DNA from: Chitinophagales bacterium
GTDB lineage: Bacteria > Bacteroidota > Bacteroidia > Chitinophagales > Chitinophagaceae
Reading direction: 5' to 3'
DNA length: 64,000 nt
NCBI GenBank assembly: GCA_015654595.1
Contig: JAATGQ010000155.1
Coordinates: forward strand, 1-64,000
A program made the translations under genes and the position numbers. Shown here in pieces: positions 1-64,000 of the stretch. The notes under the pieces are model-generated. The model did not search any database, was not told the origin of the DNA, and worked only from the letters and a program-made list of their open reading frames with translations. The number at the start of each line of letters is the position of its first letter. Within the stretch, counting starts at the first letter, position 1.

Positions 1-453
1 AAGTTATTATATAATTCGACGGATAAGAAATTTTCAATATTAAGAAGCTTAGATAAGGACACTATTTTTACCATACCGTATAAGCTAATAGCCGATACTT
101 TGCAGCGTTTAATTTTTTATACGGTAGCGATTGCAAAAAATAAAGAGTCTATTTTGATTTTCGAGGAACCAGAAGCACATATGTTTCCTCCTTATGTAAG
201 AAAATTCACTTCAGATATAGTCTTTGACAAAACGAATCAATTTTTTATAACAACCCATAGTCCTTATGTGCTTGATGCCCTTATGGAAGAGGCTCCGGAA
301 GACTTGTCCATTTATCTGGTGTACTATGAAAATGGCGAAACCAAGGTGAAGCTAATGAGTGAGAAAGACATGGAAGAGGTTAATGAATACGGCGTGGATT
401 TATTTTATAACTTGGAAAGTTATTTGAAACATGGACAAGTCAATAATGCCTGA
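1..453 (+). CDS. AAA/ABC-type ATPase, C-terminal part (cut by window start)
   Basis: The frame is open from the first base, so this is the last 150 residues of a longer protein. It shows a Walker B motif with catalytic acidic pair and D-loop (ILIFEEPEAHMFP, about residues 49-61 of the fragment) and a switch histidine (FITTHSPYVLDAL). These are typical of the AAA15/OLD/RloA-type ATPases that partner nucleases in phage defence. Walker A lies upstream of the window. The DNA is AT-rich (first 60 bases 25% GC by hand count), unlike the complex I genes that follow. Its end overlaps the next gene by 23 bases, so the two are probably co-translated. The ATPase fold is clear; a defence role is inference. 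Confidence 0.85.
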   Translation, partial: KLLYNSTDKKFSILRSLDKDTIFTIPYKLIADTLQRLIFYTVAIAKNKESILIFEEPEAHMFPPYVRKFTSDIVFDKTNQFFITTHSPYVLDALMEEAPEDLSIYLVYYENGETKVKLMSEKDMEEVNEYGVDLFYNLESYLKHGQVNNA

Positions 454-973
454 ATGTTATGCAGACACATTATTGATTGAAACATTGGTGCCTACAAAGA
501 TCGGGTACAATCATCAGACCGGTTGTTTTACGGTGGAGAGAGAAATGAGGCTTGGGAAATTCAATGATCGGTTTGCTGTAGGTATAATAGATAATGATAA
601 AGTCCAAATAAAGTACTTGAAGGAATTTGAGGTAATAGATAAAGCGGAAGGTTCTTTAATTTTATGGCGGCATCGGGGTAAGGCAAGGCATCATTACATT
701 ATTCAAATATGCCCTGCCCTGGAACAATGGATATTGGATGTGTGCGGACAAGAAGTTATTCGAATCGGTGATTTTGGAATTGATCCTGATCTTGAAGTTT
801 GGAAGAAATATACGAAATCGAGTAGAAGTATGGATGATAAGAAATTGAAGGCCCTTTTTCAGGAAATGAGTTCTAAAAATCAGAATATAAATGTTCGAAA
901 ACTAAAAAGTTGGATAACACACTTGAAAGAACAGAATTATAAAGCCGATATAAAAGCATTACAAAATGGCTGA
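431..973 (+). CDS. Small TOPRIM-like protein, putative nuclease partner of the ATPase
   Basis: This 180-residue protein is not recognised as a named family. It contains spaced motifs resembling a TOPRIM nuclease of the RloB/DUF4435/DUF4276 type: an early acidic residue (E17 in ADTLLIETLV), a DxD in GIIDNDK (D54, D56), and CPALEQWIL (residues 94-102), which resembles the ExW motif of those proteins. It has no signal peptide or membrane segment. The ATG at 431 lies inside the end of the ATPase gene, and its stop (971-973) lies inside the start of nuoG, so it is wedged between the two. Composition is AT-rich (841-900 is 30% GC). The TOPRIM assignment rests on motif spacing only; a structure prediction would decide it. 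Confidence 0.7.
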   Translation: MDKSIMPECYADTLLIETLVPTKIGYNHQTGCFTVEREMRLGKFNDRFAVGIIDNDKVQIKYLKEFEVIDKAEGSLILWRHRGKARHHYIIQICPALEQWILDVCGQEVIRIGDFGIDPDLEVWKKYTKSSRSMDDKKLKALFQEMSSKNQNINVRKLKSWITHLKEQNYKADIKALQNG

Positions 974-2066
974 CGAAAAGAAATTATTCAAGGTAACGAT
1001 CGACAATATCACCATCGAGGTGGAGCCGGGCACGAGCATTTTGCAGGCGGCCCGGAAGATCGGCGGGGACGTTGCTCCGCCGGCCATGTGCTACTACACG
1101 AAGCTGAAGGGCAGCGGCGGGAAATGCCGGACCTGCCTGGTGGAAGTGGCGGCGGGTTCTACGGCTGATCCGCGTCCGATGCCGAAGCTGGTGGCCAGCT
1201 GTCGTACCAATGTCATGGACGGGATGATCGTAAAGAATATTACCAGCGATAAGGTGATCGATGCGCGTAACGGGGTTGTGGAAATGCTGCTGATCAATCA
1301 CCCGCTGGATTGCCCTATCTGCGACCAGGCCGGAGAATGCTCGCTGCAGGATCTGAGCTATGATCATGGCAAAGAGGGTACCCGCTACGAGTTTGCGAAG
1401 AGAACATTCGAAAAGCACGATCTGGGTCCTTATATCCAGCTGCATATGACGCGTTGTATCCTTTGCTACCGCTGCGTATTTACGGCGGATCAGCTGACGG
1501 AGAAGCGTGTTCACGGGGTATTGGATCGCGGTGATCATGCCGAGATCGCTACCTATATCCAGAAGTCGCTGGACAATGACTTTATCGGGAACATCATCGA
1601 TGTTTGCCCCGTGGGCGCCTTGACGGATAAGACTTTCCGGTTTAAGAACCGCGTATGGTTCCTGAAGCCGGTGGACGCTCATCGTAATTGCAGCAACCCC
1701 AAGTGCAGCGGTCATGTCACCTTGTGGTACCGCGGCGATGAGGTCTTCCGTGTCACTGCCCGTAAGGACGAATGGGGTGAGGTTAAGGAGTGGATCTGTA
1801 ACGAGTGCCGTTTCGAGAAGAAGAAGACCGGTGATTGGGAGATCGAAGGGCCGACCAAGGTCAACAGGCATTCCGTTATCTCTCAGGGTCACTATGTAGG
1901 GGTGCATAAGCCGCAGGAAGTGTTGTATGATGTGTTGGATGGAAGGAAGCCTAAGCTGCTGATGGATATTCATTCGGTCAGCGAGGTGAACAGGCCGGAG
2001 ATCGATTTGTCTAAGATCCAGGGGCCTTCGCACTCGACCGACTTTGAACCGCATGAGTCGAGATAG
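966..2066 (+). CDS. nuoG: NADH-quinone oxidoreductase subunit G, short form
   Basis: This is the peripheral-arm iron-sulphur subunit of complex I, which passes electrons from NuoF towards the NuoI clusters. The N-terminal [2Fe-2S] ferredoxin domain has C42, C54, C57 and C79. The His-Cys [4Fe-4S] site has H112, C116, C119 and C125. A further [4Fe-4S] site has C164, C167, C170 and C214. Four more cysteines follow (C242, C247 and the CNEC at about 278-281). At 366 residues it lacks the long molybdopterin-oxidoreductase-like C-terminal domain of E. coli NuoG (about 900 residues). The ATG at 966 overlaps the end of the TOPRIM-like gene by 8 bases. Composition changes sharply here (1021-1080 is 70% GC). 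Confidence 0.95.
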   Translation: MADEKKLFKVTIDNITIEVEPGTSILQAARKIGGDVAPPAMCYYTKLKGSGGKCRTCLVEVAAGSTADPRPMPKLVASCRTNVMDGMIVKNITSDKVIDARNGVVEMLLINHPLDCPICDQAGECSLQDLSYDHGKEGTRYEFAKRTFEKHDLGPYIQLHMTRCILCYRCVFTADQLTEKRVHGVLDRGDHAEIATYIQKSLDNDFIGNIIDVCPVGALTDKTFRFKNRVWFLKPVDAHRNCSNPKCSGHVTLWYRGDEVFRVTARKDEWGEVKEWICNECRFEKKKTGDWEIEGPTKVNRHSVISQGHYVGVHKPQEVLYDVLDGRKPKLLMDIHSVSEVNRPEIDLSKIQGPSHSTDFEPHESR

Positions 2067-2178
2067 GCAATGCGGATGAACGGAGCGTCGCAACGGCTGC
2101 TAAATCGGGCAGGACGGTTGGTGACAAAGAAGAATTTAAGATGTAAGTAACAACGTTTGATATAAAAAAAACGGCGAA

Positions 2179-3255
2179 ATGCATTTAACGTTATTGTCAA
2201 TTGACTGGCTTCTTTTAATTGAAAAATGTGTGCTGATCCTGATCATCATCAGCGTTTCGCTGGTGATCGCGATGTATGAGACCTGGGCGGAGCGAAAGGT
2301 CGCGGCATTTATGCAGGACAGACGTGGTCCGAACCGTGCTGGTTTTGGCGGTCTACTGCAGCCGATGGCCGATGGTCTGAAGCTCTTCATGAAGGAGGAG
2401 ATCATTCCAACATCTTCGAGCAAGTTTTTGTTCGTTTTGGGTCCGGGAATGGCGATGCTGACGGCGATGATGACGAGTGCGGTCATTCCCTGGAGCAGTC
2501 ATTTTCATTTATTCGGCCGGGACGTTTCGATGCAGATTGCCGACGTCAATATCGGTATCCTGTATATTTTCGGTGTGGTGAGTATGGGGGTGTATGGCAT
2601 CATGATCGGCGGATGGGCGTCGAATAACAAGTTCTCTCTGCTGGCTGCGATCCGCGGCGCTTCGCAGATCATCTCTTATGAGCTGGCGATGGGGCTTGCG
2701 ATCATTGCGCTTTTGATGATCACCGGGACGCTTAGTCTTGGAAAGATGGTCGAGCAGCAGCAGGAGCATGGGCTTTATAATTTCGTTGTTCAGCCTTTGG
2801 GCTTTCTGATCTTTTTGGTTTGTGCGTTTGCCGAGTGTAATCGTACGCCGTTTGATTTGTCTGAAGCGGAAAACGAGTTGAACTTTGGATATCACCAGGA
2901 GTACTCTTCGATGAAGCTGGGTTTCTATCTTTTCGCCGAGTATATCAATATGTTTATCAGCAGTGCGTTGATGGCATCGTTGTATTTTGGCGGTTTTGAT
3001 ATTCCTTTTGTGAATGATGCGGCCTTTGGTGCGCATTTCGGTCAGAATCCGCTGGCGATATTGCAGGTTGTTAGTTTGTTTGGGAAGATCGTGTTGTTCA
3101 TCTTCTTCTTTATGTGGGTGCGTTGGACGATACCGCGCTTCCGTTATGATCAGTTGATGAATCTGGGTTGGAAGGTGTTGATACCGCTGGCGCTGTTCAA
3201 TATGCTGGCAACGGGCTTTATTGTATTGCTGAAGGCTCATGGATGGCACTTTTGA
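2179..3255 (+). CDS. nuoH: NADH-quinone oxidoreductase subunit H
   Basis: Membrane subunit of complex I lying at the junction of the arms and forming much of the quinone chamber. The 358-residue protein has about eight hydrophobic segments and family motifs such as ETWAERKVAAFMQDRRGPNR near residues 35-54 and AECNRTPFDLSEAENELNFG, an acidic loop typical of NuoH. The length fits the family. It follows nuoG after a 112-base spacer and precedes nuoI by 74 bases, in canonical order. Confidence 0.97.
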   Translation: MHLTLLSIDWLLLIEKCVLILIIISVSLVIAMYETWAERKVAAFMQDRRGPNRAGFGGLLQPMADGLKLFMKEEIIPTSSSKFLFVLGPGMAMLTAMMTSAVIPWSSHFHLFGRDVSMQIADVNIGILYIFGVVSMGVYGIMIGGWASNNKFSLLAAIRGASQIISYELAMGLAIIALLMITGTLSLGKMVEQQQEHGLYNFVVQPLGFLIFLVCAFAECNRTPFDLSEAENELNFGYHQEYSSMKLGFYLFAEYINMFISSALMASLYFGGFDIPFVNDAAFGAHFGQNPLAILQVVSLFGKIVLFIFFFMWVRWTIPRFRYDQLMNLGWKVLIPLALFNMLATGFIVLLKAHGWHF

Positions 3256-3329
3256 TAAGGGCCGCTGATTAAAAATTGGTCATTTGATTTGATAAAAATA
3301 TTTTTGCGAACGCTAATAAAGAGTTGATT

Positions 3330-3860
3330 ATGCAACCATTAACAAGCCGGTCAAAGGCGGTAGAACGCAAGCCGATGACGATGTGGGAGAAGATGTATTT
3401 ACCGGCGATTGCCAAGGGGATGTCTATCACGTTTGGGCATATGTTCAAGAAGAAGCCTACGGTGAATTACCCCGAGAAGACACGTCCTTTCAGTCCTGTG
3501 TTTCGGGGGCTGCATGTGTTGAACCGTGACGAGCAGGGGCGTGAGCGTTGTACGGCTTGTGGGCTTTGCGCTGTCGCCTGCCCTGCTGAGGCTATTACGA
3601 TGGAGGCGGCTGAGCGTCTGCCGGGGGAAGAGAATCAGTACCGGGAAGAGAAGTATGCGGCGAAGTATGAGATCAATATGCTGCGTTGTATCTTCTGCGG
3701 ACTTTGTGAAGAAGCATGTCCAAAGGATGCGATCTATTTGTCGGAGACTTTTGCTCCTGCTAATTATACGAGAAAGGGCTTTATATATGGAAAGGAAGAG
3801 CTGCTGATCCCCAATCCGGTGACGCAGCCTGAGGAGTATGCAAAGGCCAAGGGCCTGTAG
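3330..3860 (+). CDS. nuoI: NADH-quinone oxidoreductase subunit I
   Basis: Ferredoxin-like subunit of complex I that carries two [4Fe-4S] clusters (N6a and N6b) in the connecting arm. Both motifs are present: CTACGLCAVACP and CIFCGLCEEACP, about 40 residues apart. I chose the ATG at 3330, six bases after AAAGAG, rather than the TTG two codons earlier. The protein has 176 residues, within the normal range. It lies between nuoH and nuoJ in the standard order. Confidence 0.96.
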   Translation: MQPLTSRSKAVERKPMTMWEKMYLPAIAKGMSITFGHMFKKKPTVNYPEKTRPFSPVFRGLHVLNRDEQGRERCTACGLCAVACPAEAITMEAAERLPGEENQYREEKYAAKYEINMLRCIFCGLCEEACPKDAIYLSETFAPANYTRKGFIYGKEELLIPNPVTQPEEYAKAKGL

Positions 3861-3878
3861 CATACGAGCGAGCTAAAG

Positions 3879-3905
3879 CGTACCCGAGCCAAGGCGAAGG
3901 GTACG
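3879..3905. repeat. Inverted repeat in the nuoI-nuoJ spacer
   Basis: The 144-base spacer between nuoI and nuoJ contains the perfect inverted repeat CGTACCC (3879-3885) and GGGTACG (3899-3905) with a 13-base loop, followed by several CGAAG repeats up to about 3962. No coding frame fits. It could be an mRNA processing or stability hairpin that tunes the nuoGHI to nuoJ ratio, but no U-tract follows the stem, so it is not a clear terminator. Confidence 0.4.
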
Positions 3906-4004
3906 ATCGAGGAGAAACGAGGAACGAAGTTTCGACGAAGATCTAAGCAGCTTTGGCGAAGGTCTAAAAGCTAAAGACAAATTAATTTTTTAATAATCTG
4001 CTCA

Positions 4005-4505
4005 ATGGGTATTACGCAAGTCCTGTTCTGGTTTTTAAGCATCCTGGCGATCCTCAGCGCTATCCTGGTCGTGGTCAGTAAGAATCCTGTACACAGTGTG
4101 CTGTGGCTGATCGTTGTATTCGTTGCAATATCCGGGCATTATATCTTACTGGATGCCCAATTCCTGGCGATCGTGAATCTCATCGTGTATGCGGGCGCCA
4201 TCATGGTCCTCTTCCTGTTTGTTTTCATGTTGATGAATCTGAATGCCGATACCGAGCCGCAGAAGAACCGCTGGCTGAAGATCGCGGGTGTGGTGACGGG
4301 CGGAGCGCTGCTGCTGGTGCTGGTTGCCGCGCTGAAAAAGGCGGACATGAAGGCGCAGCTGGCTGAGATGGGGCATGGGAATATCGGCCTTATTCATAAT
4401 CTTGGCGCTGTATTATTCAGCGACTATGTGGTGCCTTTCGAGTTGAGCAGCGCCTTGTTCCTGAGCGCAATGGTAGGTGTGGTCGTCATCGGGAAGAAAG
4501 ATTAG
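4005..4505 (+). CDS. nuoJ: NADH-quinone oxidoreductase subunit J
   Basis: Membrane subunit of complex I in the proton-translocating arm, related to mitochondrial ND6. The 166-residue protein has about five hydrophobic helices, and the family region VNLIVYAGAIMVLFLFVFML is easily seen near residues 57-76. It ends in a short hydrophilic tail (VVVIGKKD). It lies 21 bases before nuoK. Confidence 0.94.
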   Translation: MGITQVLFWFLSILAILSAILVVVSKNPVHSVLWLIVVFVAISGHYILLDAQFLAIVNLIVYAGAIMVLFLFVFMLMNLNADTEPQKNRWLKIAGVVTGGALLLVLVAALKKADMKAQLAEMGHGNIGLIHNLGAVLFSDYVVPFELSSALFLSAMVGVVVIGKKD

Positions 4506-4526
4506 CAATCATTCATTATCATTTTT

Positions 4527-4856
4527 ATGCCGATAAATTATTACATATTCTTGTCTATAGCGTTATTCTGCATCGGGGTGGCCGGTGTGTTGACCCGCAG
4601 GAACGCTATCATTATTTTCATGTGCATCGAGCTGATGTTGAATGCAGTGAATCTGTTGCTGGTTGCTTTTTCGAAGATGCACTATCATGCATTGGCGGCT
4701 ACTAACCCTAATGCGGGTATAGACGGGCAGCTTTTCGTCTTCTTTATCATGGTGGTGGCTGCGGCCGAGGTGAGTGTGGGATTGGCCATTATCGTGATGA
4801 TGTACCGTAATACCCATTCGATCGACGTGAATTTCCTGAACAGGTTGAAACATTAA
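4527..4856 (+). CDS. nuoK: NADH-quinone oxidoreductase subunit K
   Basis: Small membrane subunit of complex I, related to ND4L and to MrpC. It has 109 residues and three transmembrane helices. Helix 2 contains the conserved glutamate in [14 protein letters not shown] and helix 3 contains [13 protein letters not shown], whose glutamate takes part in proton transfer in the family. It starts at an ATG 21 bases after nuoJ and ends two bases before nuoL. Confidence 0.97.
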
Positions 4857-4858
4857 TC

Positions 4859-6841
4859 ATGAACAATATTATACAGTTAGTCTGGTTGATTCCCGTGCTG
4901 CCTCTTGCAGGCTTTCTCCTGAATGGTTTGTTCAGGAATCATTTGTCCAAGTCTTTGACGGGGATTATCGGAAGCGGTACTGTTCTGGCTTCTTTTGTCA
5001 TCAGTGTGCTGATCTTCCTACAGGTTAAACAGCCTGGGTTTCATGGGGAGACCGTTACGCTGTTTGATTTCATCTCAGTAGGAAAGCTGAGTATTCCTTT
5101 CGCTTTCCTGGTGGATCAGCTGTCTGCCCTTTTCCTGCTGATCATCACCGGGGTTGGTTTCCTGATCCATTTGTATTCCACTTCTTATATGCATGAGGAA
5201 GAGGCTCCGCATTTTGCGCGCTACTTCGCTTATCTTAACCTGTTCGTGTTCTCGATGCTGTTGTTGGTGCTGGGCGCCAATTTCATTATCCTGTTCATTG
5301 GCTGGGAAGGTGTTGGTCTCTGTTCTTATCTGTTGATCGGTTACTGGTTCAAGAACATGGATTATGGCAATGCAGCCAAGAAGGCCTTTATCATGAACCG
5401 TATCGGTGACCTTGGTTTTCTGATCGCGGTCTTCCTGATGATCAATACGTTTGGTTCCGTGTCTTTTGCTGAAGTGTTTGCGCATACGGGCGGGGTGAAG
5501 GCTGGCGTAGTGACGGCGATCACGCTCCTGCTGTTCGTAGGCGCTACCGGTAAGTCTGCCCAGATCCCTTTATATACCTGGCTGCCGGATGCGATGGCGG
5601 GTCCTACTCCTGTGTCGGCTCTTATCCACGCGGCTACGATGGTGACGGCGGGTATCTATATGATCACGCGGAGCCATGTTTTGTTCTCGCTGACGCCGAT
5701 CACGCAGAACGTCATTACTGTTATTGGTTTGGCTACGGCGTTGCTGGCTGCTACTATTGCGTTGAAACAAAACGATATCAAGAAAGTGCTGGCTTATTCT
5801 ACGGTGAGCCAGCTGGGATATATGTTTATTGGTCTGGGTGTCGGCGCTTATACCGGCGCTGTCTTCCATGTGATGACGCATGCGTTCTTCAAGGCTCTTT
5901 TGTTCCTTGGCGCGGGTTCTGTGATCCATGCTATGGGCGGCGAGCAGGATATGCGTAAGATGGGTGGTCTGAAGAAGTGGATGCCGATAACGAATATTAC
6001 CTTCCTGGTGGGGTGTATCGCGATTGCCGGTATTCCTCCTTTCTCCGGTTTCTTTTCCAAAGACGAGATCCTGTCTGCGGCATTTGGTAAGAGTCCCGTA
6101 TATTATGCGATCGGCTTGTTTACTGCTGCGCTGACGGCTTTCTATATGTTCCGTCTGTATGCGACGACTTTCCAGGGGCAGTACCGCGGGGTGAATAATA
6201 CGGTACATGGCGGGGAGGATGCTGCAGATACCGGACATGGGGGACACGACGCGCATGGCGGTCATGGGCATGGTTTACCGCATGAGAGTCCGTCGGCTAT
6301 AACGATCCCGCTGATCGTGCTGGCGATCCTTGCTGCGGTGAGCGGTTTCCTGGGTATTCCCGAGGCGATCAAGCCCGACTCCCATTGGCTGGCCAATTTC
6401 CTGGCGCCGGTGGTTTCCGGTACGGAGGGTGCGAATCTGCCTGCCGCTGCTGGCCATGAGATCAGCAACGGTACCGAGATCGGACTGATGGTTGCTTCTG
6501 CCCTGCTGGCTATCGTTGTTTCCCTATGGGCTGGTATGAAGTTCAGTAAGAAGCCCGACCTGGGTGAGGCGACGGGTTTTGGCAAGGTGCTGGCGAACAA
6601 GTGGTATGTGGACGAGCTTTATGGCGTTATTATATTGAAACCGCTGAGTGCGATCGAGTCGATGCTGCAATGGATAGATAAGTATGTGATCGATGGTATC
6701 GTGAATGGCATTGGTCGTCTTGTTCAATATGGCAGCCGTCAGTTGAGGCTGGTTCAAAGCGGCCAGGTGGGTGGATATGTGTTGTTGATGGTGGTCGGTA
6801 TTTTGGTTTTATTTTTAGTCGAACTGTTTGTAAAGAAATAA
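4859..6841 (+). CDS. nuoL: NADH-quinone oxidoreductase subunit L
   Basis: Distal antiporter-like proton-pumping subunit of complex I (ND5). The 660-residue protein shows the family core: WEGVGLCSYLLIGYWF, then TGKSAQIPLYTWLPDAMAGP with its conserved lysine and proline break, and the HAATMVTAGIYMITR segment. The C-terminal part should contain the long lateral helix and final anchor. A His/Gly-rich cytoplasmic loop with over ten histidines lies near residues 440-480, encoded at about 6200-6290; such loops vary in this family. It is followed three bases later by nuoM. Confidence 0.97.
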   Translation: MNNIIQLVWLIPVLPLAGFLLNGLFRNHLSKSLTGIIGSGTVLASFVISVLIFLQVKQPGFHGETVTLFDFISVGKLSIPFAFLVDQLSALFLLIITGVGFLIHLYSTSYMHEEEAPHFARYFAYLNLFVFSMLLLVLGANFIILFIGWEGVGLCSYLLIGYWFKNMDYGNAAKKAFIMNRIGDLGFLIAVFLMINTFGSVSFAEVFAHTGGVKAGVVTAITLLLFVGATGKSAQIPLYTWLPDAMAGPTPVSALIHAATMVTAGIYMITRSHVLFSLTPITQNVITVIGLATALLAATIALKQNDIKKVLAYSTVSQLGYMFIGLGVGAYTGAVFHVMTHAFFKALLFLGAGSVIHAMGGEQDMRKMGGLKKWMPITNITFLVGCIAIAGIPPFSGFFSKDEILSAAFGKSPVYYAIGLFTAALTAFYMFRLYATTFQGQYRGVNNTVHGGEDAADTGHGGHDAHGGHGHGLPHESPSAITIPLIVLAILAAVSGFLGIPEAIKPDSHWLANFLAPVVSGTEGANLPAAAGHEISNGTEIGLMVASALLAIVVSLWAGMKFSKKPDLGEATGFGKVLANKWYVDELYGVIILKPLSAIESMLQWIDKYVIDGIVNGIGRLVQYGSRQLRLVQSGQVGGYVLLMVVGILVLFLVELFVKK

Positions 6842-6844
6842 CGT

Positions 6845-8314
6845 ATGATTCCTGTTTTACTGATCGTCATTCCCCTGGTAACCGGCTTGATTGGTTTTCT
6901 GATCAAGAGCGATAACGGCGCTCGCGGCTGGGCTTTACTGTCGTCTGTTTTGACGCTGATCGTCGCTCTGGCGGGATTAGGCCTGGCAAAGGATAGTCCG
7001 CTGCTTCATGCCGATGCGCAGTGGCTGCCTGAGTTGGGAAGCCGCATGACCGTAGGTCTGGATGGGCTTGGCAAGGTGCTTGGGTTGTTGACGGCGGTCT
7101 GCTTTCCGCTGATCTTTGTCGCTACCTGGCGGGACAGCTATAAAAAATCCTGGAATTTTTATGCGTTGATGCTTTTGTCCCAGGCGGGGTTGATGGGTGT
7201 CTTTATGGCTTATGATGCGTTGTTGTTCTACTTCTTCTGGGAACTGGCGCTTATCCCTGTCTACTTCCTCTGTTCCCAGTGGGGTGGAGAGAGAAGGATT
7301 GCTGCTACCTTTAAATTCTTTGTTTATACGTTTACGGGCAGCCTTCTGATGCTGGTCGGCATTATCTGGCTGTGGTCCCGGACGCCGGATCATTCCTTTT
7401 CGCTGCAGGCTTTTTATGACGTTCATAATCATATGAATGGCGGCGAACAAGGATTTATCTTCTGGTTGTTGTTCCTTGCTTTTGCGATCAAGATGCCGAT
7501 ATGGCCTTTGCATACCTGGCAGCCGGAGACTTATGAGCAGTCTCCGACGGCTACGACGATGGTGTTGAGTGCTGTGATGGTAAAGATGGGCGTGTTTGGA
7601 GTTATCCGTTGGGTGGCTCCTGTGGTTCCTGGCGGTTTCTGGCAGTGGGGCGATCTGGTTTCCTTCTGCTGTATGTTCGGAATGATCTATGCTTCGCTGC
7701 TGGCGATCAAGCAGGACGATTTGAAGCGGCTGATTGCTTATTCCTCCATTGCGCATATCGGTTTGATGTGTCTGGCGCTGTTTGCGATCGACAAGACCGG
7801 CTGGCAGGGGGTTATGATCCAGATGTTCAACCACGGGATCAATATCCTGGGGATGTGGATCGTGGTGGATCTGATCGAAAGGCAGTTTGGCACGCGTAAG
7901 ATATCCGAGCTGGGTGGTATTGCGCAGAAGGCGCCCGGGCTGACGATCCTGTTGGTGATCGTTGCGCTGGCCAATGTGGCGCTGCCGCTGACGAATGCCT
8001 TTGTGGGCGAGTTCCTGTTGTTCACCGGGGTGTTTACTTCGACGGCAACACAGTATAACGTGGTTTATACCGTTATTTCCGGTTTGTCGATCATTTTGGG
8101 CGCTGTCTATACCCTGAACATGATCCAGCGGGTGTTTTATGGCAATACCAATACGTTGACTGCACAGGGGACGGATATCAAATTGAATGAAAAGCTGGCG
8201 TTGGCGGCTATCGTGGTACTGATCCTGGTGATCGGCGTGTACCCCAAGCCAATGCTGCAGCTGGGACAGGATACGGTGGATCAGGTGTTGTCGAGGATTA
8301 ACTATAAACTCTAA
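6845..8314 (+). CDS. nuoM: NADH-quinone oxidoreductase subunit M
   Basis: Antiporter-like proton-pumping subunit of complex I (ND4). The 489-residue protein contains FFWELALIPVYFLCSQWGG with the family's conserved glutamate, AFAIKMPIWPLHTWQPETYE with the conserved lysine, and LIAYSSIAHIGLM. About fourteen hydrophobic helices and the length agree with NuoM. The start is the ATG three bases after the nuoL stop, so the genes are probably translationally linked. Confidence 0.97.
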   Translation: MIPVLLIVIPLVTGLIGFLIKSDNGARGWALLSSVLTLIVALAGLGLAKDSPLLHADAQWLPELGSRMTVGLDGLGKVLGLLTAVCFPLIFVATWRDSYKKSWNFYALMLLSQAGLMGVFMAYDALLFYFFWELALIPVYFLCSQWGGERRIAATFKFFVYTFTGSLLMLVGIIWLWSRTPDHSFSLQAFYDVHNHMNGGEQGFIFWLLFLAFAIKMPIWPLHTWQPETYEQSPTATTMVLSAVMVKMGVFGVIRWVAPVVPGGFWQWGDLVSFCCMFGMIYASLLAIKQDDLKRLIAYSSIAHIGLMCLALFAIDKTGWQGVMIQMFNHGINILGMWIVVDLIERQFGTRKISELGGIAQKAPGLTILLVIVALANVALPLTNAFVGEFLLFTGVFTSTATQYNVVYTVISGLSIILGAVYTLNMIQRVFYGNTNTLTAQGTDIKLNEKLALAAIVVLILVIGVYPKPMLQLGQDTVDQVLSRINYKL

Positions 8315-8335
8315 AGCGAAAGATCAAAAGTAGAT

Positions 8336-9730
8336 ATGAATTCAATATTGTTATCGGCTATCTGGGGTATCGTCATGATGTTCAGCGGGGTGTTTACACA
8401 AAGTAAATCCGCCATCCGGTACACGGCAATTCTTGGCTTGATCCTGTTGCTACTGGTCACCTGTATGGATCTGGGAGGATGCCGGGTGGATATCAATGTC
8501 CACAAGATGCTTTATTTCGATACGTTTGGGATGTTGGGTAACAGTATTGCGTTTGCCAGCACGCTGATCTATGTGTTGTTGTCGGGTCGGGATATGGAGA
8601 AGGTGGGGCACAACCTGGCGGAGTACTTTGCGCTGGTGTTCTTTATCCTTTGCGGTCTTTCGATCGTAACGAGTTTCAATACACTGTTGATGTTGTTCCT
8701 GGGTATCGAGATCATGTCGATCCCCCTGTATATCCTTACGGGCAGCGACAAGCGTAATTTGAAGAGTAATGAGGCTTCGTTGAAATACTTCCTGATGGGA
8801 TCTTTTTCAACGGGGTTGATGTTGCTGGGGATTGCGTTGTTATATGGCGCGAGTTCTACGGGTACTTTCTTTATCGATGATCTCTGGGCCGGCAAGACTT
8901 CCTCTGAGCCTTTGTTCATGGCGGGTATCCTGCTGATGCTGGTGTCGATGGGATTCAAGGTGAGTGCGGCGCCTTTTCACTTCTGGACGCCGGATGCTTA
9001 TGATGGCGCGCCTACCGTGTTCACGTCCTTTATGGCTACGGTTGTCAAGGTTTCCATATTTGTGGGTTTTGTGCGTCTGTTTGACGAAGGTTTTGGGGCG
9101 AGCAAGGAGAAGTGGCAGCTTTTCGTGGCGTTGGTTACGGCGGCTACTTTGTTTATCGGGAACATTACGGCGGTATTCCAGCAGAGTGTCAAGCGGATGC
9201 TGGCTTATTCCAGTATTGCTCAGGCTGGTTTTATGTTATTGTCGCTGATGGCGTTGAACCAGGTTTCGAAGGAGGGTATTCTTCTGTATGCGGGGGCTTA
9301 TAGCCTTGCGACGATAGGGATCTTTGCGATCCTGATACGTATGAAGGATTATACTTTTGAAGGGTTTAATGGTTTGGCGAAGCAGCAGCCTGTTCTGGCT
9401 GCTACCTGTACGATCTTTCTTTTATCTCTGGCGGGGATACCACTGACAGGCGGATTTTTTGCTAAATATTACATGTTGTCTTCTGTCGTGGCTACGGGTC
9501 ATTATCTGTGGCTGGTCATTTTTGCGGTGCTTTGTGCGGCGGTCAGCGTTTATTACTATTTCCGGGTCATCCAGGCGATGTACTTCAAGGATGGTGATGG
9601 ATCGACCGAGGAGCAGCCGAGTGCTGGATTCAAGGGCCTGCTGGTTTTCGTAGCTGCGCTGATCCTGCTGTTGGGTATCTTCCCGCAGACCTTGTTGGAT
9701 CTGCTTTCCAAGATAGTTTATATCTATTAG
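8336..9730 (+). CDS. nuoN: NADH-quinone oxidoreductase subunit N
   Basis: Antiporter-like membrane subunit of complex I (ND2), the last gene of the operon. The 464-residue protein carries FLGIEIMSIPLYILTG, GFKVSAAPFHFWTPDAYDGA with the conserved lysine, and MLAYSSIAQAGFMLL. The helix number and length are normal for NuoN. It starts 21 bases after nuoM. Beyond it the composition stays GC-rich but coding stops and a short repeat-bearing spacer begins. Confidence 0.97.
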   Translation: MNSILLSAIWGIVMMFSGVFTQSKSAIRYTAILGLILLLLVTCMDLGGCRVDINVHKMLYFDTFGMLGNSIAFASTLIYVLLSGRDMEKVGHNLAEYFALVFFILCGLSIVTSFNTLLMLFLGIEIMSIPLYILTGSDKRNLKSNEASLKYFLMGSFSTGLMLLGIALLYGASSTGTFFIDDLWAGKTSSEPLFMAGILLMLVSMGFKVSAAPFHFWTPDAYDGAPTVFTSFMATVVKVSIFVGFVRLFDEGFGASKEKWQLFVALVTAATLFIGNITAVFQQSVKRMLAYSSIAQAGFMLLSLMALNQVSKEGILLYAGAYSLATIGIFAILIRMKDYTFEGFNGLAKQQPVLAATCTIFLLSLAGIPLTGGFFAKYYMLSSVVATGHYLWLVIFAVLCAAVSVYYYFRVIQAMYFKDGDGSTEEQPSAGFKGLLVFVAALILLLGIFPQTLLDLLSKIVYIY

Positions 9731-9754
9731 CCGCTGTGTGGGCGTGGCAGGGTG

Positions 9755-9889
9755 AGCTGGCAGGCTGGTTTGCGGCTGTTTGACGCGGCTGGCTGGTGGA
9801 CGCTCCTTGCACAGTTGTGCCGGGTTGACAGGCGCAACTTTTGCATAGCTGGCAGACTGGTTTGCGGCTGTTTGACGCGGCTGGCCTGG
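9755..9889. repeat. Two near-identical direct repeats after nuoN, with a hairpin between
   Basis: A segment beginning AGCTGGCAGRCTGGTTTGCG occurs at 9755-9796 and again at 9847-9889. The first 38 bases differ at one position. Between the copies, AGTTGTGCC (9813-9821) and GGCGCAACT (9831-9839) can pair with one mismatch. No gene fits the spacer (9731-9980). The duplication could be a small dispersed repeat family; the hairpin may act as the end of the nuo transcript, though no U-run follows it. Confidence 0.6.
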
Positions 9890-9980
9890 CTTAAGGATGC
9901 TTTGCGGGTGCAGCCGGGGATGCCTGTCGTTTTAGGCCTAATGCTTTGTGGTTCGGCCTGGGGGTTAGGCCGGAGGTAAC

Positions 9981-10011
9981 TTTGGCCGGTGACGCTTTTT
10001 CAGTATCTTGC
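9981..10011 (+). promoter_or_regulatory. Bacteroidota-type promoter for the FtsX permease
   Basis: TTTGG at 9981-9985 and TATCTTGC at 10004-10011, 18 bases apart, resemble the Bacteroidota -33 (TTTG) and -7 (TAnnTTTG) boxes, with one T missing in the -7. The ATG of the permease lies four bases further on, matching the layout seen before mnmE. This supports the ATG at 10016 over the upstream GTG. Confidence 0.45.
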
Positions 10012-10015
10012 TTCT

Positions 10016-11284
10016 ATGCGTTATGCAGACACTCTTTCTCTGGCTTTCCGGACGATACGTGGCAACCGGCTTCGAACGGGGATTACGGTCGCCATTATAG
10101 CCTTTGGTATCATGGCGTTGGTGGGTATTAATACAGCCATCGATGCGATGAAGCAGAAGTTCACCGAGAGTTTTTCGGCGATGGGGGCCAATGGGTTTAC
10201 GATCCATTACAAGAATTGGTTCAACTTTGGCCGGGACGAGGTGAAGTCGAGGCGGAAGGGTTTAAAGGAGAAGAAGTCGCAGGCGAACATTCCTATTTCC
10301 AGATTACAGGCGGAGACTTTTACAGGCAGGTATACTTTTCCTGCTACTGTTGCATTGAATATTACGGGGGCGACCGATGCGGTCGTAAGCATTGGAGATC
10401 GGAAGACGAATCCTAATATCCGGGTATTGGGCGGGGATGAGCATTATACCGAGCTCAACGGCTATAATCTGGCGGCTGGCCGGAATCTGAATCCGATGGA
10501 TATAGAGTCGGGGAGGAATGTTTGTCTGATCGGGAGTGATGTGGCGAAGAAATTCTTTGGGTCCAATCCCGATCTGCCGGTCGATAAGATGATCAACATC
10601 AACAACCTGCCTTTTCTGGTCATTGGGGTTTACGAATCGAAGGGGTCTACGTTGGGGATGAACTGGGATAATATCGTTGTCACTTCTTATAATAACGTGC
10701 GTCGCAATTTTACTTCCAATCCTAATGCTTCGTTTAATATCCAGGTGAAGGTGGCGGATGTGAAGTTGTTGGCGGCGGCTATCGATCAGGCGGAGGGCGT
10801 ATTTCGTCCGATACGGCGTCTCGACGTGACCGATGCAGATAATTTTACTATTGACAAGAGTGATAGTATGGTGTCGAGGTTGTTGAAAAACCTGAGTTTT
10901 ATAACGCTGAGTGCGGGGATCATCGGACTGATCACGTTGGTTGGCGCAGCGGTTGGGTTGATGAACATCATGCTGGTGGCTGTGACGGAGCGGACGAATG
11001 AGATCGGGTTGATCAAGGCGATAGGGGGGAGGAAGAAGAATGTGCGGCAGCAGTTCCTTTTCGAGTCGGTGTTGATCAGTCTTCTCGGAGCGGCTTTTGG
11101 CGTGTTTCTGGGCGTCATAGTCGGGAATGTATTTTCGCTGGTATTGTCGACTGGTTTTGTGGTCCCCTGGGGGTGGGTAGGAGGGGGCATCCTGATATGC
11201 AGTTTGGTTGGTTTGATGGCTGGTTTGTATCCGTCCTGGAAGGCTTCTCGTTTAAATCCGATAGAGGCTTTGCGTTATGAGTAG
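10016..11284 (+). CDS. FtsX/MacB-type ABC transporter permease
   Basis: Inner-membrane permease of the MacB/LolCE class, which moves substrates or lipoproteins across the envelope with a separate ATPase. It has one N-terminal transmembrane helix (about residues 20-40), a large periplasmic MacB core domain, then three C-terminal helices of the FtsX domain containing ERTNEIGLIKAIGGRKKNV. The length of 422 residues fits. I chose the ATG at 10016 because of the promoter-like boxes just upstream; a GTG at 9989 with GGAGG further upstream is the alternative. No ATPase gene is adjacent, so its partner must be elsewhere. Confidence 0.9.
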   Translation: MRYADTLSLAFRTIRGNRLRTGITVAIIAFGIMALVGINTAIDAMKQKFTESFSAMGANGFTIHYKNWFNFGRDEVKSRRKGLKEKKSQANIPISRLQAETFTGRYTFPATVALNITGATDAVVSIGDRKTNPNIRVLGGDEHYTELNGYNLAAGRNLNPMDIESGRNVCLIGSDVAKKFFGSNPDLPVDKMININNLPFLVIGVYESKGSTLGMNWDNIVVTSYNNVRRNFTSNPNASFNIQVKVADVKLLAAAIDQAEGVFRPIRRLDVTDADNFTIDKSDSMVSRLLKNLSFITLSAGIIGLITLVGAAVGLMNIMLVAVTERTNEIGLIKAIGGRKKNVRQQFLFESVLISLLGAAFGVFLGVIVGNVFSLVLSTGFVVPWGWVGGGILICSLVGLMAGLYPSWKASRLNPIEALRYE

Positions 11285-11565
11285 GTAAGTGCTCCTTGAA
11301 GACTATTCAAATGCTGTTACTTTTTCATTTATTAGTTAAATAATACTACGTCTCCATATGTGGTGTGCGTGGTGTGAAGTCCTTTGCCAGCTGGCTATGC
11401 AGGATATTTAGGATTTTTACTTTACGAAAAAAGCTTATCTTGTGTGGCCTATAAAAATTTTAGTTATCCAATTTCGTCTATCGAAAAGCTTTTTTCCTTA
11501 GAATTGTACAATCATTTTCTATTACATACTTCAATTTTTTTCAAAAACACTAAAAACAAACGATC
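11285..11565. other. AT-rich leader before exbB
   Basis: No credible gene is seen in these 281 bases. The last 100 bases are strongly AT-rich and precede the exbB ATG, so they probably contain the promoter and 5' leader of the exbB-exbD-exbD-tonB cluster. I cannot point to a clear -7 box. Confidence 0.35.
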
Positions 11566-12429
11566 ATGGCTGAAACAAGACCGACTGCAGCGACAGCAGC
11601 AAAAACCTCTACATCGTCCGTACAACCGAAGAGAAAGGGTAATTCTATTTCCTGGGTCGCACCGTTGGTGTGTATTATCGCTGGTTATGTTATCTGGAGA
11701 TTTATCATTGGCGCTGATTCAAACTTTACTCATCCCGATCCTAACGGTGGATTCTGGCCTAGCCAGGAAGGTGCAAAGGGTAACTTCCCTAAAATGTATC
11801 AGGGTGGTATCATCGTTCCGATCCTCATCGGCGCTTTCCTGACTGTATTGACTTTCGTTATCGAGCGTTTCATGACGATCTCTAAGGCGACTGGTACCGG
11901 TAATATCGCTGAGTTTATCCGTAAAGTACAATATCACCTGGCTAACAAGAACGTTGATGCTGCTATTGCTGAGTGCGACAAGCAAAAGGGTTCTGTAGGT
12001 AATGTGATGAAAGCAGGTCTGCGCAAATACAAAGAAATGATCACTACTGAACTGGATACTGAACAAAAAGTTATCGCTATCCAGAAAGAAGTAGAAGAAG
12101 CTACTGCACTTGAGCTGCCCATGCTGGAAAAGAATCTGGTATTCATCTCTACGATCGCTTCGGTTGCAACCCTGATGGGTCTGCTCGGTACGGTTATGGG
12201 TATGATCCGTTCGTTCTCTGCTCTTGGTGACAGCGGTGGTGGTGAAGCAGCTCAGAAGCTTTCACAAGGTATCTCTGAGGCCCTGTACAATACCGCATTG
12301 GGTATCGGTACATCTGCTATCTCTATCATCATGTACAATATCTTCACAACGAAGATCGACGGTATCACTTATGGTATCGATGAAAGTGGTTTTACGCTGA
12401 CTCAGAGCTTTGCTTCTTTGTATAAGTAA
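11566..12429 (+). CDS. exbB: MotA/TolQ/ExbB proton channel family protein
   Basis: Inner-membrane proton channel that, with ExbD, uses proton-motive force to energise TonB. The 287-residue protein has a hydrophilic start, helices at about residues 30-45 and 85-105, a long cytoplasmic loop, and two further helices. The second of these includes VATLMGLLGTVMGMIRSFSAL, matching the MotA/TolQ/ExbB signature (segment quoted starts at VATLM, ends at RSF). It has the N-terminal extension usual in Bacteroidota. It heads a cluster with two exbD genes and tonB, which serves the many SusC-type receptors in this genome. Confidence 0.93.
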   Translation: MAETRPTAATAAKTSTSSVQPKRKGNSISWVAPLVCIIAGYVIWRFIIGADSNFTHPDPNGGFWPSQEGAKGNFPKMYQGGIIVPILIGAFLTVLTFVIERFMTISKATGTGNIAEFIRKVQYHLANKNVDAAIAECDKQKGSVGNVMKAGLRKYKEMITTELDTEQKVIAIQKEVEEATALELPMLEKNLVFISTIASVATLMGLLGTVMGMIRSFSALGDSGGGEAAQKLSQGISEALYNTALGIGTSAISIIMYNIFTTKIDGITYGIDESGFTLTQSFASLYK

Positions 12430-12621
12430 GCAAGGGATTCCTGGGCTTAAAGGGCCAGAAATGGCGGCATTTTATCGGCATTCTCTGTTGTAGAAATGTT
12501 AAAATTAAGCCAGGAGTTTGTGGAAAAACGGACGGAAGGAGTCTCAATAAGGTAGTAGAAAATTATTGTAGGATTTCCTGACGTAGGAAGAAAAGCTTTC
12601 AAATAACCAAATTTTTAAATT

Positions 12622-13296
12622 ATGCCAAGGGCCAAAATACCACGCAAATCAACGAATATCGACATGACTGCCATGTGCGACGTTGCGTTCCTGCTTTTGT
12701 CCTTTTTCATCCTGGTGGCAAAGTTCAAGCCGAGTGAAGCGCTTGCGGTTGTGACTCCGAATTCGGTGTCCTCCAAGATCGCTCCGGATAAGGACGTTGT
12801 ACTGGTGACGATGGATAAGGAAGGGAAGGTATATTTCAGCGTGAGTGACAACAACAAGGATGAGAAGCAGGGGATCATAGATGGGGTGAACAGCCTCAAG
12901 AACCTGGGTCTCACCGATGCAGAGAAAAAAGCATTTGTAAATAATCCCACCGCTTATATCGGGGTTCCATTCAGCCAGCTGAAGGGTTTGCTCGATCTGC
13001 CTGCTGACGGATGGAAGGGTATCAAGATGCCTGGAATTCCTGTCACTGACAGCACGAACAATGAGCTGAGAGATTGGGTAGCTGCCTCTGTTACCGCTTT
13101 CCAGGGTACTAAGATGAACCTGCTGGTAAAGGGTGATGATGCTGCTAAGTACCCTGCTTTCCAGGGTGTTATCTGGGCGTTCAAGAAGAATGATCAGCTG
13201 AAGTTCCAGTTGGTTACGAATCCTGTAGGCGCTCCTGTGGGTTCTGAGCTGGACAAGCTGCAGCAGAAGACGGGCAGCAAGAGTTCCGAGCAGTAG
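12622..13296 (+). CDS. exbD: ExbD/TolR family protein (first copy)
   Basis: Partner of ExbB in the proton channel. A single N-terminal transmembrane helix follows the motif IDMTAMCDVAFLLLSFFILV, in which the conserved aspartate (D in MCDVAF) would be the protonatable residue. The rest is periplasmic. At 224 residues it is longer than E. coli ExbD (141) but normal for Bacteroidota. It lies 192 bases after exbB. Confidence 0.92.
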   Translation: MPRAKIPRKSTNIDMTAMCDVAFLLLSFFILVAKFKPSEALAVVTPNSVSSKIAPDKDVVLVTMDKEGKVYFSVSDNNKDEKQGIIDGVNSLKNLGLTDAEKKAFVNNPTAYIGVPFSQLKGLLDLPADGWKGIKMPGIPVTDSTNNELRDWVAASVTAFQGTKMNLLVKGDDAAKYPAFQGVIWAFKKNDQLKFQLVTNPVGAPVGSELDKLQQKTGSKSSEQ

Positions 13297-13472
13297 TTTT
13301 CGTTCCTGGCGCCAGATGTCCGGGAAATGGGTTCAGATGGTGGCATCATCCCTCACAAGTTGTTAAGGCCCAATGAATTAATTGAGGTATGACACATGAG
13401 AAAACTACCCCTGGACAATGGTAAAGGACGGAGACGGTTTAAATTTTAGTAACTTTAAAAAAGCTATTTGTT

Positions 13473-14006
13473 ATGGCAGAAGTGGATACCTCAGGCGGTG
13501 GCGGTCATAAAAAGGGCCCCGGCGTCAAGAAGGGTAAAAAGTTGTCTACCAGGATCGATTTGACTCCTATGGTGGACTTGGGTTTCCTGCTCATTACATT
13601 CTTTATTTTCACCACCACGATGAGCCAGGCTACGGCCATGAAGCTGAATCTGCCGAAGGATGTACAAGATCCTAACCAGCAGAACAAGCTGAAGGAGTCG
13701 GCGGCTTTTACGGTGATGCCTTCCAAGGCGAATCAGGTTTATTACTACGAGGGCCTGGATCCTTCCAAAGTACAGGCTTCCGATTTCAAGCATATCCGGG
13801 ATATCATCCTGGACAAGAAGCGGAGGACTGACCCTAAGGATTTCATGGTGATCATTAAGCCCACCCAGGATGCGACGTATAAAAATACTGTTGACATGCT
13901 GGATGAGATGAAGATCGACGCAGTAGACCGTTATGCTCTGGTTGATATCACGCCTGACGAATACAAATTCGTTTCGGCTACCGAGCAGGCTAATGGGGTA
14001 AAATAA
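13473..14006 (+). CDS. exbD: ExbD/TolR family protein (second copy)
   Basis: Second ExbD-type subunit. The helix region reads RIDLTPMVDLGFLLITFFIF, with the conserved aspartate in MVDLGF. The protein has 177 residues and a Gly/Lys-rich N-terminus. Two different ExbD proteins beside one ExbB are common in Bacteroidota and may form a mixed channel. The spacer of 176 bases before it holds no visible gene. Confidence 0.92.
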   Translation: MAEVDTSGGGGHKKGPGVKKGKKLSTRIDLTPMVDLGFLLITFFIFTTTMSQATAMKLNLPKDVQDPNQQNKLKESAAFTVMPSKANQVYYYEGLDPSKVQASDFKHIRDIILDKKRRTDPKDFMVIIKPTQDATYKNTVDMLDEMKIDAVDRYALVDITPDEYKFVSATEQANGVK

Positions 14007-14096
14007 AAATCGTCCGGGTTTATGGAATCCGGTTCGGAGCGAATCTAATAGTTGTGGCCGGGTTGCCGGGTCAATAACCAAACAAATTTTTTCATA

Positions 14097-14927
14097 ATGG
14101 AAGTCAACAAAATACTAAACGCCGATTTCCTTGATATCCTTTTCGAAGGGAAAAACAAGGACTACGGCGCTTACGAACTGCGCAAGACCTACAACTCCCG
14201 CCTGATCAAGGCGATCATGGGCACTGCGATCGTTATCCTGTTGCTTTTCATTGCTTACTTTGTAAGCAATCTGAAGGGGGAAACGAAGAAGCAGGCCATG
14301 GTTGTACAGGATGTTCAGCTGCAGGACGTTGTAGAAGAAAAGAAAAATGAGCCGCCGCCTCCGCCTCCGCCGAAGGTTGAGCCGCCAAAGGTAGAAATGG
14401 CCAAATTCACGCCTCCTAAAATCGTAAAGGATAATGAGGTAAAGGAAGAAGATAAGCCACCACCACAAGAAAAGCTGGAAGACACCAAGATTGGTACTGT
14501 TAACCAGGAAGGTATAAAGGATGAAGGTATCACGGCTCCTCCCGTTTCTGACGGTGGTAAAGGGGTTGTGGAAGCGCCGAAGAAAGAGGAAGAAGACTAC
14601 GACAAGACCTTTACGAAGGTGGAAATCGAGTCTGAGTTCCCCGGTGGTGCAGGCGCCTGGTTGCGTTATCTGAACAAGAACCTGCGTTATCCTGACGACG
14701 CGGTGAACAATGAGATCCAGGGTACCGTTGTGGTACAGTTCATCGTGGATAAAGAAGGTAATGTGAGTGATGTTCAGGCGATCAGTGGTCCTGAATCTGG
14801 TGGTCTTCGCGAAGAAGCTGTTCGTGTAATCAAGAAGAGTGGTAAATGGACTCCTGCCGTTCAGAATGGTCGTCAGGTTAAGTCTTACAAGAAGCAGCCG
14901 ATCGTGTTTAAGCTCGAAGCGCAGTAA
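14097..14927 (+). CDS. tonB: TonB family energy transducer
   Basis: Transmits energy from ExbBD to outer-membrane receptors. Order of parts: a cytoplasmic N-terminus with FEGKNKDYGAYELRKTYN, a transmembrane helix at about residues 41-60, a Pro/Lys/Glu-rich periplasm-spanning stretch (EPPPPPPPKVEPPKVE), and a C-terminal TonB domain with FPGGAGAWLRYLNKNL and VQFIVDKEGNVSDVQAISGP. I chose the ATG at 14097 since the N-terminus then matches the paralogue at 16138; the extra 15 codons upstream are not alike. It closes the exb operon and is followed by a terminator. Confidence 0.94.
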   Translation: MEVNKILNADFLDILFEGKNKDYGAYELRKTYNSRLIKAIMGTAIVILLLFIAYFVSNLKGETKKQAMVVQDVQLQDVVEEKKNEPPPPPPPKVEPPKVEMAKFTPPKIVKDNEVKEEDKPPPQEKLEDTKIGTVNQEGIKDEGITAPPVSDGGKGVVEAPKKEEEDYDKTFTKVEIESEFPGGAGAWLRYLNKNLRYPDDAVNNEIQGTVVVQFIVDKEGNVSDVQAISGPESGGLREEAVRVIKKSGKWTPAVQNGRQVKSYKKQPIVFKLEAQ

Positions 14928-14948
14928 GCTTTATTGAATAGATTGTAA

Positions 14949-14983
14949 AATCCTCTCCAGACGGAGAGGATTTTTTTTTTGCT
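14949..14983 (+). terminator. Rho-independent terminator after tonB
   Basis: AATCCTCTCC (14949-14958), loop AGAC, GGAGAGGATT (14963-14972), then an unbroken T-run to 14980. A perfect 10-base-pair stem with a U-tract 20 bases after the tonB stop. Confidence 0.9.
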
Positions 14984-15074
14984 TTTTTTCTGAGGTTAGG
15001 CTTTTTAGGCTTTCGGTTCTGGGTTTTGAGGCTATGGATGGTTTGGGCGGCTCGCCGTTTGACGGGTGCTTTTC

Positions 15075-15484
15075 GGCTCGTGGTTTGGCTAGTGTTGAGG
15101 GGGCGGCTCTTTTTGTGTTTGGGCCGTGGGGCAGCGTATGACGCTGAATGCTTGGGGCGCAGGGCCGCGTATGACGCTGCATGCTTAGCCGCAGGGCAGC
15201 GTGTCATGCTGCATGTTTGGGGCGAGGCCGCGAGGCATGACCGCTCCGGCGCTGCGCATTCCTGTGATTGGGCGGTGGAATTTTGTTGGGCCGACGTTTG
15301 ATCGGCGAAGGGAGATTGCCAGGCGATCCATGCGAGGCGCCTTGCCCGGCATGCCTCGCGGCCTTGGTCGCTGAGGGGCAGGTTTTAGGTTTTGGGCAGC
15401 GGAGTGACGGGGGTGTTTTTTTGCGAGGTTGAGGTTTTGGGGCTCGCGGTTTGGCTCGGGCTGAGGAAGTCGGCTCTTTTTTGT
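15075..15484. repeat. Repeat-filled non-coding island between the two tonB genes
   Basis: The 868 bases from 14928 to 15795 hold no convincing gene. Three kinds of repeat are seen. A degenerate direct repeat starting GGCTCGYGGTTTGGCT lies at 15075-15116 and 15441-15484. Three imperfect tandem units of 32-33 bases, sharing TATGACGCTG-CATGCTT, lie at 15127-15223. A perfect 14-base inverted repeat, GGCCGCGAGGCATG at 15226-15239 and its complement at 15350-15363, encloses 110 bases. The stretch is GC-rich and T-rich on +, unlike the flanking genes. It may be a decayed repeat element or a structured RNA; I see no proof of either. Confidence 0.6.
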
Positions 15485-15538
15485 AAGGTCGGTGCAGCAA
15501 GGAAGTTTCGGGCTGCTATAGCTGATTTGAAAAAAGTG

Positions 15539-15682
15539 ATGTTATTAAATAAAAATGAAAAAAATAACATTTTGGGGCGCTTTGGAACGGGGAAATAAGG
15601 GAGATTCAGTGGATTTAAGCGGAGCCTGGTCTTGATAGGGTAATTTTTGATGTTATTATTTTCAGCAAAATTTAATAACATC
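15539..15682. promoter_or_regulatory. Two GTTATT/AATAAC palindromes, like the abiE operator sites
   Basis: ATGTTATT (15539-15546) pairs with AATAACAT (15563-15570), and GATGTTATTA (15649-15658) pairs perfectly with TAATAACATC (15673-15682). The same GTTATT/AATAAC half-sites appear four times in front of the AbiE antitoxin gene at 19282-19333. They may be binding sites for the antitoxin or leftovers of another such promoter. No toxin or antitoxin gene follows here. Confidence 0.4.
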
Positions 15683-15795
15683 CATTTTGTTGGTTTAGCA
15701 TGGATGCGTGAGAGTGTTATGTGTTTTGTTGTGTTTTGTTGTGGTTTTGTCTGTGGAAATTGGATGACTCCTGCATCTATTGTAAAAATGGCCTT

Positions 15796-16017
15796 ATGTC
15801 GGATAACAGACTGCTGATGACTTGGGCGGCTGCGCTTTTAGTGGCGAGTGTTGGATTGGGGTGGTATGGGAAAAGCCGGGCTTTTACTGAATTGCCTTCA
15901 TTTCCCGCAGGTACTGCGGCTCCTGTATTTACTGTGCTTCCTGCGTCTCCTACTGTGGTGGAGGATAGCATTGGAATGCAAGTGTCAAGTGATTCGGCTG
16001 TAAGACAAGTAAAGTAG
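15796..16017 (+). CDS. Small hypothetical membrane-anchored protein
   Basis: From the ATG at 15796 the product has 73 residues, with one hydrophobic segment (about 8-22, TWAAALLVASVGLGW) and a Pro/Ser/Thr-rich outer part. It could be a signal-anchored periplasmic peptide. It is followed by a clear terminator and then by the second tonB, which supports it as a real transcript. No family is recognised. A longer reading from 15721 is possible but begins in the T-rich repeat DNA and looks less natural. Confidence 0.45.
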   Translation: MSDNRLLMTWAAALLVASVGLGWYGKSRAFTELPSFPAGTAAPVFTVLPASPTVVEDSIGMQVSSDSAVRQVK

Positions 16018-16040
16018 TGTTAGTTGTATAGTTTGCTCTG

Positions 16041-16072
16041 ATCCTTTTGCTTTTGCGAAAGGATTTTTTATT
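16041..16072 (+). terminator. Rho-independent terminator before the second tonB
   Basis: ATCCTTT (16041-16047) and AAAGGAT (16058-16064) form a stem with a loop of ten bases, followed by a T-rich run. It separates the small membrane protein gene from tonB. Confidence 0.75.
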
Positions 16073-16137
16073 TTCGTGTGTTCATTTACGTTATGGAAAC
16101 GATCTGCTCTTGCGTCTTTATAACAAACAACTTACTT

Positions 16138-16977
16138 ATGGAGTCGAACAAGATCTTACAATCGGATGTCCTCGACATTTTGTTCGAGGGTAAGAATAAG
16201 GAGTACGGCGCTTATCAGTTGCGCAAGACGTATAATAGGCGGCTGGTGCGAGCGATCGCTGGAACAATTGGCATTGTCCTATTGGTGTTTTTAAGCAGCT
16301 GGATAACGATTCATCGGCACAAGGATAAGACAGGCCTGCTCGTCGATGGTACTGTTAACCTTGCACCGCCGCCTGCGGAACCACCTCAGCCTGCTCCTCC
16401 TCCGCCCCCGCCCCCTCCGTTGAAGGCTCCGCCGCCACAGATCGAAACGAAGCAATTTACGCCCCCCAAGCTGGTTAAGGAGGATGTACCTGAAGATGAG
16501 AAGCCTCCGATCCAGGATGACCTCAAAGACGTGAAGATAGGAACAGTTAATCAGAAAGGAACGATAGACGACGGTACGGTAGCCGGGCCGACAGCCCCGG
16601 CCGGTGACGGAGGAAAGGGGGTGATCGAAGAGCCGAAAAAGAAAGACGATGACGGGATCGTGATGGTGGTTGAAATAGAGTCTTCTTTTCCTGGCGGACT
16701 GGCTGCCTGGCAGCGGTTTTTGAACAAGAACCTGCGTATGCCGGACGACGCCTTGAATAATGAGATCCAAGGCACGGTCATAGTGCAATTCATTGTCGAT
16801 AAGGAAGGCAATGTAAGCGACGTGCAGGCCATTAGCGGCCCTGAAGGGGGCGGATTGAGGGAAGAGGCGATACGGGTGATCAAGAAGAGCGGAAAGTGGG
16901 TCCCTGCAGTGCAGAATGGGACGCATGTGAAGTCCTATAAGCGGCAGCCGATAAAGTTTTTGATCGGGAATGAATAA
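16138..16977 (+). CDS. TonB family protein, second paralogue
   Basis: Paralogue of the TonB at 14097, with the same build: N-terminal FEGKNKEYGAYQLRKTYN, a transmembrane helix near residues 42-60, a Pro-rich spacer with a run of eight prolines and alanines, and a C-terminal TonB domain with FPGGLAAWQRFLNKNLRMP and VQFIVDKEGNVSDVQAISGP. It has 279 residues from the ATG at 16138. It has no exb partners of its own and lies alone between two terminator-bounded regions, so it probably shares ExbBD or acts with a subset of receptors. The close identity of the C-terminal domains suggests a recent duplication. Confidence 0.9.
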   Translation: MESNKILQSDVLDILFEGKNKEYGAYQLRKTYNRRLVRAIAGTIGIVLLVFLSSWITIHRHKDKTGLLVDGTVNLAPPPAEPPQPAPPPPPPPPLKAPPPQIETKQFTPPKLVKEDVPEDEKPPIQDDLKDVKIGTVNQKGTIDDGTVAGPTAPAGDGGKGVIEEPKKKDDDGIVMVVEIESSFPGGLAAWQRFLNKNLRMPDDALNNEIQGTVIVQFIVDKEGNVSDVQAISGPEGGGLREEAIRVIKKSGKWVPAVQNGTHVKSYKRQPIKFLIGNE

Positions 16978-17119
16978 GACGCTGCCGTCCATTAGACGGA
17001 ATTGACGCCGGGATGATGGGACGTACAAGCCGGTTTGCGGAGTGTGGCGACGCTGGAAGCTGGTGATAATGGGCCGATTTGTGGGTTTACGCCCTAGGAT
17101 CGGCCTCGCTTTTTCCGCT

Positions 17120-17128
17120 TATCTTTGC
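17120..17128 (+). promoter_or_regulatory. Bacteroidota -7 box before mnmE
   Basis: TATCTTTGC matches the TAnnTTTG consensus and ends three bases before the ATG of mnmE. It sets the start at 17132 and implies a very short or absent leader. A clear -33 box is not seen. Confidence 0.6.
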
Positions 17129-17131
17129 CGG

Positions 17132-18673
17132 ATGCTAGGAAAGTTAACAGGCTGGGAAGATACGATTGTCGCTGTGGCAACTCCGCCGGGGATCGGTGCA
17201 ATCGGGGTTATCCGCGTCAGCGGCCCCGCCAGCTGGGATATTGTAAATGAGCTTTTTGTCAATAAAGACCTGAACGTACAGCTTTCGCATACGCTGCATG
17301 TGGGCCTCCTGAAGGAAGAAGGCGAACAGCTGGACGAAGTCGTCCTGGCTCTCTTCCGCGGCCCCCGTTCCTATACCGGCGAGGATGTTGTCGAGATCTC
17401 CTGTCATGGAAGTCAATATGTTATCCAACGGGTGATACAGGCCCTCCTGAACCAGGGCGCCCGTCTCGCCAAAGCCGGCGAGTTTACGCAGCGCGCCTTC
17501 CTCAACGGTAAGCTCGACCTCGCCCAGGCCGAAGCTGTAGCCGACCTTATCGCCAGCAATACCGCCGCTTCTGCAAAGACGGCCCTGCATACTATCCGGG
17601 GCGGATTCTCCCGCGCGCTACGCGAACTGCGGGAACAGCTGATCTCTTTTTCCGCGCTGATCGAACTGGAACTGGATTTTTCCCAGGAAGACGTGGAGTT
17701 TGCCGACAGGACCCAACTTTATCACCTGATCCGTGAAGCGGAATCGGTGACGGCATCGCTGCTGCAATCCTTCCGCCTGGGAAATGTGATCCGGAACGGG
17801 GTACAAGTGGCGATCGTGGGTAAGCCGAATGCAGGGAAGTCGACTTTGCTCAATACGCTGTTGAATGAGAACCGCGCGATTGTGTCGGAGATTGCCGGGA
17901 CAACCCGCGACACGATAGAAGAGACCCTGAACATCGATGGGATCTTGTTTCGCCTCATCGATACCGCGGGAATAAGAAAGCATACGACCGATCTGATCGA
18001 ACAGATCGGGGTGGGGAAGAGCCTCGAGAAGATGGAACAGGCCGATATTGTTGTTTATATGTTTGATGTGAATGATGAAGTGGGCGAAGTAATGGCAAGG
18101 AAGAATGAATTGGAGGGGACGCCGGCAGATATGGCCGGAGGCGTCAGTCTCGAAGCTGACGCTCAGACTGGGCAGATTGCAGGCACCGGTGGTATTGGAT
18201 CCGCTGCAGTAGATGGAGCTGCCGGTTCTGCTGGTGTTGACTCGCAGACAGATAGTGTTATGGCGGCTCAGACTGGCAAGCGCTTTCTTTGGGTCGCGAA
18301 TAAGGTGGATACGTTTGGCTCGGAGGATGAGGCGCGGCGGAAATTTGCGTTTATCCCGGATGTGATCTTGTTATCGGCGCGGCAGCATCAGTTTATCGAT
18401 GTGCTGCGGCAACGGCTGGTGGATCAAGTGTTGCAAGGGAATGCCGCTGTCGGAGAAGGGACGATCGTGACGAATGCACGGCATTATCATGCACTGCAAC
18501 AGGTAGCGGAATCGCTGGCGACGATACATAAAGGGTTGGATGATTTTCTACCGGGGGATTTGCTGGCGCTGGATATAAGACACTGCCTCCACTATCTCGG
18601 AGAGATAACGGGGGAGATAACGACGGAGGACCGGCTGGATTATATTTTTAGTAAGTTTTGTATTGGGAAGTAA
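17132..18673 (+). CDS. mnmE: tRNA uridine-5-carboxymethylaminomethyl modification GTPase MnmE
   Basis: With MnmG it modifies the wobble uridine of certain tRNAs. The N-terminal tetrahydrofolate-binding domain begins DTIVAVATPPGIGAIGVIR. The G domain has the P-loop GKPNAGKS (230-237), GTTRD (257-261), DTAG (277-280) and NKVD (390-393). The C-terminal CIGK, with catalytic C510, is intact. The protein has 513 residues against about 455 usually. The excess is a Gly/Ala/Ser/Asp-rich insertion between DTAG and NKVD, about residues 325-382 (18104-18277). The start is fixed by the -7 box just upstream; a longer frame to 17042 would add residues foreign to the family. Confidence 0.95.
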   Translation: MLGKLTGWEDTIVAVATPPGIGAIGVIRVSGPASWDIVNELFVNKDLNVQLSHTLHVGLLKEEGEQLDEVVLALFRGPRSYTGEDVVEISCHGSQYVIQRVIQALLNQGARLAKAGEFTQRAFLNGKLDLAQAEAVADLIASNTAASAKTALHTIRGGFSRALRELREQLISFSALIELELDFSQEDVEFADRTQLYHLIREAESVTASLLQSFRLGNVIRNGVQVAIVGKPNAGKSTLLNTLLNENRAIVSEIAGTTRDTIEETLNIDGILFRLIDTAGIRKHTTDLIEQIGVGKSLEKMEQADIVVYMFDVNDEVGEVMARKNELEGTPADMAGGVSLEADAQTGQIAGTGGIGSAAVDGAAGSAGVDSQTDSVMAAQTGKRFLWVANKVDTFGSEDEARRKFAFIPDVILLSARQHQFIDVLRQRLVDQVLQGNAAVGEGTIVTNARHYHALQQVAESLATIHKGLDDFLPGDLLALDIRHCLHYLGEITGEITTEDRLDYIFSKFCIGK

Positions 18674-19281
18674 TATAATATGTATATTATTTATAATCAT
18701 ATAGTTGTTAGTTTTTAATTTACTCAAATCTAAGCTTTTTTGCCCTATAATTCACTGATTTTGGATGTTTTATCTTCTTTTTTGATCGATACAAGATTCA
18801 TCAATCATGCATTTTGAAGTTAAACTTTCAGTCAGCGGGAGCGGTCTATGGCAACATCATGTAGTTGCTGGCAACTGTCTTGTCATTTAATAGATAATTA
18901 TTTCCGATTATTCAATTAGAATGGCGTTTGTTGGAAATTCATAAAGCCTACCAATATCCTTGCGCAAGAACAGATAACAGATGTGCTTAACCAATTGAAA
19001 GCGATTAAGGCGATAGTGTAACCTTCGCTTAAAACTGGGCCATAAGCGACTAGAGTTTTTCAAAATTGGTAACTCTAATTCTTGTGGCCGGAGTTCGGGG
19101 GAGTCGATACGCTATCTTAATCCTACCGGGGTGTTTTTGTTTGCTTTTTGAGTTGTTTATGATTCGAAAACATCGTAATAATGCGAACATTTTGGGAAAG
19201 CCCAAAATTTCGGCTTAAGCGAGTGTTTTTAATTGATTGATATGTATTGTGTTATGGTTTTGTTGATTTGTTTCTGTTGTT
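18674..19281. other. Non-coding, AT-rich boundary region between mnmE and the abiE pair
   Basis: No intact gene is visible in about 600 bases. A frame of 33 codons at 18920-19021, ending in LNQLKAIKAIV, looks like a possible tail of a lost gene but has no start. The composition drops after mnmE, marking the left edge of an accessory segment. I found no integrase, and no repeat that clearly marks an insertion end. Confidence 0.4.
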
Positions 19282-19333
19282 GTTATTTGTGAATTAATAA
19301 CGGTTTTGTTATTTTTATTTCTATTTTAATAAC
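19282..19333 (+). promoter_or_regulatory. Operator-like palindromes before the AbiE antitoxin
   Basis: Half-sites GTTATT (19282-19287), AATAAC (19296-19301), GTTATT (19308-19313) and AATAAC (19328-19333) form two successive inverted repeats that end three bases before the antitoxin ATG. AbiEi-type antitoxins of known systems repress their own promoter by binding inverted repeats, so this is the likely autoregulatory site. Confidence 0.6.
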
Positions 19334-19336
19334 AGA

Positions 19337-19945
19337 ATGCGAGGAAGCATAAGCGATAAGATCTATGATATGATCCGGGAATTAGTTCCAGGAACGATGA
19401 TTTTTTCAGAGGATTATCTTACGTTCGGACCCAACTCGGCAGTGAATATGGCCTTTTCCAGGCTGGCAAAAGAAGGGGTCATTCAAAGATTGGCGAGGGG
19501 GATTTATTACACTCCCAAGAAGGATCCGGAATTAGGAGCCATTCGGCCTTCCCTAGAGGAAATGGCCAGGGCGATTGCTGCCAAGGAGCGTATTGTGATC
19601 CGACCAACCGGTGCTTATGCATTGAACAGTTTAGGCTTCTCAACGCAGGTTCCGACAAAAGTGGTGTTTTTGACTAATGGACAAACCCGCAAAATTAAGG
19701 TAGGAAAAGGGACTATTACCTTCAAGGGAACGACCCAAAAAGTAATGGCAGTCCAAAACGATTTAGTGTTTCTTGGTATCCAGGCCTTACAAGAATTGGG
19801 AAAGGAGGGGATAACGGATGAGATCATCGATAGACTGACCAATCTGTTACGAAGTGTCGGACCAGAACAACTCCGCAATGACGCTAAGTTAGCGCCGATC
19901 TGGATCAGACAGATTTTATATTCTATAGCCAATAAGCTTCAATAA
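19337..19945 (+). CDS. AbiEi/DUF6088-type antitoxin
   Basis: Antitoxin and transcriptional repressor of a type IV toxin-antitoxin (AbiE) system. The N-terminal third is a winged helix with SRLAKEGVIQRLARGIYYTP (about residues 37-56). The rest, with RPTGAYALNSLGFSTQVP and VFLTNGQTRKI, matches DUF6088 proteins that pair with AbiEii nucleotidyltransferases. It has 202 residues and is intact. The toxin gene starts one base after its stop. The palindromes directly upstream suggest self-repression. In known systems the antitoxin does not bind the toxin but opposes it in the cell. Confidence 0.85.
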   Translation: MRGSISDKIYDMIRELVPGTMIFSEDYLTFGPNSAVNMAFSRLAKEGVIQRLARGIYYTPKKDPELGAIRPSLEEMARAIAAKERIVIRPTGAYALNSLGFSTQVPTKVVFLTNGQTRKIKVGKGTITFKGTTQKVMAVQNDLVFLGIQALQELGKEGITDEIIDRLTNLLRSVGPEQLRNDAKLAPIWIRQILYSIANKLQ

Positions 19946-19946
19946 T

Positions 19947-20944
19947 ATGGTGGAATGGTTACGCTTATCGGAGGAGACAAGGCTGCGAAGTCTGGCGGAG
20001 GCCAGCACGGCCACAGGCCTCTCACAAAAAGCCATCGAAAAGGATTGGTGGGTCACCCTCACGTTAAAAGCTTGTTTTCTGACACCGTACACCAACGACC
20101 TCGTATTTAAAGGAGGAACCTCATTGAGCAAAGCCTGGGGCTTGGTCGAACGATTTTCGGAAGACATCGATCTGGTGATGAACCGGGAGGTATTAGGTTT
20201 CAAGGGCGAACTCAGCAACACACAGATCAGGAAGCTGCGCGAGAAGACGTCGGAGTTTATGGCCACTACCTTTCGTGATGCACTAGACACCACGTTGAGG
20301 GAAGTAGGGCTGAACCAGGAGGAATACCAGTTAGGTATCCAACCGGGAGTAGTGGCAGACAGGGACCCCCAAGTTCTGGAACTCTTTTATCCCTCGGTCT
20401 TGGGATCAGACGGCTATCTGACAGATAAAGTCATCGTCGAGATCGGCGCCAGATCCCTTCTGGAGCCCGCAGAAATGCGGGCGGTCCGCAGCATTATTGG
20501 AACCATTTTCCCGGGCTCTGCATTTGAAGATATGCCTTCGAGGTGTTAACCGTGAATCCCGGCAGAACCTTCCTGGAAAAGGTATTTTTACTGCACGAGG
20601 AATTTTCGAAAGCCCCGGACAAACGGAAGTATGAACGGATGTCAAGACATCTGTACGATGTAGAAAAGCTTATGGATACGCCATTCGGAACGGCGGCGCT
20701 ACAGGATAGCAAGTTGTATGAGATCATCGTCAGTCACCGGGCTAAGTATACGGCGGTCCGTGGTATGGATTACGCCGGTCACCGGCCACAGACGCTTGAT
20801 TTCGTACCGCCGGAGGATGTCATGAATTACTGGGAGCGGGATTATGGACAAATGCAACAGACGATGATCTATGGTAACTCTCTCTCCTTTGCTGATCTGA
20901 TCGGGCGATTGATGGTATTGCGGGATCGTTTCAGAAAGTTGTAA
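19947..20944 (+). pseudogene. AbiEii/AbiGii-type nucleotidyltransferase toxin, broken by a one-base frameshift
   Basis: The N-terminal part (19947-20549) carries the nucleotidyltransferase motifs GGTSLSKAW and FSEDIDLVM. It ends early at TAA 20547-20549. The C-terminal part continues in another frame to 20944 with TVNPGRTFLEKVFLLHEEF and MSRHLYDVEKLMDTPFG, both typical of the family. At 20532-20543 the sequence reads ATGCCTTCGAGG; one extra T after CCT would join the frames as DMPFEVLTVNPG, so a one-base deletion is the simplest explanation. The full protein would have about 333 residues. Either the toxin is dead, leaving an orphan antitoxin, or this is a sequence error. A restart at GTG 20543 is possible but lacks the catalytic half. 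Confidence 0.85.
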
Positions 20945-21698
20945 TCGGGCAATGCAGATAGCTGATTTAATTGTGCACGAACCAAAGCGATGATATTTTT
21001 TGTATTGGCCAAACTGTTTTTCATTTTACCGTTCTCGTATAAGTTATGGCCAATTGCTTTTGTGGATGAGGTCCTATTTTTTTTTATGCATTTTATAGAT
21101 CTTGAGGTGCCACATTTATTGCTCCCCGATTCTATTTTATGCCTTTAATTGCCTTTAGTAGTGGTTTCTTGGTGCGAATCTGGTTGTTAGTTTTTGAAGT
21201 GGTGGCAATGGTGGGCAGGATCGGGGATGATGATACATAATGTTACGGTATGATAGCTTATGATACGATAGTTTACAGTTGGTGGGGAGCGTCCGAACTT
21301 CCTGCCCCAGGAGAATATCACGAAATTCGTTAAAGCCGATTCCGCAGATTTTTGTATCTAGAGTTGACCATCCGGCCGAACTAGCCGGATAGGCGTACCA
21401 ACCCGGACGAGATTCTTTCTTAGACATGGTAACAATACTACTCCACAACCAGTAATAAAATATACTTGTTCGATTCGACAATGTCTGGATAAGGCTCGGT
21501 AAACTTCCGGATGCTTAACAAAAAAATCGAAAACAATGAGGATTCATCTAAGAAAGCGGGTTAGTAAGTGGTTTCAGGGGCAGGGTTATAGTTCGTTCAA
21601 TCGGATCTTGCTTATATCAGCCAGGGTTTCACGCGTTCTCCGTCGTTTTTATGATCGGTGGGGGGCTTCCATGGCATGATTTTTCGGGTGATCCTTCC
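20945..21698. other. Non-coding or decayed region after abiE
   Basis: About 750 bases without an intact gene. A minus-strand frame from 21427 to 21155, starting SKKESRPGWYAYPASSAGW, has a protein-like N-terminal half but an unconvincing end, and may be a relic. Nothing else could be supported. Confidence 0.35.
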
Positions 21699-21930
21699 AT
21701 GAAAGAGGAAATAAATGTAAACGGCAAGAAGGTGTATATTCTCATCGGGCTGCATGTGCTGCAGGATGGAAGAGGACAGGGAACCGGGGAATATTTAACT
21801 GCGGGCTAAGCAATGGAGGAAACGGAATACTCCTCGGGAAGGTGTTTTGTTTGTGCAAGTGGATCATTCACCCAAACGTTTTGAATCTCCCGTGCAGGCG
21901 CTGGAGTATGCTAACGAAAAGCTGTTTTGA
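21699..21930 (+). pseudogene. Small hypothetical gene with a probable frameshift
   Basis: An ATG at 21699 opens 36 codons (KEEINVNGKKVYILIGLHVL and so on) ending at TAA 21807-21809. A protein-like continuation lies in the next frame and ends at TGA 21928-21930 (PREGVLFVQVDHSPKRFESP, then VQALEYANEKLF). Removing one base near 21807 joins them into about 76 residues. The family is unknown. It stops 24 bases before the YihY gene. The frameshift is inferred from the look of the two halves, not from a homologue. Confidence 0.35.
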
Positions 21931-21954
21931 TTAATCTGATCTTTCAAAAACGCA

Positions 21955-22920
21955 ATGAAGCAATATTTTACATTAAAGGCGTTTAAGAATGGCCTTACGA
22001 TCTTAAAAGCGGCATTTAACGGCTTTATCAACGATATGGCACTGAAATACAGCGCTTCGCTGGCTTATTATACTATTTTCTCACTGGCTCCCATGTTGTT
22101 GCTGCTCATTTCGCTTGCCGGAATTTTCCTGACGAAGGATGCGGCACAGGGAAAAGTTTTCCATGAGATCAACGGCATTGTGGGTGATGATGCTGCAAAG
22201 CAGGTCCAGGATATGATCTACCATCTCGAAATGTCCGGAAGATCCACCATCTCAGTCATTATCGGGGTCATTACGCTCATTGTTGGCGCTACGACTGTCT
22301 TTGCTGAGATCCAGGAATCGATCAACATTATCTGGCAGGTCAAAGCGAAGCCTAAAAAAGGTTGGGTCAAGCTGCTGAAGAACAGGTTGTTGTCGGGGTC
22401 AATGATCGTGACGCTGGGCTTCCTCCTGCTGGTCTCCTTCGTTGTCAATGGCGTGCTGCTGGTGCTAAGCGATCATCTGAAGACCTTTCTGCCAGGTATT
22501 ACCGTGGTCTTTTTCAATGCCCTGAATATGGTCATCAGCTTTATCGTGATCGCGGTACTTTTTGGAGTGATCTATAAAGTCCTTCCGGATGCGAAGATCC
22601 GATGGAGGGATGTACGTTCCGGGGCGATATTTACGGCAGTTTTGTTTATGATCGGCAGATTTCTGATCGGGTTTTATATCGAAAAGACCGGCGGCGGATC
22701 GGCATATGGTGCGGCAGGGTCGCTGATCGTCATTCTTCTTTGGATCTATTATACTGCCGCGATCCTTTATTTCGGTGCTGAGTTTACCAGGGCCTATGCC
22801 GACTTTTATGGGATCAGGATCGAGCCGGCGGAGTTTGCTGTGCATATAGAGCAAAAAGAAACGGAGAGGGAGGTTGCGGCGGTTCCTCCCAAACATGAGA
22901 TCGGAGATAGTAAAAACTAG
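21955..22920 (+). CDS. YihY/BrkB family membrane protein
   Basis: Inner-membrane protein of the YihY/BrkB family (once called ribonuclease BN), whose function is not settled. The 321-residue protein has about six transmembrane helices. It shows ALKYSASLAYYTIFSLAPML near residues 25-44 and GSLIVILLWIYYTAAILYFG near 258-277, with the polar end EFTRAYADFYG typical of the family. The C-terminal tail is charged. It starts at an ATG with no strong ribosome-binding site, as is usual in this phylum. Confidence 0.93.
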   Translation: MKQYFTLKAFKNGLTILKAAFNGFINDMALKYSASLAYYTIFSLAPMLLLLISLAGIFLTKDAAQGKVFHEINGIVGDDAAKQVQDMIYHLEMSGRSTISVIIGVITLIVGATTVFAEIQESINIIWQVKAKPKKGWVKLLKNRLLSGSMIVTLGFLLLVSFVVNGVLLVLSDHLKTFLPGITVVFFNALNMVISFIVIAVLFGVIYKVLPDAKIRWRDVRSGAIFTAVLFMIGRFLIGFYIEKTGGGSAYGAAGSLIVILLWIYYTAAILYFGAEFTRAYADFYGIRIEPAEFAVHIEQKETEREVAAVPPKHEIGDSKN

Positions 22921-23080
22921 TTGGGCTAAAAGCCAAATGATTTTTATTCGCTTCTTAAACTTTTTACCGGTTAGCCAGCGCTGCCTTAACCGCTTGGTAG
23001 CTGATGGCAGCCAGGGCAATCACCACAGCTGCAAGGCCTGCCGATATAAATATCCATTAGTCGATGCTGGTGCGGTAAGC

Positions 23081-23089
23081 TAATTTTGC
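23081..23089 (+). promoter_or_regulatory. Bacteroidota -7 box before a 52-residue open frame
   Basis: TAATTTTGC is a match to TAnnTTTG. It lies 22 bases before the ATG of the small frame at 23112. No clear -33 box is seen. Confidence 0.45.
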
Positions 23090-23111
23090 AGCTAACATTC
23101 CATTGTCAGCG

Positions 23112-23270
23112 ATGCAAAAGGGGGCGCATGATTTCCTGCAACAGGAACCGCAGGCCTCTTACATCCAATGGAGAACAAAGGATGCTGGTAACACTACGGT
23201 AAAAACCTTTTTAACGGAAGGGCCCCAATGGCGAATTTGTAATATTAAGAGAGAATTACCTTCCCTGTAG
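23112..23270 (+). CDS. Hypothetical small protein (52 residues)
   Basis: The open frame starts MQKGAHDFLQQEPQASYIQW and ends ICNIKRELPSL. It is soluble, with no signal peptide or membrane segment. It is supported only by its position behind a -7 box and by a protein-like composition. It may be a real small protein or the intact head of a lost gene. Confidence 0.35.
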   Translation: MQKGAHDFLQQEPQASYIQWRTKDAGNTTVKTFLTEGPQWRICNIKRELPSL

Positions 23271-23662
23271 TACGGTAGTCACAGGTTCCAATAGGTAAAC
23301 CGCATAACAATCGTTGATAGGAAGAGATGATAGTTCGGCTGTCCATCGATGTTACCGACAGCACCGGCTATCAGGATAGGAAGACGCCCCAGTTTATGCC
23401 AGGCGTCTGATTTGTTGCCGTCTGCCTGCATTGGACAGACGTCTCCTGTATAAATATCCAGACAAAGGTCTCTTTGGAGGCCAGGGTCGATTGAATAATT
23501 TCATATCGCGGACCGGTGTACCTGGGTGTTGGCAGAGGCTTTTCTGTCGGAGAAGCGTTGCTATAAAAAGGCATGACCCATTTTTCGACAAAAGCTCCAG
23601 TCTGTCGATTTAAACCTTTACCCACCCCGGCAGTCATAGGTAGCAATCTTAAAATTGACCAC
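23271..23662. other. Spacer before the porin-like gene
   Basis: About 390 bases with no supported gene on +. The minus strand has a long open frame running back from 23799, but most of it is opposite the porin gene and it lacks a family signature. The region presumably holds the porin promoter. Confidence 0.3.
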
Positions 23663-24304
23663 ATGATCAAGAGAACCGGCTTCTTGATGGCAGCGCTACT
23701 AGTAACAGTGGCGCAACTCTCCGCGCAATCCTTCCAGCTTGGGATCAAAGGCGGAGGCAACCTGAGCAATTTTCTTTCCACCACGAGTGCCAGCGGCACG
23801 TCCTATTCCGCACAGGCGGGCTGGAATGCGGGGGCCTTCGTCAACTTCTGGCTGGGAAACCATTTCGCCATCGCACCAGAAGTGCTGTATACCACGAACG
23901 GCGCCGGGATAAAAGGGACGTCGACTGGCGATGGCAATACCGTCAATGTCAACAGTAACCTGCATCTGCGCTACGTCAGCCTGCCGGTGATGGCCAAGGT
24001 ACGCTTTACCGGTGGATTCTACCTGGAGGCCGGGCCCGAGGTAAGTGTGAATGTCAGCTCCTCAACGTGGCAAGACCAATCCGTCAGGAACCTCACCAAC
24101 AGCGCGGAATTAGGAGGGGCGGCCGGCCTCGGCTATCAGAGCCCGATCGGCCTGGGGATTTCGCTGCGGTATAATGTGGGGCTCACGACGGTCAACCGTT
24201 CGAGCGACGCGACCTGGAGCGATGTTAATCTGCGTAACAGCGCCTTCAGCCTGGATCTGTTCTGGACGCTCTTCAACAACCGGCGGTTGGCCGAGAATTG
24301 GTGA
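23663..24304 (+). CDS. Outer-membrane beta-barrel protein (PorT/porin family)
   Basis: Secreted barrel protein. The start at ATG 23663 gives a signal peptide (MIKRTGFLMAALLVTVAQLSAQ) with cleavage after AQ near residue 22. The remaining 192 residues alternate hydrophobic and polar residues with barrel turns, beginning FQLGIKGGGNLSNF and ending LRNSAFSLDLFWTLF, which fits the outer-membrane beta-barrel domain of small Bacteroidota porins. A start 30 codons earlier is possible but would hide the signal peptide. Function beyond the outer membrane is not known. Confidence 0.85.
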   Translation: MIKRTGFLMAALLVTVAQLSAQSFQLGIKGGGNLSNFLSTTSASGTSYSAQAGWNAGAFVNFWLGNHFAIAPEVLYTTNGAGIKGTSTGDGNTVNVNSNLHLRYVSLPVMAKVRFTGGFYLEAGPEVSVNVSSSTWQDQSVRNLTNSAELGGAAGLGYQSPIGLGISLRYNVGLTTVNRSSDATWSDVNLRNSAFSLDLFWTLFNNRRLAENW

Positions 24305-24503
24305 CGCCCGCAGGCTACGTCATTCATTTTCGGTTGCCTATTCGTTGCAGTACGGTTATCAGCATACACCGGTTCAGAGGGCAGTAGAAACAGCAGAACC
24401 GGGATGGCCAGGCCTGATGATTTCAAAAAGCTTCACGTACTAAAGCGAGCCATTTTTAGGAACACAATAGATCGATTGGCTGCTCGTTTATGACCGATCG
24501 ATC

Positions 24504-25232
24504 ATGGACAACTTTTCCCTGAATAGTTTACTGTTGATGGTCCTGTGCATGGGTGTACAGGTGGCCCTGTTGGCCCAGGACCCGCATTCCTCCATTCCAG
24601 ACTCTGGCCGGCATAAGACAGTTGGTACACCGTATGATCCGGCAGGAGCCCACCGGACCTGGAGTATCAAGGGAAAAGTTCTGCCTTTTATCGTGGGCAA
24701 TGAAGCCGGAGCCAGCGGCCTGCTGGGACTGGAGTATGGGTTGACAAAGAACCAGTCAATCGGCATTGATGCCTTTGCTGAATACCAGGAAAGCGCGCAC
24801 GATAACGTGTCCGACACGGCCGGGGTACAACATGCCACCGGCGAATATTGGCACAGTTGGGAAAAGGCGATCTTTCTCAATTACCGCTATTATTTTAGAG
24901 AGAAAGACGGGCGGGAAGATGGAATTGCTCCTTACATCGTAGGTTTTCTACGGTATGGAAGGATCGACCGGTACTATGATCCGTTGTATGTACTCAGCAG
25001 CTATCTGTCCGAGCATGAGCGCCACTATTCCGCGGGGCTTCTCGGCGGCTTTACCGGATCTCTGAGCGACAAGCACCGCCTTGGGCTGGACATCAATACC
25101 GGTCTCTTTATCAAGAAGAAGGACATCTGGACAGTCTACCGGGAGAATGATTCCGAACGGATCACCCGTCGACGCCCGATCGGTCCAGGCTTCCGGCTGT
25201 CGGTCAATCTCGTCTGGTGGTTTCCGCGCTGA
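24504..25232 (+). CDS. Hypothetical secreted outer-membrane protein
   Basis: The 242-residue protein begins with a signal peptide (SLLLMVLCMGVQVALLAQ), cleaved near residue 25. After a disordered stretch it becomes barrel-like, with alternating aromatic strands such as AIFLNYRYYFREK and a C-terminal FRLSVNLVWWFPR ending in an aromatic pair. It resembles small barrel proteins of the DUF3575 kind, but I cannot assign a family. It lies 200 bases after another barrel gene, on the same strand. Confidence 0.7.
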   Translation: MDNFSLNSLLLMVLCMGVQVALLAQDPHSSIPDSGRHKTVGTPYDPAGAHRTWSIKGKVLPFIVGNEAGASGLLGLEYGLTKNQSIGIDAFAEYQESAHDNVSDTAGVQHATGEYWHSWEKAIFLNYRYYFREKDGREDGIAPYIVGFLRYGRIDRYYDPLYVLSSYLSEHERHYSAGLLGGFTGSLSDKHRLGLDINTGLFIKKKDIWTVYRENDSERITRRRPIGPGFRLSVNLVWWFPR

Positions 25233-25300
25233 CGATTAAAGTCCTGTTGGCTGCAGGAAATGGGAGGTTGCTCTTCCGAATATACCGTTGTCCTTACCGC

Positions 25301-25819
25301 TTACGCGACATCCAGACATAAGGTAATGGGGGTTAAATGTTCTGCACGCTGCCGCATTCCCGGCTGAGAGGATAGGCAGATCAGCAGCAGAAGGACCAGC
25401 GGCGCCAGCAGTCGGCGTTGCAGGGGCATTCCCAACACAAAAGGGCTGAAGGCTGTAGCAATGATGGTGAAGTAGAAGAAGTCGCGAAGCAAAAAATCGG
25501 ATACACCTGGTATGAAGGCGCTATAGAACAAGGATAGTACGATGTACAGACTGACATTCACCACAGCCACTTGCAACAGTCGCAATTTCCATCGGGTCAC
25601 GTTGGTTAGAAAGAGAAAGGCGATCAGGTAGAAGAGGTAGTAGAAAATGAACCGTACGGCGCTGACCTCCCATCCATCTTTGACGGCTTGTGCCACTGCA
25701 TGGATGTCCATTTTTTGTACTTCAATTGAATGCTCGAAAAAAAACAAGAGGGTGACGATCCCGGTCTCGGTAATCGCCAGCAGCAGGGTATATAGGATTT
25801 GTTTCAGGAGCTGCTTCAT
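25301..25819 (-). CDS. Hypothetical integral membrane protein
   Basis: The 172-residue protein has four to five hydrophobic helices (about residues 8-28, 58-76, 82-104, 115-135 and 137-152) and a short polar tail. No family is recognised. A -7-like TATCTTTAC precedes the start on the minus strand. It is the only minus-strand gene between the two barrel genes and the DUF1684-like gene. Confidence 0.6.
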   Translation of the reverse strand: MKQLLKQILYTLLLAITETGIVTLLFFFEHSIEVQKMDIHAVAQAVKDGWEVSAVRFIFYYLFYLIAFLFLTNVTRWKLRLLQVAVVNVSLYIVLSLFYSAFIPGVSDFLLRDFFYFTIIATAFSPFVLGMPLQRRLLAPLVLLLLICLSSQPGMRQRAEHLTPITLCLDVA

Positions 25820-25977
25820 CGATTGGATAGTACGTAAAGATACACCTATTCCCTTTCAGCTTACCGGACTATTTTTGCTTGTGCATTGAAACGATAGTCA
25901 ACCTTGCGTTTGCTGCGTATGTCAACCAGCAAAAAAGAAGTGGCAGTGATCGATGAATGGCATCGCCGGGAAAATAT

Positions 25978-25985
25978 TATATTTG
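25978..25985 (+). promoter_or_regulatory. Bacteroidota -7 box before the DUF1684-like gene
   Basis: TATATTTG matches TAnnTTTG and ends three bases before ATG 25989, supporting that start over an ATG 12 codons upstream. Confidence 0.5.
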
Positions 25986-25988
25986 GAT

Positions 25989-26594
25989 ATGAGCAAATTA
26001 AAGCTACTGCTTCTGCTGATACTGGGCACGATGGGTGGTTATGCGCAAAAGATCGATACGCCGGGTTATATGGATTCGATAAAGGCATTCCGGGCCGACT
26101 ATATAAAAAACCACGAACTGCTGACCACTGCGGAGCAAAAGGCGTTGCTGCGGTTTTATCCGCTGGATCCGGCTTACAGGGTTGTGGCCCGCTTTGAGAA
26201 ATATGCCGACAGTCCCTGGTTTGCGATGGCAACCTCGGGAAAAGCCCCCCAAATGCAACGTAAATATGGCCGCCTGACCTTTATGCTGCGGGGTAAGACG
26301 CTTCACCTGGTGGTCTATCAATCGCAGGCCTTGCTGCAAAGGGAAGCGACCCGCAACTATCTTTTAATTGCCTTTACAGATCTGACCAGCGGCGTCGATA
26401 GTTATGGCGGCGGACGTTACATCGACTGCTCGATAGGCGACATTCAGAATGGAAGATTGGTGCTGGACTTTAATAAGGCTTATAATCCTTATTGTGCCTA
26501 CACGACAGGATACAATTGCCCGATCCCTCCGCACGAGAATGATCTGCCCGTCGCGGTCAACGCCGGAGAGAAAAATTATGGAAAAGGACATTGA
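25989..26594 (+). CDS. DUF1684 family secreted protein
   Basis: The 201-residue protein starts with a signal peptide (SKLKLLLLLILGTMGGYAQ). The mature part has the DUF1684 features: an N-terminal helix (SIKAFRADYIKNHELL), then FYPLDPAYRVVARFE, and the C-terminal YGGGRYIDCSIGD with DFNKAYNPYCAYTTGYNCPI and PPHENDLPVAVNAGEK. Its biochemical role is unknown. The start is set by the -7 box. The 3' end precedes the Dabb gene by 47 bases, so they may be co-transcribed. Confidence 0.85.
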   Translation: MSKLKLLLLLILGTMGGYAQKIDTPGYMDSIKAFRADYIKNHELLTTAEQKALLRFYPLDPAYRVVARFEKYADSPWFAMATSGKAPQMQRKYGRLTFMLRGKTLHLVVYQSQALLQREATRNYLLIAFTDLTSGVDSYGGGRYIDCSIGDIQNGRLVLDFNKAYNPYCAYTTGYNCPIPPHENDLPVAVNAGEKNYGKGH

Positions 26595-26641
26595 TAACTG
26601 GCGGCGTAAGCGCAGAGCAGGCCGCCCCAAACTATATGCAT

Positions 26642-27055
26642 ATGAAAAAGACTACTCGCAGGAAGTTTATTGCCGCAGCAGCATTAACGGCTACGGGAGC
26701 CGTCGTTGGAACGGACGCGTTTGCCGCGGAAGCAGGAGCAGAAGCATACCCCATCATTCATCATGTATTCTTCTGGTTGAAAAACCCCGGTTCCAAAGGC
26801 GATAAGGAAAAGCTGATCGCGGGAATAAAGACGCTGGCAAAAATTGGGGGTGTGCACAACCTGAAAGTGGGTATCCAGGCTGCGACGGAAACAAGAGACG
26901 TCACTGATAAGACCTGGCATGTTTCTGAGTTGATCTTCTTTAAGGATGTTGCAGCCCAGGCAGCCTATCAAAAAGATCCCATCCATCTTGAATTTGTAAA
27001 GAACTGCAGCTCGCTTTGGGAAAAGGTAGTGGTAAATGATATGCAGGTTGTGTAA
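26642..27055 (+). CDS. Dabb family (stress-responsive alpha/beta-barrel) protein, Tat-exported
   Basis: The start MKKTTRRKFIAAAALTATGA carries a twin-arginine motif followed by a hydrophobic stretch, so export by Tat is likely. The mature domain, with IIHHVFFWLKNPGSKGDKEK and KNCSSLWEKVVVNDMQVV, is a dimeric alpha+beta-barrel of the Dabb family, whose members include stress proteins and small cyclases. The catalytic role is not evident. I chose ATG 26642 since earlier starts place the Tat motif internally. It follows the DUF1684 gene. Confidence 0.85.
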   Translation: MKKTTRRKFIAAAALTATGAVVGTDAFAAEAGAEAYPIIHHVFFWLKNPGSKGDKEKLIAGIKTLAKIGGVHNLKVGIQAATETRDVTDKTWHVSELIFFKDVAAQAAYQKDPIHLEFVKNCSSLWEKVVVNDMQVV

Positions 27056-27065
27056 GTATAAATAG

Positions 27066-27329
27066 TTGAATGGCGGCAATGGTACCAATATTGAAATAGG
27101 GATCAATACGGACTGTGATCCTGCTGAAGTCAGCACCGATTGGGCTTTCGAGTGCGATATCTACGGGGATAAGCACCTGATAAAAGGACTGTACTTGTTT
27201 TTTGCAAATTTTACCAGGCCATAGGACGACGATAAGGAGTTGGCTGAGTACATTGTTTTCTTGAGCTACAGCGGCCTGGTCATCAGGGAAGCCTTGCTGA
27301 AGGCAAAGAAGGAGGTGTTTGGGCGATGA
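27066..27329 (+). pseudogene. Hypothetical small gene interrupted by an in-frame TAG
   Basis: The 88-codon frame from TTG 27066 to TGA 27327-27329 reads like protein on both sides of one TAG at 27222-27224. Before it is DWAFECDIYGDKHLIKGLYL; after it DDDKELAEYIVFLSYSGLVI. There is no good start codon or ribosome-binding site, so this is probably a decayed fragment. The family is unknown. Confidence 0.35.
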
Positions 27330-27374
27330 GTGCAGGGATTTGGCCGATGAACTGGCAGGAGTCCGGATTTTAAT

Positions 27375-27382
27375 TATCTTTA
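27375..27382 (+). promoter_or_regulatory. Weak -7 box before the propeller lipoprotein
   Basis: TATCTTTA differs from TAnnTTTG at one base and lies 16 bases before ATG 27399. Confidence 0.35.
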
Positions 27383-27398
27383 ATCCCAACTCTAATCT

Positions 27399-28352
27399 AT
27401 GAACACAAAACAGATTCTTACCCTGGCCAGCCTGGCCTGTATTTTATTTAGCTGCAAGAAAAGTAGCGGCGGCGGCGGATCGGCCGATGTATATGTCGCA
27501 GGATTTGACAACGGAAGTCTGGTGGTCTGGAAAAATAAAACGGAGACGGTATTGGCTACGACGACTGCTTATTACGGTAATGTCAATGGGCTAGCAATAG
27601 ACGGTTCCGATGTCTATGTTTCGGGATATGTGGGAGGCACTGCCTGCTATTGGAAGAACGGGAATCAGATCCCGCTGTCTGATCCAAATGCGGGGAATGC
27701 AGAAGCCCAGGCGATCGCGATTTCGGGAGGTGACGTTTACATAGCCGGTAACCAGGAAACGAATGTGGGGAATGAGATCGTGTTCTGGAAGAACGGCGTT
27801 CAGACGGTACTTTGTTTGTCCAATGAGCTGGTCAGCGGCAATGCGATCGCTGTATCGGGTGGAAATGTTTATGTCGGGGGATATATCGGCGACACAGCAG
27901 TGTACTGGGCTAACGGGGTACGAACGGTGCTGGGGCAACATACCGCCACTGTCAGCGGACTGGCTGTTTCGGGATCTAACGTATATGCAGTAGGAGCTTT
28001 TGATCAGCAGGCTGTCTATTGGAATAACGGGGTGATGACGACCTTGTCTTCCAGCTTTTCAGGGGCAAACGGGATCCTGGTATCCGGATCGGACGTCTAT
28101 ATCGCCGGGATGGACAACGGCTACGCGGTATATTGGAAGAATGGCCAGGAGACGAAGTTGGAAGCCGGTGCAGCGAATGCGATTACCCTCTCGGGTAAGG
28201 ATGTATATACAACAGGTTATGCCTATGCAACGGGAACGGGTACGTCGACGGCTGCCTTTTGGAAAAATGGATCCCGGACGGGTCTGGCCGCTTCTCCTCC
28301 AACAACGAGCGCTACGGAAGAAGGGAATGCGATCTGGGTTGTATCTCATTAA
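27399..28352 (+). CDS. Lipoprotein with repeated propeller-like units
   Basis: The N-terminus has a lipobox, LACILFSCKKSSGGGG, with the lipidated cysteine near residue 19 followed by KK and a Gly linker, as in surface or periplasmic Bacteroidota lipoproteins. The rest consists of about seven degenerate units of roughly 40 residues with the pattern SGSDVYVAG...AVYWKNG. This suggests a beta-propeller or a repeat adhesin. No enzyme motif is seen. It stands alone between the Dabb region and the glycan locus, and faces the next gene across a hairpin. Confidence 0.8.
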   Translation: MNTKQILTLASLACILFSCKKSSGGGGSADVYVAGFDNGSLVVWKNKTETVLATTTAYYGNVNGLAIDGSDVYVSGYVGGTACYWKNGNQIPLSDPNAGNAEAQAIAISGGDVYIAGNQETNVGNEIVFWKNGVQTVLCLSNELVSGNAIAVSGGNVYVGGYIGDTAVYWANGVRTVLGQHTATVSGLAVSGSNVYAVGAFDQQAVYWNNGVMTTLSSSFSGANGILVSGSDVYIAGMDNGYAVYWKNGQETKLEAGAANAITLSGKDVYTTGYAYATGTGTSTAAFWKNGSRTGLAASPPTTSATEEGNAIWVVSH

Positions 28353-28361
28353 AACAAACAT

Positions 28362-28393
28362 GCCCTGAAGAAAACCAAACGTTTCTTCAGGGC
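28362..28393. terminator. Strong hairpin between convergent genes
   Basis: GCCCTGAAGAAA (28362-28373) and TTTCTTCAGGGC (28382-28393) form a perfect 12-base-pair stem with an 8-base loop between the lipoprotein stop and the minus-strand enzyme stop. The minus strand continues with a T-rich stretch, so it may end transcription from both sides. Confidence 0.7.
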
Positions 28394-28420
28394 CTGGTCT
28401 TTGGTAGCAGGCGAAGAAGG

Positions 28421-30694
28421 CTACTTCCAGTCAAACTTTATTTTTATTCCTTCGGGGGCGTTCTGAAAACTGAGAAAGCTTGTTTTGCTGTCTCCATCCC
28501 AGGACGATTTTGCGTCGGTGACCGGCTGGCCTTTTGCGTCAAGAATGGTTATCTTTCTGGGTTCGGCCGGTAGTAAGACCCGCATCACATTGGTCGTATT
28601 GGCCGGGCTTTTGACGACAAAAGAGTAGCTTTTCTTTTCGATCTTTTCCTCGTATACCCGCGATGCCGATGCCAGGACCTGGGGCTTCCCGGGATTCGTT
28701 ACCTGTTGAATATTGTATAGGTAAGCCTGGTGGCCGGGGGCGACGGTCTTTTGCGACACCACGGGAAGGGTGGGATCGAAAAGATCGATCAGCTTTCCGT
28801 TGATGGTATAGGGATCGGTGTTTTCGGCTTCGTCCATTATGGATATGATCTCGTAGGGGCCGCGACGCAGATAAAAGCTGTTCTTGTACTGTACTTTGGC
28901 GCCGGTCGATTGGGCATACAGCGTCTCTACTCTTTCTCTCAGCGTCGTATCGCCCTCTCTTTCCATCACGTATTCTTTGGGGTCTTTCCGGATTACGCAT
29001 AGAGTGCCTTTACCAACTGGATAGGCGCCTTCTTTGGGATTGCGGCCAATACCCAATTTTTCAAACAGATCATCTGAAGGGCACTTGTAATTCTTTCCGT
29101 CGGAGTTCCACCATTCTTTTACGGTCTGGAATGGATCGTCGTCTCGTCCGGAATAAATGATGATGCCTCCATTCCTTACCCATTGAGCCAGCTGCTCGTG
29201 CGATTTTTCAGCTAGCGGTTTCATGTCGGAATAAGACATCAGCAGGATCTTTGTATCGTTGAATGCTTTTTCATACCCCGTATTTTCCAGGTGGACGATA
29301 TTGACGGGAACCCCTCTTTTTAGAAAGGGCAGCGCCTGGCCGTAGAAGTCGGATAGCAGCGGGTCTGTCAGTTTGGGATTTGTCGCATAGCGATGGAACA
29401 TACCCGAAGTTTCATAGAAATTCGAGAAGTAGGGATCTTCGAAGGCCTTGCCATTATCGTGTGTTGGAAGCTGCTGAAACATCAATGAGTTGCCCATCAG
29501 CACGCTGATGCCCTGTGTTCCGGACGTATGGTTTTCCGAAACAGGCATACTGTTTAGCGAGTTGATCATCACCAATAGCTGTGTGGAATAGGACTTTGGC
29601 ATGGGAGCCTTTTCATTGCTGGTCCGGTTGATAAAGTATTGCCCATCGAATATGCGATCGGGCCAGGGCATTACTTCATAGTTGTCGATATCGGGGTAGA
29701 AGAGTTCCGCCGTAAAGGTTGTCTCATAATTCTTTTTATAGTCGCTCCAATCGCGGCGTACGTCTTCGACGGGGTCGTTTTCAAAGAAGAGTTTGCGGTT
29801 GGTTGGAACGGTCATCGAGCGCATGCATCCGTATTCGAGGAAGGCCGTTTCGAAAGTCCGTTCTTTTGCGATCCCGTTAAAGTAATTAGGTTCCCTTGCG
29901 GTGCCGGTCCAGGATTGTACGATGTAGCCATCTACACAGGGCAGAGAGGCAAGGCTGGCTTCCGGGCTGATGATCTGCCACAGGGAGTAATTTAAAAGCG
30001 AGTGTGTGGCAACGTAACAGCGGACGTTCATGCCTTTACTTTTGCCGTATTCCTTTGCGTAGGTCAGGGCATCTTCCAATGCCCTGTAATAGAGATGGTA
30101 CTTTAATTTATTTGACAGGTAGGTGTTTTCGGGGGATTCATGCTGGGGCCGCCAGTCGAAGCCGTAGTAGTCTTTCCATTCCTTTTTGAAGGCGTCGCTA
30201 TATCCGGCGCGTGCCCAGAATTCGGGCTCTTCGAGGTAGATAGCGTCTATGCCGGCGTCTATGACGCGTTTGATGATCTTTTCCTTGAAATAGGTCAGGA
30301 AGTTTTTGGTAGGTACGATGTAGGGAGTGAGGTGTCCGTGCCAGATCGTGTCGCCGTTGCTTTCCTTTTGGGCTTCATCAAAATGAGGTTTCCCGTCCCA
30401 TTTTCCCGTAAAATATTCCTGGTAGCCGCCCCAGGCTATTCCTGTCATAAAGGCGGCGGTATAGCCCCGGTCGCGCCAGGATTGTACCCGCTGTTCAAAG
30501 GTCATGTCCCTGTGATCCGAAACACCATACACTATTGCTACGTCGGATCTTATGTCGGTGGTTGGTTTCCAGGGGCCTCCTGTTTGAAAGGTCGTTTTTT
30601 CCTTTTTTTGTAAGGATTGAGAATTTGCGGTGTTTGTGCCAAGAGTGAAGAGGAGCGTGGCAAATGCAAAAGGGCAAACAATTTTGGCTCTCAT
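28421..30694 (-). CDS. Secreted TIM-barrel-like glycan-active enzyme, family unassigned
   Basis: The 757-residue protein has a signal peptide (MRAKIVCPFAFATLLFTLGT...NSQ). The N-terminal 350 residues look like a TIM barrel: RDRGYTAAFMTGIAWGG, IDAGIDAIYLEEPEFWARAG with a likely catalytic Glu pair (LEEPEFW), and WPDRIF. The middle part, with LMSYSDMKPLAEKSHEQLAQ, resembles the Rossmann-like domain of GH42-type enzymes. The C-terminal part is beta-rich. I cannot place it in a CAZy family. It is third after susC and susD in a minus-strand unit, 86 bases from susD, which points to glycan breakdown. Confidence 0.7.
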   Translation of the reverse strand: MRAKIVCPFAFATLLFTLGTNTANSQSLQKKEKTTFQTGGPWKPTTDIRSDVAIVYGVSDHRDMTFEQRVQSWRDRGYTAAFMTGIAWGGYQEYFTGKWDGKPHFDEAQKESNGDTIWHGHLTPYIVPTKNFLTYFKEKIIKRVIDAGIDAIYLEEPEFWARAGYSDAFKKEWKDYYGFDWRPQHESPENTYLSNKLKYHLYYRALEDALTYAKEYGKSKGMNVRCYVATHSLLNYSLWQIISPEASLASLPCVDGYIVQSWTGTAREPNYFNGIAKERTFETAFLEYGCMRSMTVPTNRKLFFENDPVEDVRRDWSDYKKNYETTFTAELFYPDIDNYEVMPWPDRIFDGQYFINRTSNEKAPMPKSYSTQLLVMINSLNSMPVSENHTSGTQGISVLMGNSLMFQQLPTHDNGKAFEDPYFSNFYETSGMFHRYATNPKLTDPLLSDFYGQALPFLKRGVPVNIVHLENTGYEKAFNDTKILLMSYSDMKPLAEKSHEQLAQWVRNGGIIIYSGRDDDPFQTVKEWWNSDGKNYKCPSDDLFEKLGIGRNPKEGAYPVGKGTLCVIRKDPKEYVMEREGDTTLRERVETLYAQSTGAKVQYKNSFYLRRGPYEIISIMDEAENTDPYTINGKLIDLFDPTLPVVSQKTVAPGHQAYLYNIQQVTNPGKPQVLASASRVYEEKIEKKSYSFVVKSPANTTNVMRVLLPAEPRKITILDAKGQPVTDAKSSWDGDSKTSFLSFQNAPEGIKIKFDWK

Positions 30695-30780
30695 GTTAAT
30701 AGTTTTAAATCCTAAAAATTGCTATGCCCAATCGATGTGGGTCAATTGGGCATAGCGCTTTTTCACCTGGGGGCTATTGC

Positions 30781-32340
30781 TCAATAGCCGTCGTTCTGTG
30801 TACAAGCCGGGTCGCTGTTCAGCTCGCCGATCGGAATGGCGTACAAAAGATGATGTTTGTCTATATTGTATAGTTTGTTTCCGAGATAATCTGTGAAGCT
30901 GTTCATCAGATTGACGGTATAGTCGGCGCCGAATCTTCTCAAATCGCTCCAACGATAACCTTGACCTGCAAATTCCAGTCTTCTTTCATGCAGGATCGCC
31001 AATGCGACGTCTGATTGGGAAGAGGCCGTTGTTGCAGGGAGACCTACTCTTGATCTGATGGCATTCAGTAAGGGAATGGCTTCTGCGGTGCTACCGGTGT
31101 TGTTCAATGCTTCTGCTTTCAGCAGGATAATATCCGCCAGGCGAAGCATAATGACAGACTGGCTGCCGCCGGCGTTGTAGGAGCCGCCCTGAACGTGCTG
31201 ACCTCTTGTGATGAAGTAGGGGATCTGTGCTGTAGCATTGGTAGGATAGTGATTCGGGTTGTCGAAGAAGATCCGTCCGTTGAAAACCGTGGAGTCGTTC
31301 TCGAAGACCATTACGCCGTTCATTCTAACCAGGTCCCCGGAGTTCTTATAGTCGTTGACCAGGTCCTGTGTGGGGGTAACGAATTTCGTAAAGGGATCGG
31401 GAATAGTCAGGTTGTAGTCGGAAGGCGCGATCAACCAGGTAGCAAAGTTGCGGGTGGGGGCACTTGTGCCGCCTACGTGCTGGATCTCAAAAAGAGACTC
31501 TGTGGTATTGGCTGATTTATTGTCGTCAAAAAGGTCGGCAAAATTGGCCACCAGGCTGTATCCTCCTGTACCTGTTCCGCCATATGTAGCGGGCAGTACG
31601 GAGTTGCAGGCAGCAAGGCAGTTGGTATAGTCGCCTTCCTGTGCATATACCTTTGCCAATAATGCCTGCGCAGCGCCCTTTGTCGCTCTTGTGTGCTGGT
31701 TTACGGCGCCGGGATAAGAGTCAGGCAGGACGCCTATCGCGTCCGTCAGATCGGTAACGATCTGTTTGTAGCAGTCGGCAAGGCTGCTGCGGGCTATTCT
31801 GACAGAAGAATCTGTGGAATAAGTATGCAGCGTCAGTACAACAGGACCGTAGGCTTTTACCAGGTTGAAATAATGGAAAGCTCTTAAGAATTTCACAGAG
31901 GCTACCATCTGGTTTCTTGCCGAATCGGTAAGTTTGGGATCCGAGCTCTTGGTTGCTGCGACGTCTATCAGGAGGTTACAGGTCCCGATCATACCATATA
32001 TTTCGCTCCATCCCCTTGCGTCGGAAACCGTTGCGTTATCGGTAAAGTTGTCACATCCCGTTACGGCTTCATTGCTGTTGTTATCAGTCTGGCCGTCGAA
32101 GCTGTTGTCCGATCTTACGTCTTCGTTTACGAGGTCGAACCATTGATAGAAGTGCCCATTGGCGTCTACCATTTGTTCAAAAGCGTTGTTCATTACGTCC
32201 TGAAGACCGGAAAGCGTGTTGACGGAAGCGCTGGACACCTGGTTCGGCGGCGTCACGTTCAGAAAGCTTTTTTTACAGGATGTTCCCAATAATAATCCTA
32301 TGCCGGATATGGCTAGTAGGGATAAATATTTGTTTCGCAT
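30781..32340 (-). CDS. RagB/SusD family glycan-binding lipoprotein
   Basis: Surface lipoprotein that works with the SusC barrel to capture oligosaccharides. The start MRNKYLSLLAISGIGLLLGT is followed by a lipobox cysteine (SCKKSFLNV). The SusD fold is evident from the tetratricopeptide-like helices with FLRAFHYFNLVKAYGPVVL, KAEALNNTGSTAEAIPLLNA and the end region ERRLEFAGQGYRWSDLRRFG. The length of 519 residues is normal. It lies 30 bases after susC. The ATG at 32340 gives the better lipoprotein start than the TTG three codons upstream. Confidence 0.94.
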   Translation of the reverse strand: MRNKYLSLLAISGIGLLLGTSCKKSFLNVTPPNQVSSASVNTLSGLQDVMNNAFEQMVDANGHFYQWFDLVNEDVRSDNSFDGQTDNNSNEAVTGCDNFTDNATVSDARGWSEIYGMIGTCNLLIDVAATKSSDPKLTDSARNQMVASVKFLRAFHYFNLVKAYGPVVLTLHTYSTDSSVRIARSSLADCYKQIVTDLTDAIGVLPDSYPGAVNQHTRATKGAAQALLAKVYAQEGDYTNCLAACNSVLPATYGGTGTGGYSLVANFADLFDDNKSANTTESLFEIQHVGGTSAPTRNFATWLIAPSDYNLTIPDPFTKFVTPTQDLVNDYKNSGDLVRMNGVMVFENDSTVFNGRIFFDNPNHYPTNATAQIPYFITRGQHVQGGSYNAGGSQSVIMLRLADIILLKAEALNNTGSTAEAIPLLNAIRSRVGLPATTASSQSDVALAILHERRLEFAGQGYRWSDLRRFGADYTVNLMNSFTDYLGNKLYNIDKHHLLYAIPIGELNSDPACTQNDGY

Positions 32341-32370
32341 ATGCTGCAATGTTTTGTGTTTTGATTTTTT

Positions 32371-35300
32371 TTAGAAGCCGACGTTCAGACCGACCGTAAT
32401 AGAGCGGGCCAAAGGATAAACGCCGAAGTCGATTCCTTGTGTGGTTGCCTGTGAGTTAGCAGTCAAGCTGCTTGTGTTGAGATCAGGGGCGTATCCGGAG
32501 TACTTGGTGATGGTCACCAGATTTTCTGCGGCAACATAGACGCGAAGACCTTTTACACCTACTGATTTGACAAGGCTGTATTTTGTGAAATCGTAGCTAA
32601 GCGAAACGTTCTTCAGTCTTGCATAAGAACCATTTTCTACGTAGCGGCTGGAAACATTGTTATTGCCGTTCTCGTCCTTCTTAGCAGGGTTCGATGAGTT
32701 CTCGCCCAGGATTGCAAGAGGAATATCGGTCTTGTCGCCTATTTTTCTCCAGCGATGCAGGACGGTAGACAACTGATTGGTCAGGTCATACATCCCTTCT
32801 TCTTCGTAGCGATTGGCGTTGAACACTTTGTTGCCAAAGGAATATTCTATCAGGACATCGAGAGACCAGTTCTTGTAAGAGAGGCTGTTGCTGAAACCGC
32901 CAAAAACTGTTGGCAAAGCCTTACCGAGGTAGAAGTCGCTTTTTGGAGCGCCTGTTTTGTCGGTGGCATACCGCACATAACCGGTGGAGTCGTCTACGCC
33001 CAGGGATTTGTACCCGAAGAAGGAGCCGATCGCGTAACCATTCTTCAGCCAGGATACGGCGCCGGAGGGGATGCCACCACCTTGGATCGGCGTGATATTA
33101 GCCTCGATCTTGTTGCTGTTGAAGGACATGTTAAGGGTGCTGGTCCATCTAACGGCAGTGTTCTTCAAGATGTCACCGGAAAGCGTTACTTCAAGACCAT
33201 GGTTTACCACCTTGCCGGGCAGGTTTACGATAGTATTGCTCTGACCAGAGGAAGGAGGCAGCGTGTTGGTGTAGATAAGGTTTGTCGTGTGTTTGTTGTA
33301 GTAGTCTGCGGTAGCCCTTAACCTGTTGTTGAAGAAGGCGGCGTCCAGACCGATATTCAGCTGGTTGGTCTGTTCCCATTTGATATTGGGGTTAGCGGCT
33401 GTTCCGTTCAAGCCAATGCCTGGGACCAGCGTACCGCTGGGATCGTACATGTATTGGCCGCTGGATACGTTCAATACATTATAAGAAGGATACAGGGCGC
33501 TTGGCAGGTTACCTGTTGCTCCATAGCCGGCACGGATCTTCAGGTCGCTGAAGATATTCTGGTCTTTCATGAAGTCTTCATTGATAATTCTCCAGCCGGC
33601 GCTTACTGCAGGGAAGGTGGCATATTGGTTATTGACGCCTAATTGAGAGGAGCCGTCTCTTCTGACCGTTGCTGTCAAAAGGTATCTTGAATCGTAGTTA
33701 TACATTAAGCGGCCGAACTGAGAATATTTCGACGAGTAGTCGTTGCCGCCGTTGTCCTGCGATGCGTTTCTGGTGGCTGCGCTGGATATGGCATAGATTC
33801 CGGGAACGGGGAAGCCGCTGCCGCCGTTCTCGGAGAACTGATCGGAGGTCTTCGTCGCTTCGATACCTGCAACTACATTGATGCTATGCTTGCCGAAGGA
33901 CTTGTTCCATTCGAGGATATTGTCCCAGAGCCAGGTGTAATAGGTCCAGGTTTTGTAGTCCGCGGTTCCGCCAACTGCGTTCGCGGCGGAGGTAATTCTG
34001 GGGTCCTGGATTATATTCTCGAAGTTGTCCGAGATGTTCGCTGAGATCCTGTTGGTGTAGGTGATACCGAAGGGCAGTCTAAGATTTAAATGACCTTCTG
34101 CATTGATGATATTATAGGTGGTAATGTCTGAGGTACCGTATAATTGACCTAAAGGATTGGGGATGGCCTGCCCGTTGCTGTTATCAACCGCATAGAAGCC
34201 TGTTGCAGGATCTTTCAACTGGGCATAAGGGGAGTAGGCAATTGCTGCGCCGGTAACGCTACCGGAGCCGCCGCCGCCGTGACCTGTCGTACCCTGTGTT
34301 CCGCCTGGCATGTTGTGGGTGATTTGTCGGGCATAGTCTACTCTGCCTCCGATGGTCATCCAGCCGGTCAATTTCTGTTCGGCTGTTATCCCTGCAAAGT
34401 ATTTTCTGGAGCCGATGGTGGGCAGTATACCGTTCTGGTTCAGATAGCCGAGACTTACCGCATAATTTCCACCTTTGTCATTTCCGCCAGAAACCCGAAC
34501 GCTTGCTTTTGTGATGGGGGCTGTTCTAAATAGCTTGTCCTGCCAGTTGGTATTGAGACTCTGCCAGTTGGCTGGTAGACGGATACCGGCGGTATCGCTC
34601 GCGCGGCCTGCGTTGGTGTATTCATCGATCTGCAGATCGTGCAGTTGCTGTCCGTTTAAGACATTCAATTTTTTCGTTACAGACTGCCAGCTGTTGGAGA
34701 AATCAAATTCAACCTTTGGTGTGCCGGCTACGCCTTTTTTGGTGGTGATCTGGACCACGCCATTGGCCGATCCTGCCACACCATAAATACCTGTAGCCGA
34801 TGCGTCTTTTAAGATAGAGATGCTGGCGATGTTGTTTACGTCCAGTGTTGCGATATTGTATCCAACGATACCGTCTACTACGTATACGGGGCTGGCGTTA
34901 CCGCTCAGGGAAGTAAAACCTCGGACGAGTACCTGGAAATCTTGTCCTGGAGCGCCATTGCTCTGGTTAACCTGCACGCCTGCAGCCTTTCCCGCGAGTT
35001 CCTGCATCACGTTCACCACGGGACGCTCTCTGTTGTCGCTGATATTGACCGTGGCAATAGATGAGGTGACGTCTTTCGCTTTTTGGGTACCATACCCAAT
35101 GACGACTACATCGTTCAAGCTGTTGATTCTTGAGGTAAGCTTTAGAGACAGGCCTGTCTGGTCCTTGTCTGCTTTGACCTCTCTTGATTCATAACCTAAA
35201 ACGGAGAAGACCAAGGTCGCGCCTTTATTGACCCTGATCGTAAATGTTCCGTCGTCCTGTGAGGTTGTCCCACCTGTTTCTCCTTTCACTGTGATGGATA

Positions 35301-35454
35301 CATTCGAAAGAGGCTTACTGCTATCGGATAAAATTGTACCACTGACAGTTACTTTTTCCTGGGCGAATGCAAAATGAGAGATACTTAGTGAGACAAGAAA
35401 AAGGAATAGTATCCTTTGTTTTTGCAATAAATGTGCAAATCGCTTTTTCGACAT
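32371..35454 (-). CDS. SusC/RagA family TonB-dependent outer-membrane transporter
   Basis: Imports glycans bound by the SusD partner. The 1027-residue protein has a signal peptide ending FAFAQ, a carboxypeptidase-regulatory-like domain (about 33-115, VSGTILSDSSKPLSNVSITV), the SusC motif NDVVVIGYGTQ, a plug with RGFTSLSGNASPVYVVDGI, and a large barrel ending SITVGLNVGF. There is no STN domain, so it should not signal through an anti-sigma factor. It heads the unit susC-susD-TIM-barrel enzyme. Control is likely by a regulator acting near the palindrome at 35496. Confidence 0.95.
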   Translation of the reverse strand: MSKKRFAHLLQKQRILFLFLVSLSISHFAFAQEKVTVSGTILSDSSKPLSNVSITVKGETGGTTSQDDGTFTIRVNKGATLVFSVLGYESREVKADKDQTGLSLKLTSRINSLNDVVVIGYGTQKAKDVTSSIATVNISDNRERPVVNVMQELAGKAAGVQVNQSNGAPGQDFQVLVRGFTSLSGNASPVYVVDGIVGYNIATLDVNNIASISILKDASATGIYGVAGSANGVVQITTKKGVAGTPKVEFDFSNSWQSVTKKLNVLNGQQLHDLQIDEYTNAGRASDTAGIRLPANWQSLNTNWQDKLFRTAPITKASVRVSGGNDKGGNYAVSLGYLNQNGILPTIGSRKYFAGITAEQKLTGWMTIGGRVDYARQITHNMPGGTQGTTGHGGGGSGSVTGAAIAYSPYAQLKDPATGFYAVDNSNGQAIPNPLGQLYGTSDITTYNIINAEGHLNLRLPFGITYTNRISANISDNFENIIQDPRITSAANAVGGTADYKTWTYYTWLWDNILEWNKSFGKHSINVVAGIEATKTSDQFSENGGSGFPVPGIYAISSAATRNASQDNGGNDYSSKYSQFGRLMYNYDSRYLLTATVRRDGSSQLGVNNQYATFPAVSAGWRIINEDFMKDQNIFSDLKIRAGYGATGNLPSALYPSYNVLNVSSGQYMYDPSGTLVPGIGLNGTAANPNIKWEQTNQLNIGLDAAFFNNRLRATADYYNKHTTNLIYTNTLPPSSGQSNTIVNLPGKVVNHGLEVTLSGDILKNTAVRWTSTLNMSFNSNKIEANITPIQGGGIPSGAVSWLKNGYAIGSFFGYKSLGVDDSTGYVRYATDKTGAPKSDFYLGKALPTVFGGFSNSLSYKNWSLDVLIEYSFGNKVFNANRYEEEGMYDLTNQLSTVLHRWRKIGDKTDIPLAILGENSSNPAKKDENGNNNVSSRYVENGSYARLKNVSLSYDFTKYSLVKSVGVKGLRVYVAAENLVTITKYSGYAPDLNTSSLTANSQATTQGIDFGVYPLARSITVGLNVGF

Positions 35455-35495
35455 GGCAGCTGATTTGGTTTTTTAAAAAAGGGTTTGAAATTCAA

Positions 35496-35510
35496 CACTC
35501 CATTGGAGTG
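35496..35510. promoter_or_regulatory. Perfect palindrome upstream of susC
   Basis: CACTCCATTGGAGTG is a 7-base inverted repeat around a single base, 42 bases before the susC start. On the minus strand, a weak -7-like TACATTGTA lies upstream of it, so the palindrome would sit in the leader or at the start site and could bind a regulator. Confidence 0.4.
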
Positions 35511-35725
35511 AAATCTGTTACAATGTATAAATTTCAGCTATATATCCATCCTGTACTGTCCTGAGACTGCAGTTTGTTGACCGCTTTGGGGCGCTTTTCG
35601 GTCTATTTTAGAGGGGTATTTTTAGCAGTTGTTTAGCCTGTAAAGAGCCAGTAAAAGCTGAAGGCTAAAGAGTTGTCCAGTGTAGTTTAGCAGGACAAGG
35701 AAAGAGGCTGCCTGCTTTTTTCGGC

Positions 35726-35804
35726 TAAATTTGCTAAACCCTTAAGCATGAACGTTGTAATGCCGATTGCAACCGATTTATATTTATCCGAAGCATCGCA
35801 GTGA
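35726..35804 (+). promoter_or_regulatory. Orphan promoter box with an 18-codon open frame
   Basis: TAAATTTGC at 35726-35734 matches the -7 consensus on +. An ATG follows at 35748 and opens an 18-codon frame (MNVVMPIATDLYLSEASQ, stop TGA) that ends just before the convergent glycosidase gene. It looks like the surviving head of a truncated gene, or a leader peptide or small RNA start. The rest of the gap from 35455 to 35837 shows no gene. Confidence 0.3.
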
Positions 35805-35837
35805 TGTGCGGCGTTTCGACCTATTATGGGCGGAGAA

Positions 35838-38318
35838 TCATGGAACTTTGGTGATAGAAAACAAACTGCGCTTATTAGAAGGCGTTATAGATTCAGCGGA
35901 TTTTATAGCTAAACTACCGTCGGCGGAAGTTGCCAGCTTATGTGTTGCGTTGTCGATCGAGACGTGATAATAATGATTGGGTTGAAGACCTTTTATAGTT
36001 ATGTTGCTGGTGTTGCCGACGCTAAAGACGAGGAGATTGGCGCTCCACTCTGTCAGGCGCAGGTTGATCGGTTTGGCGGCAGCGGCGGTGAAGGTTAGGG
36101 TGCAGGAATCATTATTAAGGTGATAGTAGCGTAGGGTGCGGCCGGTTTGGGAGGCACCAAAGGATTCGGAGCTATTGATGGAGAAGTTTTTTGCAGACAG
36201 CTGGTAGGCGTCTTTATCGAGCAGGACATGGTACCGGGTTCCGCGGAGCTGGTAGTCGAAGGCGGCGCCGTTGAGAGAGGAATCGATATTGGGTTCGAGG
36301 CCCATTCGATTCCATTTTGGGCGAATACCGTAAATGTCCTTGTAAAGTGCGGTAATAGAGGTGCAAATTCCGGAGAGGATGTCGTCGCCGAGACCGAGCT
36401 GTGTTGACCGGTCATAGCGCTGCGAAGAAAGGCCGTCTTTTTGGTATTGCTGAAGCAGCTGGTGGAGGTATTTGATCGCGATGGGGGTTTTATATTTTGT
36501 ATACGCGTTTATGCCAAGATAGCCCCAGGAGGGGAATATATCGCCGTTCTCGTACCTGGGGAAGGGCCAGTTTCCTTCTGATACCTCGTCCTTTTTAAAG
36601 GAATCGAAACACAATGGCCAATGGAAGAGATGTTCGTTTTGCATCCGTTGTTCGATCTTATCTAAAATGATTCCGATCCGGCGGGGATCGTCGCAGAGGC
36701 CAAAGGCAATGGCAGCAAAGTTAACGGGAGTCACCAGGTTGTCTCCATGTATGCTGCCATCGCTGTCTCTCCAATAGCTATACTGCCCCTTTGTTTCCGA
36801 CCAGAATCCTCCTTCTTCGACGGGCTTGTTGAACGCGATCTTTAGTCTGGATGCGAGGCGCTGGTAGTATCGGCTTTTGGGATTGTCGCCCAATACCTTT
36901 TCGCAATCTGCCCAGAGCTTTAGCGCCTGGTATAGCTGTGCATTTACAAAGGCATTCTCAAAGCTGGCCCAAACGATATCCAGCCAATCACTGGATTTCT
37001 TGTCCCCGATGCCTTTGTTCATCATTTCATAGATATCATTATGGTTGCTGTCTCTTGCAATCAGCCAGTCCAGCGCTTTTTCGCAGGTTTGTTTGTGCGA
37101 TCCAAGCCAGGCCCGATCGCCAACGAGATCAAACTGCTCGCAGGTGGTGATAACATAGCCCGTTTGGGAATCTATGGTGTATCCCCAGACGGCCTCATAA
37201 TAACCTGTCTTTTTATTGTAGGTGCCTGGGATCTCGTCCCCCGGCACATCATGCCAGCGGGATAAGACACGTCCGTTGGGAAGGATGGCCAGTCGTTGTT
37301 CCCGGTCAAGCGATTTGGACAAATTCCGGGTATAATTGGAATCATCCACGGCCAAGGCTATCTGGGCAAAAAAGGGTTCATGAAGGCATTTCCAATTGCT
37401 CAACCAGCCGTTGCCGCCCACGATGGAGTTGTCGACGACACCGTAACGGGCTGTGGTATTGAGCAGTTCCCGAACGGATATGCTATCGATGGCGGTGAGG
37501 CTGCCACGGGAGTATTCCTTTGGATAGTTTATACAGGCCAGGTCATAGCTCACAGTTGTAATGCCTTTATGAACTGTAAAGGGAGCGAATACTTCCGCCT
37601 TACCTGCCACAAAACGGCTGAGGTTGTATCGTTGTTGCAGCGCGGCGTCAGTGACGAGATGGTTCACGGTAAATTCGTTTTGGGGACTATGGCTGTACCG
37701 GGTTGCAATCTCATTGAGTTTTGCCTGGGCGGTAATCCTTAGTCCGTCGTTTGAATTCATATTCCAAAAGGTGACGCCGCCTGTATGTACTCCGTAGGTG
37801 TCGTTTGTACCCTTTAGATATTTGCACCAGATCATTCCTCCGTTGTCGAGTATACCGCCTTTCCAGGTCGTCAGGTTGGCGAACGACCATTTTGGAAATG
37901 CGGTGTCATCGAGTTTTGCGTCATTGCTGTAGCGTCGTTGGATCGTCCATCTGATCTTGTTTCTTGTTTTTGAGAATATCCATGTTTCGATCAGCCGAAG
38001 GCTGTCATTGCCATAGGCAATATTTTCTATGATGATCTTTTCCCCGGATTGTTTGATCGTCGCTGTTTTACCGTCCATGCTGCTAAAGTTTTTGCCGGAT
38101 GGTAGGGTAAAGCTGGTATATATGCCGGAGGGGGAAAGGAGATCCTGCCCGTTGAGGGTTAGTTGTTTTATAAGGACTCCATTTGAGTAGTCGATCGTTA
38201 TCGAGAGCTTGTTGTTTGCCGTTGTTACTTTCAGTTGTTTGATTTTTGGAGCAGATGCGGCCCATGCCGATGAGAAAGCTGCCAATAGATACAATAGGGC
38301 AATTACGAGTCCTTTCAT
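35838..38318 (-). CDS. Secreted six-hairpin (alpha/alpha) glycoside hydrolase-like protein
   Basis: The 826-residue protein has a signal peptide (MKGLVIALLYLLAAFSSAWA), an N-terminal beta-sandwich of about 250 residues, and a long helical region with the paired-helix look of an (alpha/alpha)6 barrel: ALDWLIARDSNHNDIYEMMN, DWLDIVWASFENAFVNAQLY and WPFPRYENGDIFPSWGYLGI. Acidic residues in these segments are candidates for catalysis. A C-terminal beta domain follows. I cannot give a CAZy family (GH63-, GH78- or GH37-like folds are similar). It is the last gene of the unit that begins at fecR, 82 bases after the GH130 gene. Confidence 0.75.
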   Translation of the reverse strand: MKGLVIALLYLLAAFSSAWAASAPKIKQLKVTTANNKLSITIDYSNGVLIKQLTLNGQDLLSPSGIYTSFTLPSGKNFSSMDGKTATIKQSGEKIIIENIAYGNDSLRLIETWIFSKTRNKIRWTIQRRYSNDAKLDDTAFPKWSFANLTTWKGGILDNGGMIWCKYLKGTNDTYGVHTGGVTFWNMNSNDGLRITAQAKLNEIATRYSHSPQNEFTVNHLVTDAALQQRYNLSRFVAGKAEVFAPFTVHKGITTVSYDLACINYPKEYSRGSLTAIDSISVRELLNTTARYGVVDNSIVGGNGWLSNWKCLHEPFFAQIALAVDDSNYTRNLSKSLDREQRLAILPNGRVLSRWHDVPGDEIPGTYNKKTGYYEAVWGYTIDSQTGYVITTCEQFDLVGDRAWLGSHKQTCEKALDWLIARDSNHNDIYEMMNKGIGDKKSSDWLDIVWASFENAFVNAQLYQALKLWADCEKVLGDNPKSRYYQRLASRLKIAFNKPVEEGGFWSETKGQYSYWRDSDGSIHGDNLVTPVNFAAIAFGLCDDPRRIGIILDKIEQRMQNEHLFHWPLCFDSFKKDEVSEGNWPFPRYENGDIFPSWGYLGINAYTKYKTPIAIKYLHQLLQQYQKDGLSSQRYDRSTQLGLGDDILSGICTSITALYKDIYGIRPKWNRMGLEPNIDSSLNGAAFDYQLRGTRYHVLLDKDAYQLSAKNFSINSSESFGASQTGRTLRYYHLNNDSCTLTFTAAAAKPINLRLTEWSANLLVFSVGNTSNITIKGLQPNHYYHVSIDNATHKLATSADGSLAIKSAESITPSNKRSLFSITKVP

Positions 38319-38400
38319 AATCCAAATTATTCAATTTTTGAAGAATTCGGATTATCAAGTTTTATTTAGGTGGCAACTGCAACACTTTACACGCAGTTTC

Positions 38401-39600
38401 TTATTCATTTCGTTCGGCGACTGCTATCTTAGAATCGGCAGTTCCGTAGTACAGCAACCATTTTCCGTTGAAACGGGCTAATCCTTCCAGGAAGCAAACC
38501 TCGTTCACCTGCCCGGTGATCTCATAGGGTTTGTCTGGTTTAATGAAATACGAGTTCAGACGGTGAACGGTCTTCAATGGGTCGTTTTTATCGAGTAAAA
38601 TTTCTGATGCAGCATAGGTGCCTTCGGGCAGTGCGGTGTCGCCGATAGCGGGTATATTGCGGCTGTTATAGATCAGCAGGATGCCGTTGCGGGTCAGCAT
38701 GGCGGGGGGGCCGCTTTCTACTAGGTCGCTGTCAAAATGTTTGTTGCGTGTCGGTACGACGATCTTCAGATCGGGCATTGCGAGGGCTTGACCTCTCAGT
38801 GCGATGGGGTCGGCATCGCCGGCATGTTTTTCTACCGGCGTCCAATTGATCAGATTGTCGGAAGTGGCTGCCCAAATGAACTGGTCGCCCCAATACATCC
38901 AGTATTTGCCATTGACTTTTACGGCGACTATCCTTCCGTCAGGCTCATAGGTAGAGACGATCGAACCCGACTTGCTCCATTTGTCGATGTATTTTCCTCC
39001 GTAGGCTTTAGTAAAGGCATGTCCTTTCTTGGTCCAGTGCACAAGATCGGTGGAGGTGGCCACCAACAGCCGCGCCATATTGCCGTCATAGGCGGTATAG
39101 GTCATATAGTAGACGCCTGCCGAGTCCTGCACGACTCGCGGGTCTTCGCAGCCGCCCTCCCATTCATAGTGTTTTTGGGCGTCTTCGGCAGGAAAAATTA
39201 CAGGTTCGGGTTGTCGCGTGAAATGAAATCCGTCAGTGCTACTGGATAGACCTATACGCGATGTTCCGCCTGGCTTCCCGATCTTGTCCTGTGCCCGGTA
39301 GAGCATGTACACCTTTCGATCCTTCACTACAATGGCGGGGTTGAACACGTCTTTTTCTTCCCAGGCTACTTTTTGTTTGCGTATCGGGTCGAAGAAGCTG
39401 CCCGTACCGGGCTGCAGAACAGGGTTGACGGTATCCACTTTCTGGAAATTTGTCAATGCCCAGCCTGTCGAATCGGAGGATATTGCGGAACTTTCTGCAG
39501 AATGCTTATCACTGGAAGAATTGTCGGGTTCCTGGCAGCCCGCGAAAAGGGCGCCCATGCTGCCGGCCAAAAAAACAGTACGAATAAAATACTTTTTCAT
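38401..39600 (-). CDS. GH130-like glycosidase or phosphorylase lipoprotein
   Basis: The 399-residue protein has a lipobox (SMGALFAGC, Cys near residue 22) followed by a disordered Ser/Asp linker, so it is probably lipid-anchored. The five-bladed propeller of the GH130/GH43-like fold is shown by KDVFNPAIVVKDRKVYMLYR, WEGGCEDPRVV, DLVESGPPAML and FLEGLARFNGKWLLYYGTAD. GH130 members act on beta-mannosides, by phosphorolysis or hydrolysis. The acid residue in EDPRV is the usual catalytic Asp. It lies 16 bases after the LamG gene, in one operon. Confidence 0.85.
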   Translation of the reverse strand: MKKYFIRTVFLAGSMGALFAGCQEPDNSSSDKHSAESSAISSDSTGWALTNFQKVDTVNPVLQPGTGSFFDPIRKQKVAWEEKDVFNPAIVVKDRKVYMLYRAQDKIGKPGGTSRIGLSSSTDGFHFTRQPEPVIFPAEDAQKHYEWEGGCEDPRVVQDSAGVYYMTYTAYDGNMARLLVATSTDLVHWTKKGHAFTKAYGGKYIDKWSKSGSIVSTYEPDGRIVAVKVNGKYWMYWGDQFIWAATSDNLINWTPVEKHAGDADPIALRGQALAMPDLKIVVPTRNKHFDSDLVESGPPAMLTRNGILLIYNSRNIPAIGDTALPEGTYAASEILLDKNDPLKTVHRLNSYFIKPDKPYEITGQVNEVCFLEGLARFNGKWLLYYGTADSKIAVAERNE

Positions 39601-39616
39601 GAATACAATGATTTAA

Positions 39617-40666
39617 TTAAAGGCTGCTTTCATCGGTGTAGATAGAGAGTACCTGAGCGTCCGTCAATGCCGTGTTGTAGAACCGAACATCGTCCAAAGC
39701 CCCTATGAAGTAGCTGCCGCCCCAGAAATAGTTTGCGTCTGCGGTATTGGTGAAAGTATAGTCCGCTTTTGGAAGTTCGTTTCCGATCACCAGGTCGATG
39801 TTGGAAGGAGTTTGTTTCATCGTTCCCGATACCGATACAGTATGTACAGGTTTGCCGTTAATATAGAATGTTTCCACACCCCCGGTAAAACTTACGGCGA
39901 CGTGTACCCATACATTGGGCCCGTCTACGGCTGTGCCGCCATCGTCTTCGTCATAGGTTCCGGTGGTGGTGGTTACTGTCAGGAAGGGGAGATTGTTGCC
40001 TTGTAACTGGAACTTATAGCCATTCCAGCGGTCAAGCGAAAACATATAGTTGCTGGCGTTAGTGCCGTCTCTTTTCAACCAGAGCAGGATGGTGAAGCTT
40101 TGCGGGTTAAGGTCCGGGCTGTAAGGAACGTCGATCGTTGCGCCATTATTGAAATAATAGGCGTTGTTGGCCCTGCCGAACCGGTCGGTTGTCAGTACGG
40201 GGAGTGTTCCCCCATCGGTCGCCGCAGCTGCAGTGGAGCCGATATAGCCCGTTGCCAGCGTGCCGTTATGTCCATTGCCAGTGGAGTCATTGGCATTTCC
40301 TGTAAATGTCCACCACGCCACCAGGTTGGCAGCTGACACTTGTTGGAGTAATTGGTTATTGAAGAGGGCGGCTTGTTGTAATAAGTTATATAAAGTATTG
40401 TTGACCTGTTGTTGGTTGTATTGGTTACTTGCACTTACCTGTTGGGCCAGCTTAATAACAGAATCGAGCGCTTCGCGGGCGCCGGCAGCATAATCACCTG
40501 GTTTGGTCCCTTCCACCGTATTGTTGTAGACATTGGTCAGGGAGTCGATAGCCGCGTTTAGCGCAGTCTTATCTGTATCGTAAGTGGATGCGGTATTGTG
40601 CTTCTTGCAGGAAGAAGCTATCAGCAAAAGGCCGCTTACAAATATGATCGATTGGAAGATACGCAT
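39617..40666 (-). CDS. LamG-domain lipoprotein
   Basis: The 349-residue protein begins with a lipobox (LLLIASSCKKHN, Cys near residue 20). A helical stretch (about 25-115) with an ALNAAIDSLTNVYNNTVEGT pattern, like FIVAR or surface-spacer helices, leads to a concanavalin A-like LamG domain (about 120-340): LVAWWTFTGNANDSTGNGHN, FTILLWLKRDGT and GALDDVRFYNTALTDAQVLS. It probably binds glycans at the cell surface as an extra SGBP-like component. It lies between susD and the GH130 gene. Confidence 0.85.
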   Translation of the reverse strand: MRIFQSIIFVSGLLLIASSCKKHNTASTYDTDKTALNAAIDSLTNVYNNTVEGTKPGDYAAGAREALDSVIKLAQQVSASNQYNQQQVNNTLYNLLQQAALFNNQLLQQVSAANLVAWWTFTGNANDSTGNGHNGTLATGYIGSTAAAATDGGTLPVLTTDRFGRANNAYYFNNGATIDVPYSPDLNPQSFTILLWLKRDGTNASNYMFSLDRWNGYKFQLQGNNLPFLTVTTTTGTYDEDDGGTAVDGPNVWVHVAVSFTGGVETFYINGKPVHTVSVSGTMKQTPSNIDLVIGNELPKADYTFTNTADANYFWGGSYFIGALDDVRFYNTALTDAQVLSIYTDESSL

Positions 40667-40683
40667 GGGAATAATTTTTTTGG

Positions 40684-42201
40684 TTACTTGAATAGGTTCG
40701 GATTGGCATCTCTTTCGCTCTGAGGGATGGGGAAGAATTTGTCATTCGCATAGTTGAAGTCTGGAGCGCCTGGCAGCAGAGCTGTGTTGGCATAGGTTTC
40801 TCCGTAGCGGATGATGTCGAAGAAGCGGTGGAATTCCAGCGCCAGTTCCGATCTTCTTTCTTTGCGAATGGCGTCCCTCAGCTGTACCTGGTCCGTCGTT
40901 GAAATATCCGGCAAAAGTCCTGCGGGAACATTGGGGTAACCCGGCAGCGTATTATCGTACTGGTAGCAGTTCCTTGCTCTTTCGCGCACTTTGTTGAGAG
41001 GGGCGAGCGCTGCTGCCGACTGGCCGCTTTCGTTAAGCGCTTCTGCATCGACGAGCAGGATATCGGCGAGGCGGAGCGCTTCATAATTGACTGTGCCGAC
41101 ATTTTTTGTAGCTGCGGGGACTTCCGACAGGGGCTGGCACATCTTCTTGCAGAGATAGCCTGTGCTGCTCCAGGAGGGATCGAAGGTGAGGTCGAAATAA
41201 GAGTGTCCGGAACGGGCGATGGTATAATCCAGCCTTGGGTCTGGCTCTCCGCCAGGGGCCGTCTCGTAGTTGTCTACCAGGCTTTGTGTCGGAAGAAAGA
41301 ATCCAGCCCCATTGGTGGGGGCAGGCGGCCTGGGCGCAAACCAGTAATTCAACTCATTGCCAAGGCCCAGCGTACCGGCGATATGATTCACGGTAAAGAT
41401 TTCCTCGGTGTTGTCTTTTGTATTCGAATTAAAATTATCCCAGTAATTATTGGTCAGCTGATAGTTCATCCCTTCTACTTCTTCGGCTGTCTGCGCGGCC
41501 AATTGGTAGTGGTTGGCGAGGTCTGTGTGGAACAGGTAGGTCTTGGCCAGCAGGGCCAGGGCGGCCCCTTTTGTCGCCATTCCGAGTGAGGCGGCGGTCG
41601 TTGGCAGACTGGCGGCGGCGGCGATGCAATCCGTCTCTATCTGTGCGAATACCGTATCCTGTGGTCGGGCGGGTGTCTGCGATTCCTCTGCCGTCTCGAC
41701 CTTCAGATGGAGCGGGATATTACCGTAGCAGGTTGTCAGGATAAAATAATAATAGGCACGAAGGAATTTTGCCTGTGCAATGCCTTGGGTCTGCATGTCG
41801 GAGGATACCTGGGTATTACCCGTGAGTCCGTCGAGCACCACATTGCAGGCGAAGACGCCGTTGTAGTATTGTTTCCAGACCGCTTCTACAGCAGCATTTG
41901 TCGTGAGGATATTGAATTGGTTGACGGCCTGGAAGTCCGGCTGGTCACCGACGCTGCTGCCGCCTTTAACGGCGTCGTCGGAGGCCAGGTCGCCAAGCAC
42001 CCAGATGGCGTTGTTTGCGCCAGAGTTGAAAGCCAGGTATTTGTACGCCTCGTTTATAGCCAGTTGTGCGTTGGCGTCCGAGGTGAAGAAATTTTCGGGC
42101 GTATAGGCGCCTTTTACGGATTGATCGAGTATTTTTTTACAGCTGGTATTGCCTAAAAACAGCAGGGCAGGCAGGATCAATTGAATATTTTTTAGTCGCA
42201 T
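40684..42201 (-). CDS. RagB/SusD family glycan-binding lipoprotein
   Basis: The 505-residue protein has a lipobox (LLFLGNTSCKKILDQS), N-terminal helices with FLRAYYYFILTTCYGNIPLH, LVDAEALNESGQSAAALAPL, and the C-terminal RRSELALEFHRFFDIIRYGE. It is the SusD partner of the interrupted susC just upstream, from which it is separated by 16 bases. Its own frame is intact. Confidence 0.94.
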   Translation of the reverse strand: MRLKNIQLILPALLFLGNTSCKKILDQSVKGAYTPENFFTSDANAQLAINEAYKYLAFNSGANNAIWVLGDLASDDAVKGGSSVGDQPDFQAVNQFNILTTNAAVEAVWKQYYNGVFACNVVLDGLTGNTQVSSDMQTQGIAQAKFLRAYYYFILTTCYGNIPLHLKVETAEESQTPARPQDTVFAQIETDCIAAAASLPTTAASLGMATKGAALALLAKTYLFHTDLANHYQLAAQTAEEVEGMNYQLTNNYWDNFNSNTKDNTEEIFTVNHIAGTLGLGNELNYWFAPRPPAPTNGAGFFLPTQSLVDNYETAPGGEPDPRLDYTIARSGHSYFDLTFDPSWSSTGYLCKKMCQPLSEVPAATKNVGTVNYEALRLADILLVDAEALNESGQSAAALAPLNKVRERARNCYQYDNTLPGYPNVPAGLLPDISTTDQVQLRDAIRKERRSELALEFHRFFDIIRYGETYANTALLPGAPDFNYANDKFFPIPQSERDANPNLFK

Positions 42202-42217
42202 GACAAAGGTTTATTCG

Positions 42218-45200
42218 TTAGAAATTGATGTTAGCGCCGAAGGTGAATGTTCTTGCGGCGGGGTAGGTGCCCCAGTCGATATTCAGCGCCTTGGGGCCGT
42301 CGTTCGAGGAGGCTGCATCGGCGCTGGTGGTCATTTCCGGGTCCTGGCCGGAGTATTTGGTTATCGTAAAGACGTTTTGGACGCTTACGTAGATACGCAT
42401 GGACTTTATCTTCAGGCGATTTAATGCGGGTGACCCGAGGTTATAGCCCAGTTGAATATTTTTCAGTTTGAGGTAGTCGCCGCTTTCGAGGAAACGTGTC
42501 GACATCTGCTTGTTATTCTGCGCGTCTGTCCACGAGAGCAGGGGTAGAGAATTGCTTGTTCCCTCGCCATGCCAGCTTTCCGTGGCTACTTTCTTTGTGA
42601 TGTTGAAAGGCCGATAAAAGCCTTCAATATCGGTTGCTATCTGGTTGTAGATCTTGTCGCCCCGTACGCCCTGGAAGAAGAGGCTCAGGTCGAAATTTCT
42701 GTACGAGACGTGCCCGGTAAGCGCGTATGTCATCGTCGGTATTGGGCTTCCTGCGTAGATGCGGTCGTTCTGGTCGATGACTCCGTCGCCGTTGACATCT
42801 TTGAACTTTACGTCGCCGGGGCGGATGCCGGGGCCCTGGTAAGCATGTGTCAGGACATCCAAAGGAGACTGGAAGATGCCTTCGTCCTTTATCATGTAGA
42901 AAGCGCCAACCGGGTGGCCCACGGCGGTGCTGGTGGCGAAGATATTATTGTCTACGCGGCCTGCGGCGAGGGGCTGGTTGTTCAGCAGCGCGAGTACTTC
43001 ATTATGGATGGTTGTGACGTTGGCCGTGACATCATAGGACCAGTCCTTGTTTACCTGCTGGCGGTAGGAGGCTTCGAACTCGAAACCACGGTTGACGATC
43101 TTTCCATTGTTCTCGTAAGCGGGGCTGGCTACTGTACCTGCGCTGCTGGGTTCTTGTGGATTCTGGAGCAGGTTGGTGGTGATCTTGTGATAATAATCTG
43201 CGGACAGAGTGAAGGCGCCATTGAACAGACCCAGATCAAAGCCTGCGTCTCCCATTGTGGAGGTTTGCCATTTCAGATTTGGGTTGCCGGTTGCATAGAT
43301 AGTGGAAGTAATTACCGGTGTGCTGCCGTAGACATAGTATCCATTACTGTTGATCAGTGACGCGTAACCATAATTGCTCAGTGCATTCTGGTCGCCGAGC
43401 TGTCCCAGGCTTGCGCGTAGTTTCAGCAGAGAGATCGGCTTGATATCCTGCATAAAGGCCTCTTTGTCCACCCGCCAGCCGATGGATCCGGAATAGAAGT
43501 TACCCCATTGATCGTTGGGGTCAAGTCTCGATGAGCCGTCGCGACGAAAGTTGAAGGAGGCGAGATATTTGTCGTCATAGGCATAGGCAGCGCGGGCAAA
43601 TACAGAAGACAATCCCCAGGTGGATTCGTTGCCGCCTACACCCGGAGTGGTGCTGGTCCCATTGCTCAGGTATTGGAAGGCGGAAGTCTGAGAAGAAAAG
43701 CCGGATTGGGAGGCCGACATTACCTTGGTGTCGTCGTAGATGATCTCCGTACCGGCGAGCAGGTTCAATTCGTGTTTTCCGGTGATGTACCGATAATTTG
43801 CCGTATTGGTCCAGTTGTAGGTGAAATCATTCGTATTGGATTGAGAGAGCGAATTGGGCGAATTCTGAATTCTTTCGATTCCCCAGGTCGGCTAGAACTG
43901 TTTGTAGTCGGTGATGATAAAGTTAGTTCCGATATCCGATTTGAGGGTAAGATTTTTTATCGGTGTGACTTCCAGGAATGCATCTCCCAGCAGCGTGTAG
44001 TTGTAGAAGTTTCGGTCTGTATTGGCAGCCAGCGCTACGGGATTGAGCCCGTCGCCGAATACGTTGACCTGGTCCACGGTCTGTGGCAGGTCAACGTATT
44101 GTCCCGCATAGGGGCCGGTTGAATATTTTACGGGTGTGACGGGCGTACGAAAGAGGGCGTAGCGGACGACGCTTGCGCCGGGGTTGGAACCTCCCGCTGC
44201 GGCATAGCCATCGCCGGAACTGCCCACCTGTCGGGTTTTGCTGTAGGCGAGGTTCATGTTCGTCCCTACTTTGAAGAGCTTGTTCAGGGTGCTTGTGACG
44301 GAGGTGTGGAGGTTGAGCCGGTCATAGGCAGAGTTAATGATCATCCCCTTCTGGTTGAAGTAGTCTGCCGAAACAATATACCTGGTGTTTTCGCTGCCGC
44401 CGCCGATCGACATCTGGATGTTGTTGATAGGGGCGTTTTTCAGTACAGCTTTTTGCCAGTTAACATCGGGCAGGGTGTCGAGCATGCTCAGGGGTAACTG
44501 GGCGCGATTGCCCGAGCTGCCTGCGACATAGTCATTTGCTGCTGCCGTATTATAAGCATTAAAGTATTGTGCCGAATTGGCCATAGGGATCAGATGGGCG
44601 GGAGTTTGTACACCGGTGTAGGCGTTGAAGCTGAGGCGGGGTTTTCCATTGCTGCCTTTCTTTGTAGTGATGAGCACCACGCCGTTGGCGGCGCGGGCGC
44701 CGTAGATGGAGGCGGAGGCTGCGTCTTTCAGAACGCTAATGCTTTCTACATCATCGGGCGCGATCTCGTTGATCCCGTCGGAAGTCGGTATGCCATCGAT
44801 GACATACAGCGGAGCGCTGTTACCAAAGCTCGACTGTCCGCGAATGATAACTGATACTCCGTCCCCGGGTGCGCCTGTTACCTGGGTTACTGCTACACCT
44901 GCGGCTTTGCCTTGCATGATTTGTGCGGTTCCGCCTACTGGCAGGCCATTGACGTCTTTGGCGCCGATGGTGGACACTGATCCGGTGAGATCTTTTTTTC
45001 TTGCCGTACCATAACCGATGACTACGACCTCGTTGATACTACCGGATACCGGCTGGAGTGTGACGGAGACAGATGTCTTGCCGTTTACAGCAACTTCTTC
45101 CGGCTGATAGCCGACAAAGGAGATCACCAGGACGGCGTCCTCCGGAACGGTCAGCGTGAAATTACCTTGTGCGTCTGTCGTTGTGCCGTATTGCGTCCCT

Positions 45201-45607
45201 TTGACCTTTACGCTTGCGCCAGCTAATGGGTCTCCGGCGGTCGACAGTACTTTTCCGCTGATGCGTACCTGGTCGAAGACGGGAGATTGTTTGGGCGTGA
45301 CGACGATCAGGTTTCCCGAGAGAAGTTGATAGGATAGGGGAGAGTTACGAAAAACAGTTTCCAGTATTTCGGGTATAGTCTGGTTGACCACTGCAACATC
45401 GATCTTTTGTCTGGCCGGCAGCACATCGTTCTTGTAGAGAAAAGTGTAATGGCTTTTCTTCTGCAAAAGGTCGAAAAGCCGTTCCCAGCTGATTTGTTTT
45501 TCGGTGAGGGTCAGTCTTTCCTGCGAGTGAACTTTTGCCGAGACCTGCAGAAATGTAACCAGCAGAATGCAAATGGACAGTTTCATGCGCAGAACGATTT
45601 TTTTCAT
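42218..45607 (-). pseudogene. SusC/RagA family transporter with STN domain, split by an in-frame TAG
   Basis: The gene reads as one frame of 1130 codons with a single TAG at codon 572 (43892-43894). Before the stop it has a signal peptide (ending SAKVHSQ), an STN signalling domain (about 44-95), a carboxypeptidase-regulatory-like domain (about 113-195), NEVVVIGYGTARKKDLTGSV, and the plug with VIIRGQSSFGNSAPLYVIDG. After it, the frame continues without shift (PTWGIERIQNSPNSLSQSNT) to the barrel end (FTFGANINF). A one-base change would restore a sense codon, for example AAG. The truncated product would lack half the barrel, so the transporter is probably dead unless the TAG is read through or is a sequence error. 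The STN domain pairs with the FecR next to it. Confidence 0.9.
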
Positions 45608-45679
45608 ACATTTGAAATGTTGAGGTTAAATAATCAGATACCTGATATCCGGGCGGAAATTAGGCGTCTCTTCATGATT

Positions 45680-45701
45680 ACACCCAACGCGCAGGGGGTG
45701 T
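45680..45701. repeat. Short inverted repeat between fecR and susC
   Basis: ACACCC (45680-45685) and GGGTGT (45696-45701) lie in the 183-base gap between fecR and susC. It may be a weak hairpin in the transcript or an operator; the gap should also hold the sigma-dependent promoter of susC. Confidence 0.3.
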
Positions 45702-45790
45702 GACAGCACTTCCTGCTTCATTTGGGCAAGCAATTATCGATAGGCAATGGCGCAGCCTTTACCAGCAATGGTCCAGCATTTTCTTTGTTT

Positions 45791-46996
45791 TTATCTGATC
45801 AAAATAGAATCCCCGGCTATCTCGTAATGGAATCCGAGTGAGAGTTGCAGGGCGTCTATGACATTTTTTATAGGTTGGTCCTTGAAATATCCCGTGAGTT
45901 CTTCGTTCTGATACTTATGGTTTTCGAAGTGGATGCGGATATTATACCAGCGTTCCAGTTTTGCGGCCACTTCCTGAAAGGGTTCTTTTCGGAATATCAG
46001 TTTATCTTCTACCCAAGAGGTCTCAATGATCGTTTTGTAGGCCGGGTCGGCAGTCACGTTCCGCCGCTGGAAATCGGGAGCGGCGTTTGCTGTGTTGTCG
46101 ACAACGGGTTTGTTCCTGCCGGAATCGGGCGGCAGATGGTCTTCTTTATATCGGTTATTATATAAGGTGACCTTTTCACTGGGACGCAGCATGATCGAAG
46201 AACTGTTCCTGCCTGGGACTTCGATCTCTGCTTTTCCCTGGATCAGGGTTGTTTCGATAATGCTGTCGCCAGGATAGGCTCTGACATTGAGCGAGGTTCC
46301 CAGTACTTTGACGACTACTTTTCCGAGGTCGATGAGGAAAGGTTGTCGGGGATCATGTTTTATGTCGAAATAGGCTTCGCCCTGGAGCTGCAGCGATCGT
46401 TTGCCGTTGGAAAACGCATCGGCGTAGCGGATCCTGCTGCCGGCGTTCAACCATATTTTTGATCCGTCCGGTAGTTCGAGGTAGTTGCGTGTGCCATATT
46501 TTGCACTCACTTCACGCCAAAGGACAGCGGCTTCGGGCTGCGGATTTGGGCTTCTGAATAAATAGAATCCAAGGGCCAGCGTGGCTATAACAGCGGCGGC
46601 TGCCGACCATCGGAACAGTTTACGGCCTGGACTCTTTTCGGGATATCGGCGTGCGGAATAAGCCTCGTCAGCTGGTCTGGTGTCCTGATGCTCTATTGTA
46701 TCTCTGTGCGATCCATTACCAGGATAGGATGAAGGGTCTGCTGTCGCAGCAGCAAATACATGGATACCAGACGTGCGTTGTTTCCACTGTCGCAGGCCTC
46801 TCTCCAGCATCATCTGCTCTTCTTTTGAGGTAATATCTTTCGGCGGAGCGTCCGACACTGCTTCGATGGCTGAAGCCAGTTGCTGAAGTACTGGGTCCTG
46901 TTCCAGGATAAGCCGCAGCTCTTCCGCTTCTTCGGGAATGAGTTCTCCGGCGATGCTTCGGGCCAATAAAACAGCTATTCGATCGTAATCGGACAT
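45791..46996 (-). CDS. FecR family anti-sigma factor
   Basis: Membrane anti-sigma factor that passes a signal from the STN domain of its SusC to the ECF sigma factor. The 401-residue protein has a cytoplasmic N-terminal sigma-binding part (ELIPEEAEELRLILEQDP), one transmembrane helix at about 132-148, a FecR domain (WREVSAKYGTRNYLELPDGS, SKIWLNAGSRIRYADAF, LQGEAYFDIKHDPRQPFLID) and a C-terminal DUF4974-like part (ELTGYFKDQPIKNVIDALQL). It heads the susC-susD glycan unit. The sigma gene is divergent, not upstream in the same strand as is usual. Confidence 0.93.
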   Translation of the reverse strand: MSDYDRIAVLLARSIAGELIPEEAEELRLILEQDPVLQQLASAIEAVSDAPPKDITSKEEQMMLERGLRQWKQRTSGIHVFAAATADPSSYPGNGSHRDTIEHQDTRPADEAYSARRYPEKSPGRKLFRWSAAAAVIATLALGFYLFRSPNPQPEAAVLWREVSAKYGTRNYLELPDGSKIWLNAGSRIRYADAFSNGKRSLQLQGEAYFDIKHDPRQPFLIDLGKVVVKVLGTSLNVRAYPGDSIIETTLIQGKAEIEVPGRNSSSIMLRPSEKVTLYNNRYKEDHLPPDSGRNKPVVDNTANAAPDFQRRNVTADPAYKTIIETSWVEDKLIFRKEPFQEVAAKLERWYNIRIHFENHKYQNEELTGYFKDQPIKNVIDALQLSLGFHYEIAGDSILIR

Positions 46997-47089
46997 GACG
47001 CAAAAAATATGGTATACAGTAAGGACATCTTTTTTTGAAAAAACCCTTAAAAAGAAATAAAATATTTTAATTTTAACAGTACCAGGGCA
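46997..47089. promoter_or_regulatory. Shared divergent promoter region, fecR and ECF sigma
   Basis: The 93 bases between the divergent starts are very AT-rich and contain runs of A and T. On the minus strand TATTTTTTGC precedes the fecR start and could be a -7 box with an extra T. On + , TAATTTTAA lies near 47075 before the sigma gene. Both are only loose fits. Confidence 0.35.
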
Positions 47090-47632
47090 ATGGATACTAC
47101 GCTACATACGATCTCACTATCCGCTGCCGGTCTATACGATGAGCATGCCTTTGAACGTTTTTACAGGCGGTACTTTATTCGTGTATTCCGGTTCTGTTAC
47201 GCCATTGTGCACGAGAAGGCGGTTGCCGAAGAGATCGCCAATGATGCTTTCCTTAGTCTTTGGAAAAGACGGGATGGCCTCGATGCGATAGAGAACCTCG
47301 AAGTTTATCTTTATATTTCTGCCAAGAATCACTGCCTCAATCATCTCCGGCGTCATCATTATAAAGCCTCCATCGATATTGAAGACCTCTGCGAAGACGC
47401 TCTGCAGTTCCAGTCCGATCCTGAAAGTCTTCTTATCCACGCCGAAACGACAAAGCGTGTCATAGCAGCCGTAGACCGGCTGCCTCCGAAATGTAAACTC
47501 ATCTTCAAACTTGTTAAGCAGGACGGTCTTAAATACAAAGATGTTGCGCGGCTGCTCGATATTTCTGTCAAGACAGTAGAGGCGCAATTGTCTATTGCAG
47601 TGAAGAAGATTGGCCAGACGTTGGGGAGTTAA
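47090..47632 (+). CDS. ECF RNA polymerase sigma factor
   Basis: The 180-residue protein has sigma region 2 (FERFYRRYFIRVFRFCYAIV, EEIANDAFLSLWKRRDGLD) and region 4 (RLPPKCKLIFKLVKQDGLKY, DVARLLDISVKTVEAQLSIA). It is of the Bacteroidota glycan-locus type, with the regulator FecR divergently encoded 93 bases away. Its expected target is the promoter of the susC unit at 45607. It has no stress-response partner nearby. Confidence 0.94.
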   Translation: MDTTLHTISLSAAGLYDEHAFERFYRRYFIRVFRFCYAIVHEKAVAEEIANDAFLSLWKRRDGLDAIENLEVYLYISAKNHCLNHLRRHHYKASIDIEDLCEDALQFQSDPESLLIHAETTKRVIAAVDRLPPKCKLIFKLVKQDGLKYKDVARLLDISVKTVEAQLSIAVKKIGQTLGS

Positions 47633-47726
47633 GACACCGCCGTATGCATCCATAATAGCAATCAGGGGATTTTAATTAGTGAGGGGTAAACCCTAAATTG
47701 CGAATGAGTTATTTCAACCCAACTAT

Positions 47727-49241
47727 ATGGATCGCAGAGATTTTTTTAAAGATGCATTATTGACTGGCATGGCTATGGCGGGAGGACCGATCTTGAAGGC
47801 TGCGGGTTTAGCGGGGACTGCACAGTCAGGGCCGCAGGAAGTATTTCCGGGCGCGTCGCAGGCGGCGTTGTCTGGTTTGCCGCAGGGCGCACCAGGGGCC
47901 GGGACGCCGTTGTCGTTGATGGGACACCGGTTTGTGACGCAGTGTATCATGATCCGGACTTCGCCGTGGGAGGTTTCGCGCGATGTGAAGCTGATCAATC
48001 GGGATGAGTATTTTGCGCATACGCCGGAGGTGGTTCGTAAGATGCGGGAAGCTTTTGCAAAGAACAACCCGGATGGCCGTCTCACCTGGGGATTTACGTT
48101 GAACGCCCTGGAAGATAAACGGCCCCATTATGTGGACATCCGGAAGTATGTGGTCGAATGCCAACAAAAATATGGAGACGAGGTTTCTTATTTCCCCGGC
48201 TATTTTCCGGCTATGTACCTGCCCCGGGAAAGGGTCAACAGGGAGATGACGGAAGCTATCCAGACGATCACTCATCTGGTTGGCGGCGGATATCGCCCTG
48301 ATTGTATCATGGGAGGTTTTCTTTCTGCAAACAATCTGGCCTACCTCGCCGAAAAGGAAAACATTCATGTCGCGCACTCCGTGATCTGGAGCCAGCATGA
48401 AGTGGACGGCGGCGGCGCGGATGGGTCTTTGTCCTATCCCTACTATCCTTCCAAGGAACATTTCTGTAAGCCTGCACAGGCCAGCAGCGACTTTATTGAT
48501 TGCGTTTCGCTGGACGGGTGGAGCGTTGACTTTCTCAATGCTACTGTCAGCGGCGGGGTAAGGGGAACCACGCCTTACAATGGTGCGGCAAGCCGTCGGG
48601 GTGTGGGACCTATCGAATCATACGGAGAATGGGGGCTCGATATCGGTAATCTTTCGGTGATGCATACCCAGTCCCTTCATTTTGACCGGGGTTTTGAACT
48701 GAATGGGTTTGGATGGATCCCGAATATCTGGGAAGCGGCATTGGCGAAGATCCCCGAACGGCAAAACGACTTCTGGGACGACACCTTTGCCTACAGAGCG
48801 ATGGAGCGGTGGGTAGGATCGACCATCCAGCGATGGCCCGACGTTCGATTCGTCACGTTTGGCGAATACGGGAAGCTGTGGCGTCAGCATTTTAAAAACA
48901 ACGACCCGCTGAATTACCGGTTTGAGGAAAAGGGCCTGGGAATAGGAAGCTCCTGGGGAAACGAACAGATCCGATGGTTTATGAATAAGGACTTTCGCCT
49001 GGCCTTGTTGTGCAACTGGCATAAGAATACGCCGGAGATGGTGATCGATTTTACAAGGTACGATTGGAAAGCGGTCGAGCCGGCAGATCCGTCGCCAGAG
49101 AAGCCGGTAAAGGACTGGAGTCTGATGAACAGGATCAATCAGAAGGGTTTGCGGCCTCAGGATAAACCGGTATTGATAACAGAATTGACAGATGATGATA
49201 AGGCGATGATCGCGAGGCATTATCCGGAGCTGTTGAAATAA
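47727..49241 (+). CDS. Tat-exported protein of unknown function, possibly glycan-related
   Basis: The 504-residue protein begins MDRRDFFKDALLTGMAMAGG, a twin-arginine signal. The body has no enzyme signature I can name with certainty. Segments such as PDCIMGGFLSANNLAYLAEK and VAHSVIWSQHEVDGGGADGS recall a barrel with histidine and aspartate at the pocket. From memory it resembles Bacteroidota proteins labelled DUF3863/DUF3864, but this is unsure. It follows the sigma gene after 94 bases on the same strand, so it may belong to the glycan locus. Confidence 0.65.
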   Translation: MDRRDFFKDALLTGMAMAGGPILKAAGLAGTAQSGPQEVFPGASQAALSGLPQGAPGAGTPLSLMGHRFVTQCIMIRTSPWEVSRDVKLINRDEYFAHTPEVVRKMREAFAKNNPDGRLTWGFTLNALEDKRPHYVDIRKYVVECQQKYGDEVSYFPGYFPAMYLPRERVNREMTEAIQTITHLVGGGYRPDCIMGGFLSANNLAYLAEKENIHVAHSVIWSQHEVDGGGADGSLSYPYYPSKEHFCKPAQASSDFIDCVSLDGWSVDFLNATVSGGVRGTTPYNGAASRRGVGPIESYGEWGLDIGNLSVMHTQSLHFDRGFELNGFGWIPNIWEAALAKIPERQNDFWDDTFAYRAMERWVGSTIQRWPDVRFVTFGEYGKLWRQHFKNNDPLNYRFEEKGLGIGSSWGNEQIRWFMNKDFRLALLCNWHKNTPEMVIDFTRYDWKAVEPADPSPEKPVKDWSLMNRINQKGLRPQDKPVLITELTDDDKAMIARHYPELLK

Positions 49242-49340
49242 GGCCCCGGAGCTGGGATAGCGGTACTTGCATCTTCGGGGCAAAGCAGGAGGCTGGCCGC
49301 CGGTGGGCAGCCCATTCGGACACTGAGTGTCTGTTTTCGT

Positions 49341-49372
49341 ACACTTTTTACAAGGTTTTGACTTTAAAGTGT
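49341..49372. repeat. Inverted repeat before the large permease
   Basis: ACACTTT (49341-49347) and AAAGTGT (49366-49372) with an 18-base gap lie about 70 bases before the permease start. It may be an operator of the permease gene. Confidence 0.3.
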
Positions 49373-49441
49373 TTGTAAATAAAGGGTTGCCGTATTGGCA
49401 TGCCCCTTGTGGTTTTTGGATATCCAACCAAATCAACCGGT

Positions 49442-51802
49442 ATGCTTAAGAGTTATTTCAAAATTGCGTGGCGCAATCTACTCAAACACAAAAGTTTTTC
49501 TATCATCAATATCACCGGTCTTGCGATCGGTATGGCGACTGTATTGTTGATATGGACCTGGGTTCAAAACGAGCTGGATTATGACGGGTTCTACTCGCAT
49601 AGCAAAGAGCTGTATAAGCTTTATAACAAGGCTTCGTATCAGAACAGCGTATCTGTCTGGGATGTGACTTCGGGGCCTGCGGGGCCGGCCTTGCAGCAGA
49701 ATTATGCCGAGGTGGCGCATACTTCCCGGATCTATTGGCCTATCGAGCGTTTATTTACATATGGAGACAAGCATATCAAGTCGACGGGGAACGACGTGGA
49801 CGCTTCTTTTCTCGACATGTTTGACTTCCCGTTGATCAGCGGCAGCAGGGAGCATTTGTTGGAGGATGGGAAGAGTATCGTGCTCACGGAGACGCTTGCG
49901 AAGAAACTATTTGGCGGGGAAAACCCTGTTGGGAAGACGATCACTCTCGATAACAAGGAGCCGTATCGGATAACGGGTGTTATGAAAGACCTGCCTGCGA
50001 ATACCGATTTTAGTTTTACTTATCTTATCCCCTTGACAAATATCTCGCTGAACAATTATTCCAACAATTGGAACTCGAATAGCTATTATACATACGTAGA
50101 ATTAAAGCCCGGAACTTCGGTAGTGTCGTTCAATCAAAAGATAAGGGGGTTTCTGAAGCCATATATCACCGATGGGAATACCTCTTTATTCCTTTATCCG
50201 ATGTCGAAGATGCATTTGTACTCGAGGTTTGACAACGGGGTTCCTGTCGGGGGTAAAATTGAAGAGGTAAGGCTGATCGTGTTTATCGGTCTGATCGTTT
50301 TGCTGATCGCCTGCGTCAATTTTATGAACCTCAGTACGGCCCGTAGTCAGCGGAGGGCAAAAGAAGTAGGCGTTCGTAAGGTCTTTGGCGCAAGGCGGAA
50401 TAATCTGCTGAAGCAATTCCTTTGCGAGTCGATCCTGCTGGCCTTCTCGGCGGGTGTGCTCGCCGTCCTGATCGTTTGGGTTGTGCTGCCGTTGGTCGAT
50501 AGCGTAATGGGCAAGCCTTATGTGTTGAACTTTGCCGATCCTTTCCTTTGGGTGGGACTTGTTGGTTTTATCCTGGTGACGGGAATCCTTGCAGGCATTT
50601 ATCCGGCTGTTTATTTATCTGCCTTTAAACCCGTAAAGGTGTTGAAGGGGACCATGCATCCGGTTAAGCAGTTCTTTAGTCCGAGAAAAGTGCTGGTTGT
50701 TTTGCAGTTTTCGATTGCGATCATCCTTATCGTCTCCACGATGATCATTTATCGGCAGATCCAGTTTGTACAGAACAGGAATATCGGATACAATGTCGCC
50801 AATCTGATAGAAGTGCCGGTGGAGGGCGATATCGAAAAAAATTATACGGCGATCAAAGCGGCTTTATTGAATACGGGTGCTGTTGCTTCTGTGACCCGCA
50901 CCGGCTGGGGCGTTACGATCAACGGGTCTACCTCCAGCGGTTTTACCTGGGAGGGCCCCGTGGCGGATAAGAACAATACCGTGTTCAGCCTGGCTCGTAC
51001 AGAAAGCGATCTCATACAAACCCTGGGTTTGAAGCTGGTGGCTGGCCGGGATCTGGATTACAGCCGGTTTCCGGCGGATAGCAATGCGATACTGCTCAAT
51101 GAAAGTGCGGTAAAGACGATGGGGTTAAAGGACCCGATAGGAAAGATAGTTACCCGCGGCACGGCGAATTATGTTGTCACGGGCGTATTTAAAGATTTCA
51201 TCGTTGGATCGCCTTATAGCGCCGTTGGGCCGATGATGGTGTTTACGTCAAAGAGCTGGTTGTTGAATATGGTCCTGCGGCTGAATGAGAATGGGAATGT
51301 GCAAAGGAATCTTCAGCAGGCGGGGGATGTGCTCAGGAACTATAACCCTGCGTATCCCTTTACTTATCATTTTGTGGACCAGGAGTATGGAGAGAAATTC
51401 AAGGATCAGCAGCAGACGGGTATGCTGATGGCTTTGTTCTCGGCGTTGACCATATTTATCTCCTGTCTTGGGATGTTCGGGCTTGCCTCCTATATGGCGG
51501 AGGTCCGGATCAGGGAAATCGGTATCAGAAAGGTGCTTGGTGCAAGCGGCGCGCAGATATCGGGGCTGTTCTCGAGAGAGTTTGTATCACTTGTCGTCAT
51601 CGCTATTTTTATTGCCACGCCGATCGCCTGGTGGATCATGGCGAAATGGCTGAATGATTTTACCTACCGGGTCGATATATCCTGGGTGTATTTCGGGCTG
51701 GCCGGCTGCGGCGCTATTGTGTTGGCGCTGATCACGGTTAGCATGCAGGCGATGAAGGCTGCGCTTGCAAATCCGGTGGATAGTTTGAGGGCGGATCGGT
51801 GA
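49442..51802 (+). CDS. Large FtsX/MacB-type ABC transporter permease (ADOP type)
   Basis: The 786-residue protein has two copies of the FtsX-type membrane domain. The N-terminal start MLKSYFKIAWRNLLKHKSFS is the family signature, followed by a helix (INITGLAIGMATVLLIWTW) and a periplasmic MacB core. Four helices follow at about 280-430, with ERRAKEVGVRKVFGARR-like QRRAKEVGVRKVFGARRNNL, then a second core and a last set with MAEVRIREIGIRKVLGASGA. Such permeases work with a separate ATPase in export or envelope tasks. I chose ATG 49442 since the signature starts there. A strong hairpin terminator follows. Confidence 0.9.
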   Translation: MLKSYFKIAWRNLLKHKSFSIINITGLAIGMATVLLIWTWVQNELDYDGFYSHSKELYKLYNKASYQNSVSVWDVTSGPAGPALQQNYAEVAHTSRIYWPIERLFTYGDKHIKSTGNDVDASFLDMFDFPLISGSREHLLEDGKSIVLTETLAKKLFGGENPVGKTITLDNKEPYRITGVMKDLPANTDFSFTYLIPLTNISLNNYSNNWNSNSYYTYVELKPGTSVVSFNQKIRGFLKPYITDGNTSLFLYPMSKMHLYSRFDNGVPVGGKIEEVRLIVFIGLIVLLIACVNFMNLSTARSQRRAKEVGVRKVFGARRNNLLKQFLCESILLAFSAGVLAVLIVWVVLPLVDSVMGKPYVLNFADPFLWVGLVGFILVTGILAGIYPAVYLSAFKPVKVLKGTMHPVKQFFSPRKVLVVLQFSIAIILIVSTMIIYRQIQFVQNRNIGYNVANLIEVPVEGDIEKNYTAIKAALLNTGAVASVTRTGWGVTINGSTSSGFTWEGPVADKNNTVFSLARTESDLIQTLGLKLVAGRDLDYSRFPADSNAILLNESAVKTMGLKDPIGKIVTRGTANYVVTGVFKDFIVGSPYSAVGPMMVFTSKSWLLNMVLRLNENGNVQRNLQQAGDVLRNYNPAYPFTYHFVDQEYGEKFKDQQQTGMLMALFSALTIFISCLGMFGLASYMAEVRIREIGIRKVLGASGAQISGLFSREFVSLVVIAIFIATPIAWWIMAKWLNDFTYRVDISWVYFGLAGCGAIVLALITVSMQAMKAALANPVDSLRADR

Positions 51803-51847
51803 GTTCCGATGTTGGGGTGCCGTTGCGATGAAAGTGGATGTTATTAA

Positions 51848-51884
51848 AAGCGAAAGCCTCCTGAGTTTCAGGAGGCTTTCGCTT
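51848..51884. terminator. Perfect 17-base-pair bidirectional terminator
   Basis: AAGCGAAAGCCTCCTGA (51848-51864), loop GTT, and its exact complement (51868-51884) lie between two convergent genes. With A-rich DNA before and short T/A after it, it can serve both transcripts. Confidence 0.85.
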
Positions 51885-51935
51885 AAATAGCCAGTGAAGC
51901 CGGCTGGAGTGGAAATGAGGTTTATTGGAGACCTA

Positions 51936-54900
51936 TTAAAGTCTGCCAAAGGGTTTTGCCATCCTGACCTTACCATCGGGGCTGATGATCTTCAGCACAT
52001 AATAGCCTTTTGGCAGGTTGGCCGTATTTATTTTATCGCCGCTATGCACCCCGGATTGGGTGAGCAGCACATTTCCATTGAAATCGACTACTTCCGCGTT
52101 GACGACTGTTTCGCCGCTGACGGACCAGGTGACCTTGATATAGTCGGAAGCCGGGTTGGGCATGACCTGCATCGCGCTGTCGGATGTCGTGGGCGGCGTG
52201 GTGATCGTGGGCGGCGGATAGGTATAAGGCGCCGAGAACGCGCTGAGGCAGCCGTCTGCGGTGATCCGAACGGTGTATATGGCGTTTTGCGTAGCGATAT
52301 ATTCTTTATCGGTTGCCCCGACGATCAGCTGGGTGGTATCGATATACCATTGGTTGCCGGCATCCGCAGAAGAGATCAGGATATTGGAATCCGCGGTGAT
52401 CGTAGGCGTCGGCGGAAGCGCGAGGACGACCAGCTGGACGCCGTCAGACGCTGCGGAAGAAAGCCCGTCGAGAGTGACCTTTACCGTGTATACGCCAGCG
52501 TTACCTGTCCGCAAGGTGGCGGTTGTATCGGAAAGGGCGACCCCATCCTTATACCATTGGTTGCCCGTAGTCGCCGAGGATTGCAGCGTATCATAGCTGC
52601 CCTGGCAGAGCGACGATGACCCGATCAGCGTAATGGTCGGAGCAGGAGGAGGCGCGATATAGGTAAAGCCCGATATAGTCACGGTGTCGGAGGCCGTTGT
52701 TACGGTAACGTCGCCTGTAGCGCCGGTTCCGACGACGGCAGTGATGCTCGTATCGGAGTTGACTTTAAAGGAGCTTGCTGCTGTACCGCCAAAGCTGACG
52801 CTGGTGGCGCCGGTAAATCCAAAGCCGATGATCGTAATAGGAGTACCCGTACTTCCTTTTTTGGGGGTGAGGGAATCGATATAAGGCAAGCCGATCTGGT
52901 TTCTGAAGATCGAAGTACCGAGACCAAAGGTAAGCAGGTCGGGTCTGCCGTCGCCATCGAGATCGACGATCCGGCCTCCTACCATAGAGGAGTTGTCTTG
53001 CAGCGCGTAGTCAACTTTTGACTGGAAGGCTGGGCTGCCAGAGGCGCCGATGTTCTTATAGACAGAGGTATAGCGTACCGCTGAATAAGGATCGGGGTAA
53101 TTGCCTTGGACGCTAAGATCGGGTTTGCCATCGCCGTCCAGATCGCCCAACGCTGTTCTCCATGGACCGTTGTTGGCTGCGATATCGGTCTCGCTGCCAA
53201 AGGCGATAGTGCCGGGTGTACTTTTGTTTGACAGCATGGCGACGTTGGAGGAGTTTACAAACGGCACAAGCAGATCGATCTTCCCATCTCCATCGAGATC
53301 GCCGCTGCTGATAAATTCGGGCCAGCTGCCGTTAAGAGTGATATCGATGCGGGTATCGAAGGAAACAGCGCCGGGTGAGCTGGTATTTCTAAAGATGGCT
53401 GCGCCTGTGGGGTTTACTGAAAGGGCGATATCTTTCTTGCCATCGCCGTCAAGATCGGCAACGGTAACACCGGTGGCGTACGTCCCTGTTTCATAATCCA
53501 GCCGCTCAAAGGACAAGACGCCATTTAGTGTGGTGTTATGGAATACGGAAAGGATATGTTCATAACTGGATACGATAATATCGGATTTGCCATCGTTGTC
53601 GATATCGGTGATCACCAGTTCGTTTACGTTATTAAAATCAGAAGAGCCGCTGGGCATCTGAAGAGGTGAAGTAAAGGACAAGTGACCCGGCGTACTGGTA
53701 TTGCGAACGACAGTGATGAGGCCGTTCTGCGCGTCGGTGGACACGATATCGGGTTTCCCATCGCCATCCAGATCGCCGGCAATAAATTTACCCGCTGCGA
53801 TACCCACCGATACGCTGACCGAGTCTGCAAAGGTGATTTTACCCTTTGAGCTGGTGTTGGGGGAGATAAACAAATTGTTGGAAGAACCAACAGACAACAG
53901 GTCCATCTTGCCATCGCCGTCAAGATCTGCGGCGTATGTCATGCCCCCGAAAATATGATCCTGGCGCGGAGCAAAGGAATGGCTGTCGAAATTGGCCTTT
54001 GCGCCCGGGAAAAGCGTAGAGAAAACGCCATTGGAATAGGCGATAAGCGTATTCGTGGTGACGGTGATCGGTGCATATGTCGTGCCTGCGGGCACTTTAA
54101 CGGTGAAAGTGTGATCCGTGGCAGAAAGGATCGTTGCCCTGATCCCTCCGATAGTCACCTGGTTGGCGGGATCGTTGGGGTTAAAGTTGGTCCCGTTGAT
54201 CGTCAGGGTCGAGCCAACAGCTCCGGTCAGCGGTGAGAAGGAAGTAATGGAAGGCACGGCGCCATAGGTAAAGCCCGCGGCAGAATCCTGGCCGTAAGGG
54301 TTGGTGACGATCACGCTTCCGGTTGCGCCAGCGCCGACGATGGCGGTGATGCTGGTGTCGGAGTTGATCGTAAACGAAGTAGCGGCGACCCCCTGGAAGC
54401 TAACCGCAGTGGCGCTGGTAAAGTTGCGGCCCGTAATAGTTACTGCTGTACCTGTTATGGCAGTTTTTGGCGTATAGTCAGCTACATAGGGTTCCGCAAC
54501 AACCTGGTTGACAAGAATGGCAAGACCCGTGTTGTTGCCGGTGGTGATGATATCGTTCTTACCATCGAGGTTGAGATCGGCAGTAGCCAGTGCCATGGGT
54601 ATCGTGCCTACCGGAAAGTCAATGCCTGTTCCGAAGAGAAGCTGGCCCTTATGGCTTAGGTTCTTGTAGACCCTGACTTTTCCATCGGTCGTTTGACTAA
54701 CTATGATCATGTCCAACTGACCGTCTCCATCGAGATCGGTCAAGCCGATGCAGACAGGACTTGTTAAGGTTGGCAGGTCGATGCGATTATCAAATGTGAT
54801 AGAAGAACCTGCACTTGTATTCCTGAACAATGAGATGCCGCTTCCGTTGGCGTTGACGCAGGCCAGGTCTGGTTTGCCGTCGCCATCTATATCTCCCGTT

Positions 54901-57872
54901 GCCACCATGTAGGGGAAGCTTGTTGGCAGGCTTAGTTGCTGCGGTCCGAAGGAAATGTTTCCGCTGGTGCTTGTATTACGCAGGACGGTGAGGGTTGCGC
55001 TGGTGGCATTTGCGGCAACGAGGTCTGCTTTACCATCGCCGTCGACATCGCACACAGATGTATATTGGCCTGTGGTATAAGTAAATCCGGCTACAGGGTA
55101 GAAGGATGGTTTTCCGACCTCTCCATTGTTCAGGTAAACGGCGATTGTATTATTGGGATAGGAGTAACTGGTTAATACGATGTCAGGCCGGCCGTCGCCA
55201 TCTATATCTGTTGCGACGACGCCTCTAGGGGTCAGACCGCCCGTCAGGGTTATTGGCGCTGCAAAGGTGATTGTTCCAGGTACGGAAGTATTTCTCAGGA
55301 TCGTGATGGTGCCGTCGTCCGAAGCGGATGCTATGACGTCGATTTTTCCGTCGCCGTCGACGTCGGCTGTCCAGACGCCGTTGGCTCCGCTGCCGATGGC
55401 ATAATCCGATTTGGGATCGTAGGAAAGACTTCCGGGGGTCGCGGAATTCCTCATCACAGAAATACCGCTGTTGGCCAGATTGGCTGCAACCAGGTCGGGC
55501 CAGCCGTCGCCATCAAGGTCGGCTGCGACAACGCTTGTTGTGTTGCTGTAGCCTGTTCCGGTAGCAATACGAAGTGGGTCGGCAAAAGACTTTGTCGACA
55601 GACTTCCGCCGTTGGGGAACGTGACGAGGAAGGGCGTCGTCGAATAGGCGGTATACGTATTCGTTGTAACGGAGATGGGCTGCCAGGAAGCGCCTGCCGG
55701 TACGACAACGGTGAGCGAGGTAGTAGACGCGGCAGTGATATTGGTGGCTTTGACGGCCCCGAAATAGATCGTATTATTGGCTGGCGTGGCGCTGAATCCC
55801 GTTCCAGTGATGGTTACGGCTGTGCCTACGGGACCCGAGGCGGGGCTAAAGGTCGTTATGACGGGTGGCGGTATATAATTAAAACTGCCGAATGAAGTAG
55901 TCCCCCCGTCGGTAGTTACGCTGACGGCGCCTGTTGTTCCCTGGCCCACCGCACAGACAATAGTATCCGCGGTCTTGACGGTATAGCTTCTGACCGCGGT
56001 ACCGCCGATCGTTAGGGAAGAAGCCCCAGTCAACCCTGTGCCGCCGATGGTCAGAACGGTTCCGCTGGTGCCATGATCGGGTGAAAAGGATTTGATGACT
56101 GGCGTCTCGACGTATTTGAGCGTAGATACGCCTGTTCCGCCAGGCGAAACAGCAGTGATTAGAGCGGGCGCACTGGATGGGATATGCGCTGTTATCTGGG
56201 TGGGTGATACGATAGTAAAGTCCGTGAAAGGCGTACTACCCAATGTCAGCGAGGTTATATACGTAAAGTCCGTTCCCGTGATCGTTATATTATCTCCTGC
56301 AACACCTGTTGTCGGAGTAAAGGAGGTGATGACAGGAGGCGGTATAAAGGTAAAGCCTGATATGGATGCCCGGGTGTAAGGCGACGCGACAACGATGTCT
56401 CCGGACGCCCCGGCGCCAACTCTTACAAGGATGCTGGTATCGGTGATCTGATAGATCCCGGCAGAAGGCGTGCCGCCAAAGCTTACGGAATTGACGTCAT
56501 AGAAGTTGCTGCCTTTTATCGTGATCATTGTGCCTGCTCCCGCTTTTGTAGGTTGAAACGATGTAAGCAGGATTGGAGAGGGGAAATTCTGATATTGTGT
56601 AGCGGTATCGCTATTGCTTCCGTTACTGACTACCAGCTGGATGGTATCCATTAACGGGAGACCTGTATGAGTATAGGAGAGATTATAGTTTTGACTGGTG
56701 AGTACATGGTTGACATACCACTTAGAAGAATAGCCTGGTTTTGACTGGTTGTTGGCTTTGACCTGGCTGGTGAAAGCAAATCCTGTTGTATCGATGGTGA
56801 AGAAGGCCTTTGGCAGCGGGTTGCCGCCGTATTGCAGACCCAGCTGGAGGAATCCGTGACCGCCACCCGCCCAGAGTTGAGTACCGAGGATCTGAAGGTC
56901 GTTATTGCCATAACCAAGATAGGAGAAGGTATTGTCTCTTGGAAGAAGCTCCCATATCTTTCCGGCGTCGCTGCTTTTATAAACGTCAAAGCCTACTGTG
57001 GCAAAGCCGGTGCTGTCGTTGATGAACTTCATCTTTGTAAAGGCCGCGCCAAGGGTGGCATTTGTCTGGGTCCAGCTGGCGCCTCCGTTTGTCGTGGAGT
57101 AGACCGTCGACGTGCCGCCGCTGGGTTGGACTTCGATCCAGCCCGAGTTGACCGAGTAGAAGGTGGCGTAGTTGATTTGTCCGGCAGGTATAGTCAGCTG
57201 TTGCCAGCTATCGCCGCCATCGGTAGTTTTGAGCAGTTTTTGTGATCCGTATCTTGTGCTGAAGACAAAGATGGTGTTATCATCGATCGCTTCGATAAAG
57301 GAAAAATAGCTGTTGGGGTCGTTCCGCACAACTGACCAGGTCTGTCCTTTGTCGGTGGTCTTTAGAACGCGATCCGCGTCTATTGCGTAACCCGTGTTGT
57401 CACTCTGGGGGAAGCTCATATCCATGATACCCGTACTCAGCTGCGTGGGGCTGTATTGAGAATTGTAGATCAGCTTAAACGTATTTCCGCCGTCTGTCGA
57501 TGATAAAATAGAAGGGACCAGGCCGTAGTCGCCAAAGACGAGGAGGTTGTTCTTGTCAAAGGCTTTTACGCCGCTGATGCCAAATCCAAAGGTGAGGTTT
57601 GCTCCGAATCCATTAAAATTTACATTCGAAGTAGTAATCGTCTTGACGGTGTAAGTCCTGCCGCTGTCGGTCGTATATACGATGCCGTTGGTAAAGGCGA
57701 CAAAGCCTTCGTTTGCGGAATAGAGATCGAGTTTCTGGACCTGGTTGTCTGCGTTGGATTCCTGGTGGATCTGGCGTAGCTGGGCTTTTAGGCTGAAGGA
57801 TAGTAATTGAAAGATTATCAGCAAGATAAAGCTGCTCTTGGCCTTCTGGCTACGGCTAGGGTAGAGTGTCAT
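51936..57872 (-). CDS. Giant secreted TIG/FG-GAP repeat protein with T9SS tail
   Basis: The 1978-residue protein, from ATG 57872, starts with a signal peptide (SSFILLIIFQLLSFSLKA). Order of parts: a photosystem-stability-like BNR/sialidase-type propeller (about 40-390, repeats of TTDGGDSW and TTNGGASW type), four TIG domains (SFTPTTGVAGDNITITG type), a block of FG-GAP/VCBS repeats (DLDGDGKPDL), two TIG, a second FG-GAP block, one TIG, two Ig-like segments, and a C-terminal type A sorting domain (MQVMPNPASDYIKVTW, LPKGYYVLKI). It should be exported by the type IX system. Role: adhesin or glycan-surface protein, not proven. The start at 57872 avoids an N-terminal stretch with no signal. Confidence 0.88.
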   Translation of the reverse strand: MTLYPSRSQKAKSSFILLIIFQLLSFSLKAQLRQIHQESNADNQVQKLDLYSANEGFVAFTNGIVYTTDSGRTYTVKTITTSNVNFNGFGANLTFGFGISGVKAFDKNNLLVFGDYGLVPSILSSTDGGNTFKLIYNSQYSPTQLSTGIMDMSFPQSDNTGYAIDADRVLKTTDKGQTWSVVRNDPNSYFSFIEAIDDNTIFVFSTRYGSQKLLKTTDGGDSWQQLTIPAGQINYATFYSVNSGWIEVQPSGGTSTVYSTTNGGASWTQTNATLGAAFTKMKFINDSTGFATVGFDVYKSSDAGKIWELLPRDNTFSYLGYGNNDLQILGTQLWAGGGHGFLQLGLQYGGNPLPKAFFTIDTTGFAFTSQVKANNQSKPGYSSKWYVNHVLTSQNYNLSYTHTGLPLMDTIQLVVSNGSNSDTATQYQNFPSPILLTSFQPTKAGAGTMITIKGSNFYDVNSVSFGGTPSAGIYQITDTSILVRVGAGASGDIVVASPYTRASISGFTFIPPPVITSFTPTTGVAGDNITITGTDFTYITSLTLGSTPFTDFTIVSPTQITAHIPSSAPALITAVSPGGTGVSTLKYVETPVIKSFSPDHGTSGTVLTIGGTGLTGASSLTIGGTAVRSYTVKTADTIVCAVGQGTTGAVSVTTDGGTTSFGSFNYIPPPVITTFSPASGPVGTAVTITGTGFSATPANNTIYFGAVKATNITAASTTSLTVVVPAGASWQPISVTTNTYTAYSTTPFLVTFPNGGSLSTKSFADPLRIATGTGYSNTTSVVAADLDGDGWPDLVAANLANSGISVMRNSATPGSLSYDPKSDYAIGSGANGVWTADVDGDGKIDVIASASDDGTITILRNTSVPGTITFAAPITLTGGLTPRGVVATDIDGDGRPDIVLTSYSYPNNTIAVYLNNGEVGKPSFYPVAGFTYTTGQYTSVCDVDGDGKADLVAANATSATLTVLRNTSTSGNISFGPQQLSLPTSFPYMVATGDIDGDGKPDLACVNANGSGISLFRNTSAGSSITFDNRIDLPTLTSPVCIGLTDLDGDGQLDMIIVSQTTDGKVRVYKNLSHKGQLLFGTGIDFPVGTIPMALATADLNLDGKNDIITTGNNTGLAILVNQVVAEPYVADYTPKTAITGTAVTITGRNFTSATAVSFQGVAATSFTINSDTSITAIVGAGATGSVIVTNPYGQDSAAGFTYGAVPSITSFSPLTGAVGSTLTINGTNFNPNDPANQVTIGGIRATILSATDHTFTVKVPAGTTYAPITVTTNTLIAYSNGVFSTLFPGAKANFDSHSFAPRQDHIFGGMTYAADLDGDGKMDLLSVGSSNNLFISPNTSSKGKITFADSVSVSVGIAAGKFIAGDLDGDGKPDIVSTDAQNGLITVVRNTSTPGHLSFTSPLQMPSGSSDFNNVNELVITDIDNDGKSDIIVSSYEHILSVFHNTTLNGVLSFERLDYETGTYATGVTVADLDGDGKKDIALSVNPTGAAIFRNTSSPGAVSFDTRIDITLNGSWPEFISSGDLDGDGKIDLLVPFVNSSNVAMLSNKSTPGTIAFGSETDIAANNGPWRTALGDLDGDGKPDLSVQGNYPDPYSAVRYTSVYKNIGASGSPAFQSKVDYALQDNSSMVGGRIVDLDGDGRPDLLTFGLGTSIFRNQIGLPYIDSLTPKKGSTGTPITIIGFGFTGATSVSFGGTAASSFKVNSDTSITAVVGTGATGDVTVTTASDTVTISGFTYIAPPPAPTITLIGSSSLCQGSYDTLQSSATTGNQWYKDGVALSDTTATLRTGNAGVYTVKVTLDGLSSAASDGVQLVVLALPPTPTITADSNILISSADAGNQWYIDTTQLIVGATDKEYIATQNAIYTVRITADGCLSAFSAPYTYPPPTITTPPTTSDSAMQVMPNPASDYIKVTWSVSGETVVNAEVVDFNGNVLLTQSGVHSGDKINTANLPKGYYVLKIISPDGKVRMAKPFGRL

Positions 57873-58104
57873 AGTTAGGGAAATCGTTGGGGTTCGGCCC
57901 AAAATACAATTTTCCCGGCGAATTGTGAAATAGCGTTTGTGTGAAATGTCAGTCTGGCGCCGGTGATTTCTGTTGCTGGGGCTGCCAGCTTGATCGTCAG
58001 CGGTTTGCCTGGCGAACAGAACGAGATCTCCCAAAACCGCAGAAGCTATTAATATGCGCGGGGTGTAATTCTGCGATTTGGTTAAATCCGGAGTTGCTGA
58101 GGTA

Positions 58105-58141
58105 ATGGAGCATGTCCTGGTTGTGCAAGGGCATGCTCCAT
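58105..58141. terminator. Hairpin after the M16 peptidase gene
   Basis: ATGGAGCATG (58105-58114) and CATGCTCCAT (58132-58141) form a perfect 10-base-pair stem just past the M16 stop. A T-run follows on + only, so for the minus-strand transcript the stem lacks a U-tract and is weaker as a terminator. Confidence 0.5.
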
Positions 58142-58146
58142 TTTTA

Positions 58147-60993
58147 CTAATTGTTGCTTTTTGCAGGGGCCTTGTTTTCCGGCAATAAGATTATCTTAAT
58201 AAATCTTTTTTCGTCGAGGTATTTGATAGCCATTTCCTGTATATCCTGGAGTGTAACGGCATTGATGGCTGCGCGATATTGGAGCACTTCGTCAAGGTTT
58301 TCGTTGTTTTGCAGCCTTGCCTGCAGGTAGGTTTGCCAGTAAGAATTGGATTGTTCGTTGACCTCTTGTGAGCGCAATGCTGTTACTTTGAATTTTTCCA
58401 GGTTGACGCTATCGATTTGGCCTTTCTTGATTTTATCGATTTCGTCGAGTGTGGCGGCAACCAGTTTGTCTACGTTTTCCGGCGCACATCCGAAAGAGAT
58501 CTGCGCATTGTAATATTCCCCGTACAGTTTCCCGGCGCCAGCCAGAACCTGTGGTGTATATACACCACCTTCTTCTTCTCTTAAGCGCTCGATCATGCGG
58601 ATGAGCAATACTTGCCGTAGGGCCTCCAGCTTGAAATTGTTGGTATAGTTATTAGGGAATGGGCCGGTAAAGTTCAGGAATACTTTTGCCTGGGGCTCGA
58701 TGCCTTTGCGAACAATTCGGCTAATATTCTCGTAAGGAGGATGATAGCCGAGGTCATTATACGTTTCATGCCGGTATAAGGCCGGAAGACCAGCTACGTA
58801 TTTTTCCAGCAGCGGCTTCAACGTCAACGTATCTATACTGCCTACAAACAGGAATTTGAAACCTGAAGCGTCAGCCATTCTATCCCGGTATACATCGTAA
58901 AGCTGGTCCAGCCGGATCTTGTTTATATCAGCTACCGTCTCACGCATTCTGCGGGGGTCATGATTTCCCATGACGGCGAGTATGGTATCCTGGAAGACGC
59001 TGGCTGGTGAGTTTTCCAGGTTGGTCAATGCTGCTTTCCTTTTGGCTATGGAAGCGTGGAATACCGCTGTATCTTTCCTGGGCTCGGTCATATAGGCAAA
59101 CATCTCTTCCAGCATTGCTTCCATGTCTTTGTTGGTGGATTGACCTGCCAAATGCTGGGTACGCTCGTCGATGGTAACTATCAGTCCCAGCTTCTTGTCT
59201 GCATTGTATTTTCGCAGCTGACCGGGAGTATAATTACCTGCTCCAAATTCCATTTCCATACCGGTTGCACGGGAGGAATAGAATAACGAATCGGGGCAGC
59301 GGGAGTAGCCACCCAGGGCATAGGCCTGCATATTGACCTCGTCGTTCTTGTAGTCGGTAGGTTTCACGTATACTTCAATGCCATTGCTGAGCTGGTATAT
59401 GATCACCCCTAACCGGGCGTCTTCTTTCCTTCCGATAATTTTGCCGGGCTGCGGCGTTTGTTTTAGCAAAGGCAGCTTACTGATATCGTCTTTGTAGGGC
59501 GACAGGTTTTCCCGGCTGGTCTGCTTCAGCCAGCGCTCAAATTCTTGCTGCGTTGGCAGGGAATCTTTCTCTTTTTCCGGGGCCATGATCAATACATCCC
59601 TGTTGACCGGTTCGGTTAACCGTTGCATTTCTTTATTTATAGCCGTAACATCAATTTCTCCCATCACCTGTTGGGCCAGCCGGTATTCATATGCTGCATC
59701 GGGAGCTGCCTGTTCCTTTAGAAAGTTGGCCAGGTATTGTTTGACCAATTGATCGGAGGCTATTTTATTTTGTTCGTGTGCTGCCGATTCCAGGGTGTTC
59801 AGCAGGAATTTTTTGGCACGTTCCACCTCCGTAGCCGTAATTCCAAACCGGCGCGCCCGTTGGATTTCGCGATATGCGGTTACTATCCCTTGCTGCAGCT
59901 GACCGGGTCTTGTGGTGACGGATAGGGAAAAGGCTTCTATTCCGCCGGGAAAATCGGTGTTGCCGACACCTGCGCTGATAAAAGGAGGATTATCTCGTTG
60001 TCCGATCTCTATTAATCTTTCCCTTAGCGCCCTTATGATCACCGTTTGCCCCAGGTAGCTTGTATAGTCGGCTGGGGTGCGCAATATTTCCGCTTTTCGT
60101 TTGAAGTATAGGGCTGCCTGTGTATAAGGCTGTTCTTTATCCGTTACTACGAGGTACTGGTTTTGGTCCTTCAGCCGTATGCTGTATGCCGGCCGCGGTT
60201 TTTCAGGTACCGGATTTTTCAGATCGGAAAATAGATCCTTGATTGTTTTTTCCGTTTTGTTTACATCGATATCACCGACAATGATCAGCGCCTGTAGATC
60301 TGGCCGGTACCAGTCGTGGTGAAAGCGGCGTAATGTTCCGGGATTGAAATGGAGTAATACTGTATCTGTACCGATGGGCAATCTATCGGCATAGCGCGAA
60401 TGATTGAGCAGCATGGGAAAGTACAGCCGGCTCATGCGTTCGTTGGCGCCTTTACCGAGCCGTTTTTCCTCCAGTACCACGCCTCTTTCTGCATCGATTT
60501 CGCTGGTTTCCAGGGTGGCGGCCTGTGCCCAGTCGTGCATAACCTGGAAGCCTCCTGCCAATGTCTCCATGCTATCGGCGGGTAACGGCAATTGGAATAC
60601 CGTTTCGTCGAAGCTGGTATAGGCGTTTAAATCGGCGCCAAAGCGAACGCCTGCTTTCTGGAGGTAGTTGACCAATTGATTTTTGGGGAAGTGCGTTGTG
60701 CCGTTGAAGTTCATGTGTTCCATAAAGTGGGCCAGGCCGCGCTGGTCATCCTCTTCCAGGATAGATCCTACTTTATTGGCCAGGTACATGACTACCCGGT
60801 GCTGGGGTTCTTCGTTATGGCGGATGTAATAGGTAAAGCCATTGGCTAATTTGCCTGTTCTTACTGCCGGGTCCAGTGGTATGAGCGGGGCTTTATCGTC
60901 GGGGGAGGCAGGATGTTGCTGACCGAATGCCGGTATAGCCAGCAATGCGGTTGATAATGCGGCCGTACAATACGTAATGATCTTGTTTTGCAT
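58147..60993 (-). CDS. M16 family zinc metallopeptidase
   Basis: The 948-residue protein has a signal peptide (ending PAFGQ) and an inverted zinc motif HFMEH (H89, E92, H93), with the third ligand E169 in DAERGVVLEEKR, 76 residues on, as in pitrilysin-type enzymes. Two M16 halves follow, the second with no zinc motif, and a C-terminal half. It resembles PqqL-like periplasmic peptidases. It lies 70 bases after susD in the same direction as the susC-susD pair, so imported peptides may be its substrate. Confidence 0.93.
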   Translation of the reverse strand: MQNKIITYCTAALSTALLAIPAFGQQHPASPDDKAPLIPLDPAVRTGKLANGFTYYIRHNEEPQHRVVMYLANKVGSILEEDDQRGLAHFMEHMNFNGTTHFPKNQLVNYLQKAGVRFGADLNAYTSFDETVFQLPLPADSMETLAGGFQVMHDWAQAATLETSEIDAERGVVLEEKRLGKGANERMSRLYFPMLLNHSRYADRLPIGTDTVLLHFNPGTLRRFHHDWYRPDLQALIIVGDIDVNKTEKTIKDLFSDLKNPVPEKPRPAYSIRLKDQNQYLVVTDKEQPYTQAALYFKRKAEILRTPADYTSYLGQTVIIRALRERLIEIGQRDNPPFISAGVGNTDFPGGIEAFSLSVTTRPGQLQQGIVTAYREIQRARRFGITATEVERAKKFLLNTLESAAHEQNKIASDQLVKQYLANFLKEQAAPDAAYEYRLAQQVMGEIDVTAINKEMQRLTEPVNRDVLIMAPEKEKDSLPTQQEFERWLKQTSRENLSPYKDDISKLPLLKQTPQPGKIIGRKEDARLGVIIYQLSNGIEVYVKPTDYKNDEVNMQAYALGGYSRCPDSLFYSSRATGMEMEFGAGNYTPGQLRKYNADKKLGLIVTIDERTQHLAGQSTNKDMEAMLEEMFAYMTEPRKDTAVFHASIAKRKAALTNLENSPASVFQDTILAVMGNHDPRRMRETVADINKIRLDQLYDVYRDRMADASGFKFLFVGSIDTLTLKPLLEKYVAGLPALYRHETYNDLGYHPPYENISRIVRKGIEPQAKVFLNFTGPFPNNYTNNFKLEALRQVLLIRMIERLREEEGGVYTPQVLAGAGKLYGEYYNAQISFGCAPENVDKLVAATLDEIDKIKKGQIDSVNLEKFKVTALRSQEVNEQSNSYWQTYLQARLQNNENLDEVLQYRAAINAVTLQDIQEMAIKYLDEKRFIKIILLPENKAPAKSNN

Positions 60994-61005
60994 AATGGGG
61001 AAAAA

Positions 61006-61053
61006 GTCTCCCTTGCTCTTTGCAAGAGACAGATTTGCATGGGCCAGGGAGAC
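61006..61053. repeat. Imperfect hairpin between susD and the M16 gene
   Basis: GTCTCCCT (61006-61013) and AGGGAGAC (61046-61053) are complementary across 32 bases that include a smaller CTCT/AGAG stem. It lies in the intercistronic gap and could attenuate transcription of the peptidase or stabilise the upstream message. Confidence 0.4.
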
Positions 61054-61063
61054 GGGTATTTAA

Positions 61064-62425
61064 TTAATTATAACCTGGATTTTGTACGAGATTGGGATTG
61101 GTATTGATGGCTGAGGCAGGGAATGCCAAAAGCATCAAGTGACTATCGAAGCCCGGTTTTAAAGCCGGCAGTACGTTGACAGCCTGGTTGGTTCTGACCA
61201 GGTCATACCACCGGTTGGAGCCTTCGAACATGAGTTCTTTCCTACGTTCGGCTGCTACTGCATCGAGCAATTGTTCAGTCGTTGTAATATCGGGGGGAGT
61301 TGTCAACCCGGCGCGATTGCGGACTGCGGATAGATCGGCCAGGCCATCCGTCACGTCATTATTATGTGCATAGGCTTCGGCGCGAATCAGGTAGACCTCG
61401 GCCAGTCTGAATTGGATGAGGTATTCTGCTGTTCCGGCGGTGGTGGCTTTGAGCTTCCATTTATAAGGATAATAACTGCCGGCAGCAGCACCTGTGCCTT
61501 CCTTTATCCAAGCACTTTTGCGTAAATCGCCGGTTTCAAACGAATTTACCAGGTCGGGTCTTACCACAAAGTAAAGGCTGGCGGTGTTACTGGGCACATA
61601 ACCGTTGGCGGCAAGTGTGTAGCCATAGGAATTCCAGAGTTGCCAGATCGTTTCGTTACTGGTGGAATAAAACACGGAGTTCAAGTCTGTAACCAGGCTA
61701 TATATGCCGGAATTGATAACGGCGCTGGCGGCGGCGGCGGCGTCCGTAAAGTCATTCGTATACAGATAAGCTTTGGCCAGCAGCGTGTTGGCTGTCGCTT
61801 TGTTTGCCCGGGTCCTGGTACCTGCGGCATAAGTATCGCTGAGGAGCGTTACCGCATTTTGCAAGTCGGCGATAATACTTTTATAAATATCTGCTACTGT
61901 ACTATTGCCCAAGGTGGCGCTGGCGGTTACATCGGGTGTCAGTACTAATGGGACCGTGCCATAATAGTTGGTGAGTTTGAAATAAGAAAAGGCGCGGAGG
62001 AAGTAGCATTCTCCTTTTACCTGGCTGGCAAAGGCGGCCGGAATAGCGGATGCGTCATCTATACCTGCTAGGATATAATTTGCGTTGTAGATGGCGGCAT
62101 AGTAGTACGAGAAAAAACCAAAATCATCATTGAGTCCATAGGTACTGTTAGAGGCCGTAATATAGAGCGTGGTAAGCGTTGAGGTCATTTCATCCGATAA
62201 AAGCGCGCCGTAAGTAAAATCGTTCGAAGAACCGCTATTGTATGTTGACAGGCTCGCGTATACGCCGTTGAGCGCTGCTTTTAAGCTGGTGGTATCGCTG
62301 AATATTGCCGAAGAAGAGATTTTAGTATCGGGCAAGGGTACGGTTACAAATTTTTTGCAAGCGCTGGACAGCAAGGCCGTCATCAGCAACAGGATGCCTG
62401 TTGTTTTTATACTTATTGTTTTCAT
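61064..62425 (-). CDS. RagB/SusD family lipoprotein
   Basis: The 453-residue protein has a lipobox (LLMTALLSSACKKFVTVP, Cys near residue 23) and the SusD helices FLRAFSYFKLTNYYGTVPLV and VYLIRAEAYAHNNDVTDGLA, with RRKELMFEGSNRWYDLVRTN near the end. It has a normal length for the smaller members. It is placed 11 bases after its SusC partner and 70 bases before the M16 peptidase, suggesting a peptide or glycopeptide uptake unit. Confidence 0.92.
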   Translation of the reverse strand: MKTISIKTTGILLLMTALLSSACKKFVTVPLPDTKISSSAIFSDTTSLKAALNGVYASLSTYNSGSSNDFTYGALLSDEMTSTLTTLYITASNSTYGLNDDFGFFSYYYAAIYNANYILAGIDDASAIPAAFASQVKGECYFLRAFSYFKLTNYYGTVPLVLTPDVTASATLGNSTVADIYKSIIADLQNAVTLLSDTYAAGTRTRANKATANTLLAKAYLYTNDFTDAAAAASAVINSGIYSLVTDLNSVFYSTSNETIWQLWNSYGYTLAANGYVPSNTASLYFVVRPDLVNSFETGDLRKSAWIKEGTGAAAGSYYPYKWKLKATTAGTAEYLIQFRLAEVYLIRAEAYAHNNDVTDGLADLSAVRNRAGLTTPPDITTTEQLLDAVAAERRKELMFEGSNRWYDLVRTNQAVNVLPALKPGFDSHLMLLAFPASAINTNPNLVQNPGYN

Positions 62426-62436
62426 TGTTTATTCAA

Positions 62437-64000
62437 TTATAAGGTTGCGTTAAAGCCAAACACGATCGTTCTCAACAGCGGCAGAGACTGGTTGCCTGTA
62501 ACCGGGTCCAGTTCATATTTCCTGTTTTTGTCGAAGGTGTACAGGTTTTGTCCTTTGACGTAGGTCTGCAGCCGGCTTATACTGATATGCCTGGTCATTT
62601 TTTCAGGCAGGGTATAACTGATGACCGCATTGCTCAACCGGAAGACATTCCGGGTTCCGATAGCGGCTGTAGAGCTGTTGTAGTTGGAGACAGAGTAAGC
62701 CCCGGTACTGGTGGTGAAGCGGGGTATATGGGTATGTGCCTCATCGCCTTGGTTACGCCATCTGCCCAGTACATAGGTGCTGAAATTCTGATCGATCACG
62801 CCTGGCGAATTGTTAGGCAGGTAGGCCAGTGTGCCGCGGTAGCGGGTGTATTGCACGAAGAAACTGGCGCTAAATCCTTTGAGGCTGAAATCATTGCCCA
62901 TGCCGCCGAAGAACTGGTCCTTATTCCCATCTGTTATCCGGTCTTTAACCGTGATGGAGTTGTCTTTATCCAGGTCTTTATATACAGGAAGACCGGTAGT
63001 GCCGAGTGCCGTTAGCTGATAGGCTTTGATAAGGTTGATCGATTGCCCCACCACATAGGTGTTGCTGTAGGAGGAGGTGGCCAGTCCGGGGTAGCTTTCC
63101 AGGGTGTTTTTTGTTTTAGAGAGGTTGAAAGTGGTGCTCCAGGTAAAGGGACCTTGCAGGTTATGGGTAGTCAGTTCCAGCTCATACCCCTGGTTGACGA
63201 CGGTGGCCGGGAAGTTGGCTACATAGTAGGTGAAGCCTGTTTGCGGCGAGATGAGATAATTGATCAGCTGGTTACCTGAACTGTTGCGATAGTAAGCAGC
63301 GGAAAGGAATATCCGGTCTTTCCAGAAACCCAGTTCCAAGGCCGCTTCCAGCTTTTTGTTGATTTCCCAGCGGTAGTCGGGGTTTTGGATGTTGGAGGCG
63401 ACGAGGGTGGCAGAGCCGTTGTAAAGGTTGGAGCCGGAAAGGCTGGCTTCCGTGGCAATGTAGGCGAAATCCGTTATCTGGTCATTACCTGACACGCCAT
63501 AACTGGCCCTGATCTTACCGAAGCTCAGGATGTCCAGGTATTGATCCAGCCATTTTTCTTTGGTAAATATCCAGCCGGCGCCTACTGCACCGAAATTAGC
63601 GAATTTGCGTCCATTTCCAAATCGCGAGGAGCCGTCGCGCCGGAAGGTAATATTGGCCAGGTATTTTTCGTCATAGTTGTAAGTAAGCCTGCCATAACCC
63701 GATTCATAGGAGTAGGGTGTTTTTGTCGTGGTAATCGTTACCGAAGAAGCAGATCCTGCGTTGCCTACCAAGGCATCGTTGGCAAAGCCGGTAGCTGTTA
63801 TGGTAAGCGTCCCGGAGTAGTTCTTTTGAAACGTAGATCCAGCCAACACATCCAGGTGGTGTTTGCCGAAGTTACGTTCATAGGTCAGCTGGGGCTCTAC
63901 GATCCAGTTGTTGCTGTTGGTGTTTTGCATATTGAGTGTACCCGAGGTATAGTAGCGCGGATCGAGGGAAGACAATGGTGTTTTGGTTGCCTGTTCGATG
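62437..64000 (-). CDS. SusC/RagA family TonB-dependent transporter, C-terminal part (cut by window end)
   Basis: The frame is open to the window edge, so the N-terminal half lies beyond it. The visible 521 residues form the beta barrel: NITFRRDGSSRFGNGRKFAN, then KWLDQYLDILSFGKIRASYG, GASGND-like GVSGNDQITDFAYIATEASL, and the final strand LLRTIVFGFNATL. These are typical SusC barrel motifs. The downstream SusD confirms the pair. Whether it has an STN domain cannot be seen. Confidence 0.93.
   Translation of the reverse strand, partial: IEQATKTPLSSLDPRYYTSGTLNMQNTNSNNWIVEPQLTYERNFGKHHLDVLAGSTFQKNYSGTLTITATGFANDALVGNAGSASSVTITTTKTPYSYESGYGRLTYNYDEKYLANITFRRDGSSRFGNGRKFANFGAVGAGWIFTKEKWLDQYLDILSFGKIRASYGVSGNDQITDFAYIATEASLSGSNLYNGSATLVASNIQNPDYRWEINKKLEAALELGFWKDRIFLSAAYYRNSSGNQLINYLISPQTGFTYYVANFPATVVNQGYELELTTHNLQGPFTWSTTFNLSKTKNTLESYPGLATSSYSNTYVVGQSINLIKAYQLTALGTTGLPVYKDLDKDNSITVKDRITDGNKDQFFGGMGNDFSLKGFSASFFVQYTRYRGTLAYLPNNSPGVIDQNFSTYVLGRWRNQGDEAHTHIPRFTTSTGAYSVSNYNSSTAAIGTRNVFRLSNAVISYTLPEKMTRHISISRLQTYVKGQNLYTFDKNRKYELDPVTGNQSLPLLRTIVFGFNATL

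Follow-up and report, generated by a model that had tools for sequence, protein, structure and literature searches.

A probable defence-type ATPase and TOPRIM-like gene pair within the complex I operon of Chitinophagaceae

The complex I (nuo) operon of a Chitinophagaceae bacterium, like that of several relatives, carries in front of nuoG a pair of genes that we read, as the probable explanation, as a system of the abortive-infection type that joins an ATPase to a nuclease and can exchange its sensor domain. Most of the defence genes known lie in defence islands, prophages, and mobile elements; a defence-like unit fixed in a core respiratory operon and equipped with a swappable probable sensor would offer a simple, testable route for trading immune specificities without mobile elements. 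Two-gene units of an ATPase and a TOPRIM protein are of a known kind, and the novelty lies in a second-gene family outside the scanned libraries, in the presence of a whole clade at one complex I site, and in the visible exchange of the ATPase middle. In the portions available of the literature on nuo insertions, defence genes in housekeeping operons, AbiL/Rlo systems, and variable ABC sensors, no report of the pair in a complex I operon was found, and absence from those sources is no proof.

Anatomy of the gene pair and its neighbours

The window, i.e., the whole stretch of DNA that was analysed (64,000 bp), comprises bases 1-64000 of contig C99 (145,816 bp), which belongs to a genome of 6.03 Mb in 265 contigs with 87% completeness. 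Because the first base of the window is also the first base of the contig, the 5' part of the ATPase gene is missing. The features of the pair and of the adjoining operon are as follows:

1..453, + strand: 150-residue C-terminal part of an ATPase of OLD/AbiL-like type (AAA_21/AAA_15; from the ORF translation, profile matches, and the full-length relatives L005 and L006)
1..87, + strand: end of the exchangeable ATPase middle domain (followed from about codon 30, IADTLQR, by the conserved C block)
151..180, + strand: Walker B segment ILIFEEPEAH (from the translation)
256..258, + strand: switch histidine of THSPY (from the translation)
431..453, + strand: overlap of the ATPase gene and the second gene, 23 bp (from ORF coordinates)
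431..973, + strand: 180-residue TOPRIM-like protein, presumed nuclease effector (from the translation; acidic motifs conserved)
452..454, + strand: E8 codon, first TOPRIM-type acidic residue (from the sequence and an alignment of relatives)
590..598, + strand: D54-x-D56 codons (from the sequence and an alignment of relatives)
722..724, + strand: E98 codon, of E98xW100 (from the sequence and an alignment of relatives)
966..973, + strand: overlap of the second gene and nuoG, 8 bp, ATGGCTGA, which places the stop of the pair within the nuoG start (from the sequence)
966..2066, + strand: nuoG, short form, 366 aa (from the ORF and profile matches)
2179..9730, + strand: nuoH to nuoN, the remaining operon (from ORFs, an NADHdh match for nuoH, and the same gene order in relatives)

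The ATPase fragment matches AAA_21 (2.9e-9) and AAA_15 (6.3e-8); its Walker A is cut off by the contig end and reads GYPNVGKSN in full-length relatives. Likewise, only the final 29 residues of the middle domain fall within the window, and the exchange discussed below is visible in the full-length ATPases of relatives. A preliminary description of this DNA had recognized an ATPase with a Walker B segment and switch histidine, a 180-residue protein with the TOPRIM-like spacing of E, DxD, and ExW, and the position of both directly before nuoG, all of which the coordinates above bear out. It had also called the pair AT-rich relative to nuoG; the difference is real, although its size had been overstated (34-36% GC against 54%, not 25-30% against 70%). 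The corresponding GC3 values in the window are 0.34-0.36 for the pair and 0.70 for nuoG, and in all 15 carriers both genes have a lower GC3 than nuoG, narrowly so in G552 (0.20-0.24 versus 0.25) and more clearly in the others.

The left side that the window lacks can be read in relatives. In a Chitinophagaceae MAG (L005, PMUF01000313.1), the series nuoA to nuoF is followed by an ATPase gene of 357 codons, by the second gene, and finally by nuoG. Within family f1, which the place of L005 in the nuoG tree leads us to infer to be the Chitinophagaceae, the pair stands before nuoG in L005, L006/G140, G126, G280, G005, G176, G228, G078, G112, G167, G091, G219, and G183; the one case outside f1 is G552, of family f18. 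With the window, this makes 15 in-nuo loci, the f1 carriers spanning eight genera including that of the window. Among the 14 other loci, nuoG lies downstream of the pair in all and nuoF upstream in 13, as the preliminary description had supposed for the left-hand neighbour; in the remaining locus (G078), the contig stops within the ATPase. A small ORF separates nuoF from the ATPase in G005 and G176.

The pair does keep the operon in step as had been proposed, often by way of overlapping genes. The exact 8 bp overlap of the second gene with nuoG (ATGNCTGA) recurs in 10 of the 15 in-nuo loci, and in the other five the second gene stops 0 to 63 bp before nuoG. At the other end, the ATPase starts about 8-31 bp past nuoF in six of seven measured loci (147 bp in L005), and the in-nuo pair therefore probably relies on the nuo promoter. 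All 15 second genes in nuo are uninterrupted (173-190 residues), as are the 13 ATPases that lie wholly on a contig (330-375 residues); interrupted or truncated relatives occur away from nuo (L014, L034, G034), a difference that coupling to nuoG could explain.

Kinship with split ATPase-TOPRIM systems

The full-length ATPase of L005 exceeds the cut-offs of both AAA_15 and AAA_21, and its best PADLOC match is AbiLi, over nearly its whole length (1.7e-19), followed by AriA (8.7e-19), PDC-M38A, GajA, and Old; the protein therefore belongs with ATPases of OLD/AbiL type. Among PDB sequences, a profile search with it returned the AAA family ATPase 9n69 (5e-6) and, weakly, RecF and the Ec78/PtuA ATPase. 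The ABC/OLD-type ATPase that characterizes split OLD-like ATPase and TOPRIM systems is thus present, with Walker B and the histidine read in the window and Walker A in relatives.

The second protein lies outside all Pfam, NCBIfam, and PADLOC families, the 20 members scanned yielding one chance-like Pfam match of one member up to E 0.01, and the PDB profile search gave chance-like matches only (best E 0.032). It is presumed to be a TOPRIM-like putative nuclease on the strength of its motifs: all 47 second proteins compared (37 rows of the pair tree described below, less L055, plus 11 class loci) retain E8, D54, and D56, and E98 is present in 44 and replaced by D in the other three. These positions are what we take to be the TOPRIM metal site. 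Comparison by hhalign with RloB, the OLD TOPRIM, and three controls produced nothing significant, in a weak test in which RloB versus OLD was not significant either; the highest-scoring alignment was short and lay at RloB's ExW motif. Structure models had a mean pLDDT of 39.8 for the second protein (rows window, L005, and L006) and of 40.9 for the L005 ATPase (rows L005, L006, and window). As judged from its sequence, the second gene represents a TOPRIM-like family that is missing from all three libraries scanned and that the pair now adds.

Several known systems invite comparison. AbiL (AbiLi and AbiLii) divides its ATPase and TOPRIM part between two genes; the present pair resembles AbiL and the candidate system PDC-M38 in that an ATPase of some 340-360 residues has a small independent gene behind it, and the AbiLi model aligns with nearly the whole ATPase at the value given above. 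It differs in its docking in nuo and in its second protein, which matches neither AbiLii nor PDC-M38B (none of 20 members matches any PADLOC model at E 0.01); an AbiLii-type partner was thus not found, the window protein having no family match. With RloA/RloB, the pair shares the motif order E ... DxD ... ExW, a pattern found in most of 10 same-family RloB proteins; it is unlike that system in that its second protein has no PF13707 match and no significant profile comparison. The available part of one article treats PARIS (AriA and AriB) as a proposed class 4 of OLD proteins and assigns its ATPase and its TOPRIM part to two neighbouring genes (PMC10568477), an arrangement like that seen here. 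The present ATPase likewise matches AriA, as noted above, but its partner has no AriB match. In sum, the family libraries do not support assigning the second gene to RloAB or PARIS, both named in the preliminary description, or to AbiL. For PARIS, the accessible text of a further article has AriB cleaving tRNA (PMC12409363), and an OLD-family ATPase, Cran1, is described in the part available of another as serving the cell cycle, not defence (PMC12796447). Such a role tells against the defence reading, as do the missing family match of the second protein and the lack of relatives in the viral and plasmid records described below.

By analogy, the two-gene conflict module may work like the split ATPase-TOPRIM defence systems AbiL and PARIS. 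The ABC-type ATPase would sense an infection cue via its middle domain, and a change in its ATP state would license the small TOPRIM-like nuclease, which would then damage nucleic acid and thereby halt phage growth or the cell. In its place between nuoF and nuoG, where the loci read show no regulator of its own, the pair is probably transcribed together with complex I and translationally coupled to it. The Walker A segment, the stretch from Walker B to the C-terminus, the second gene, and the nuo genes would be the fixed parts, and the middle, presumably the sensor, would be swapped between lineages by recombination. Conflict systems in which sensors are diversified by DGRs exist, according to the part of the source available (PMC10907252); they are alike in combining a variable putative sensor with an otherwise conserved system, and unlike in that they employ targeted point mutation, whereas here a whole domain is exchanged.

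Carriage and the nuoF-nuoG gap

Carriage of the pair is patchy. In the family survey, relatives of the second protein were found in 21 of 294 genomes, 13 with the pair in nuo and eight with relatives only elsewhere; three genomes (G005, G183, and G219) have one copy in nuo and one elsewhere. The supposition that all relatives might carry the pair, raised beforehand as a case that would count against a horizontally gained module, accordingly fails. Universal carriage was rejected as a candidate on the same count. In the family survey, the second protein drew no hit at E 0.001 in five other members of the window's genus; one of these five, G194, contains a distant pair of ATPase and TOPRIM-like genes at another locus. 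At the level of the order, 28 of 396 genomes match, G552 being the sole additional in-nuo case; at that of the class, 17 of 395 match, of which 15 are new relative to the family and order searches, and neither nuoF nor nuoG occurs within the roughly 1.5 kb read on either side of these 15 loci. The viral contigs, plasmids, and phage records searched contained no relatives of the pair. Contexts outside nuo were judged by eye from ORF lists covering about 1.5 kb around. Three non-nuo relatives (L068, L069, and L162) are preceded by an HTH gene.

In a tree of 37 ATPase and second-gene pairs, from which L014, L024, L033, L034, L040, L044, L048-L050, and L054 were left out (truncated, interrupted, repeated, or not taken up) and which the class loci L162-L177 postdate, all 15 in-nuo pairs form one clade (support 100/98), with six non-nuo pairs of the same family as its sister (100/99). 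Mapped onto a tree of 72 NuoG sequences, carriage needs 10 changes, eight of them forced by well-supported branches; the rows of this tree are the 15 carriers and 57 loci picked from genomes without the pair at nuo, and they give no frequency estimate. A single in-nuo clade combined with patchy carriage therefore describes a module that recurs at one site and is neither an artefact nor a universal accessory of complex I. The earlier proposal that the module had landed between nuoF and nuoG is right as to the place, and requires amendment as to the event: the in-nuo copies form one clade that shares this site in eight genera of the family and in one genus of a second, which is more than a single landing.

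The site itself is permissive. In a junction survey of 52 loci without the pair (L101-L152, one per genus), gaps exceeding 250 bp were found at nuoE-nuoF in 33 of 51, at nuoF-nuoG in 27 of 52, at nuoH-nuoI in 11 of 52, and at each of ten other junctions in 0 to 5; the nuoF-nuoG figure is somewhat high because four short-gap genomes (nuoF and nuoG in one match) and some short contigs were omitted, an alternative count being 27 of 61 with a gap over 300 bp. The nuoF-nuoG gaps held 30 ORFs, of which three antisense ones were dropped and 27 scanned, with 14 PDDEXK_3, five 23S_rRNA_IVP, and four glycosyltransferases among the results. The inserts at this junction are for the most part small genes of nuclease-like or IVP type. 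With inserts so frequent, the pair is therefore one occupant of a permissive, often filled gap, and the survey supports insertion tolerance at this junction, with which a selfish, homing-like reading also fits. As a separate observation, both junctions flanking nuoF are insertion hot spots in the family, the other junctions being mostly tight, and the nuoE-nuoF gap ORFs, which by eye are SnoaL-, VOC-, and lipoprotein-like, differ in kind from those between nuoF and nuoG.

According to that selfish reading, the nuclease would cut the empty nuoF-nuoG junction and the unit would be copied in by repair, spreading without benefit to the host. The confinement of one clade to one site across several genera and a second family agrees with it, as does the attraction of the same gap for other small genes, the PDDEXK_3 and IVP-type ORFs above included. 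The four loci checked for flanking repeats, three with none and the fourth with one 11-base match, cut both ways: the scarcity of repeats suits homing, and the lack of a target-site duplication speaks against it. Sister pairs at unrelated sites are a further difficulty, and neither an ATPase partner nor an exchanged middle domain would be anticipated in a homing enzyme. Homing is thus an unlikely account, and a defence-type system docked at a tolerant site is preferred.

Exchange of the ATPase middle domain

Exchange can be followed in three species of genus g91 (G167, G091, and G219), whose NuoG proteins are 98-99% identical, second proteins 88-91%, and ATPases 55-60%. Along the ATPase, the N block (residues 1-43, through Walker A) is 100% identical, the middle (about 190 residues) 21-30%, and the C block (from ADTLQR on) 85-93%. 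Nucleotide identity in 20-codon windows tells the same: 93-100% in the first two windows, 27-63% in the middle, and 87-100% in the last three, with an immediate drop after the second window and a rise across the Walker B region. The role of the exchanged part is presumably that of a sensor, and this natural allele series of nearly identical NuoG proteins and dissimilar middles makes the cue sensed by the ATPase directly testable.

Trees of the ATPase ends and of the middle conflict accordingly. Both were built from 28 of the 37 pairs, the window and L018 (partial ATPases) and L069 (N-terminus missing) having been dropped together with the distant or long branches L055, L045, L046, L047, L025, and L026. 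The ends group the g91 trio (100/100); in the middle tree, G219 (L052) joins G183 (L051) and L005, the nearest relative of the window, and G091 joins G126 (L023, L063; 100/99). Forcing the trio into a single clade there is rejected (p-AU 3e-5, or 8e-8 with the in-nuo copy of G183 added). A second pair of genomes, G005 and G176 of genus g6, has middles that are 18% identical between ends of 93% and 75%, with a borderline AU test (p 0.050).

The sister clade outside nuo (five rows) displays no comparable dip, with 63% identity in the middle versus 73% in the C block. Nor do two pairs of that kind from different families (L070 and L162), which stay at 78-95% identity along the entire ATPase. Expressed as a ratio of middle to C-block identity, the in-nuo pairs stand at 0.43, the sister clade at 0.87, and the more distant non-nuo pairs at 0.49; a fast middle is thus partly general, because the distant non-nuo pairs are also low, and only against the sister clade is the contrast clean. 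Within the sequences compared, it is the in-nuo clade in which exchange flanked by near-identical ends can be seen.

These data bear on the alternative of a single ancient insertion followed by vertical inheritance with many losses and no lateral exchange. The in-nuo pairs do form one clade, and within g91 the dS of the second gene (0.26-0.45) resembles that of nuoG (0.24-0.50), both as vertical descent would have it. Against this stand the conflict between the middle-domain tree and the ends tree and, with weak support (84/61), the pair of G552 (f18), which nests among the others although its NuoG forms the longest branch; purely vertical inheritance is accordingly judged quite improbable. 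The second gene has a dN/dS of 0.12-0.16 within g91 and of 0.20 and 0.33 in two wider comparisons, next to 0.01-0.05 for nuoG, and by this measure is under purifying selection.

Such selection, as well as a constant position and coupling to nuoG, would also be in keeping with an accessory or quality-control factor of complex I. A factor of this type would be expected in all or most relatives, yet the pair lies in nuo in just 13 of the 294 family genomes; furthermore, it has relatives away from nuo, three with the upstream HTH genes mentioned above, and part of its ATPase is hypervariable. We regard this role as very unlikely and retain the reading of a defence-type system with an exchangeable sensor. 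A more speculative extension of that reading, offered tentatively, would make the Chitinophagaceae complex I operon a port through which immune specificity is exchanged: nuoF and nuoG, both nearly universal and slow to evolve, might act as homology arms, so that the docked unit could trade its sensor, or come and go whole, between species by homologous recombination, with the coupling to nuoG guarding the reading frame.

The source genome offers its own glimpse of allelic variation. The sole nuoF found in it lies at the end of contig C110 (G000 C110:66520-68097, L003) and runs, with no pair between, straight into another nuoG 5' end, of which 198 bp are present, 89% identical to that of the window, with the last 38 bp identical. 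The bin thus probably mixes a pair-bearing and a pair-less allele, and the fact that the left end of C99 and the contig end of L018 both fall in the most variable part of the ATPase suggests that allelic variation may have broken the assemblies. The same arrangement on C110 might be taken to indicate a chimeric assembly at the start of C99, a notion barely tenable in view of nine other genomes in which the second gene and nuoG share this 8 bp overlap (e.g., L005 and G126, the latter in about 20 contigs), on which ground it was rejected.

Some further loci were noted. On the L006 contig (27,808 bp; also present as G140:C114), a second, different pair of an ATPase and a small TOPRIM-type protein lies at 3681-5599, just upstream of nuoF in the same operon; its ATPase is PDC-M38A/AbiLi-like (2.7e-39) and its partner matches DUF3226 (2.1e-8). 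The L006 record (JASGCQ010000030.1) is titled Phycisphaerales, a public label that is probably wrong, since its NuoG groups with family f1. In the nuo operon of G005, nucleotidyltransferase genes with small partner ORFs (L158:6222-7502 and 8651-8989) occupy the nuoG-nuoH and nuoH-nuoI gaps, being called MNT-like from Pfam for the first gene only (L017:69-404). Two sister-type non-nuo pairs from two families of the class (L070:7594-9109 and L162:513-2028) are 78-95% identical in every ATPase DNA window, which suggests recent lateral transfer. Distant pairs from two families (L032:1474-3034 and L042:369-2034) apparently share one place in a methylmalonyl-CoA mutase cluster, a second metabolic docking site, and another distant relative (L043:410-2040) lies upstream of rpsL-rpsG, the gene names at these loci having been assigned by eye.
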